Source of the DNA: an uncultured Lachnospiraceae bacterium
GTDB lineage: Bacteria; Bacillota; Clostridia; Lachnospirales; Lachnospiraceae
NCBI GenBank assembly: GCA_947174185.1
Contig: CAMWHY010000012.1
Coordinates: 1-38,025 of the forward strand
DNA length: 38,025 bases
Reading direction: 5' to 3'
This document shows positions 1 through 38,025 of the stretch, one piece after another. Under the pieces are notes generated by a model, which saw nothing but the letters and a program-made list of their open reading frames with translations, was not told the origin of the DNA and ran no database searches. Each line of letters begins with the position of its first letter. Positions within the stretch are counted from its first letter, which is position 1. A program made the position numbers and the translations under genes.

Positions 1-1
1 C

Positions 2-2077
2 GTGGGATATCTGGAACTGACGGATGATTACCAGATCGAGTTCTATGAGGAGATACCGCCGGAACGGCTGCGGGCGCTTATGGAGGAACTGGCACAGAAT
101 GACTTGGTTGAATACTGCGATTATAACCTGTCCGCGGAAACAGACTGTGATTTTTATACAAATGATGCTGAGTGGAACAGTCAGAAGTGGAATTCTTGGT
201 GGCCCAGCGGAAGAAACTGGAATATAGAGATGATCGATCTGGAAGGTGCCCTAGTCAATGCGGGGGTGATCTCTGCCAATGCAGCCAATGCTGATGCAAG
301 CGACCTTTCCGGCTTGACGACGGTAAAAATCGGTCTGATAGACTCGGTTTTTGATATATGGCATGAAGATTTGGAATATGTGACGGTATGGAATAATTAC
401 AGTAATCTCGTGGATCTTCGTACGGCAGCCTCCTTGTCGGAAAACGCCACGTTAAAACTATATCATGGAAACCATGTGGCGGGGATCATGGCTGCAGGAT
501 ATAATAATGGAAAAGGGATCACGGGGATCTGCTTAAAACCTTTCCTGTACGGCTTTTCGATGTATGGGGATACGCTTTCCTATGCTGTGGCGGCGCAGAA
601 TTCCACTATGAAGCTTCAGTATGCGCTGGATCTAATGATTGGAAACCATGTGAAGGTGATCAATTACAGCAGGGGAACTGGAACATATGCTTTTGCGGCT
701 TCCCAGCAGGAGCAGTACGCCATTGATTTTTTGGAAAAAAGAACAAATAAAATAAATCACTTTCTGGTTCGCCTGATTGATCAAGGGTATGATTTCCTGA
801 TTGTGGCGTCTGCGGGAAATGCTAACAATCAGCTGTTCTATAAATATACATTTGGGAATGAGGAAATCTCGGAAGAACGGTATGTAAGCGTGGCGGACTA
901 TGAACGCTCGAATGATCAAGAGTATGACTATCCATCGGTTGATACGGATATTACCTACGGTGCGCCTAATTCTAATGCTACAATCAGTTGTAATGAAGTA
1001 GATGCGAAATATAATAATGTATTTTCTTACAGCCGGGACGTCAGGGTACAGCACAGGGTGATCGTGGTGGGGGCAATAAGAAAACCCACCGGCAATACCG
1101 GAACATATGATGTTACCGATTTCAGTAATACGGGCAGCCGGGTGGACATCCTTGCACCGGGGGACGCGATTCTAAGCTGTATGATCTCAGGGATGGGTCT
1201 GGACTATGATTATAAACCCGGTACGTCCATGGCAGCGCCTCATGTGTCCGGCGTGGCAGGACTGGCTTATAATGTCAATCCTGATATTAGCGCACCGGAA
1301 TTAAAGGATATCATTGTAAATAATTATCAGATAACCATTGACGGATACGGGGTATTAAATGCCGCAGAGGTGATTACCGCGGTGTCTCAGTATGAAACGC
1401 CGGAGGATGAGGAGGAATATACCGTTCAGCTCCATGTAGCGGATGGATCTGGAAGCGGGGTAGGGGATGCCTTAGTTGAAGTGCGCAGCAGGTCATTTTA
1501 TTGGTGTAAGGTTCTGGGCGCTGCCATGAGAAGCGACGCGGTAGGCGACACTGTGGTATGCAGCGGAAAGACGGATGTAGCAGGAAACATAAAGTTGGAT
1601 ATCCCGCAGGGTAATTATTATGTACTGGTGGATGGAGAATACGGCGGCGTGCTGGAGGAGATCTCTGTCAGCAGTGAAGATATCATAGAACAAGCTGTCA
1701 AAGAGATCATGATGCCGGACTATCAGCCGGAGGGGGCACGGAGCGTGATCCTGCAGCTTAGTAGCAGCGCTGCGGGAGAAAACGTGAATTCCTATGGGCT
1801 CATCATCCACGGGGAGTTCAGGTTCCTAAAAGGATGGATCGATGCTGATAAAGAAGATATCCGTATCGAGGATTACGTCAGGGAAGGAGAATTGACAGCA
1901 GAGGGTGGAGAGGAGATAGCGGTGTACTATACCAGAGCTGACTTTGGGGATATCAGCGTTAGTCTGCCTGAAGGAATCTATACGGTGGAGATCACGCTGC
2001 CTGATGCAGAACCGCAATATTACCATATCATCATATCAGATAAGTATGACTTTACCTTTTACCGTTTTGAGATGTAA
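2..2077 (+). CDS. Subtilisin-like S8 serine protease, 5' end probably outside window
   Basis: Serine endopeptidase of the subtilisin family, probably secreted. The frame is open to the window edge and the visible 691 residues contain no signal peptide, so the true start is probably upstream; the GTG at position 2 is not supported by a visible ribosome site. Residues ~1-50 resemble the end of an inhibitor-type propeptide. The catalytic set is complete: Asp114 (GLIDS), His155 (HGNHVAG), Asn273 (SAGN) and Ser409 (GTSMAAPHVSG). From ~residue 472 two beta-rich segments follow: a Cna-B/carboxypeptidase-regulatory-like domain (~473-570), then a C-terminal domain ending in a tail that recurs downstream as relics. 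The gene for a membrane-anchored protein starts 37 nt after the stop, which suggests co-expression. Protease class is certain; substrate is unknown. Confidence 0.93.
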   Translation: MGYLELTDDYQIEFYEEIPPERLRALMEELAQNDLVEYCDYNLSAETDCDFYTNDAEWNSQKWNSWWPSGRNWNIEMIDLEGALVNAGVISANAANADASDLSGLTTVKIGLIDSVFDIWHEDLEYVTVWNNYSNLVDLRTAASLSENATLKLYHGNHVAGIMAAGYNNGKGITGICLKPFLYGFSMYGDTLSYAVAAQNSTMKLQYALDLMIGNHVKVINYSRGTGTYAFAASQQEQYAIDFLEKRTNKINHFLVRLIDQGYDFLIVASAGNANNQLFYKYTFGNEEISEERYVSVADYERSNDQEYDYPSVDTDITYGAPNSNATISCNEVDAKYNNVFSYSRDVRVQHRVIVVGAIRKPTGNTGTYDVTDFSNTGSRVDILAPGDAILSCMISGMGLDYDYKPGTSMAAPHVSGVAGLAYNVNPDISAPELKDIIVNNYQITIDGYGVLNAAEVITAVSQYETPEDEEEYTVQLHVADGSGSGVGDALVEVRSRSFYWCKVLGAAMRSDAVGDTVVCSGKTDVAGNIKLDIPQGNYYVLVDGEYGGVLEEISVSSEDIIEQAVKEIMMPDYQPEGARSVILQLSSSAAGENVNSYGLIIHGEFRFLKGWIDADKEDIRIEDYVREGELTAEGGEEIAVYYTRADFGDISVSLPEGIYTVEITLPDAEPQYYHIIISDKYDFTFYRFEM

Positions 2078-2114
2078 GCAGAATATTTTAAAAATATCTA
2101 AAAGGAGTGTCTAT

Positions 2115-2957
2115 ATGACAAAGAAAGTCGGAAAAAAGAAAAAGGTAATTATAACATTAACAGCGACGCTGGTGGCGTTGTCCGCGTTGTTTGCCGTGCT
2201 GTACCATAACTACACCAAGGAGATATGCGTCATGGAATTGGTGGATCACATGGGGCAGAGGGAAGGTGTCAGTATGGATAATATCCTTGTGGAAATGCAG
2301 TATTCGATCATCACGGAAGGAGAGTATAGATATAATTATCTCTATATTTTTGAAAACGGGGATGTCTATTCGGGTTATTGTATCAATTACCATTATGTGA
2401 ATGATTATTATAATCAAGAACAAAGGGAGAGGAGTGGGTATTACGCCAACATGGATGACAGGTACTGGGATTATCTATATGAACAGTGCTATTGGGGAAG
2501 GCTGTCGCTCCGTGACCTGGACGGCATCATCAATGAACTTGCCCAAGTGGATGACTTTGCCAGTTATTACCGTGAGGAGGATGATATGCCAAAACCCCAG
2601 TCGGGAACACAGGGAGAACCGATATATGATCAGGAAAATAGTGATATTTATAGAGGACATTGGTACAATGCTAGGATGGAATGGAATGGAACAGAAGATT
2701 TGAGGTGGATCAGTAGAGGGACTGTTGAAGAGATGGTTATGTATCGTTACAATGAACATGCCCACAATGCAATAGATATCATAAAATCCACATGGGCATA
2801 TGAACAGTGGACGAACCAGCTCTTCGGGGAAGGCTGGGAGGAACGGATCGACTTAAAGGATGAGATGGAAGTGATGGAGAGGAAAAGAAGCGCCATTCAG
2901 CAGTTGGAACTGTATTGGAAGTTCGTTTGGGACAGCATTTTATCATTGTTTTCTTAA
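2115..2957 (+). CDS. Membrane-anchored protein of unknown function, paralog 1 of 3
   Basis: 280 aa, not recognised. The N-terminus is Lys-rich (MTKKVGKKKK) followed by one hydrophobic segment at ~11-28, so the protein is probably anchored with its remaining ~250 residues outside the cell. The exterior part is rich in Tyr, Trp, Asp and Glu and ends in a helix-prone region (~200-280) that is nearly identical in all three paralogs. I chose ATG 2115 because AAAGGAG lies 7 nt upstream and the other two paralogs start at the same residue. The frame stays open further upstream to 1944, but that stretch overlaps the protease gene out of frame. The position directly after the protease suggests a partner, substrate or regulator of it; that is inference. 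Confidence 0.85.
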   Translation: MTKKVGKKKKVIITLTATLVALSALFAVLYHNYTKEICVMELVDHMGQREGVSMDNILVEMQYSIITEGEYRYNYLYIFENGDVYSGYCINYHYVNDYYNQEQRERSGYYANMDDRYWDYLYEQCYWGRLSLRDLDGIINELAQVDDFASYYREEDDMPKPQSGTQGEPIYDQENSDIYRGHWYNARMEWNGTEDLRWISRGTVEEMVMYRYNEHAHNAIDIIKSTWAYEQWTNQLFGEGWEERIDLKDEMEVMERKRSAIQQLELYWKFVWDSILSLFS

Positions 2958-2962
2958 AGAAT

Positions 2963-3061
2963 TATACGGTAAAGGTCACGTTGCCTGATGCAGAACCGCA
3001 ATATTACCATATCATCATATCAGATAAATATGACTTTATTTTCTACCGTTTTGAGATGTAA
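2963..3061 (+). pseudogene. Relic 1 of protease C-terminal tail
   Basis: 99 nt translating to 32 residues (YTVKVTLPDAEPQYY...YRFEM) plus TAA, matching the final 32 residues of the S8 protease at 1979-2077 with few changes (E to K, I to V, T to I). It has no start codon or ribosome site of its own and starts 5 nt after the stop of paralog 1. Frame and stop are intact. Confidence 0.88.
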
Positions 3062-3096
3062 GCAGAATATTAAAAATATCTAAAAGGAGTATCTGT

Positions 3097-3939
3097 ATGA
3101 CAAAAAAATATGGAAAAAAGAAAAGGGTTATTATAACATCAGCAGCTGCACTGCTGGCGTTGTCCGTGTTGTTTGCCGTGCTGTACCATAACTACACCAA
3201 GGAGATATGCGTCATGGAAGTGGTGGATCACATGGGGCAGAGGGAAGGTGTCAGTATGGATAATATCCTTGTGGAGATAAGATACTCGATTATCACGGAA
3301 GGGGAGCGCAGATATAATCATCTCTATATTTTTGAAAACGGGAATGTCTATTCGGGATATTATATAGACTACTCTTATGTGAATGATCATTATAATCAAG
3401 AACAAAGGGAGAGGAGTGGGTATTACGCCAACATGGACGACAGATACTGGGATTATCTATATGAACAGTGTTATTGGGGAAGGCTGTCGTCCCGTGATCT
3501 GGGTGGCATCATCAATGAACTTGCCCAAGTGGATGATTTTGACTGTTATAACCGTAAGGAGGATGATATGTCGGTACCTGACTCGGGAACACAGGGAGAG
3601 CCGATATACGATCAGGAAAATAGTGATATTTATAGAAGTCATGGGTACAGAGGCAGGATGGAAAGGAATGGAACAGAAGATTTGGTGTGGATCAGCAGAG
3701 GGACTGTTGAAGAGATGGTTATGTATCGTTACAATGAACATGCCCACAATGCCATAGATATCGTAAAATCCACATGGGCATACGAACAGTGGACGAACCA
3801 AATCTTTGGGGAAGGCTGGGAGGAACGGATCGATCTGAAGGATGAGATGGAAGTGATGGAGAGGAAAAGAAGCGCCATTCAGCAGCTGGAACTGTATTGG
3901 AAGTTCGTTTGGGACAGCATTTTATCATTGTTTTCGTAA
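3097..3939 (+). CDS. Membrane-anchored protein of unknown function, paralog 2 of 3
   Basis: 280 aa with the same layout as paralog 1: Lys-rich N-terminus, one TM segment (~11-28), exterior domain. GGAG is 7 nt before ATG 3097. It differs from paralog 1 mainly at ~75-100 and ~145-190, while the segment from WISRGTVEEM to the C-terminus is almost unchanged. It sits between two relics of the protease tail. Function unknown. Confidence 0.85.
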   Translation: MTKKYGKKKRVIITSAAALLALSVLFAVLYHNYTKEICVMEVVDHMGQREGVSMDNILVEIRYSIITEGERRYNHLYIFENGNVYSGYYIDYSYVNDHYNQEQRERSGYYANMDDRYWDYLYEQCYWGRLSSRDLGGIINELAQVDDFDCYNRKEDDMSVPDSGTQGEPIYDQENSDIYRSHGYRGRMERNGTEDLVWISRGTVEEMVMYRYNEHAHNAIDIVKSTWAYEQWTNQIFGEGWEERIDLKDEMEVMERKRSAIQQLELYWKFVWDSILSLFS

Positions 3940-3944
3940 AGAGT

Positions 3945-4043
3945 TATACGGTTGAGGTTACACTGCCATATGCAGAGCCAAAATATTACCATATCATTAT
4001 ATCAGATAAGTATGATTTTATCTTTTACCATTTTGAGATGTAA
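3945..4043 (+). pseudogene. Relic 2 of protease C-terminal tail
   Basis: 99 nt, 32 residues (YTVEVTLPYAEPKYY...YHFEM) plus TAA, matching the protease end. Many differences from 1979-2077 are synonymous (ACG/ACA, GAA/GAG). Begins 5 nt after the stop of paralog 2; no start of its own. Confidence 0.88.
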
Positions 4044-4079
4044 GCAGAATATTTAAAAATCTAAATACGGAGTGTCTGT

Positions 4080-4967
4080 ATGACAAAAAAAGCCGGAAAA
4101 AAGAAAAGGGTTATTATAACGTTAACAGCGGCGCTGGTGGCGCTGTCTGTGTTGTCTGCCGTGCTGTACCATAACTACACCGAGGAGATATGCGTCATGG
4201 AAGTAGTGGATCATATGGGGCAGCGGGAAGGCGTCAGCATGGATGATATCCTTGTGGAAATAGGATATTCGATCATAAAGAATGGAGAAGAGATAGAAAA
4301 TTATTTATATATTTTTGAAAACGGGGATGTCTATTCGGGATACTGTATCAACTACTATTATATGTATCATTCTTATAATCAAGAACTAGCGGAGAGGGAT
4401 GAGTATTACTATTATATGGACGACAGATACTGGGATTATCTATATGGACAGTACTATTGGGGAAGGCTGTCGTCCCGTGATCTGGACAGTATTATTAAGG
4501 AACTTGCCCAAGTGGATGACTTTGATTGTTATCACCGTGTGATGGAGACCGTCGGTGACTTTGGTTTTGGAGGCTCTGAGGAATATGGCGATTTTATGTA
4601 TGACACCCAATTAGGAACACAGGGGGAACAGATATATGATCAAGAAAATAGTGATATATATAGAGGTCATTGGTACTATGCCAGGTTGGAATGGAACGGA
4701 ACAGAAGGTCTGTGGCGGATCAGTAGAGGGACTGTTGAAGAGATGGTTATGTATCGTTACAATGAACATGCCCACAATGCCATTGATATCGTAAAATCCA
4801 CATGGGCATACGGACAGTGGACGAACCAGATCTTCGGGGAAGGCTGGGAAGAACGGATCGACTTAAAGGATGAGATGGAAGTGATGGAGAGGAAAAGAAG
4901 CGCCATTCAGCAGTTGGCACTGTATTGGAAGTTCGTTTGGGACAGCATTTTATCATTGTTTTCGTAA
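4080..4967 (+). CDS. Membrane-anchored protein of unknown function, paralog 3 of 3
   Basis: 295 aa, with TM segment ~11-28. It is the longest copy because of an insertion near residues 157-180 containing GDFGFGGSEEYGDF, placed exactly in the region where the other two copies vary most. The last ~80 residues are almost identical to the other copies, pointing to recent duplication or gene conversion at the 3' end together with divergence in the middle. GGAG lies 7 nt upstream of the ATG. Function unknown. Confidence 0.85.
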   Translation: MTKKAGKKKRVIITLTAALVALSVLSAVLYHNYTEEICVMEVVDHMGQREGVSMDDILVEIGYSIIKNGEEIENYLYIFENGDVYSGYCINYYYMYHSYNQELAERDEYYYYMDDRYWDYLYGQYYWGRLSSRDLDSIIKELAQVDDFDCYHRVMETVGDFGFGGSEEYGDFMYDTQLGTQGEQIYDQENSDIYRGHWYYARLEWNGTEGLWRISRGTVEEMVMYRYNEHAHNAIDIVKSTWAYGQWTNQIFGEGWEERIDLKDEMEVMERKRSAIQQLALYWKFVWDSILSLFS

Positions 4968-4972
4968 AGAGT

Positions 4973-5071
4973 TATACGGTTGAGGTTACACTGCCCGATG
5001 CAGAGCCGAAATATTACCATATCATCATATCAGATAAGTATGATTTTATTTTCTATCGTTTTGAGATGTAA
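4973..5071 (+). pseudogene. Relic 3 of protease C-terminal tail
   Basis: 99 nt, 32 residues (YTVEVTLPDAEPKYY...YRFEM) plus TAA. Closest to relic 2. Followed by the same spacer that leads into the broken fourth copy. Confidence 0.88.
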
Positions 5072-5108
5072 GCAGAATATTTAAAAAATCTAAATATGGA
5101 GTGTCTGT

Positions 5109-5169
5109 ATGATAGAAAAGGGTTATTATAATATTGGTTGCGGTGCTGGTGGCACTTTCGGTATTGTGA
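5109..5169 (+). pseudogene. Broken fourth copy of the membrane-protein gene
   Basis: ATG 5109 follows the usual spacer, but ~20 nt of the Lys-rich start is missing, shifting the frame. In the original frame 5116-5169 still reads KRVIIILVAVLVALSVL then TGA, which is the TM segment of the family. The shifted frame from ATG gives a meaningless 34-aa ORF to 5213. The homology stops soon after, so this is the decayed end of the array. Confidence 0.8.
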
Positions 5170-5470
5170 TATCTTTTATGATTCACGCAGTTTATAATTT
5201 ATGTACTGAATAAAAAAGAAGTAAAAGTAAAAATCCATTGCGCAAGTCTCAACAAATTGTATATTAAATACAAACATGTCCGCTCAATGCAACAATCTAC
5301 CAGGTTTTTTAAAGAGATAGAGTTATATTCCAGTAAATAGAGTCACTTGCATAAGCGCCGCTGGAACCAGACCTTGTGAAAATATTATAATTAATTAGGA
5401 ATTAATTTATGGTATAATGTAACAAGTGTAATCAAGGAAGTAACAGCAGAACTGCTGCAAGGAGAATAGT
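5170..5470 (+). other. Intergenic stretch between paralog array and ABC exporter
   Basis: AT-rich and without a convincing gene. It holds a small inverted repeat (TTGTAT-5 nt-ATACAA, 5257-5273), a TATAAT hexamer at 5413-5418 that is a plausible -10 without a clear -35, and a perfect palindrome (CAGCAG-AA-CTGCTG) at 5444-5457 between that -10 and the exporter start. I see no rho-independent terminator for the array. Confidence 0.5.
5444..5457 (+). promoter_or_regulatory. Palindrome in exporter leader, candidate operator
   Basis: CAGCAG-AA-CTGCTG, a perfect 6-2-6 inverted repeat about 26 nt downstream of the TATAAT at 5413-5418 and just before the AAGGAG at 5459-5464. Its size and position suit a dimeric repressor or a small RNA hairpin over the ribosome site. 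Which protein would bind is unknown. Confidence 0.4.
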
Positions 5471-5521
5471 GTGAAAAATAAATTTTTCACACGCAAATTT
5501 GTGCCTATGGCCCAAATTTGC
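5471..5521 (+). promoter_or_regulatory. Two consecutive inverted repeats at the 5' end of the exporter frame
   Basis: First, GTGAAAAAT-AA-ATTTTTCAC at 5471-5490 includes the GTG start codon. Second, GCAAATTTG at 5493-5501 pairs with CAAATTTGC at 5513-5521, with an inner GCC/GGC pair around a TAT loop. Both would form RNA hairpins before the conserved protein begins at ATG 5549. They could control translation or mark a small repeated element. Confidence 0.5.
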
Positions 5522-7312
5522 AGGTTACGGAAAGGCATGGTTATTAGTATGAAAGAACAGGAAAAATATACGGCGGGACAGTTGATCAAAAAGTTTCTGC
5601 CTTATTATAAGAAATATCGGTGGATTGTAGCGTTGGATCTGTGTTGTGCCGGACTGACTACGATCTGTGAACTTGTATTGCCATTGATCATACGCTATAT
5701 CACTGACATGGGCATGAATGACTTACAGTCTTTGACCGTGGAGTTGGTTCTACAATTGGGGATGATTTATCTGATCCTGCGGGTGATCGATCTGCTGGCT
5801 AATTTTTATATGGCGAATACGGGGCATGTGATGGGTACCCGTATTGAAACCGATATGCGTAGAGATGCTTATGAGCATCTGCAGAAGTTGTCTAATACCT
5901 ATTACAGCAATACAAAAGTGGGACAGATCATGGGCAGGATCACCAATGATCTGTTTGATGTGACGGAATTTTCCCACCATTGCCCGGAGGAATTTTTTAT
6001 TGCGGGAATTAAGGCGGTCGCCGCGTTTATCATACTAGGAAATATTAATCTTCGTTTGACGTTGATTATTTTCCTGATTGTGCCGGTCATGGCTGTTGTC
6101 TGTACGATCATCAATCTGCGTCTGCGGAACGCATTTCGGGAGCAGAGAGTCCAGATCGGAGAGTTGAACGCAAGAATTGAGGACAGCCTGCTTGGACAGA
6201 AGGTGGTCAAGGCGTTTACCAATGAGGAAAAAGAAATGGAAAAATTTGAAAAGGATAATCTTCAGTTTTTCCGCATCAAAAAGAAAACTTATTGGTATAT
6301 GGCATTTTTTCAGACAACAACAAGGGCGTTTGACGGACTGATGTATCTGGTAGTACTGGTGGCGGGAGGACTGTTCCTGATTTATGGACAGATCAAACCG
6401 GCCGATCTGGTGGCATATGTGATGTATGTGACAACGTTGATTGCAACGATACGGCGTATCATAGAATTTGCGGAACAGTTTCAGCGTGGTATGACCGGTA
6501 TTGAGCGATTTGTTGAGATCATGGATTCTGATATTGAGATCTTTGACGAACCGGATGCGGTGGAATGCGTTGCTCCGAAAGGGGAGATCAAATTCAGGGA
6601 TGTCAGCTTTGAATATCCTGATGATCACAATGTGGTATTCCGTAATTTAAACCTGTTCATTCATGCCGGGGAGAAAATAGCGATTGTCGGACCTTCCGGC
6701 GGCGGGAAAACCACGCTTTGTAATCTGATTCCGAGGTTTTATGATATTGACAGTGGTGAGATCTTTTTGGATGGAGAAAATATCAGGCATTATACGCTGA
6801 AAAGCCTTCGGAAAAATATTGGTATGGTGCAGCAGGACGTATATCTGTTTTCGGGAACCGTATATGAAAATATTGCCTACGGACGGGAGGATGCCGGGAG
6901 AGAAGAAGTCATGGAAGCAGCGAAACGCGCCGGCGCGCATGAATTTATCATGGCGCTGAAGGACGGTTATGATACCTATGTTGGAGAGCGTGGCGTGAAG
7001 CTGTCAGGAGGACAGAAGCAGCGGATCAGCATTGCCAGAGTATTTCTGAAAAATCCGCCGATATTGATTTTGGATGAGGCTACTTCCGCACTTGACAATG
7101 AAAGCGAATTTCAGGTGGCAAGATCATTGGCAGAACTATCCAAAGGAAGGACGACGGTGACTATCGCCCATCGACTGTCCAGTATCCGCAATTCAGACAG
7201 GATACTGGTGCTGACGGAGGAAGGGATCGCAGAAGAGGGCAATCATGAAACACTGTTGGCGAAACAGGGGATCTATTATCATTTTTATCAGACAGCTAAT
7301 GAGCTGAAGTAA
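5471..7312 (+). CDS. Half-size ABC exporter, TM domain fused to ATPase
   Basis: 613 aa from GTG 5471, a type-I exporter (MsbA/LmrA-like) working as a dimer in the membrane. The N-terminal half has about six TM helices. The ATPase half carries Walker A (GPSGGGKTT, ~408-416), Q-loop (MVQQDVYLFSG), signature (LSGGQKQRISIARV, ~510), Walker B with ILILDEATSALD (~532) and H-loop (TIAHRLSS). The start is ambiguous. GTG 5471 has a very good AAGGAG 6 nt upstream, but the family-like sequence begins only at ATG 5549 (MKEQEKYTAGQ), with another in-frame ATG at 5537. The ~26 residues between are encoded by inverted repeats and are odd for a protein. Substrate unknown. No gene for a second half is adjacent, so a homodimer is likely. 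Confidence 0.93.
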   Translation: MKNKFFTRKFVPMAQICRLRKGMVISMKEQEKYTAGQLIKKFLPYYKKYRWIVALDLCCAGLTTICELVLPLIIRYITDMGMNDLQSLTVELVLQLGMIYLILRVIDLLANFYMANTGHVMGTRIETDMRRDAYEHLQKLSNTYYSNTKVGQIMGRITNDLFDVTEFSHHCPEEFFIAGIKAVAAFIILGNINLRLTLIIFLIVPVMAVVCTIINLRLRNAFREQRVQIGELNARIEDSLLGQKVVKAFTNEEKEMEKFEKDNLQFFRIKKKTYWYMAFFQTTTRAFDGLMYLVVLVAGGLFLIYGQIKPADLVAYVMYVTTLIATIRRIIEFAEQFQRGMTGIERFVEIMDSDIEIFDEPDAVECVAPKGEIKFRDVSFEYPDDHNVVFRNLNLFIHAGEKIAIVGPSGGGKTTLCNLIPRFYDIDSGEIFLDGENIRHYTLKSLRKNIGMVQQDVYLFSGTVYENIAYGREDAGREEVMEAAKRAGAHEFIMALKDGYDTYVGERGVKLSGGQKQRISIARVFLKNPPILILDEATSALDNESEFQVARSLAELSKGRTTVTIAHRLSSIRNSDRILVLTEEGIAEEGNHETLLAKQGIYYHFYQTANELK

Positions 7313-7360
7313 TTGCCATATAACATTTATAAAAAGGACGGGAGAGGAGGTGCAGGAAGC

Positions 7361-7915
7361 ATGACGGAGCAGGAAATAGCGGAACTTCGGGAGTTAAGAA
7401 ATAGAGATCAGATCTTGAAAGATAAGATACATATGGTGGAAACGGAGATCATGGATGTGGATATACGGATGAATTATTTAAAACGTACCAGGCACGGAAA
7501 AGGCTTGGGATTGTTCATCGCGCTGATCTGTTTTGGACTTTCTGCCGCCGGTTTGATTTCCTATTTATTTTTATATGTGGATTCTTCCGGAAAAAATATG
7601 AATGGGTATGCGGAAACCATTGTTTTTTCCGTGACTGCTACGATGATACCGTTTTTGTTGATATTTGTATTGATCTTTGCTTTGATTACTATGATACTGG
7701 CGCTTTTTCTAATTATGGATCTGTTTCCCAGCGAGGGCGCATACCGTTCGGCAGTCAGATGGCACAGGGTTAATATTCCGCATGAGAAAAAGATATGTAT
7801 ACGGCGGCGGGAAGAACTGGAGAAATCTTTAGGAGAGCTAAAGCGTGAGAGATACGATTTAAAAGACCGGTTAGAGGAACTGAAGGAAATGGAACGGAAA
7901 ATGTTATGGGAATAA
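7361..7915 (+). CDS. Small two-TM protein flanked by coiled coils
   Basis: 184 aa, family not recognised. Residues 1-45 and ~135-184 are highly charged with heptad-like Leu/Glu/Arg patterns (coiled coils). Between them lie two hydrophobic segments, ~51-73 and ~88-125, so both coiled coils should face the cytoplasm. I chose ATG 7361 after GAGGAGG (10 nt); a TTG at 7313 in the same frame has no ribosome site. It starts 48 nt after the exporter and may be co-transcribed with it. Function unknown. Confidence 0.75.
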   Translation: MTEQEIAELRELRNRDQILKDKIHMVETEIMDVDIRMNYLKRTRHGKGLGLFIALICFGLSAAGLISYLFLYVDSSGKNMNGYAETIVFSVTATMIPFLLIFVLIFALITMILALFLIMDLFPSEGAYRSAVRWHRVNIPHEKKICIRRREELEKSLGELKRERYDLKDRLEELKEMERKMLWE

Positions 7916-7959
7916 AATAGCACTGCCGGAAAAATAATGATTAAAAAGGAAATTTTAGG

Positions 7960-7989
7960 GGGCAGATGCCGGATAGACGGCGTCCGCCC
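7960..7989 (+). terminator. Strong GC hairpin before the sigma-factor gene
   Basis: A 12-position stem with one mismatch (GGGC...GCCC outside, GCCG/CGGC inside, loop GATAGA) is followed by a weak T-rich stretch (TTATATATTAT). Likely terminator of the exporter operon; an attenuator for the next operon is also possible. The following ~60 nt are almost pure A/T. Confidence 0.6.
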
Positions 7990-8096
7990 TTATATATTAT
8001 CCGATTTTATTATATTAATATATTTAAATATTTTAATATTTTAACTGCACATTTGACGATGCGGGGACGTTATACATTACGAGAGGAGGTTTCGTT

Positions 8097-8549
8097 ATGG
8101 CGGGAGATTTGGACGATATTTACAATAAGATATACCGATACTGTTTTTATAAAGTCAGAAATTCCGCCATTGCCGAAGATATCACGCAGGAAGCTTTTCT
8201 CAAATATTTTGCGCAAAATAAGATATTAAAGCATGGGGAAGATATGGCATATTTATACACCATTGCCAAACACCTCTGTATCGATTTTTTTCGGAAAAGG
8301 CGTGACGACGCTTTGACCGGGGATTATCCTCAGGAGGATTTCTGCGATAACAGCGACACAAAAATAGCCGTCCGGAACGCTCTGGAACGACTTGCAGAGC
8401 AGCATAAGGAAATACTTCTTTTGCGTTATCTCAGCGGTCTGTCAGCAAATGAAACGGCAGAAATCATGGAAATATCAAGATTTAAAGTATACCGTCTTGA
8501 GAAAACCGCACTTGCGGAGATGAAAAAATATCTGAAAGGGGCAGTGTGA
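8097..8549 (+). CDS. ECF-type sigma factor
   Basis: 150 aa, sigma-70 family group 4. Region 2 spans ~1-75 (DDIYNKIYRYCFYKV, EDITQEAFLKYF, LYTIAKHLCIDFFRKRR) and region 4 ~95-145 (LERLAEQHKEILLLRYLSGLSANETAEIM, then the recognition-helix sequence SRFKVYRLEKTAL). The start is ATG 8097, with GAGGAGG 7 nt upstream. It is the first gene of a tight four-gene operon with a membrane protein and an ABC-2 transporter, so it probably switches that transporter on in response to an envelope signal. I see no convincing autoregulatory ECF promoter upstream. Confidence 0.92.
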   Translation: MAGDLDDIYNKIYRYCFYKVRNSAIAEDITQEAFLKYFAQNKILKHGEDMAYLYTIAKHLCIDFFRKRRDDALTGDYPQEDFCDNSDTKIAVRNALERLAEQHKEILLLRYLSGLSANETAEIMEISRFKVYRLEKTALAEMKKYLKGAV

Positions 8550-8550
8550 T

Positions 8551-9267
8551 ATGAAACGTAACATAAAAAAAGAAATCAGGACAGCGTTTGAGCCCCCTGA
8601 ACCAAAGGGTAAAGCGGATTTTCTTGCGGCAATGTCTTATCCCAAATTGACATATTCCGAATTTTTATTTTCGCAGATCGGCTATATACGAAAACGTGTG
8701 TGGTTTGTTTCGGCAGCAGTTGTATTTGCGGCAGTCAGAATCGTATATGCCATTCCGGAGGAAGCGAAGTTTCTCGTATGGTTGATTGCTGCGTTTGTTC
8801 CATTTCTGGCGATGCTGACAACTGTGGAAATATCAAGATCAAAAATATACGGTATGTCGGAAATAGAAGCAGGATGCAGGTTTTCTCTGCCGCAGGTCAC
8901 AGGGGCGAGGATGATCATTTTGGGGATCTGTAATTTTGCAGTCATTATAACCGTTTCGATACTGTTGGGAAATCATGTTCCCTTTGGCGTTGCAAGATCG
9001 GCTTTGTATATTTTTACGCCATATATTGTTGCGAGTGGGATTTCTTTTATGATCTTCAGTAAAGTCAAGGGACAGGAAGCGGCTTATCTGAGCGCAGCTG
9101 CAGCTTTGGTGGTCAGTTTTGCGGGCATCATGGTATCCAGCAGAGGTATTTATGAAAAGCCGCTGGCAAATCTTTATATCATTGCAGTCTGTCTTGGCGG
9201 GACGCTGATGGCAGTTGCGCAGACAAAAAAATTATTGTTTGGAAAGGATAGTTATTTATGGAATTAA
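8551..9267 (+). CDS. Six-TM membrane protein, candidate anti-sigma factor
   Basis: 238 aa. A cytosolic N-terminal segment of ~48 residues (KEIRTAFEPPEPKGKADFLAAMSYP) precedes about six TM helices. It starts 1 nt after the sigma-factor stop and overlaps the ATPase start by 10 nt, so it is translationally coupled to both. The layout fits an anti-sigma factor that holds the sigma factor at the membrane, but there is no zinc-binding ZAS motif (HxxxCxxC), so this is inference from position. An accessory transporter subunit is the alternative. Confidence 0.75.
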   Translation: MKRNIKKEIRTAFEPPEPKGKADFLAAMSYPKLTYSEFLFSQIGYIRKRVWFVSAAVVFAAVRIVYAIPEEAKFLVWLIAAFVPFLAMLTTVEISRSKIYGMSEIEAGCRFSLPQVTGARMIILGICNFAVIITVSILLGNHVPFGVARSALYIFTPYIVASGISFMIFSKVKGQEAAYLSAAAALVVSFAGIMVSSRGIYEKPLANLYIIAVCLGGTLMAVAQTKKLLFGKDSYLWN

Positions 9268-10121
9268 GGATTGATCGTGTGACAAAAAAATATGATAAAA
9301 AGATAGCCTGCGACAGGATCTCCCTGACGTTGGAAAAGGGCGTTTACGGACTTCTTGGCGCCAATGGCGCGGGAAAAACGACGCTTATGCGGATGATATG
9401 CGGGATTTTAGATCCTTCTTCAGGAAGCCTTTCCTGTGATGGAATAGACGTTTCACAGGAAGAATATCGCGAACTTCTAGGTTATCTGCCGCAGGATTTC
9501 GGATATTATCCGGAATTTACGGCACAGGATTTTATGATGTATATCGCCGCATTAAAGGGCATACCCAAAAGCAAGGCAAAGGTAAAAACGGCAGAACTTT
9601 TGGAAATGGTATCGCTGAAAAACGAAGCGAAAAAGAAAATAAAGACCTTTTCAGGCGGAATGAAACAGCGTCTGGGAATTGCACAGGCATTGTTAAATGA
9701 TCCGAAAATACTGGTGCTGGATGAGCCTACCGCGGGACTTGATCCCAAGGAGAGGATAAAATTCCGCAATATTATCTCCCGAATGGGAGCGGACAGGATC
9801 ATACTTTTATCTACACATATCGTTTCTGATATTGAACATATTGCCAATACAATACTTATTATGAAAGACGGACAGATGATCCATGAAGGTTCTCTGGAAG
9901 ATATTATTGCGGTGATACGGGACAAGGTCTGGGAGTGCAGCGTCTCTTGTGCTGAGGCAGATGAGTATGGTGAAAAATACCCCATAATTAACACAAGAAA
10001 TGAAGGAGATATGGTTTTTCTACGGCTGGTAAGCGATGAAAAGCCGTGTGAAGACGCTAATAATGTGGAGGCAACTCTAGAGGATCTTTATCTGTATTAT
10101 TTTAGCGGAGAAGAAACATGA
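9258..10121 (+). CDS. ABC-2 type transporter ATPase subunit
   Basis: 287 aa. Walker A GANGAGKTT (~36-44), Q-loop LPQDFGYYPEF, signature FSGGMKQRLGIAQALL (~133-148), Walker B ILVLDEPTAGLDP (~153-165) and switch His in LLSTHIVSDIEH. Residues ~215-287 form the divergent C-terminal part usual in the CcmA/BcrA-like group. Partner is the permease that follows with a 4-nt ATGA overlap. Likely exports or senses an antimicrobial or envelope-active compound, given the sigma factor in front. Confidence 0.93.
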   Translation: MELRIDRVTKKYDKKIACDRISLTLEKGVYGLLGANGAGKTTLMRMICGILDPSSGSLSCDGIDVSQEEYRELLGYLPQDFGYYPEFTAQDFMMYIAALKGIPKSKAKVKTAELLEMVSLKNEAKKKIKTFSGGMKQRLGIAQALLNDPKILVLDEPTAGLDPKERIKFRNIISRMGADRIILLSTHIVSDIEHIANTILIMKDGQMIHEGSLEDIIAVIRDKVWECSVSCAEADEYGEKYPIINTRNEGDMVFLRLVSDEKPCEDANNVEATLEDLYLYYFSGEET

Positions 10122-11383
10122 GAATTAACAGATTACAGAAAGGTATGGTTTTTGATATGAAATTATTTTTTCAGCTTACAGGTTATGAATTAAAAAAGAT
10201 CTTATGCAGAAAACGCAGTGTTATCACGCTTCTGGTTGTTATCCTTTTGGGGATCTTTAGCGTTTTTGGGACCATTGTGGGAAACTATTACTATATGGAT
10301 GAAAACGGTGAGGAAATAGCTATTTCTCGTTATGAAGAAGCAATGATTGACCGCAGGAACGGCGAGGCTCTTTCGGGACGCGTGGTCGATGCAGACCTTA
10401 TTATGGAGGCTGTGGATGCATACAGGCAGGTGCCGTTAGACAAAATCTATTATGATATTACTCTGGAATATCAAAGTTCGGCGAGAAAATATAGTGATAT
10501 ATGTGAGATCGTCTGCCGGACAATGGATTTGGGTATAGACGAATTTCAACAGCTTACCCGTGAACAGGCTGAGCAGTTTGATCAAATACGAAGAGAAAAT
10601 AAAGAGTATATAATTGAAAATTTGGATATCAATATGAGTGAAAATATGAAGGAATACTGGCGTGAGTGCATAGAAAAATCCCCGGAGACGCTGACTTATG
10701 AGTATAGCGGCGGATATTATCGGTATGTTGTCATTATGTATACGACTGCATTTCTGTCTGCGGCAGCGGTTGCAATCATGATATCCGGGATTTTTTCTGA
10801 GGAGTATGTGAGCGGTGCAGATAATCTGATCCTGTCGTCAAAGCATGGCAAAGGACTTGTGATCGGTGCAAAGCTGCTTGCAGCGTTTGGAATTGCTGAA
10901 GCCCTGATCATTTTCCTTATGGTAGTCAGTTATATCGAAGTAATGGCTGTCTGGGGCACAAGCGGAGCGGACGCTGCCCTCACATTACTAGGGAATATAT
11001 TTGAGTATCCTATTACCATAGGGCAGAGTGCACTGTTCTACTCTATTTGTACGCTTGGGAGTATACTGTTATTTACTGCGCTTACAACATTTTTTTCATC
11101 GGCGTTTAAAACTCCGTTCAATACGATTGTGGTAATGGCGATTATTTTGATTGCACCTATGTTTATAGTCATACCGGACAGCGCGCCTCTCTGGGTGTTC
11201 CAGCTGGAACAACTGATGCCCACGAATATGATGGCGTTCTGGGGAGCAATGAGTGATCTTCAGTATGAAATATTTGGCGTTGTAATTCCGCCTTATGTTT
11301 TTCTTCCTGTATTTGCTATCATTGCTTCCTGCGTCTGTGTCTGTCTGTCGTACCGGATCTTTAAACGTCATCAGGTAGTGTAA
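10118..11383 (+). CDS. ABC-2 type transporter permease
   Basis: 421 aa. One TM segment near the N-terminus (~35-60), a large external loop of ~150 residues, then about five TM helices (~205-230, ~250-280, ~305-330, ~340-360, ~385-412), which is ABC-2 permease topology. ATG 10118 overlaps the ATPase stop (ATGA), with GGAG 7 nt upstream. In-frame ATGs at 10145 and 10157 are alternatives, the last giving MKLFFQLTGYELKK, a more usual beginning. The start region closely resembles that of the exporter at 5.5 kb. Confidence 0.9.
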   Translation: MRINRLQKGMVFDMKLFFQLTGYELKKILCRKRSVITLLVVILLGIFSVFGTIVGNYYYMDENGEEIAISRYEEAMIDRRNGEALSGRVVDADLIMEAVDAYRQVPLDKIYYDITLEYQSSARKYSDICEIVCRTMDLGIDEFQQLTREQAEQFDQIRRENKEYIIENLDINMSENMKEYWRECIEKSPETLTYEYSGGYYRYVVIMYTTAFLSAAAVAIMISGIFSEEYVSGADNLILSSKHGKGLVIGAKLLAAFGIAEALIIFLMVVSYIEVMAVWGTSGADAALTLLGNIFEYPITIGQSALFYSICTLGSILLFTALTTFFSSAFKTPFNTIVVMAIILIAPMFIVIPDSAPLWVFQLEQLMPTNMMAFWGAMSDLQYEIFGVVIPPYVFLPVFAIIASCVCVCLSYRIFKRHQVV

Positions 11384-11411
11384 AAGGGAACGCTAAAGCG
11401 TTCCCTTTAAT
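11383..11411. terminator. Bidirectional rho-independent terminator
   Basis: Perfect 12-bp stem, AAAGGGAACGCT / AGCGTTCCCTTT (11383-11394 with 11397-11408), with A tract before and T-rich sequence after. Lies between the convergent ABC operon (+) and the pyruvate formate-lyase operon (-) and can serve both. Confidence 0.9.
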
Positions 11412-11452
11412 TTTAAAAATTTTAATCCGTTTCTTATTAGATAGATCTTTTA

Positions 11453-11698
11453 TTAGATTGCTTCATGGAATGTACGGGAGATAACATCTGCCTGCTGTTC
11501 CGGTGTTAACTTAATGAAGTTAACAGCGTATCCGGATACACGGATTGTCAGCTGAGGATAATTCTCAGGATGCTTCTGAGCATCTAAAAGAGTATCTCTA
11601 TTTAATACGTTAACATTCAAATGATGACCGCCCTTTGTAGCGTATCCATCTAATAATGATACCAGGTTGTTTACCTGTGTTGCACTTGCTTCTGCCAT
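11453..11698 (-). CDS. Stand-alone glycyl radical domain of pyruvate formate-lyase (GrcA-like)
   Basis: 81 aa, equivalent to the C-terminal end of a full-length pyruvate formate-lyase. It contains [17 protein letters not shown], then [17 protein letters not shown], then the radical loop RVSGYAV with the radical Gly at residue 56, and ends [10 protein letters not shown] radical SAM activase would convert that Gly to a stable radical, passed to the catalytic Cys pair of the partner protein. Here the catalytic protein upstream lacks this domain, so this protein must supply it. AAGGAGG lies 9 nt before the ATG. It resembles E. coli GrcA (YfiD), but there GrcA repairs an intact enzyme rather than completing a truncated one. 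Confidence 0.93.
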
Positions 11699-11721
11699 GA
11701 TAATAATCCTCCTTATATAAA

Positions 11722-11937
11722 TTATTGATAATCATCTAATCCTTGGTGAAGTGTGGGAACACTGCATGCCAGTGGTGTCCTGGAACAGTCAGTGCAGCCC
11801 ATAGTCTGAACATCTTTTTTAGCGTCTGCATTCTCGTCAACATCTACATTCACATGACCGACACCTTTAGAAAAACCATTGTCTAACTGTGCAACCATAT
11901 CCTGTATCAGTTCTTCTTCGCTTTTTGTTGTGCCCAT
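11722..11937 (-). CDS. 71-aa Cys-containing protein between the two parts of pyruvate formate-lyase
   Basis: The first ~35 residues ([21 protein letters not shown]) resemble the start of the glycyl radical domain next door ([21 protein letters not shown]). Where the radical loop would follow, it instead has three cysteines, C48-x2-C51-x6-C58 ([20 protein letters not shown]). The RVSGY loop is absent. It has its own ribosome site (GTGAGG ~8 nt upstream) and 23-40 nt gaps on each side, so it looks like a real gene and not debris. It may be a metal- or redox-binding relative of the radical domain acting on the split enzyme; that role is inference. No pathway assignment can be made from the sequence alone. 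Confidence 0.82.
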
Positions 11938-11976
11938 ACTCAGAACCTCACTTTTTCGTTTTATATAGATACTGTT

Positions 11977-14031
11977 TTATTTCTTGCTCAGGTCGATATC
12001 GATATCACCTGCAAATACCTGATCTTCCTTACCAAGAGCGCCCGGAATGATAGAGAAGGTATTGGAGATACCATCCTGTGCATCCTTAAACGGAAGCTTG
12101 GATACAGAAGCCAGAGAAGCTACCGCACCATGAGTGTCACGACCGTGCATCGGGTTAGCACCCGGAGCAAACGGCTGTCCCTTCTTACGTCCATCAGGTG
12201 TGTTACCTGTTGCCTTACCGTATGTTACGTTAGAAGTAATGGTAAGGATGGAAGTTGTAGGAATACCGTTTCTGTAGGTATGATGTCTTCTGATCGCTGT
12301 CATGAACTTGTGAACGATGTCCTGTGCAATCAAGTCAACGCGGTCATCATCATTACCATATTTCGGGAACTCACCGGTGGTCTCGAAGTCAACGATGACA
12401 CCGTCCTCGTCTCTGATCGGTTTAACAGTTGCATACTTAATTGCAGATAAGGAGTCAGCTACGATGGAAAGTCCTGCAACACCTGTTGCGAAGTAACGCT
12501 TAACATCTCTGTCATGAAGCGCCATCTCAGCTCTCTCATAGCAGTATTTATCATGCATATAGTGGATGATATTTAAGGTGTTAACATATACGTCTGCCTG
12601 CCACTCCATCATATCCATGAATTTTGCATATACATCATCATAATCAAGTACGTCACCGCTTACAGGACGATATTTAGGACCAACCTGTTTCTTGGTAACT
12701 TCGTCAACACCGCCGTTCAATGCGTACAGCAGACATTTAGCCAGGTTAGCACGAGCGCCGAAGAACTGCATTTCCTTACCAACAACCATGGAAGATACGC
12801 AGCATGCAATTGCATAATCGTCGCCGTGGGTTACTCTCATCAGATCATCGTTCTCATACTGGATGGAAGAAGTCTTGATGGACATCTTAGCACAGAACTC
12901 TTTCCAAGGCTGAGGAAGTCTGGTTGACCAGAGAACTGTTAAGTTAGGCTCAGGTGAAGCGCCTAAGTTATTCAATGTGTTCAGGTAACGGAAGGAAGTC
13001 TTTGTTACAAGAGAACGTCCGTCAACGCCTACACCGCCAAGGGATTCTGTAACCCATACAGGATCGCCTGCAAAAATCTGATTGTATTCCGGTGTACGTG
13101 CAAATTTGATCAGACGAAGCTTCATGATAAAGTGGTCAACAAACTCCTGAATCTCTTCCTCTGTAAACGTACCATTCTTAAGATCTCTCTCAGCGTAGCA
13201 GTCGATAAAGGTAGAAGTACGTCCAAGGGACATAGCAGCACCGTTCTGCTCTTTAACGGAAGAAAGGTATCCGAAATATGTTGCCTGAATAGCTTCCTGT
13301 ACGTTAGAAGCAGGTTTGGAAATATCGCATCCATAAGAAGCAGCCATTTCCTTCATCATCTTTAATGCTACCATCTGCTCGGAAAGTTCTTCACGAAGAC
13401 GGATCACGTCGTCAGTCATCACACGTCCTGTGGAATCTTTCTGTGCCTGTTTGTCTTCGATCAGGTAATCAATACCATACAGAGCAACTCGTCTGTAGTC
13501 ACCGATGATACGGCCACGGCCATATGCATCAGGAAGACCTGTAATGATATGGGAGGAACGGCATGCTCTCATTTCTGCATTGTATGCGTCAAAACATCCT
13601 GCATTGTGTGTTTTTCTGTGTGTGGAGAAGAACTCGCTGATCTCAGGATCTACAGTATAACCATTATCTGCGCAAGCTTTTTCTGCCATTCTGATACCGC
13701 CGTAAGGCTGTAAAGAACGCTTAAACGGCTTGTCTGTCTGGAAACCTACGATCTTTTCCTTGCTCTTATCAAGATATCCAGGAGCATGGGATGTGATAGT
13801 GGAGACTACCTTGGTATCCATATCCAATACGCCGCCTGCCTCGCGCTCCTGCTTTGCAAGATCCATAACCTGTGCCCATAAGTCTTTTGTTGCCTGTGTG
13901 GGTCCGCTTAAGAAGGAATCGTCTCCATCGTACGGAGTGTAGTTTTTCTGGATGAAGTCACGTACATTGACTTCTGTCTGCCATTTTCCGGCTGTAAAGC
14001 CTTCCCATTCTGGTTTCATTTCTGTGCTCAT
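11977..14031 (-). CDS. pflB: Pyruvate formate-lyase catalytic body lacking its C-terminal glycyl radical domain
   Basis: 684 aa; converts pyruvate and CoA to acetyl-CoA and formate. The catalytic pair Cys410-Cys411 is present ([26 protein letters not shown]), as are [18 protein letters not shown] and [22 protein letters not shown]. The protein ends at [25 protein letters not shown], the point where normal (~750-760 aa) enzymes continue into the radical domain; that domain is encoded two genes downstream. AGGAGG lies 6 nt before ATG 14031. The activating enzyme is not in this window. The operon order is catalytic body, Cys protein, radical domain. Confidence 0.95.
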
Positions 14032-14059
14032 TAAAATGCCTCCTATTTATATATTTTTT

Positions 14060-14096
14060 ACCCGATCCGTTCGGGTTTAACGGTTTTTCCACCGTT
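14060..14096 (-). promoter_or_regulatory. Two hairpins in the pyruvate formate-lyase 5' leader
   Basis: ACCCGA-5 nt-TCGGGT (14060-14076) and AACGGT-6 nt-ACCGTT (14079-14096), side by side between promoter and ribosome site. Could stabilise this usually abundant mRNA or regulate it. No run of U follows that would make a clear terminator. Confidence 0.55.
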
Positions 14097-14111
14097 GATT
14101 GCTATGGTATA

Positions 14112-14141
14112 ATTATAGCTAGAAATCGGGTGGATAGTCAA
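14112..14141 (-). promoter_or_regulatory. Promoter of the pyruvate formate-lyase operon
   Basis: On the minus strand, -35 TTGACT (14141-14136), an 18-nt spacer and -10 TATAAT (14117-14112). Leader of ~70 nt to ATG 14031. Upstream is a 10-bp palindrome, TTGTATACAA (14160-14169). Confidence 0.8.
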
Positions 14142-14263
14142 TAATCCCTTTGCATTTTTTTGTATACAATTTGTTAATTTTTTGCGAACAACTAAAAAAA
14201 TAGTGTGTTGGAAATTTATGGCACAAGATATGGTGGCAGCATGATGAAAGACCGTCAGATAAA

Positions 14264-15616
14264 TCAAAAATAATCATACTTCTTCCGCTTTGTGATCAGG
14301 AAGAAAAGAGAGAGAAAAAATGCAAAAATTTCCGCTGTTACCTCAGCCCACCAGATACCGTCCAATTGAAAGAGCAGAGGAAGAAACCAAACGGCAGAAA
14401 GTTTGAAAATAAAAGTTCTTAAAAAGGAAATCGCTGCCGAGACACCGCCATTGTTCAGAGCAGTAAAAAAAGAGGACGCAAATATATTAAATCCAACAAT
14501 AAAAAAGGAAAGAGATGAGATGCGCAGCGCATGTATGGTCATTGTAAGAAGGTTTGCATCATAGCCAACAAATATAAGAGAAAGCGGTCTTGCAAGCAGT
14601 TCTGCAATCAGAAGCATTCCGAAACCAGTGGTGCCCATTAAAAGGATACTTTTACGCAGCAGGTTTTTCAGCTCCGGATGATTGCCCGCGCCATAGTGGT
14701 AGCCGATGATCGGTGCGCTTCCGATAGAATAGCCGATAAAGATCGCTACATAAAAAAACTGGATATACATCAGCACGCCGTAAGAGGCAACGCCGTCTTG
14801 ACCGGCGTATTTCAGGAGCTGAAAGTTATAAAGCATTCCTATGATAGAGGCAGTCACGTTGGATACCATTTCAGAAGAGCCGTTGGCACAGGCTTTCAGG
14901 ATGGGAGTAATTTCCGGCTTTGTTCTTTTTAGGGATAGCAGACTGTCGTTTGGACGCAGGAAGTAAATCAGTGGGAGGATGCCGCCAACGCACTGGCTGA
15001 GTCCCGTGGCAATCGCCGCGCCTGCGACTCCCCAATTTAAGAAAGCAACGAACAGGGCGTCTAAAAGCATATTTGTAATACCTGCCGCAACGGTGGCAGC
15101 AAGTCCGAGATTCGGTTTTCCTGCCGTGATCAGAAAACTTTGGAAAGCATTCTGCAGCATAAAGGAAGTACAGAATACCATAGTGATGCTGCCGTAAATG
15201 ACACAGTCCGGAAGAATGAGTTCATCAGCGCCCAAAAAGACCGCTACCGGAGAAATTACAATAACGCCAATCAAAGAAATAAGGATTCCGACCACTACGG
15301 TAGTCTGGATGATCATGGCAAAGTAACGGTTTGCTTTTTCCGGCTGCTGCTCACCCAATGTTTTTGCTACTAAAGCGCTACCGCCGGTTCCAAGCATAAA
15401 GCCGACACCGCCAAAGATCATGATAAACGGCATGATCAGGTTGATTGCCGTAAAGGCATGCTTGCCCACACAATTAGAGACAAATAAACCATCTACAACG
15501 CCATAGATGGAAGTAAATACCATCATGATAATAGACGGAAATACAAATCTTAAAAGCTTTTTATATGTGAAATGATCGGATAGGCTGATACTGATCACGC
15601 GCTTTCTTGGAAGCAA
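14264..15616 (-). CDS. MATE-family multidrug/solute exporter
   Basis: 450 aa with about twelve TM helices in two similar halves, the MATE (NorM/MepA-type) arrangement: efflux of cationic compounds driven by Na+ or H+. Recognisable parts are PSIIMMVFTSIYGVVDGLFVSN at the start and GTGGSALVAKTLGEQ after helix 2. The start is TTG 15616, with AGGAGG 8 nt upstream; no ATG nearby is better. It has its own promoter, so it is not part of the downstream pfl operon. Substrate unknown. Confidence 0.92.
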   Translation of the reverse strand: MLPRKRVISISLSDHFTYKKLLRFVFPSIIMMVFTSIYGVVDGLFVSNCVGKHAFTAINLIMPFIMIFGGVGFMLGTGGSALVAKTLGEQQPEKANRYFAMIIQTTVVVGILISLIGVIVISPVAVFLGADELILPDCVIYGSITMVFCTSFMLQNAFQSFLITAGKPNLGLAATVAAGITNMLLDALFVAFLNWGVAGAAIATGLSQCVGGILPLIYFLRPNDSLLSLKRTKPEITPILKACANGSSEMVSNVTASIIGMLYNFQLLKYAGQDGVASYGVLMYIQFFYVAIFIGYSIGSAPIIGYHYGAGNHPELKNLLRKSILLMGTTGFGMLLIAELLARPLSLIFVGYDANLLTMTIHALRISSLSFFIVGFNIFASSFFTALNNGGVSAAISFLRTFIFKLSAVWFLPLLFQLDGIWWAEVTAEIFAFFLSLFFLITKRKKYDYF

Positions 15617-15684
15617 TTATATTCCCTCCTGGTGTCGTAAATTCAAGAAAATTTTTTAACAAAATGTAAATGGTACAGTACGCT

Positions 15685-15713
15685 AGTATAATGGAGTTCC
15701 AAAACATTGTCAA
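15685..15713 (-). promoter_or_regulatory. Promoter of the MATE gene
   Basis: On the minus strand, a perfect -35 TTGACA (15713-15708), a 17-nt spacer and -10 TATACT (15690-15685). About 65 nt to the start codon. Confidence 0.85.
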
Positions 15714-15722
15714 TAAGTCCGG

Positions 15723-15751
15723 TTGCCTGTTTTTTAAGATGGTGTTATAAT
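15723..15751 (+). promoter_or_regulatory. Promoter of the small redox protein gene
   Basis: -35 TTGCCT (15723-15728), a 17-nt spacer and -10 TATAAT (15746-15751) with TG one base before it (extended -10). Divergent from the MATE promoter, about 10 nt apart. Confidence 0.8.
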
Positions 15752-15826
15752 ATTCTCTAAAGAATAAAATAGTAGTCCTCGGAAAAGATATGTAATGTAA
15801 TCAGAGGAATGAAGGAGGTTTGATTT

Positions 15827-16015
15827 ATGGCAGCAATTACGAAAGACACTACGATCGGTCAGGCATTGATGGAGAATCCGGATATTGCACCTGTTCTTTT
15901 GGAGGCAGGGATGCATTGCCTCGGATGTCCTTCCGCACAGGGCGAGACATTGGAAGAGGCAGCAATGGTGCATGGATTTGATGTAAATGATCTTCTTGCT
16001 AAAATTAATGCCTAA
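15827..16015 (+). CDS. DUF1858 / hybrid-cluster-protein-associated redox disulfide domain protein
   Basis: 62 aa. The pattern [29 protein letters not shown]...[22 protein letters not shown] is that of the DUF1858/ScdA-N-like family, including the CxxC at residues 31-34 typical of the hybrid-cluster-associated version. Probably a small cytosolic redox or metal-binding protein involved in nitrosative or oxidative stress handling. GGAGG ~8 nt before the ATG. No hybrid cluster protein gene lies in this window. Confidence 0.9.
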
Positions 16016-16111
16016 AAGAATCAAGTAAGTTGAAAAGAAAGCAGTAAGAGTTTATGAGAGAAAGGCTGATGCGTTGCATTGGTCTTTTATTGCAAAAAGG
16101 GGGTGGCGGAT

Positions 16112-17620
16112 ATGTTAAAGGATTGGGAGAAGCCGGAAAGACCGTCAGATGAGGAGATTGAAGAACGCCTTTCCAAAGCAAGGGAAGCATTGGCTACAAA
16201 GCAGACTGCCATGAAAGAGCAGAAACTTCCGGTGCTGGTCGTGCTGGATGGATGGGGTACAGCAGGCAAGGGAAGCGTGCTTGGCAGGATCATCCGTAAT
16301 ATTGATCCAAGATTTTTTCAGGTAGAGACAATGGACCGTAAGACAGAAGATGAGAAAAGGAAACCGTTTTTATATCGGTACTTTATTCGGATTCCGGAGG
16401 CGGGAAAATATAAATTTCTTGATGGAAGCTGGATGGATGAAGCGGTTGGAGATTATATTCACGGAAGGCTTAAAAGATCGGAATATAAAAAATATGTGGA
16501 GAGTATTTGTCGTTTTGAACGCCAGCTTACGGATCAGGGATATCTTGTGTTGAAGTTTTTCTTCCATATAGGAAGAAAGGAACAGAAAAAAAGAATAGAA
16601 GGATTGTTGGCAGATAAAAATACAGGATGGCGCGTCAGCGGAGATGATCTTTGGCAGAATAAAAATTATGCAAAATATAAAGAAGTTTATGATCAATATA
16701 TGACGGCAACGAATCTGCCCGCCGCGCCATGGCATCTGGTGGATGCGAAGCATAAGAAGTGGGCAGAGCTGCAGGTTTTGGAAATTTTGATAGAAGGAAT
16801 CGATCATGCATTGGCAGTGAGATCAGGGGGCAATGCAGACAATGCGCATACGTCGTCAGATATGGAAGCAGATGTAATGGCTGATATGAAATTTGCGAAA
16901 ATAATGCCGATCCCAAAGCTGTCTGAGATTCCGTTGGATAAAGCATTATCCGAGGAGGAATACCATAAAGAGCTGGATGAATGCCAGAGTAGATTAAAAG
17001 AATTACATAATATATTATATAGAAAGAAGATTCCTGTTATCATCGCATACGAAGGATGGGATGCGGCCGGAAAGGGCGGCAATATCAAACGTATTACAGG
17101 TGCGCTCGATCCGAGGGGATTTGAGGTACATCCGATTGCGAGCCCTGAACCGCATGAAAAAGCAAGACATTATTTGTGGCGTTTTTGGAACAGACTGCCT
17201 AGAACGGGGCATATTGCAATCTTTGACAGGACATGGTATGGACGTGTCATGGTAGAGCGGCTTGAAGGATTCTGTAGTGAAAATGATTGGCGATCTGCGT
17301 ATCGGGAAATTAACGAATTTGAAAAAGAATTGAGTGACTGGGGTGCCATCGTGATCAAGTTTTGGGTACAGATTGATAAGGATGTGCAGCTGCAGAGGTT
17401 TACCGATAGACAAAATACACCGGGAAAACAGTGGAAGATCACGGAAGAAGACTGGCGTAATCGGGAGAAGTGGGACCAGTATGAGACGGCAGTTAATGAG
17501 ATGCTGCAAAAGACCAATACCACGTATGCACCATGGGTGATCCTGGAGTCTAATGATAAAAAGTACGCAAGGATCAAAGCATTAAAAACCGTAATCGAAG
17601 CTATCGAAAAAAGGATATAA
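16112..17620 (+). CDS. Polyphosphate:AMP phosphotransferase-type PPK2, two domains
   Basis: 502 aa from ATG 16112 (GGGGGTGG upstream; an in-frame ATG at 16079 has no ribosome site). Two tandem PPK2 domains. The first (~38-230) has Walker A DGWGTAGKGS, but its lid reads LDGSWMDEAV. The second (~307-500) has EGWDAAGKGG, HYLWRFWNRLPRTG and the intact lid FDRTWYGRVMVERLEG. In characterised two-domain members (polyphosphate:AMP phosphotransferases) the C-terminal domain is the active one, which fits the degeneration seen here. Product would be ADP from AMP and polyphosphate. Confidence 0.9.
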   Translation: MLKDWEKPERPSDEEIEERLSKAREALATKQTAMKEQKLPVLVVLDGWGTAGKGSVLGRIIRNIDPRFFQVETMDRKTEDEKRKPFLYRYFIRIPEAGKYKFLDGSWMDEAVGDYIHGRLKRSEYKKYVESICRFERQLTDQGYLVLKFFFHIGRKEQKKRIEGLLADKNTGWRVSGDDLWQNKNYAKYKEVYDQYMTATNLPAAPWHLVDAKHKKWAELQVLEILIEGIDHALAVRSGGNADNAHTSSDMEADVMADMKFAKIMPIPKLSEIPLDKALSEEEYHKELDECQSRLKELHNILYRKKIPVIIAYEGWDAAGKGGNIKRITGALDPRGFEVHPIASPEPHEKARHYLWRFWNRLPRTGHIAIFDRTWYGRVMVERLEGFCSENDWRSAYREINEFEKELSDWGAIVIKFWVQIDKDVQLQRFTDRQNTPGKQWKITEEDWRNREKWDQYETAVNEMLQKTNTTYAPWVILESNDKKYARIKALKTVIEAIEKRI

Positions 17621-17643
17621 TAGAATTGCCGGAAATGAAAATG

Positions 17644-17679
17644 AAAAGAAGCTGTGTCATATAAACGCAGCTTCTTTTT
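17644..17679. terminator. Bidirectional rho-independent terminator
   Basis: Stem AAAAGAAGCTG / CAGCTTCTTTT (17644-17654 with 17668-17678), with a T tail on the plus strand and a usable T tract on the minus strand. Between the convergent PPK2 (+) and SCP2 (-) genes. Confidence 0.88.
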
Positions 17680-17702
17680 GTAATAAATTTTTCTGATTAA
17701 TT

Positions 17703-18341
17703 TTATTTTTTGCTTTTTGATGCTGTAGCCTTCTTAGTTGTAGCTGCCTTTTTGGGTGTGGCAGTTTTCTTTGCCGTAGTCTTTTTCGCAGCCGGTTTCG
17801 CAGCGGTCTTCTTTTCTGCAGTCTTAGCAGCCGGTTTCGCGGCAGTCTTCTTCTCTGTAGTCTTAGCAGCTGGTTTCGCAGCAGTCTTCTTCTCTGCAGC
17901 TTTTACTTCTGCCTTTGCAGTAGTAGTTTTCGCGGCAGTGGACTTTTTCGCAGTAGTTTTTTTAGTAGTAGTTTTCTTCGCAGTAGTTTTTTTCACAGCG
18001 GTTTTCTTTGCTGCAGCAGCTTTTGCGGGAATCAGATCTTTTAATTTTAATACGCTTTCAAGATTACCTTCTACAGTGATCTTACCAGCTTCGTAAGCCT
18101 TTACAGCATCCAACTTACCATTGAACAGGTCAACGCAATCCTTTCCTGAGACAATAAGCTTAGCATCGTGGTCATAATATTCATAGGGTTCTATTGCAAG
18201 CGTACCATCTTGGACTTTTACATAAAATGCGCCTTCACCTTCTCCAACAATGTCAACCTGAATGGCTACCTGATCGGCTTTGCTGACATCCACCTTAGCA
18301 AGAGCTTTCTTTGCTGATTTTACAATCTGTTCGTAAGTCAT
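17703..18341 (-). CDS. SCP2-like domain fused to a histone-H1-like Lys/Ala/Pro tail
   Basis: 212 aa. Residues 1-105 resemble the SCP2 sterol-carrier fold (VQDGTLAIEPYEYYDHDAKLIVSGKDCVDLFNGKLDAVKAYEAGKITVEGNL), a hydrophobic-ligand pocket domain. Residues ~106-212 are almost entirely Lys, Ala, Thr and Pro, with three near-perfect EKKTAAKPAAK repeats, like bacterial H1-type DNA-binding tails. The protein should be strongly basic and could bind nucleic acid, polyphosphate or anionic lipid. The polyphosphate enzyme next door is suggestive, but the genes are convergent. Monocistronic. Confidence 0.85.
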   Translation of the reverse strand: MTYEQIVKSAKKALAKVDVSKADQVAIQVDIVGEGEGAFYVKVQDGTLAIEPYEYYDHDAKLIVSGKDCVDLFNGKLDAVKAYEAGKITVEGNLESVLKLKDLIPAKAAAAKKTAVKKTTAKKTTTKKTTAKKSTAAKTTTAKAEVKAAEKKTAAKPAAKTTEKKTAAKPAAKTAEKKTAAKPAAKKTTAKKTATPKKAATTKKATASKSKK

Positions 18342-18706
18342 TGGTTTTCTCCCTTTCCCTTCTGGGTTCTGATTTTAAAATTAGTATATAATAATAGGAA
18401 AATTCAATCTATTTCTATTTTTAATAATAAATCACACTAAAAAACGCCTGATTGTTGTGCTTTTGTATAAAAAAACATGTAATTTTTTGGAAATTGTTTC
18501 TTTAGAGTTGGGAATTGTCTGCAAAAAAAAGACAAAAAATTCTTTCATTATTTAACATTAATATAAATATCAAAACATTCAAACTGTAAGCATTGATTTT
18601 AAATAAATATTATCCTAAAATGAATAAAATATCCGTAGATTTCCATTTGTAACTTCTGCCGGATCATAAATTTTTTGATTTTTTTAGAAAGGTAAGGCTT
18701 AGTTTT
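18342..18706. other. AT-rich intergenic stretch with divergent promoters
   Basis: 365 nt without a credible gene, very A/T-rich. It must hold the promoter of the SCP2/H1-like gene (minus), for which I see no clean -35, and the promoter of the radical SAM gene, listed separately. No known RNA motif recognised. Confidence 0.6.
18593..18621 (+). promoter_or_regulatory. Probable promoter of the radical SAM gene
   Basis: -35 TTGATT (18593-18598), a 17-nt spacer and -10 TAAAAT (18616-18621). Leader of ~79 nt. Confidence 0.6.
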
Positions 18707-20605
18707 TTGAAAATATTATTGGTAGGAATCAATGCAAAATATATTCATTCCAATCTGGCGGTATATAGCCTTCGCGCGTCTGCCATGGAGCGTTTCAAGG
18801 ATGAAAAAAACGTTAGAATAGAAATTGTGGAATATACCATCAACCAGACTGTGGAGAAGATCATACAAAGTATATATAAGATGCGGCCGGATATGATAGG
18901 TATCTCCTGTTATATTTGGAATGTAATGATGGTGCAAAAGATTGTTGCGGAACTTCATAAGCTGCTTTGTCATGTTCCGATCTGGTTAGGCGGACCGGAA
19001 GTCAGCTTTGATCTGGAATGGCAGATGCAGCGTTTCCCTGCTGCTGCAGGAATTATGTATGGTGAAGGGGAGGGGATATTTCCTAAATTGATTGGGGCAT
19101 ATGCGGAGAGAAAAAACGATATTAAGAATATAAAAGGAATCATATACCGTGATCCGGAGGATAACATGATCACAAATCCGCCTGCGGAAATAATGGATTT
19201 GGGTGAATTGCCATTTCCTTATAATAATATAGAGGATTTTCAAAACCGTATTATTTATTATGAAACCTCCAGAGGCTGCCCATATTCCTGTGCATACTGC
19301 CTCTCATCCGTGGAAAAGAAACTGCGTTATCGAAGTTTAGATAAAGTATATGCAGAACTGCAGATTTTTCTTGATGCTAAAGTAAAGCAGGTCAAATTTG
19401 TGGATCGTACATTTAACTGCAATCATTCTCACGCCATGGCTATTTTGCATTATATCAAAGAGCATGACAATGGTGTGACGAACTTTCATTTTGAAGTGGC
19501 GGGGGATCTTTTAACAGAAGAAGAAATAATGTTGATCGGAAGTTTAAGACCGGGACTGATTCAGTTGGAAATCGGTGTGCAGAGCACAAACGAAAAGACA
19601 TTAAAGGCTATACAGCGGAGAACCGATTTAGAATTGTTGAAAGATAACATCAGAAAACTTTTAAAAAAAGGCAATGTTCATTTGCACCTGGATCTGATTG
19701 CGGGACTTCCTTTTGAAAATATGGATTCATTTATCCATTCTTTTAATGAGGTCTATCAGATGGGCGGTCATGAACTGCAGCTGGGATTTTTGAAGCTGTT
19801 GCGTGGGACTCCCATGATGCAGATGAAAGAGGAACATGGTATCGTCTGTACGGATTTTCCGCCTTATGAAATGCTTTGTACAAAGGAACTTTCTTATGAA
19901 GACGTTCTTCGGTTAAAGGCAGTAGAGGAAATGTTGGAGATCTATCATAACAGCGGACAGTTCCGGCTGACGGAACAGTTTTTATTATCTATGTTTGTAT
20001 CGCCCTTTGATTTTTATGAAAGATTAGCAAAGTTTTACGAAGAAAATAATTATCCGGTGGTCTGTTCTTCAAGGGAGCGGAGGTATGTGATCCTGTTGGA
20101 ATTTTTAGCAGAATATTTGAAAACAGTATGTGGCAGTAATTCTTCACAAGAATTTGAATGTAATCATGGCGACATGATAGAAGATAAGGAAGAGAAAAAA
20201 GAGAACGGCTATCAGATCCTTGAGACCGTCAGGGAACTTCTGACAGTAGATTATTATCTGCGGGAACGGGCGAAGGCAAGACCGTCGTTTGCCCGGGATG
20301 AGAACAAGCAGTATCGGAAGCTGCAGGAGATGAATTTAGAAATTGCTATGGATCATGAAACCGGGCTTCGGGAGTGGTTACGATCAGTCTATCGGCAGTA
20401 TGCAGAGGAGCAGAGCTGTGATGCAAGACAGCTGGAGGCACAGATGCATCTTGAGATCTTACATCATGCAGCTGTTATACCGAATGTTTCTTTGCCGCAG
20501 GTTATTTTGTTTGATTATCGGAACCGTGATCCGGTGACGAAAGAAGCTTCAATGTTTGCGTGGGGAATAAAAGGATGCATATGTCCGAATGGAAGCAATG
20601 TGTAA
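18707..20605 (+). CDS. B12-binding-domain radical SAM protein (DUF4080 type)
   Basis: 632 aa. Residues 1-135 form a cobalamin-binding-like Rossmann domain (MKILLVGINAKYIHSNLAVYSL, GGPEVSFD, GEGEG). The radical SAM core follows with the cluster motif C191-x3-C195-x2-C198 (SRGCPYSCAYCLSS). The C-terminal ~200 residues are the DUF4080 region. Such proteins are common in Clostridia and the reaction is not established. Start TTG 18707 gives the conserved MKILLVGIN beginning, with GGTAAGG ~9 nt upstream. Followed 65 nt later by nth. Confidence 0.9.
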   Translation: MKILLVGINAKYIHSNLAVYSLRASAMERFKDEKNVRIEIVEYTINQTVEKIIQSIYKMRPDMIGISCYIWNVMMVQKIVAELHKLLCHVPIWLGGPEVSFDLEWQMQRFPAAAGIMYGEGEGIFPKLIGAYAERKNDIKNIKGIIYRDPEDNMITNPPAEIMDLGELPFPYNNIEDFQNRIIYYETSRGCPYSCAYCLSSVEKKLRYRSLDKVYAELQIFLDAKVKQVKFVDRTFNCNHSHAMAILHYIKEHDNGVTNFHFEVAGDLLTEEEIMLIGSLRPGLIQLEIGVQSTNEKTLKAIQRRTDLELLKDNIRKLLKKGNVHLHLDLIAGLPFENMDSFIHSFNEVYQMGGHELQLGFLKLLRGTPMMQMKEEHGIVCTDFPPYEMLCTKELSYEDVLRLKAVEEMLEIYHNSGQFRLTEQFLLSMFVSPFDFYERLAKFYEENNYPVVCSSRERRYVILLEFLAEYLKTVCGSNSSQEFECNHGDMIEDKEEKKENGYQILETVRELLTVDYYLRERAKARPSFARDENKQYRKLQEMNLEIAMDHETGLREWLRSVYRQYAEEQSCDARQLEAQMHLEILHHAAVIPNVSLPQVILFDYRNRDPVTKEASMFAWGIKGCICPNGSNV

Positions 20606-20670
20606 GTAGAAAAAATCATCAGCATATGGTAGAATGGAACTAATTGAAAAAACGTGAGAAGGTATAACTT

Positions 20671-21321
20671 ATGAGAAAAAAGGAAAAAGTACAGGAGATC
20701 ATCCGTCGTCTGGATGAGGAATATGGGACGGACGGCGTCTGTTATTTAGATCATGAGAATGCGTGGCAGCTGCTGATCGCAACGATTCTCAGCGCACAGT
20801 GTACGGATGCCAGAGTGAATATCGTAACAAAGGATCTGTTTGTAAAATATCCCTCTGTAGAAGCGTTTGCAAATGCGGATTTAAAAGAGCTGGAACAGGA
20901 CATCCACTCAACGGGCTTCTATCATAATAAAGCGAAAAATATCATTACCTGCTGTCAGTGTCTGATGGAGCGCCACGGCGGAGAAGTGCCGAAGGATATC
21001 GACGCGTTGACGGCGCTGCCGGGCGTGGGCAGAAAGACCGCCAATGTGATCCGCGGTAATGTATATCACGAGCCGAGCATTGTGGTGGATACCCATGTGA
21101 AAAGAATATCTAAGAAGCTGGGTCTGACCAAAGAGGAAGATCCTGTCAAGGTAGAATTTGATTTGATGAAGATACTTCCGAAGGACCACTGGATCCTTTA
21201 TAATATCCAGATTATCGCTTTGGGGCGGAGTATCTGTAAAGCACCTGTCCCTTCCTGCGAAAATTGCTTTTTAAAGGATATCTGCGATGATTACAATAAA
21301 AAGACTAAGGGTAAGAAATAA
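20671..21321 (+). CDS. nth: Endonuclease III, DNA glycosylase/AP lyase
   Basis: 216 aa; removes oxidised pyrimidines and cuts the strand in base excision repair. The helix-hairpin-helix LPGVGRKTANVI holds the catalytic Lys122, and VVDTHVKR holds Asp140. The 4Fe-4S loop is complete: C189-x6-C196-x2-C199-x5-C205. Length is normal for the family. The exonuclease gene follows 47 nt later. Confidence 0.97.
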   Translation: MRKKEKVQEIIRRLDEEYGTDGVCYLDHENAWQLLIATILSAQCTDARVNIVTKDLFVKYPSVEAFANADLKELEQDIHSTGFYHNKAKNIITCCQCLMERHGGEVPKDIDALTALPGVGRKTANVIRGNVYHEPSIVVDTHVKRISKKLGLTKEEDPVKVEFDLMKILPKDHWILYNIQIIALGRSICKAPVPSCENCFLKDICDDYNKKTKGKK

Positions 21322-21368
21322 GGGCGATTTTGGTGCCCTGATAGATATAGAAGGTAAAGAGATTTATT

Positions 21369-22076
21369 GTGATAACAGAATATATAGCGCTGGATCTGGA
21401 GACAACAGGGTTAGATCCAAAGAAAAATAAGATCATAGAAATCGCTGCGGTACATGTGAAAGACGGAGCGGTCATAGAGCGGTATCAGACACTTCTTAAT
21501 CCTGGCTGGAAGCTGCCGGAGCAGATCACAGAGTTGACTGGCATTACCGAGGAAGAACTTTTGGATGCGCCGGTGATCGGGGAAAAGCTGGGTGAATTTC
21601 TGGAATTTATACAGGACCGTGTGATCGTCGGACATAGCGTTATGTTTGACTATTCTTTTTTGAAGCGGGCCGCAGTTAATCAGGGTCTGGCTTTTGAAGC
21701 AAAGGCCATCGATACGTTAAAGATTGCAAGAAAATACCTTGCCGATCTGCCCAGCAGAAATCTGCATGAACTCTGTGTTCATTATGGGATAGAACATCAT
21801 GCGCACCGCGCGCTTGCAGATGCGGAGGCAACCCATGAGTTATTGGTCAGACTGTGGGAGCAGTTTTATCAGGAAGAAACAGCGGATGATTTTTTGCCCT
21901 GGGAACTGCATTATCAGGTAAAACGGGAAGGTCCTATCACGAAGCCGCAGAAAGAGCGGTTATTAAGAATGCTGGAACAGCATAAAATTAATCCTGAGTA
22001 TGATGTAGCGCGGCTGACTAAAAATGAAGCCAGCCGGATCATAGATAAAATAATTTTAAAATATGGAAAATTTTAA
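21369..22076 (+). CDS. DEDDh 3'-5' exonuclease (DnaQ/PolC-epsilon type) with C-terminal extension
   Basis: 235 aa. ExoI YIALDLETTGLDP (Asp9, Glu11), ExoII GHSVMFDYSFLKRA and ExoIII HRALADAEATHELL make a complete DEDDh set. Residues ~170-235 add a small helical module (TKPQKERLLRMLEQHKI...LTKNEASRIIDKII) of the kind seen in DUF3072-like extensions. The start is GTG 21369, which gives the residue order expected before the first motif; the ribosome site is weak. Likely role is proofreading or DNA repair with nth. Ends 13 nt from the convergent next gene. Confidence 0.92.
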   Translation: MITEYIALDLETTGLDPKKNKIIEIAAVHVKDGAVIERYQTLLNPGWKLPEQITELTGITEEELLDAPVIGEKLGEFLEFIQDRVIVGHSVMFDYSFLKRAAVNQGLAFEAKAIDTLKIARKYLADLPSRNLHELCVHYGIEHHAHRALADAEATHELLVRLWEQFYQEETADDFLPWELHYQVKREGPITKPQKERLLRMLEQHKINPEYDVARLTKNEASRIIDKIILKYGKF

Positions 22077-22089
22077 ACGTAAATAAGGG

Positions 22090-22758
22090 TTATGCGTCTG
22101 TCTTACTCTTGAGATTTCTGACGATAGATGGCGCCAGCAGCGTATCCAATGAGGAAGCGTTGTTAATCAGATTTTCGATCTTCTCAGGATGTCCGTCTGC
22201 GATGTAAAGATCCGCCAGAAGCTGATAGGAAGCGCTGACGTCTGTTTTTGTGGAAACGGCATATTCCAGAACTTCCATCGCTTCTTTCGGATGATCATTG
22301 TCCGCAAGAGAAGCGGCAAGCTGCTGTAGGGCATGCACCAGCTGCGTATAGTTCTGGTCATATTGTGTAAGGACGGTGATATTGGCAGTGCCATAAGTCA
22401 GTTTTAAGTCTGTATTGGTGATGCCGGTCAGATTGACGATTTTCTGACTGCTCAAATGTTTTAGCATATCAAGGGCATCCAGAGCATGTCCGTCCTCTTT
22501 GGAAACCGGCATGGAAAGAAAATGTTCCGGAATCGTCAGGTATGCCAGACCGTCTAACGATTTTTTTCTGACAAAATTTGCCTTGCGCTCTTTTTCCCAG
22601 AAATTTTCAGCTTGTTGTTTCATCTTTTTGTTTGAGTTATTGATGGAAATGGTTAAAATAATAATAAAGATGACGACGATCGGCAAAATCGGAAGTCTTA
22701 AAAAAATTGTAATCAATAAACAAAATGCAATAATGCTTGCAAAAAGGAGAATTTTCAT
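22090..22758 (-). CDS. Membrane-anchored protein with TPR-like C-terminus
   Basis: 222 aa. One or two TM segments at ~3-38, then a charged linker. From ~120 it is helical with a TPR-like pattern (LVHALQQLAASLADNDHPKEAMEVLEYAVSTKTDVSASYQLLADLYIADGHPEKIENLINNA). Probably a scaffold facing the cytoplasm. Specific function not recognised. Ribosome site AAAGGA before ATG 22758. Confidence 0.8.
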   Translation of the reverse strand: MKILLFASIIAFCLLITIFLRLPILPIVVIFIIILTISINNSNKKMKQQAENFWEKERKANFVRKKSLDGLAYLTIPEHFLSMPVSKEDGHALDALDMLKHLSSQKIVNLTGITNTDLKLTYGTANITVLTQYDQNYTQLVHALQQLAASLADNDHPKEAMEVLEYAVSTKTDVSASYQLLADLYIADGHPEKIENLINNASSLDTLLAPSIVRNLKSKTDA

Positions 22759-22854
22759 ATATAATATCCTTTCAAGATAGAGACTCGGACGGTATCATAT
22801 TTATTTGAAATATCGCTATTTTAGTCCGTTTCTGGGTGCTAGGGAGGCAGTATC

Positions 22855-22962
22855 ATGTTTAATATGCACAATAACAAAACAAAACGGACGATTTCTACCG
22901 TTATTATAGTTCTTCTTATTCTGGCAATGGTGATTCCCAGTATTGCAGCATTTTTGGGATAA
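22855..22962 (+). CDS. 35-residue single-pass membrane protein
   Basis: Frame 22855-22962 has AGGGAGG 7 nt before the ATG. The peptide starts MFNMHNNKTKRT and continues into one TM helix (TVIIVLLILAMVIPSIAAFLG). A basic N-terminus and short TM C-terminus is the layout of Prli42-type stressosome anchors in Firmicutes, but I cannot confirm that family. Stands alone between the divergent TPR-like gene and the VanW gene. Confidence 0.75.
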   Translation: MFNMHNNKTKRTISTVIIVLLILAMVIPSIAAFLG

Positions 22963-23116
22963 TTTGGCATTGGAACTATTCCGGAAGAATATCCAGGGAA
23001 CAGTTTACTGGGATACGCCATATAAAGGTGCTTATATTATACGTGGGTTTATATTGATTTGTAAAGGTTTCTGATTCAAGTTAGAAAGTTTAGTAGAAAA
23101 AGGAGAAAGGATTGAC

Positions 23117-24658
23117 ATGCAGAAAAGATTTCGTTATTTTATGACGGCACTGTTGACAATACTAACGATAATCCTGGCGGGTGTAGCGCTTGGTGGCAAT
23201 CTTTCTGTGGAGGCAGGAAGAGGCACGATTTTTACCGGTGTGACGATAGATGGCATTGACCTGTCCGGCATGACAATAGAAGAAGCGGAAGCTGCTGTGG
23301 AAGCTTATCTGGAAGAAATGTACGCGACTCCCATTACACTTGTTGCGGCGCAAGGTAATAAGGTTGCCTTACAGATTTCCGATTTTTCTCCGGAATGGAC
23401 CAATCGGGAAGTGATTAGCGAGATCATCGGTCTGGCAGCAAACGGCAATGTTGTGCAACGCTATATGATGTCAAAGGATATAGAGGTTAATGGAGCAGTA
23501 TATGCGATTGAACTGGCCTATGACGAGGATAAGATTAGAAGTATTCTGACGGAACAGTGTGCAGTTTATGATATTCCGGTGGAAAATGCGGTATTGACCC
23601 GTGAAAATGGCGTGTTTTCCGTAACCGGCGGTACCGTAGGAGAGATGCTTGATATAGAAGCTTCTCTAAACGACATTAAGACCAATCTGTTGACTTATTA
23701 TAAAGAAGGTATGACAGAAATCTATCTGGTTGTAAATGAGGAACAGCCGCAGGGAACAGAGGAAGAGCTGCTGGCAGTGAAGGATGTGCTGGGCACATAT
23801 ACGACGAATTATAATTCTTCAGGACCCAACCGGAGCGCTAATGTAGCCAATGGCTGCAGGCTGGTGAACGGTACTACTTTATATCCGGGAGAGGAATTCT
23901 CCATGTATAATGCTGTAAAACCCTTTAGTACCGATAATGGTTATTATATGGCAGGTTCCTATCTGAATGGTCAGGTGGTTGACAGTCTTGGAGGAGGTAT
24001 CTGTCAGGTGTCCAGTACCTTATATAATGCAGTTCTATTGGCGGAATTGAATGTGACGGAGCGTCATCCGCATTCCATGATCGTGACTTATGTGCCGCGT
24101 TCAGCAGATGCCGCGATTGCAGAATCCTCGGGAAAGGATTTCCGTTTTACCAATAATACGGGTCACCCGATCTATATTGAAGGCTATACGTCAGGGAAAA
24201 ATATTACGTTTACTATTTACGGCGTAGAGGAGCGCTCTTCCAACAGAACGATAGAGTATGTCAGCGAGACCTTGGAGGAGAACGTACCGACAACGGAAAA
24301 GATTATTGCTGACGGAGGTCAGGGTGTTGGATATATTTCGATACAGTCAGCCCATATTGGATATCGTGCAAGATTGTGGAAGGTGGTATATGAAAACGGC
24401 GTGGAAGTGAGCCGGGAAGAAGTAAATAACAGTAGTTATTCTATGACACCGCGTACGGCGGTTGTGGGTACCAATACGGATAATCCGGATTTCAGTGCGC
24501 GTATTCAGGATGCGATTGCTTCCGGAAGCATAGATAATTGTAAGGCAGTTGCAAATCAGATTCTTGCGGAGATCAATGCTTCCTCTGCTGCGGCAGCTGC
24601 AGCGGCAGCTCAAGAGGTGCCTCTTCCGCCAGCGCCCGAGGCTGTTCCGGTACAATAG
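23117..24658 (+). CDS. VanW-family cell-wall protein with PG-binding and G5 domains
   Basis: 513 aa. TM anchor/signal at ~7-28, a peptidoglycan-binding-4-like domain (GVTIDGIDLSGMTIEEAEAAVEAYL and the region to ~220), then the VanW domain (~225-400; NVANGCRLVNGTTLYPGEEFSMYNAVKPF, GGGICQVSSTLYNAVLLAEL). After that comes a G5-like domain (~408-470; GGQGVGYISIQSAHIGYRARLWKVV) and an Ala/Pro-rich end. Acts outside the cell at the wall; the biochemical role of VanW domains is not established. Start ATG 23117 after GGAGAAAGG. Confidence 0.92.
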   Translation: MQKRFRYFMTALLTILTIILAGVALGGNLSVEAGRGTIFTGVTIDGIDLSGMTIEEAEAAVEAYLEEMYATPITLVAAQGNKVALQISDFSPEWTNREVISEIIGLAANGNVVQRYMMSKDIEVNGAVYAIELAYDEDKIRSILTEQCAVYDIPVENAVLTRENGVFSVTGGTVGEMLDIEASLNDIKTNLLTYYKEGMTEIYLVVNEEQPQGTEEELLAVKDVLGTYTTNYNSSGPNRSANVANGCRLVNGTTLYPGEEFSMYNAVKPFSTDNGYYMAGSYLNGQVVDSLGGGICQVSSTLYNAVLLAELNVTERHPHSMIVTYVPRSADAAIAESSGKDFRFTNNTGHPIYIEGYTSGKNITFTIYGVEERSSNRTIEYVSETLEENVPTTEKIIADGGQGVGYISIQSAHIGYRARLWKVVYENGVEVSREEVNNSSYSMTPRTAVVGTNTDNPDFSARIQDAIASGSIDNCKAVANQILAEINASSAAAAAAAAQEVPLPPAPEAVPVQ

Positions 24659-24703
24659 CAGAATAACGCTGTTAATCATTGCTCGGGAGAGAAGAGACAG
24701 AAT

Positions 24704-25690
24704 ATGAAGACAGGTAAGTTGCCGGAAAATATATATAAACGCTCTGTTTTAAGGGAGTTAAAATATAAAAGGAAAGAAATAATCAGTGGCGCAGTGATAG
24801 GGAACGACTGCGTCATTTTATCGTCCGAAAATGAAGAGATTGCAACTGGCATGATTTACGTGGCGGAGAAGGCCGATAGGATCGGTATGCTTGCTGTTCA
24901 TAAGGCGGTCAATCAGATCGCCGCTTTGGGCGCTGAGCCTGTGGCGGTGACAGGTATGCTGCTGCTGACAGAAGAAACTTCGGAAGAGACGTTAAAAATG
25001 ATTGTTCGTCAGATTGAGAAGACTTGCGAGGGCATAGGGATACAGGCTGCGGGAATCAATGTATCGGTAGTTCCCGAGACAGAGAAATCAAAATGGGATC
25101 ATTTAATGCTGACCATGACGGGCATTGGCAAAATGAAGAAAAGATGTCTTCCGGTAGCGAAACCGGAGCAGGATGTGGTTCTGACCAAATGGGTTGGTCT
25201 GGAAGGAACTTACCGGATTGCAAGGGAAAAAGAGGATGAACTGAGAACGCGTTTTTCTGCAGAATACATAGAAGAAGCCAAAGGATTTGACCGGTATTTA
25301 TCCATCATACCGGAGGCCGCCACCGCCATGAAGTCCAGCGTGGGAGCGATGCATAATGTTTCAGAGGGCGGTATTTTCGGCGCACTTTGGAACATGGCGG
25401 AACATTCGGGCGTTGGACTGGAAATAGAATTGAAGAAGATTCCGATCAGGCAGGAAACAGTAGAAATCTGCAATTATTTTGATATCAATCCATATGCACT
25501 GCTATCTACGGGCTGCTTATTGATGACAGCAGAGAATGGATATGAACTGGTGGAGAGCTTACATAAGGAAGGCATCAGCGCGGCAGTAATCGGCAGAACC
25601 ACCGATAGGAACGACCGACTGATCATAAATGAAGAAGAAAAGAGATTTCTAACTCCTGCGCAGCAGGATGAATCTTTTAAGTTGCTGTAA
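24704..25690 (+). CDS. AIR-synthase/HypE-like protein
   Basis: 328 aa. The layout is that of the PurM/HypE superfamily: an N-terminal ATP-binding-like half (IGNDCVILSS, NQIAALGAEPVAVTGMLLL) and a C-terminal half with VGAMHNVSEGGIFGALWNMAEHSGVGLEIEL. HypE makes the thiocyanate ligand of NiFe hydrogenase, but no other hyp genes are near and the HypE C-terminal Cys is not seen (it ends DESFKLL), so this is more likely a paralog of unknown substrate. Followed 66 nt later by the Lrp gene. Confidence 0.85.
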   Translation: MKTGKLPENIYKRSVLRELKYKRKEIISGAVIGNDCVILSSENEEIATGMIYVAEKADRIGMLAVHKAVNQIAALGAEPVAVTGMLLLTEETSEETLKMIVRQIEKTCEGIGIQAAGINVSVVPETEKSKWDHLMLTMTGIGKMKKRCLPVAKPEQDVVLTKWVGLEGTYRIAREKEDELRTRFSAEYIEEAKGFDRYLSIIPEAATAMKSSVGAMHNVSEGGIFGALWNMAEHSGVGLEIELKKIPIRQETVEICNYFDINPYALLSTGCLLMTAENGYELVESLHKEGISAAVIGRTTDRNDRLIINEEEKRFLTPAQQDESFKLL

Positions 25691-25756
25691 AACACAATAT
25701 AATTTAGATTTTTGAAAGTTTCGTAATGGATAATAAAAATGAAAAGAGGTAGAAAA

Positions 25757-26239
25757 ATGAGAGAAAAAATATTAAATATCATTGAAAGGAACAGCCGTAT
25801 CGACGTACATGAGATGGCTGTGAGGTTAGGGACAGAAGAAGCGTTGATCGTAGAAGAAATGCAGAAGATGGAAAATGAGGGCATCATCTGCGGATACCAT
25901 ACGATGATCAATTGGGAAAAGACTTCCGAGGAAAAAGTGACGGCACTGATTGAGGTACGTGTGACACCCCAGAGGGGACAGGGATTTGATAATATTGCAG
26001 AGCGAATCTATAAATATCCGGAGGTAAAGTCCGTCTATCTGATCAGCGGCGGCTATGATCTTCTTGTAACGTTAGAAGGCAAAACGTTAAAGGAGGTATC
26101 TTCTTTTGTGTCAGATAAACTTTCCACCATGGATACCGTGCTGAGTACGGCGACACATTTTATCTTAAAGAAATATAAGGATCATGGCACGATCATGACG
26201 ACAAAAAGCGAAGATGAAAGGATGATGATCACACCATGA
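25757..26239 (+). CDS. Lrp/AsnC-family transcriptional regulator
   Basis: 160 aa. An N-terminal HTH (~1-55; IIERNSRIDVHEMAVRLG) precedes the RAM/Lrp ligand-binding domain (~60-145; EVRVTPQRGQGFDNIAERIYKYPEVKSVYLISGGYDLLVTLEG). ATG 25757 has AGAGG ~6 nt upstream. Its stop overlaps the aminotransferase start by 4 nt, so it probably controls that gene in response to an amino acid. Confidence 0.95.
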   Translation: MREKILNIIERNSRIDVHEMAVRLGTEEALIVEEMQKMENEGIICGYHTMINWEKTSEEKVTALIEVRVTPQRGQGFDNIAERIYKYPEVKSVYLISGGYDLLVTLEGKTLKEVSSFVSDKLSTMDTVLSTATHFILKKYKDHGTIMTTKSEDERMMITP

Positions 26240-27408
26240 GAAATCCATTAGCAGAACATGTAGTAGAGATAAAACCTTCCGGTATCCGCAAGTTCTTTGA
26301 TATTGTCAGTGAGATGAAGGATGCCATCTCTCTGGGCGTTGGGGAGCCGGACTTTGATACGCCCTGGCATATCCGTGACGAGGGTATTTATTCGCTGGAA
26401 AAGGGGAGAACATTTTATACTTCCAATTCTGGATTAAAAGAGCTCCGGATGGAGATCTGTAATTATATAAAGCGCAGGATCGGCGTATCTTATCACTTTA
26501 ATGACGAAGTGATCATAACGGTTGGAGGTTCTGAGGGAATCGATATTGCACTCCGCGCGATGTTAAATCCGGGAGAGGAAGTGTTGATTCCGCAGCCCAG
26601 TTATGTATCTTATGAGCCGTGTACGATCCTTGCCGGTGGAAAACCTGTGATTATTAATTTGAAGGCGGAAAATGAATTCCGTTTGACGGCGCAGGAACTT
26701 CGAGATGCCATAACAGATAAAACGAAGATCCTGATCCTTCCGTTTCCGAACAATCCTACCGGTGCGATCATGGAGAAAGCAGATCTGGAAGCGATCGCTG
26801 AGGTGATACGCGAGAAAGATATCTTTGTCATATCTGACGAGATCTATTCTGAACTTTCTTATAAGGGCGACCATGTTTCGATCGTATCACTGCCGGGGAT
26901 GCAGGAGAGAACGATCCTGATCAATGGATTCTCAAAGGCGTATGCGATGACCGGATGGCGTCTGGGATATGCTTGTGGACCGAAGGAGATCATTGGGCAG
27001 ATGACAAAGATCCATCAGTTTGCCATCATGTGCGCCCCTACCACCAGCCAGTATGCGGCAGTGGAAGCGCTTAGGAACGGGGACGATGATGTGGAGATGA
27101 TGCGGGATGCTTATAATCAGAGAAGGCGCTTTTTGATGAATGCATTTCAGGAGATGGGATTGGAATGCTTTGAACCCTTTGGAGCATTTTATGTATTCCC
27201 CTGCATCAAGGAGTTCGGACTGACTTCGGAAGAATTTGCCACAAGATTCTTAAATGAGGAGAAGGTTGCAGTCGTACCAGGTACGGCATTTGGCGATTGC
27301 GGGGAAGGTTTCCTGCGTATTTCTTACGCTTACTCCATTGAGAATCTAAAAGTCGCGCTGGAACGGTTGAACAGATTTATCGAGCGTTTAAGGGCGGAGA
27401 AAAAATAG
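26236..27408 (+). CDS. Class I/II PLP-dependent aminotransferase
   Basis: 390 aa. PLP Lys234 in GFSKAYAMTGWRLGY, Asp201 in ISDEIYSEL and Asn173 in PNNPTG: fold-type I subgroup Igamma, close to PatA/aspartate-type enzymes. Substrate cannot be set from sequence. ATGA overlap with the Lrp gene. Confidence 0.95.
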   Translation: MRNPLAEHVVEIKPSGIRKFFDIVSEMKDAISLGVGEPDFDTPWHIRDEGIYSLEKGRTFYTSNSGLKELRMEICNYIKRRIGVSYHFNDEVIITVGGSEGIDIALRAMLNPGEEVLIPQPSYVSYEPCTILAGGKPVIINLKAENEFRLTAQELRDAITDKTKILILPFPNNPTGAIMEKADLEAIAEVIREKDIFVISDEIYSELSYKGDHVSIVSLPGMQERTILINGFSKAYAMTGWRLGYACGPKEIIGQMTKIHQFAIMCAPTTSQYAAVEALRNGDDDVEMMRDAYNQRRRFLMNAFQEMGLECFEPFGAFYVFPCIKEFGLTSEEFATRFLNEEKVAVVPGTAFGDCGEGFLRISYAYSIENLKVALERLNRFIERLRAEKK

Positions 27409-27421
27409 ATACAAATTAGAC

Positions 27422-27451
27422 AAAGTCCGGGGTATCCACCTCGGACTTTTT
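27422..27451 (+). terminator. Rho-independent terminator after the aminotransferase
   Basis: Stem AAAGTCCG / CGGACTTT (27422-27429 with 27442-27449), extended by inner GG/CC, followed by T residues. Confidence 0.85.
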
Positions 27452-27502
27452 ACGTTAAAAGAGACTAAAAGTCAGTGTTTTTCAAGATTTCAAGGTTCTT
27501 TT

Positions 27503-28003
27503 TTATTGGTGGCCTTTCCAATGTAGCCTGTGCAGCTCCCCTTCCTTCTGGAAATCAACAAAGTGATTCTGCCGGAGCGCCTCATAAAGCACGATACTGA
27601 CCGCGTTGGAGAGATTTAGGGAACGTATCTCGCTGAGCATCGGGATACGGATGCAGTTTTCTTCATTTTCCACAAGGATCTCTTCTGGGATACCGGCGCT
27701 TTCCTTCCCAAACATAATGAAATCATCCATGCCAAAAGAAACCTCCGCGTAAGTCTTGTGTGCCTTTGTGGTTGCCATATAGATCTTTGCATGGGGATTT
27801 TTGGAAAGAAAATCCATATAATCAGAGTAACATTCATAATTCAGATGTTCCCAGTAATCCAGACCGGCGCGTTTCAGTTCTTTTTCTCCGATCTTAAATC
27901 CAAGGGGCTCGATCAGATGAAGCTTTGTCCCTGTCGCAACGCAGGTACGACCGATATTCCCTGTATTTGCTGGAATCTCCGGTTCGTGAAGTATGATGTT
28001 CAT
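27503..28003 (-). CDS. trmL: tRNA (cytidine/uridine-34 2'-O-) methyltransferase, SPOUT family
   Basis: 166 aa. SPOUT motifs HEPEIPANTGNIGRTC (start), MFGKESAGIPEEIL (middle) and IRSLNLSNAVSIVLYEALRQ (knot) identify TrmL/CspR, which methylates the wobble ribose of leucine tRNAs. Starts 17 nt after the histidine kinase stop and is likely read in the same operon. Confidence 0.97.
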   Translation of the reverse strand: MNIILHEPEIPANTGNIGRTCVATGTKLHLIEPLGFKIGEKELKRAGLDYWEHLNYECYSDYMDFLSKNPHAKIYMATTKAHKTYAEVSFGMDDFIMFGKESAGIPEEILVENEENCIRIPMLSEIRSLNLSNAVSIVLYEALRQNHFVDFQKEGELHRLHWKGHQ

Positions 28004-28020
28004 AAATAACCTCCATTTTC

Positions 28021-29454
28021 CTATTCATTATCTTCGGTATCGAAATCTGCAGAGATCGGCAGCGAAAAGATAAATTCTGTTCCTACGCCTTCCGTGCTGA
28101 TAACATTGATATTTTCTCCATGGGCGCGGATGATCTCGCGGGTAATGGAAAGTCCCAGACCAGTCCCTTTTTTATCTTTTCCTCGGGAAATATCAGTTTT
28201 ATAAAAGCGGTCCCAAACAAGGTGGATACTCTCCTTGGGGATACCGATGCCGCTGTCCTTGACGGAAACAAATATTTTATTGTGTTTTTCCGTCGTTTCT
28301 ATTTTGATGAGTGAATTTCTATGGCTGAATTTGATCGCATTGTCCAGTAGATTGTAGATCACTTGCTGTACTTTGGTCAGATCTGCATAGACAAAGAACT
28401 TTTCTCCGGTCAAGGTCAGTTCAATGCCAATATTTTTCTCACGACATCTTCCTTCAAAAGTAGATACGGTCCGCCGGATTATCCCATTGATATCAAAATT
28501 TGTCTTTTCTAAGATCATTCCCTGGGTATTTAAATTGTTTAGCGTTAGTAAACTATTGGTCAGCTTGATCAGGCGGTCGGATTCATTGATTACGATATCA
28601 ATATATTTTGGGTACATTTCCACGGGGATAGTGCCGTCCTGCATAGCTTCCAGATATCCTTTGATAGAGGTTAGGGGAGAACGGAAATCATGGGATACAT
28701 TGGCTACAATATGTTTCTGGTTATCTTCTCCTCTGGCCAGTTCCGAAGCCATATAGGACAGGGAAGCCGCAAGGTAACCAATTTCGTCTTCGCTTTCCAC
28801 CTGTATCTCATAGTGGAGGTTGCCGCTTGCATATTGCTCTGTTGCGGTGATGATCTTCCGCAGGGGGATATATACCATCTCTGAGAAAAAGATCAGGATG
28901 ATCAGGGAAAGAAGCAGGATCACGCCCAGCATCAGATAGTCAATATTTAAAAAGTTGTTGCCTTCATTTTGAATCAAAGACATATTATAATGGAGGATGA
29001 TATAGCCATGTACCGTATATCCGGTAATGATGGGGACAGATACGGTAAGCTGCTCCTGTTTAAAATAGCCGTAGAAATTGCCGACAGAATAATAAGACCC
29101 GGACACAGTAGTCGGATCAAAGCCTTCAATCACAGCCGGGGAATCAATATTGATGGGGGTGGAAGAATCTAAAACAATGGTGCCGGAGGGATTGATGATC
29201 CAGATCGTCGTATCGTTCATCTGTGCAAGCAGATCGATCTGTTCTTTTGCCGTGACCAGAGAAGTCTGATTCTGGTAAAGATCGATACCATAATTTTCTG
29301 CGATCATCGTTGCAGATTGATAAAGCTCCCCCGCTTTTCGTTTTAAACACTGATCTATCACCATCTCCTGCATAAAAGTGGTAACGACCACAAAGCCGAA
29401 AAAGGCAAAGATAAAATATGCAATTATTAATTTAAAATATAAAGTTTTCCGCAT
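28021..29454 (-). CDS. Sensor histidine kinase (two-component system)
   Basis: 477 aa. Two TM segments (~8-30 and ~171-190) bracket an external sensor domain of ~140 residues. Then HAMP (~195-240), the phospho-acceptor His255 (VSHDFRSPLTSIKGY) and the ATPase with NLLDNAIKFS, DSGIGIP and GTGLGLSI. Follows its response regulator by 33 nt. The sensor domain looks Cache-like but the ligand is unknown. Confidence 0.95.
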   Translation of the reverse strand: MRKTLYFKLIIAYFIFAFFGFVVVTTFMQEMVIDQCLKRKAGELYQSATMIAENYGIDLYQNQTSLVTAKEQIDLLAQMNDTTIWIINPSGTIVLDSSTPINIDSPAVIEGFDPTTVSGSYYSVGNFYGYFKQEQLTVSVPIITGYTVHGYIILHYNMSLIQNEGNNFLNIDYLMLGVILLLSLIILIFFSEMVYIPLRKIITATEQYASGNLHYEIQVESEDEIGYLAASLSYMASELARGEDNQKHIVANVSHDFRSPLTSIKGYLEAMQDGTIPVEMYPKYIDIVINESDRLIKLTNSLLTLNNLNTQGMILEKTNFDINGIIRRTVSTFEGRCREKNIGIELTLTGEKFFVYADLTKVQQVIYNLLDNAIKFSHRNSLIKIETTEKHNKIFVSVKDSGIGIPKESIHLVWDRFYKTDISRGKDKKGTGLGLSITREIIRAHGENINVISTEGVGTEFIFSLPISADFDTEDNE

Positions 29455-29487
29455 AGTAGTAGTCGTGCATTCCTTTGCATCTTTGTT

Positions 29488-30195
29488 TTATGTCATGGTT
29501 TCAAATTTATAACCGATCCCCCAGATCGTCGTGATCTTCCAGGCGTTATGGTCCTTGATTTTTTCCCTTAATCGTTTGATATGTACATCTACCGTACGCG
29601 TATCCCCGGCATATTCATATCCCCAGATCTGGTCCAATAGCTGCTCTCTGGTAAATACATGGTTCGGAGAAGCTGCAAGAAAATATAGGAGTTCCAGCTC
29701 CTTTGGCGGCATATCGACCTTATGATTCATATAGACTACAGTATAATTCGTCCGGTTAATGGTGAGATCCGGGTACTGTACTTCCTGTGAATCGGAAGAA
29801 TGCAGTGTGGCAGGTGCTGCAGAGGGTTTATAGCGCCTAAGGACCGCTTTGACTCTGGCAACCAGTTCTTTGGAATCAAAAGGTTTTTCCATATAATCAT
29901 CCGCTCCCAGTTCCAGTCCGAGAACCTTGTCAAATACCTCCCCTTTGGCAGAAAGCATGATGATGGGGGTGGATGATTTTGCACGGACTTCACGGCAGAC
30001 CTGATAGCCGTCGATGCCGGGCAGCATCAGATCTAACAGGATGATATTCGGGTCAAAGGAAGCGACGGCAGCAAGTGCGGATTCGCCGTCACCGACGATT
30101 TTTGTTTCAAAACATTCTTTCGTCAGGTAAAGGCTGATCAGCTCCGCAATGTTGGCGTCGTCGTCCACAATTAATATTTTTTGTTTTGTACTCAC
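29488..30195 (-). CDS. OmpR-family response regulator
   Basis: 235 aa. Receiver with acidic DDD (11-13), phospho-acceptor Asp55 (LLDLMLPG) and Lys in YMEKPF; winged-helix DNA-binding domain (~130-233) with TREQLLDQIWGYEYAGDTRTVDVHIKRLREK. Pairs with the kinase directly downstream. Gap of 46 nt to mutS2. Confidence 0.97.
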   Translation of the reverse strand: MSTKQKILIVDDDANIAELISLYLTKECFETKIVGDGESALAAVASFDPNIILLDLMLPGIDGYQVCREVRAKSSTPIIMLSAKGEVFDKVLGLELGADDYMEKPFDSKELVARVKAVLRRYKPSAAPATLHSSDSQEVQYPDLTINRTNYTVVYMNHKVDMPPKELELLYFLAASPNHVFTREQLLDQIWGYEYAGDTRTVDVHIKRLREKIKDHNAWKITTIWGIGYKFETMT

Positions 30196-30241
30196 TCGGT
30201 TTCCTCCGTTATACTATAATTTCTTAGACACTTGCGAGTGC

Positions 30242-32623
30242 TCAGAATTCCACGACTGTAACGCCGGCATCTCCCTCGCCCGGCTGTGCGAGATGATACG
30301 TTCTGATATAAGAGCAGCCGCTTAGATAGTTATGAATGCCCTTACGCAAAGCTCCGGTACCTTTTCCATGGATGATGCGGATGCTTGGCAGATGACAGAG
30401 ATAGGCGTCATCAATATGTTTATCAATTCTTGCAACAGCTTCGTCCACAGTCATACCGATGACATTGATCTCCGCCGACATATTGGAGACCTTGGAAATA
30501 TCTACCCTGCCGCTTCCGGAAGATTGCTTGGAAGAGGAAGTCTGTTTGACTGATTCCTCGGGGTCCGGTTTTAAAAGGTCGGATACATGCACCTTAGAGG
30601 TGATGATTCCGCATTGGACGCTTACATATCCCCGGCTATCCGGACGAACAGTAATGGTCCCTGTCAGGTTCATGGATTTTATTTTGACAGGAGTTCCGGG
30701 AAGAGCTTCTTTTTCGCTAAGCGGCTGTCCGGAGATTTTTGCCTGTTCTTTCACCGCCAGAGAAGCATCCTTCTCGGCAATCTTTTGACGGACATTCTGG
30801 CGTTTTTTCTCCATCGTCTGGATCTTCATCTGACCGCTCTGTTTCTGGAAGGCACGGATCGTTTCGTCTGCAATGTCCTTTGCCTCTTTCAGAATATCCC
30901 GGGCTTCCTCCTGGGCTTCCCGTAAGATCCTGTCACGCTGGCCTTCCAGTTTTTCCTGCTTTGCTTCTATCACAGATTTTAGGTTTTCGATCTCTTTTTT
31001 ATAGGAGATGATTTCTTCCTGTTCCTTTTCGATCCTGATCCGCTGTGCCTCCAAGTCTGAGATCACATTTTCAAAGCTCTCTTCTTCCTTGCTGATATGC
31101 TGTTTCGCATCCTCAATGATAAAGTCCGGCAGACCTAATTTTTTGGAAATAGCAAATGCATTGCTCTTGCCTGGAATTCCGATCAACAGCCGATAGGTAG
31201 GGCGCAGGGATTCCACATCAAATTCACAGCTGGCATTTTCTACAAAATCTGTGGAAAGCGCATAGATCTTCAGCTCGCTGTAATGTGTCGTTGCCATGGA
31301 GCGGATGCCCCTGTCATGCAGATGATTCAGGATAGAGATCGCAAGCGCAGCGCCTTCCGTGGGATCGGTGCCGGCTCCAAGTTCGTCAAAAAGACACAGG
31401 CAGGAGTCGTCGGCCCGTTTCAGGATATCAACGATATTTGTCATATGGGAGGAAAAGGTACTGAGACTCTGCTCAATACTCTGTTCATCCCCGATATCTG
31501 CATACACTTCCCTAAAGATGGAAAGCATCGATCGGTCCAGCGCCGGGATATGAAGTCCCGACTGACCCATCAGCGTCAAAAGCCCTACCGTCTTTAAAGT
31601 GACGGTCTTACCGCCGGTATTGGGTCCGGTGATGATCAAAAGGTCAAAATCCTCTCCGAGGCGCATATCGATCGGAACCGCTTTGGAAGCATCCAGCAGG
31701 GGATGTCTTGCCTGACGGAGTTTAATGATACGGTCGTCGTTAAATATGGGACGTGTTGCATTTAATTTCATGGCATAGCCTGCCTTGGCAAAAATAAAAT
31801 CCAGCATGGTCAGCGTCTTCTGATCTTCGGCGATCTCATCCGCATAACCGGTACACATGCCGCTGAGTGAGGCGAGGATGCGCTCGATTTCTTCCTGCTC
31901 TCTGATTTCCAGTTCCCGCAGCTGGTTATTTAGATTTACGACTGCGGCAGGTTCAATAAAAATTGTGGAGCCGGTGGAAGACTGATCATGGATCATGCCG
32001 GGCACTTGATTTTTATATTCTGTCTTGACAGGCAGACAGTAACGGTTATTCCGCATTGTCACTACGGCATCCTGCAGATAGGTGCGGTACGTAGAATTCA
32101 CCATGGAATTTAACTGGGTATGGATCCGTCCGCTGATGACGCCATAAGATTTGCGGATGGAAGAAAGCTCGCTGCTGGCGCTGCTGCTGATCTCATCTTC
32201 GGAGATGATGCAGCGGAAAATTTCTTTGGAAAGCGACGGAATTGGATCTAGTCTTAAAAAGTAATCTTCCAGAACGTCGGAGGGTGTGTCATCCCGGTCT
32301 TTTGTACCATACTGCCTTATGTTGCCGCTGCATTCCAGAATTCGTGCGATGTCCAGAAGTTCTGCAGCAGATAATATTCTTCCTACTTTCAGATCCTTGA
32401 TGATTCCACGGATGTCTTTATTGGCGCCAAAAGATAAACGGTCATTTACAAAAAGCCGTTTCAATGCAGCTTCCGTTTCGGACTGCGCATGTTCGATCCA
32501 TTCCGGATTGGAGGAGGGACGCAGTCTGCTGCACATGTTTTTTGCAGGTTCACTTCCGGCGTATCCCGCAAGTGTGTCAGTAATTTTTTCAAATTCTAGA
32601 ATACGTAATATTTTTTCATTCAT
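30242..32623 (-). CDS. mutS2: MutS2 with Smr domain
   Basis: 793 aa from ATG 32623 (MNEKILRILEFEKI), the usual MutS2 length; ATG 32659 would add 12 odd residues. Walker A GPNTGGKTVTLKT (~330-342), signature and Walker B region (CLCLFDELGAGTDPTEGAAL), a long coiled coil (~520-630) and a C-terminal Smr domain (~719-793; HGKGTGALR). MutS2 acts on recombination intermediates and, in Bacillus, on collided ribosomes. No ribosome site precedes the start; an extended -10 lies immediately upstream, so the mRNA may be leaderless. Confidence 0.95.
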   Translation of the reverse strand: MNEKILRILEFEKITDTLAGYAGSEPAKNMCSRLRPSSNPEWIEHAQSETEAALKRLFVNDRLSFGANKDIRGIIKDLKVGRILSAAELLDIARILECSGNIRQYGTKDRDDTPSDVLEDYFLRLDPIPSLSKEIFRCIISEDEISSSASSELSSIRKSYGVISGRIHTQLNSMVNSTYRTYLQDAVVTMRNNRYCLPVKTEYKNQVPGMIHDQSSTGSTIFIEPAAVVNLNNQLRELEIREQEEIERILASLSGMCTGYADEIAEDQKTLTMLDFIFAKAGYAMKLNATRPIFNDDRIIKLRQARHPLLDASKAVPIDMRLGEDFDLLIITGPNTGGKTVTLKTVGLLTLMGQSGLHIPALDRSMLSIFREVYADIGDEQSIEQSLSTFSSHMTNIVDILKRADDSCLCLFDELGAGTDPTEGAALAISILNHLHDRGIRSMATTHYSELKIYALSTDFVENASCEFDVESLRPTYRLLIGIPGKSNAFAISKKLGLPDFIIEDAKQHISKEEESFENVISDLEAQRIRIEKEQEEIISYKKEIENLKSVIEAKQEKLEGQRDRILREAQEEARDILKEAKDIADETIRAFQKQSGQMKIQTMEKKRQNVRQKIAEKDASLAVKEQAKISGQPLSEKEALPGTPVKIKSMNLTGTITVRPDSRGYVSVQCGIITSKVHVSDLLKPDPEESVKQTSSSKQSSGSGRVDISKVSNMSAEINVIGMTVDEAVARIDKHIDDAYLCHLPSIRIIHGKGTGALRKGIHNYLSGCSYIRTYHLAQPGEGDAGVTVVEF

Positions 32624-32629
32624 AATGTT

Positions 32630-32638
32630 ATTATAGCA
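32630..32638 (-). promoter_or_regulatory. Extended -10 element directly before the mutS2 start
   Basis: On the minus strand TG-C-TATAAT, with TATAAT at 32635-32630. The usual initiation distance of ~7 nt lands on the A of ATG 32623. No convincing -35, as is usual with extended -10 promoters. Confidence 0.6.
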
Positions 32639-32769
32639 TACTGAATTGTTAAAATACATTGAAAAATGTGTCCGTAAAAAATTTAACTTTTTTGAAAATA
32701 AAGTAGAATCAAAAATACACTTGTGATAAAATTATAACTAATAATTTTAAGAAAGGAATCCGGAAAGAA

Positions 32770-33357
32770 ATGGATTATCGTGAGGAGATTAAAAATTATA
32801 TCCGTATAGAGATAGAAGTACTAGAGAAAATGGATGTAGAAGCTATCAATGATACGTTAAATCTTCTGCATGATACGTTACAAAAAGAAGGCAGTATCTA
32901 TATTTTTGGCAATGGCGGCAGTTCTGCAACGGCATCTCATTTTCAGAATGATTTTAATAAGGGAATCTCCGAGCACATGCTGAAGAAATTCCGTTTCCAG
33001 TGCCTGAATGACAATATGGCGACAGTTATGGCTATTGCCAATGATATCAGCTTTGATGAGGTATTCCGCTTTCAGCTTACCGGCAGGTTGAAGCCGGACG
33101 ATATTGTGATCGCTATTTCGGGAAGCGGTAATTCCAAGAATGTGCTGAATGCAGTAGAATATGCAAGAGAACAGAATTGTAAGGTGATTGGACTGACAGG
33201 ATTTGACGGGGGAGAGCTGAAGAAACTGTCAGATATCTCCCTGCATGTACCGGTGAATAGTATGCAGATCACAGAGGATCTTCATATGGTGCTGGATCAT
33301 TTGATGATGTCGGTCTTTTATAAGACATTATGCGGCATACCGCATATGAAATCATGA
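32770..33357 (+). CDS. SIS-domain sugar-phosphate isomerase (GmhA/DiaA-like)
   Basis: 195 aa. FGNGGSSATASHFQNDFNKG and AISGSGNSKNVLNAVEYA are the sugar-phosphate-binding turns of the SIS fold; the layout is that of phosphoheptose isomerase GmhA. Without heptose genes in view the true substrate is uncertain. Ribosome site GGAAAGAA. First gene of a likely operon with the next three. Confidence 0.9.
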   Translation: MDYREEIKNYIRIEIEVLEKMDVEAINDTLNLLHDTLQKEGSIYIFGNGGSSATASHFQNDFNKGISEHMLKKFRFQCLNDNMATVMAIANDISFDEVFRFQLTGRLKPDDIVIAISGSGNSKNVLNAVEYAREQNCKVIGLTGFDGGELKKLSDISLHVPVNSMQITEDLHMVLDHLMMSVFYKTLCGIPHMKS

Positions 33358-33399
33358 AATATAAGCGGATAAAAATAGAGATAGTACGGAGGTTACCAA

Positions 33400-34524
33400 A
33401 TGAAGTTTGTCCCAACAGAGAAATTAAAACCGGGGATGCGGCTTGCAAGGCCGATCTTTAACAAAAAGGGTGTCATGCTTTATGAACGCGATACCAAGCT
33501 GACGTCACAGGGTATCAGCAGCGTCCGTAATTTTGAGCTGATCGGCATCTATGTTTTGGAGCCGGCGGAGCCCCTTCCGCCGATGACAGAGGATGATCGT
33601 GAGTTTGAACGTTTTCAGACGATGTCTGTTTTTGTGTTGCAGGAAATCATAGAAAATATTTTAGATGGCGAAGCGCCCCAGAAGCTGAACCAGCTTTCGC
33701 AGGAGATCTTAGCGAAGTTTTCCGTAAAGAATGAGAAATTTACCTTTATGCAGAATCTGCGGAGCAGACAGGATATGGTTTACAAACATTCCCTGAATGT
33801 GGCAATCTTAGCAGCCGCGATTGCAGGCAAAATGAATATCAGTCTTGCAAGACAGCGGTCTATTGTCATGACGGCGCTTTTGCATGATATTGGGAGACTC
33901 AAATTGTCAGATAAGATTGCCCAGAAATCAGTTGCTGATCTGACGGAGGAAGAGCAGGAAACTGTATTTTCCTGTCTGGAAAGCGGCTATTTAATGCTAA
34001 AGGACAATGGCAATATCAACCATGAGGTTCTCCGGATTACACAGACATTTATTAAGACCCTGCGGGAGATCAGGACGTTGGAAGCCGGTAAGCTGCTGAC
34101 GAAGAACAATCTTGAGACAGAGATCTTAAAGGTGGCATATTATTTTGATGAGCTGACTGCGATGAAATATGGGGAAGAACCGCAGTCTGATATTGCTGCT
34201 TATCAGTATTTAAAGCATCCTAAGAATCAGATGAATTCACAGGTTGTTAAAGCGCTGGCGCAGGTGATCCACCTAGTACCGCCAGGATGCAGCGTTCAAT
34301 TTACGAATGGAGAGAAGGGAATTGTTTTGACAGAAAATGATGATGATATCCTTCGGCCGTTTGTGCTTAATTTTAGCAACAATCAGATTTTTAATCTTGC
34401 AGATGGAAAAACATATGAACAGTTTCAGATCAAGGATGTGTTAAAAACACTGGATAATCGTTATCTTATGGTAGATGAGTATCAGAAATATCTGGATTCC
34501 CTGAAAAGCGGAGAAAGCAAATGA
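33400..34524 (+). CDS. HD-GYP-like protein with degenerate GYP part
   Basis: 374 aa. N-terminal ~100 residues resemble the DUF3391-like segment before HD-GYP domains. The HD core is present: YKHSLNVAILAAAIAG, LLHDIGRLKLSDKI and YYFDELTAMKYG. However, the HHExxDGxGYP loop of active cyclic-di-GMP phosphodiesterases is replaced by ESGYLMLKDNGNINHEVLR, so c-di-GMP cleavage by the usual mechanism is doubtful. Overlaps the Nudix gene by 4 nt (ATGA). Confidence 0.9.
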   Translation: MKFVPTEKLKPGMRLARPIFNKKGVMLYERDTKLTSQGISSVRNFELIGIYVLEPAEPLPPMTEDDREFERFQTMSVFVLQEIIENILDGEAPQKLNQLSQEILAKFSVKNEKFTFMQNLRSRQDMVYKHSLNVAILAAAIAGKMNISLARQRSIVMTALLHDIGRLKLSDKIAQKSVADLTEEEQETVFSCLESGYLMLKDNGNINHEVLRITQTFIKTLREIRTLEAGKLLTKNNLETEILKVAYYFDELTAMKYGEEPQSDIAAYQYLKHPKNQMNSQVVKALAQVIHLVPPGCSVQFTNGEKGIVLTENDDDILRPFVLNFSNNQIFNLADGKTYEQFQIKDVLKTLDNRYLMVDEYQKYLDSLKSGESK

Positions 34525-35147
34525 AAAAATATAAGGATATCCAGCCTTTATTTCAGAACAAATATCTTAATTTTTATCACATGGATGCAACGACTGATTC
34601 AGGAAAAACGTTTGACTACTATTTTGCGTCCAGAAATCCCAAAGATTGTATTAAGGCAGTGACAGGAAGCACAAAGGCGGAGGGCGTGGTCATCTATCCC
34701 ATCTGGAAGGAGGAGCCGGACAAGATCGTACTGATTAAGCAGTACCGTTATCCGTTGGGAGATATGATATACGAATTGCCGGCGGGGCTGATTGACAAAG
34801 GAGAGGATGCGTCGCAGGCTGCCGTCAGGGAGATGCAGGAGGAGACGGGATTTTCCTTGGAAGTATATAAAGGGGGAGCAGAATATTACCGCCGGCCGTT
34901 TTATATGGGAGCAGGATATACGGATGAGGCATGTCAGGTGGTATTTGGTTATGCAAGCGGAGTGTGGGACCGGCAGAAATTAGAGGAGACAGAGTCGATC
35001 AGAGTTTTGCTGGCAGATAAACAGGAAGTCAGCCGGATTCTGACGGAAGAAAAAGTTTCTTTGAGAATGGCATATCTGATGATGAACTTTTTGCAGTCGG
35101 ACCCGGAAAACCCGTTTGCCTTTCTTTCTGTAAAGATGAATCAATAA
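34521..35147 (+). CDS. Nudix hydrolase, ADP-ribose pyrophosphatase-like
   Basis: 208 aa. Nudix box GLIDKGEDASQAAVREMQEETGF matches the consensus (Gly, Glu, then REMQEETG). The preceding ELPAG is typical of ADP-ribose pyrophosphatases, which clear ADP-ribose and related nucleoside diphosphates. ATGA overlap with the previous gene. Confidence 0.93.
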   Translation: MKKYKDIQPLFQNKYLNFYHMDATTDSGKTFDYYFASRNPKDCIKAVTGSTKAEGVVIYPIWKEEPDKIVLIKQYRYPLGDMIYELPAGLIDKGEDASQAAVREMQEETGFSLEVYKGGAEYYRRPFYMGAGYTDEACQVVFGYASGVWDRQKLEETESIRVLLADKQEVSRILTEEKVSLRMAYLMMNFLQSDPENPFAFLSVKMNQ

Positions 35148-35185
35148 AGAGTTATGTAGGGTAAAGGTGATAGAGAGGAAAACAG

Positions 35186-38025
35186 ATGATAAAGGAAAGT
35201 TTAAATGGAGTCGGTTGGAAGATGAAAGCTGCTTCCGGCAAGATTTATGACGCAGTGATACCGGGATCGGTAATGTCCGTGCTGTTGGATGCTGGCGTGA
35301 TGGAGGACCCATATTATCGGGAGAATGAAAAGGATACGCTGGCGCTGTTTGAAAAGGATTATGAATTTTTTTGTAATTTTTCCGTCAGTGGCGCTCATAT
35401 GCAGGAGGATATGATCGAGCTGGTATTTTACGGACTGGATACGCTGGCGGAGATTTATCTGAACGGCAGGCTTCTTGCCTCTACCTCCGATATGCACAGA
35501 ACTTTTCGTTTTGCCGTAAAAGAGCAGGTCCGTCTGGGAGCCAATGAACTTCGGGTGATATTACATTCACCATTGGCGTATCTTAAGAATTATAAGCCTG
35601 AAAAGGGAAAGGAGATTGGTTATACCGCCTGCGGCGCCATCAGGGGCAACCAGTATCTTAGAAAGGCGCATTCCATGTTTGGCTGGGACTGGGGTCCACA
35701 GCTTCCTGATGCCGGGATATTCCGAAGTGTAGAGCTGCACAGTTATTCCAAAGCGAGAATTAAAGATATTCGTATTAGTCAGGAGCATAGGCAGGATGGG
35801 GTTCTTGTGACGATCGACCCGGTTCTGCAGATGTTTGATAATATTCCTGTGGAGATCGAAGTTCAGATGACCGGACAGAAGCCGGTCACGGTACTGACAA
35901 GAATGCCGGAGGGCAACGGCGCGGTCACGTCTTATGGAGAAAATAAGATACAGATTCTGATTGAACAACCGGAACTCTGGTGGCCGAATGGCATCGGTGA
36001 GCATCCCTTATATACGATTACCATCCGGATCAAGAAAGCAGATTATCTCTATGATGAGAAAACGATGCGGATTGGTTTGCGTACGCTGACAGTCTCTCAA
36101 AAAGAAGACGAATACGGCGAGGAATTTGCTTTTTGCGTCAACGGCATGAAGATCTTTGCCATGGGTGCAGATTATATTCCGGAAGATTGTGTTTACTCAA
36201 GGATCACGAAGGAACGCCTTACGATGCTGGTGGACAGCGCGGCGCGTGCAAATTATAACTGCTTAAGAGTATGGGGCGGCGGTTATTATCCTTCTGATGA
36301 TTTTTATGACCTATGTGATGAGTACGGCATCATCGTCTGGCAGGATCTGATGTATGCCTGTAATGTATATGAACTGACGCCGGAACTGGAGGAGAATATT
36401 GTTGCGGAGGTGCGGGATAATGTTGAAAGACTGCGCCATCATGCTTGTCTGGGACTTTGGTGCGGCAACAATGAAATCGAATCCGGCTGGAGCCACTGGT
36501 CTGATTTTCAAAAGGAAAAGCCTGCACTGCGTGCGGATTATATCAAGATCTTTGAATATCTTCTGCCTAAAACGGTAAAAGAAGCGGACGGAGTAACATT
36601 TTACTGGCCTTCTTCCCCGTCATCGGGCGGCTGTTTTGATGCGCCGGATGATGAAAACCGTGGAGATGCGCATTATTGGGAGGTATGGCACGGACAGAAG
36701 CCCTTTGAAGAATACAGGGAGCATTATTTCCGGTTTTTATCAGAATTTGGTTTTCAATCGTTTCCTTCCATGAAGACGATCAGAACTTTCACGGAGCCGG
36801 AAGATCACAATATATTCTCCCCGGTTATGGAAAGTCACCAGAAAAATGGCTGGGCAAATGGGAAGATCTTGTATTATCTGTCTGAAAATTTTCTTTACCC
36901 AAAGGATTTTGAAAGTTTGCTCTATGTCAGCCAGATATTGCAGGGAATGGCGATCAAGTTTGGGGTGGAGCATTTCAGACGGAACAGGGGAAGATGTATG
37001 GGCGCCCTGTACTGGCAGATGAATGATAACTGGCCGGTAGTATCGTGGTCCAGTATTGATTATTTTGGGCGATGGAAGGCGCTACATTATATGGCAAGAC
37101 GTTTTTATGCACCCATCGCCGGAAGTATCCAGAAGGAGGGCAACAAGCTGACGGCTTATGTAGATAATGGAAGTCTTACGGACGTCAACTGTAAACTGGA
37201 GCTGTTGTTGTGGGATATGGATGGGAAGGAACTTTCCCGCCATACGGAAAGTAAACGAAGCTATCATGGAAAAGTTGCCGTATTTGAGACCTGCGATGCT
37301 ACAAGGATGATAGAAAAGTACGGAGAACGTAATATATATGCGGAAGCGGTATTTATCTATGGGGATGGCGTTATACAGGTTGAGGCGGAGACATTTGCAC
37401 CTTATAAACACCTTTCGCTGAAGCCTGCACGGATCAGTCGGGAGATTGTAGAAGAAGAGGAGCTGTTTCGGATTATTTTGACGACAGATGCTTTTGCTCC
37501 CTTTGTATTTTTGGATTTAAAGGATGCCGATGGTATCTTTAGCGACAATGCATTTCATATGACGCCGGGATTTAATTATGAAGTGGTCCTGGAGAAGAAG
37601 GATATTTTTCATGGTGAAATTCCGGATGCATCAGCTTTGGCAAAACAGTTGACGGTTACCTGCCTGCAGGATTCCTATATGAATCTGGAGGAGTCAAAAG
37701 CGGTGGTTTCGTTGGCGGAAGAAGCATCTTCGGAAGTTGGGACGGAGCAACTTCCTTTGGCTGAAACATTAACGGAACAGGTGGAAAAACCCACGGAGAC
37801 AATGCAGACGATAGAACAGCCGGAGATGCCGGTACATACAACGGAAGAATTGACGGGGAAAGATGCGGAACCGGAGCTGATAAAAACAGAGAAATCGGCT
37901 GAACCAGTACAGACGGAACCGACAGAGGCAGAGAAATCGGCTGAACCAGTGCAGACGGAACCGACAGAGACAGAGAAATCGGCTGAACCAGTGCAGACGG
38001 AACCGACAGAGACAGAGAAATCGGC
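35186..38025 (+). CDS. GH2 beta-mannosidase with long repetitive C-terminal tail, 3' end outside window
   Basis: At least 946 aa, open at the window edge. Sugar-binding and Ig-like domains (~1-300), TIM barrel with acid/base Glu430 (LWCGNNEIE) and nucleophile Glu520 (SEFGFQSFPS), then a C-terminal beta domain to ~835. This is the beta-mannosidase branch of GH2, releasing terminal mannose. No signal peptide at the start (MIKESLNGVGWKM), so it should be cytosolic. After ~835 it continues into an Ala/Glu/Pro/Thr-rich tail with a 14-residue repeat, unusual for a cytosolic enzyme. ATG 35186 with AGAGG upstream. Confidence 0.93.
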   Translation, partial: MIKESLNGVGWKMKAASGKIYDAVIPGSVMSVLLDAGVMEDPYYRENEKDTLALFEKDYEFFCNFSVSGAHMQEDMIELVFYGLDTLAEIYLNGRLLASTSDMHRTFRFAVKEQVRLGANELRVILHSPLAYLKNYKPEKGKEIGYTACGAIRGNQYLRKAHSMFGWDWGPQLPDAGIFRSVELHSYSKARIKDIRISQEHRQDGVLVTIDPVLQMFDNIPVEIEVQMTGQKPVTVLTRMPEGNGAVTSYGENKIQILIEQPELWWPNGIGEHPLYTITIRIKKADYLYDEKTMRIGLRTLTVSQKEDEYGEEFAFCVNGMKIFAMGADYIPEDCVYSRITKERLTMLVDSAARANYNCLRVWGGGYYPSDDFYDLCDEYGIIVWQDLMYACNVYELTPELEENIVAEVRDNVERLRHHACLGLWCGNNEIESGWSHWSDFQKEKPALRADYIKIFEYLLPKTVKEADGVTFYWPSSPSSGGCFDAPDDENRGDAHYWEVWHGQKPFEEYREHYFRFLSEFGFQSFPSMKTIRTFTEPEDHNIFSPVMESHQKNGWANGKILYYLSENFLYPKDFESLLYVSQILQGMAIKFGVEHFRRNRGRCMGALYWQMNDNWPVVSWSSIDYFGRWKALHYMARRFYAPIAGSIQKEGNKLTAYVDNGSLTDVNCKLELLLWDMDGKELSRHTESKRSYHGKVAVFETCDATRMIEKYGERNIYAEAVFIYGDGVIQVEAETFAPYKHLSLKPARISREIVEEEELFRIILTTDAFAPFVFLDLKDADGIFSDNAFHMTPGFNYEVVLEKKDIFHGEIPDASALAKQLTVTCLQDSYMNLEESKAVVSLAEEASSEVGTEQLPLAETLTEQVEKPTETMQTIEQPEMPVHTTEELTGKDAEPELIKTEKSAEPVQTEPTEAEKSAEPVQTEPTETEKSAEPVQTEPTETEKS
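37889..38025 (+). repeat. 42-bp tandem repeat coding a 14-residue unit
   Basis: Units begin at 37889, 37931, 37973 and 38015, exactly 42 nt apart and in frame, giving EKSAEPVQTEPTE(A/T) repeats. The second and third units differ from the first by single bases. The window stops inside the fourth. Confidence 0.92.

Follow-up and report, generated by a model that had tools for sequence, protein, structure and literature searches.

How a pyruvate formate-lyase (PFL) can operate when its radical domain is encoded apart from its catalytic core, and what a small gene lying between the two contributes, are questions raised by a locus on the minus strand of a 38,025-nucleotide contig from an uncultured Lachnospiraceae bacterium (the window, meaning the whole stretch of DNA that was analysed). 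PFL is a main route by which anaerobes convert pyruvate to acetyl-CoA and formate, and oxygen destroys the enzyme at its radical glycine. Many bacteria of the gut and rumen make this vulnerable portion as a free-standing protein of 81 aa, and oxygen damage could therefore cost them a small subunit, not the whole enzyme. An earlier sequence-only reading of the window had described a PFL divided over three genes and interpreted it as a natural two- or three-part radical enzyme. Here, we followed up that interpretation in the source genome, across the family and among named relatives, and asked what the middle protein might be.

The three-gene locus and its genome

The three-gene arrangement is confirmed, with the genes placed as first read (Table 1). 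The catalytic core, PFL-short, exceeds the cut-off of TIGR01255 (1106.2 against 994.2 bits) with a match that covers positions 1-665 of the 744 in the model, carries the adjacent catalytic cysteine pair (C410/C411), and ends in a cysteine-free tail. Its residue 673 aligns with residue 681 of E. coli PFL, and its end falls close to E. coli residue 695. The Pfam Gly_radical model (PF01228) is shared by two proteins, with model positions 1-50 on PFL-short residues 621-670 and positions 50-106 on the glycyl radical subunit, GRD, which itself passes the NF038360 (GrcA3) cut-off narrowly (159.4 against 158 bits; 158.3 in a second search). As judged from sequence, the core has no radical domain on its own chain, and that domain is a separate protein encoded by a neighbouring gene, in agreement with the earlier claim that it must act in trans within a multi-part enzyme. 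Each piece was also said to have its own ribosome site, and suitable stretches do precede all three starts, namely AGGAGG for PFL-short, GTGAGG for the middle protein, MID (the weakest of the three), and GGAGG for GRD. An inverted repeat just beyond the end of GRD is a possible two-way terminator; it was read by eye and is absent from the list produced by a consensus scan.

Table 1. Features of the split PFL locus, in positions of the window
Feature	Positions	Strand	Length	Remarks
PFL-short, catalytic core of pyruvate formate-lyase	11977-14031	minus	684 aa	without radical domain
MID, middle protein	11722-11937	minus	71 aa	GRD-like N-terminal half, C-terminal Cys motif
GRD, separate glycyl radical subunit	11453-11698	minus	81 aa	NF038360 GrcA3; radical motif RVSGYAV
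Inverted repeat	11383..11408			AAAGGGAACGC, loop TAAA, GCGTTCCCTTT; just beyond GRD end

The source genome is a draft of 2.96 Mb in 200 contigs, with a completeness of 97.45%. A genome search identified a single PFL-like gene, which is PFL-short; a full-length PflB elsewhere, the main objection that the sequence-only reading had foreseen, was searched for and not found in this draft. GRD therefore does not fit the role of a spare part for a full-length PFL, none having been found in the genome. A second GRD is present as an orphan (G000:C2:48127-48354), and one activase scores over the PflA cut-off (299.4 against 231.75 bits), encoded at G000:C115:7305-8003 on a different contig from PFL-short.

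The middle protein, its homology and its spread

Searches with the MID of the window returned no Pfam family up to an E-value of 1, PF01228 included, and no NCBIfam family above its cut-off; six MID-like proteins likewise had no Pfam match, and the MID profile had no credible match in the PDB, the best (E 0.0014) being a designed protein matched via weak repeats. A role as precursor of the AC3_0185 Cys-rich RiPP (TIGR04118) was rejected, the score of 13.2 bits lying far under the cut-off of 35. Profile comparison showed homology between the N-terminal half of MID and the first half of the glycyl radical domain. An hhalign comparison of MID with GRD gave a probability of 71.6 and an E-value of 3.5e-5 over 37 columns, spanning the pattern LV..LD.G...GVGHVNV; the MID profile matches GRDs, and the GRD profile matches many, not all, MIDs, with E-values down to 5e-7. 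The radical glycine fingerprint is not present in MID, and a cysteine motif stands there instead. All 159 MIDs compared (149 distinct) carry at least two cysteines after the histidine motif, two to four within a short stretch and three in 130 of them, and only one of 203 GRDs has a cysteine after the LD motif. Counting from the shared histidine, the third cysteine of MID lies at 30 residues in 106 of 157 sequences and at 29-31 in 142 of 157, and the radical glycine lies at 30 residues in 203/203 GRDs, a correspondence that is one of residue counting over a loop whose length varies from 27 to 38 in the MIDs. Cysteine spacing varies, as does the C-terminal motif of the window in other MIDs, and two MIDs (L081 and L082) end directly after their second cysteine; the alignment (A1) is without these two truncated proteins, 17 further MIDs and the MIDs from later loci. 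Taken together, these comparisons suggest that MID is half a radical domain, with cysteines about where the radical glycine would lie.

Our survey covered 299 family genomes, chosen so that nearly all represent separate genera. A single-sequence search with MID was positive in 77 of them, and a profile built from 57 MIDs returned the same 77 as strong matches (E 7.5e-13 or better); the weaker profile matches, among the matches listed, were to first halves of GRDs, MID-like paralogues and PFL ends. G004, the only genome of the same genus that was searched, had no MID match. Adjacent pairs of short PFL and GRD, which the sequence-only reading had proposed to look for in Lachnospiraceae together with the conservation of the middle gene, proved common: at least 114 of the 299 genomes hold a split PFL (112 loci with counted tails, plus L233 and G170), which is in keeping with the earlier impression that the split is the normal state.

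Gene order was conserved as well. All 29 other loci of the first set showed the order PFL-MID-GRD, and so did all but four of the later MID loci read. In three of these four (G297, G282 and G002), MID lies away from PFL-short and GRD, beside proBA in two, with pflA between PFL-short and GRD in two; in the fourth (G006, 67% complete), MID (L061) stands alone with neither PFL nor GRD adjoining, and no PFL was found in the genome. A scan of named genomes yielded 439 relatives, of which the best 80 were kept. Their titles were nearly all Lachnospiraceae or Clostridia, with single named records of Roseburia, Blautia, Robinsoniella and Acetatifactor, and cultured isolates, e.g. Lacrimispora saccharolytica An861 (L212) and Lachnospiraceae bacterium YSD2013 (L191), carry the set too. 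These 80 loci were chosen by MID and are tallied separately from the 131 split loci discussed below; 77 of them have the order PFL-MID-GRD, with pflA next in 50 of those 77, and the three exceptions comprise two loci without an outer gene near a contig end (L156 and L219) and one with an extra PFL fragment (L162). No cysteine occurred in any of their 79 readable PFL tails. The median dN/dS of MID was 0.099 (284 pairs, 79 sequences), which indicates purifying selection, and that of GRD was 0.069 (1860 pairs, 78 sequences).

These data bear directly on whether the locus is simply a product of gene decay, a frameshift or an assembly error, with MID a broken copy of GRD. MID is indeed related to GRD and without the radical motif, and one interrupted PFL does exist elsewhere (L248, with ORFs of 291 and 420 aa). 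Yet PFL-short is the sole PFL of its genome, the gene order is conserved across genera and in cultured isolates (29/29 and 77/80 loci), the motif of MID is near-invariant, and its dN/dS is that of a constrained gene. We reject these explanations, which in our estimate are next to impossible, and the earlier statement that the split is not a single frameshift holds.

A cysteine element in cis or in trans

Most split PFLs without a MID carry a similar cysteine motif on their own C-terminus, e.g. DCSNGACASPTLFEGLDVE (L086), ECGNQACNIPNIMESIDNE (L109) and GCGDMACKVPTLHKGIDDDDNN (L101), or the shorter PDCACCEPN and GCCEGTIE, and the MID gene thus represents one of two alternative versions of a single element. 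When cysteines were counted in the PFL tails, 72/72 PFLs with an adjacent MID had none, and 35 of the 40 with no adjacent MID had at least two. The remaining five were four genomes with an unlinked MID (L035, L036, L037 and L134) and one (G288) without any; the PFL tails of the four unlinked-MID genomes had one cysteine in L039 and none in the others. L233 has a cis tail. Of ten loci drawn from a GrcA3 search across the class, nine conformed to the cis-or-trans pattern, as did five of eight further loci, for which MID was sought genome-wide. The resulting 131 split loci comprise 77 with an adjacent MID, 4 with an unlinked MID, 45 with a cis tail, 5 with neither and 0 with both (L254 and L255, from G448 and G288, are re-reads and were counted once, and G170, which is MID-positive with a PFL close by, stands outside the 131). 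Put differently, a MID is combined with a tail of zero or one cysteine in 81/131 loci, and a tail of two or more cysteines with the absence of MID in 45/131, and this complementarity, which is also the RNR-type pattern of a conserved C-terminal cysteine pair in cis or in trans, holds for 126 of the 131 loci (113/114 within the family and 13/17 outside it).

The five loci with neither form (G288, G448, G649, G548 and G486) include four of the 17 from outside the family. The cysteine element is therefore not indispensable, and the idea that it is strictly essential was rejected, as was the idea that MID marks all split PFLs, about one third of the loci having a cis tail. None of the cis-tail genomes belongs to the 77 with a strong MID match, and no MID was found in the nine cis-tail genomes from other families. 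Of the proposal of a two- or three-part enzyme, the multi-part nature thus stands, and MID as a part essential to the split does not, since 45/131 loci have a cysteine tail instead and 5/131 have neither. In G092 the C-terminus of the PFL itself is matched by the MID profile (E 2.8e-5), with weak matches of this kind (E 0.002-0.01) in G403, G596 and G498, so the cis tail and the end of MID may be of common descent. The cis tails have no GRD-like half, and the cysteine motif is the only feature that they have in common with MID.

The history of the split was approached with a tree of 111 PFL cores, tails excluded, which is a quick tree with SH-aLRT support only and many open forks. In this tree, 100 rows stand apart from 11 canonical full-length outgroup enzymes (branch support 93), and ACCV or SCCV occurs at the catalytic cysteine pair in 103 of the 111 rows, the other eight being canonical full-length outgroup rows. 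Seven full-length enzymes are nested in two places among the 100 rows, and there are three changes between split and full-length forms, outgroup included, which we read as one split probably followed by two re-fusions. Six of these enzymes form a clade (support 100) with no cysteine in the linker before the radical domain; in their genomes there was no MID match better than 1.1e-5, and the placed matches were to the enzymes' own radical domain. The seventh, L127, lies inside a MID clade (support 97) and has kept a cysteine-rich linker. Cis and trans forms are interspersed, with 15 changes between them on the best tree, and the starred branches force at least six changes for the trans form and at least four for the cis form. 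A phylogenetic contrast yielded four well-supported independent pairs, of which 3.9 on average agreed with expectation and none ran counter to it (median p 0.125), a contrast that is suggestive only because there are too few well-supported pairs for significance.

Working models and known systems

Our best explanation, which we hold tentatively and place somewhat below an even chance, is a PFL in two parts, whose radical subunit can be exchanged, accompanied by a dithiol element that acts in cis or in trans to serve the vacated active site. By analogy with E. coli GrcA/YfiD, GRD would bind the core, PflA would place the radical on GRD, and the radical would be passed to C410/C411; after oxygen damage, only the 81-aa GRD would need replacement. 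The GRD-like half of MID would take over the seat that the radical domain has left, bringing the cysteine pair of MID to about the place of the radical glycine, next to C410/C411, where the dithiol could cap the site or re-reduce the catalytic cysteines before yielding to a fresh GRD. In split PFLs without MID, the cysteine-pair tail of the core would do the same job. That a damaged radical subunit might be exchanged is plausible by analogy with the E. coli spare-domain systems (PMC8683613, PMC12338860), GrcA being described in the accessible text of the latter as supporting formate production where PflB is without its radical glycine, and in view of the orphan extra GRD in the source genome. 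With more reserve, as a possibility we would put well short of even, the model may extend to the split PFLs of Clostridia generally: these would be dithiol-serviced radical enzymes in which the active site is occupied, whenever the radical subunit has left, by a tail or, interchangeably, by a dummy radical domain with cysteine for glycine. The occupant would preserve the catalytic cysteines in a usable state and then make way for a new radical subunit, which would give PFL its own version of the dithiol tail of RNR. The cis tails have no GRD-like half, so some split PFLs would manage without the seat-taking step. For the dithiol reading we count the sole PFL-like gene, the one activase, the conserved set under purifying selection, the homology of MID and GRD, the histidine-to-cysteine spacing, the two or more cysteines of every MID, the cis/trans complementarity with its 15 changes on the tree, the six-row re-fused clade without the element, the requirement for residues 696-733 in cut E. 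coli PFL and the RNR parallel; against it we count the five loci with neither form, the two MIDs that end after the second cysteine, the variable cysteine spacing, a cysteine/glycine correspondence that comes from residue counting, the small number of independent pairs in the contrast, the linker of L127, and that E. coli PflB is not known to need such a cysteine element.

An unlikely but serious contender is that MID acts as a loading adaptor, a trans version of residues 696-733 of the cut E. coli PFL, which would recruit GRD and turn it into a good substrate for PflA, with the cysteines doing no more than shaping a binding element. According to the accessible text of PMC8683613, these residues are needed for binding of the spare domain and for good activation, in that with PFL 1-695 the radical on YfiD is 32-fold lower and ITC detects no binding, and PFL 1-733 works. 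The match of MID to GRD covers the first half of the latter as far as the radical position, and with PFL-short ending near E. coli residue 695 MID resembles the missing remnant. However, the cis tails that replace MID have the cysteine motif and not the GRD-like half, and the near-constant presence of at least two cysteines points to thiol chemistry or metal binding. We prefer dithiol seat-taking to the adaptor because the cis tails have the cysteine motif but no half-domain, and because that motif is missing from the re-fused clade of six rows.

The same cysteines could also belong to an off-switch, on MID or on the tail, whose thiols would extinguish a glycyl or thiyl radical when required, so that no radical subunit stays active in the absence of substrate or once oxygen arrives. 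A cysteine at the glycine-equivalent position would suit such a role, and BSS-beta is described, in the portion of PMC12590467 available, as leading to activity loss, potentially via quenching. We consider this improbable: we found no direct evidence for it, a quencher borne on a tail would need to be held off during catalysis, and re-fused enzymes would need one equally, yet six of the seven are without the motif. Metal or Fe-S cluster binding, by which the motif would form a structural clip between core and GRD, would accord with two to four cysteines in a short stretch in 159/159 MIDs and two to three in the counted cis tails, but it sits poorly with the loose spacing (CC, CAC, CSNGAC, CGVDSAC), the frequent occurrence of just two cysteines and an order of cysteine loss that is not the same between lineages, and we regard it as improbable too, slightly more so than the off-switch. 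Split PFLs usually come with a cysteine element, either on the tail or in a gene of its own, and the larger re-fused clade is without one; this pattern points to a step in radical-subunit exchange that has gone unrecognised, and the access of a spare radical domain to its core becomes testable with a few small genes.

The first interpretation of the locus is, overall, partly supported; it had missed the homology of MID to half a radical domain, the cysteine motif near the place of the radical glycine, and the tail equivalent. Stand-alone radical domains as repair factors, the name GrcA3 and the 38la/38lb structures were known already. Text searches, with most subscription journals outside their reach, returned among the matches listed no description of a split PFL as normal state, of MID or of the cis/trans cysteine element, and MID, as the component for which no description was found, is the new part; if the dithiol reading is true for the split PFLs of Clostridia, the cysteine-pair element would add to this central fermentation enzyme a third component that has not been described before.

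The closest solved relatives of PFL-short are PDB entries 38la (1109 bits) and 38lb (1141 bits), both titled 'Formate acetyltransferase', with E. coli PFL at 1000 bits. GRD matched 34 PDB chains, 38la and 38lb not among them, so neither appears to include a radical domain beside its core. The 38lb chain extends beyond the core (..GECDMC plus 42 more residues), and 38la may be a cut construct. No paper on either was found among the matches listed; their deposition implies that someone works on such enzymes.

The dithiol element has its nearest working parallel, made without a claim of homology, in RNR, where a C-terminal cysteine pair is reported, in the accessible parts of PMC4520616 and PMC5704485, to serve the active site either as a tail or, in the split class II NrdJa/NrdJb, on the small subunit NrdJb. 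RNR differs in needing re-reduction after each turnover. We know of no such need, turnover by turnover, in PFL. Benzylsuccinate synthase also has a small accessory protein regulating radical behaviour, as far as the available portion of PMC12590467 describes it, but there the accessory subunits bind [4Fe-4S] clusters and the radical domain stays on the enzyme itself.

A close likeness is offered by E. coli PflB and its spare part GrcA/YfiD, with a radical domain supplied in trans, a radical passed to the core cysteine and a need for PflA, to judge from the accessible text of PMC8683613 and PMC12338860. YfiD (6owr) is also the top PDB match of GRD (E 3.6e-25), although GrcA of E. coli has 127 aa with a disordered N-terminus and the GRD of the window has 81 aa. 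To our knowledge, E. coli has no counterpart of MID or of the cysteine tail. There, GrcA repairs a full-length PFL; here, none was found, and the core never has a domain of its own. The window's 81-aa gene passes the GrcA3 model, a name with 0 occurrences, among the matches listed, in papers on the subject; that name implies a repair cofactor, whereas the GRD of the window appears to be a standing subunit of its enzyme.

A possible spare part and shortened middle proteins of the split enzyme

The genome from which the window derives carries a second copy of the glycyl radical subunit (GRD), an orphan with no pyruvate formate-lyase (PFL) gene nearby, which is possibly a spare part. Among the middle proteins (MID; 71 aa in the window), those at L081 and L082 stop directly after the second Cys (CTDCAK and CTTCSQ, respectively), so that the third Cys is lost.

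Features by location (G, genome, G000 being that of the window; C, contig; L, fetched locus)
Feature	Location	Position in fetched locus	Strand
Orphan GRD, 83-aa open frame	G000:C2:48127-48354	L041:8107-8355	
Short MID gene	G012	L081:4150-4314	
Short MID gene	G026	L082:3766-3948	
Full-length PFL		L127:1200-3521	
Interrupted PFL core		L248:1447-3582	
YHHGRCD-type small protein	G000:C10:33121-33288	L132:4050-4319	
513-aa ORF	window 16079-17620		plus
212-aa ORF	window 17703-18341		minus

Unusual PFL cores

The full-length PFL at L127 is nested within the split PFLs in the tree, and its radical domain is preceded by a Cys-rich linker, TCGCEEVTCAV. At L248, the open frame of the core is broken into 291 and 420 aa, with the Cys motif still on the tail, and this interruption may represent a pseudogene or a sequence error.

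Other small proteins and further ORFs of the window

A further small-protein family has the GRD-like first half in common with MID, and ends in YHHGRCD(I/V)GSPWA(C/K)G. One member lies in the window's genome and others at L133, L136 and L138, in dispersed locations adjoining housekeeping genes; no Pfam family was matched by the four proteins scanned.

Within the window, the 212-aa ORF looks histone-like by make-up, its C-terminal half being long, repetitive and Lys/Ala/Thr-rich. The 513-aa ORF, as recognized by eye, appears to be a tandem pair of polyphosphate kinase 2-type halves.
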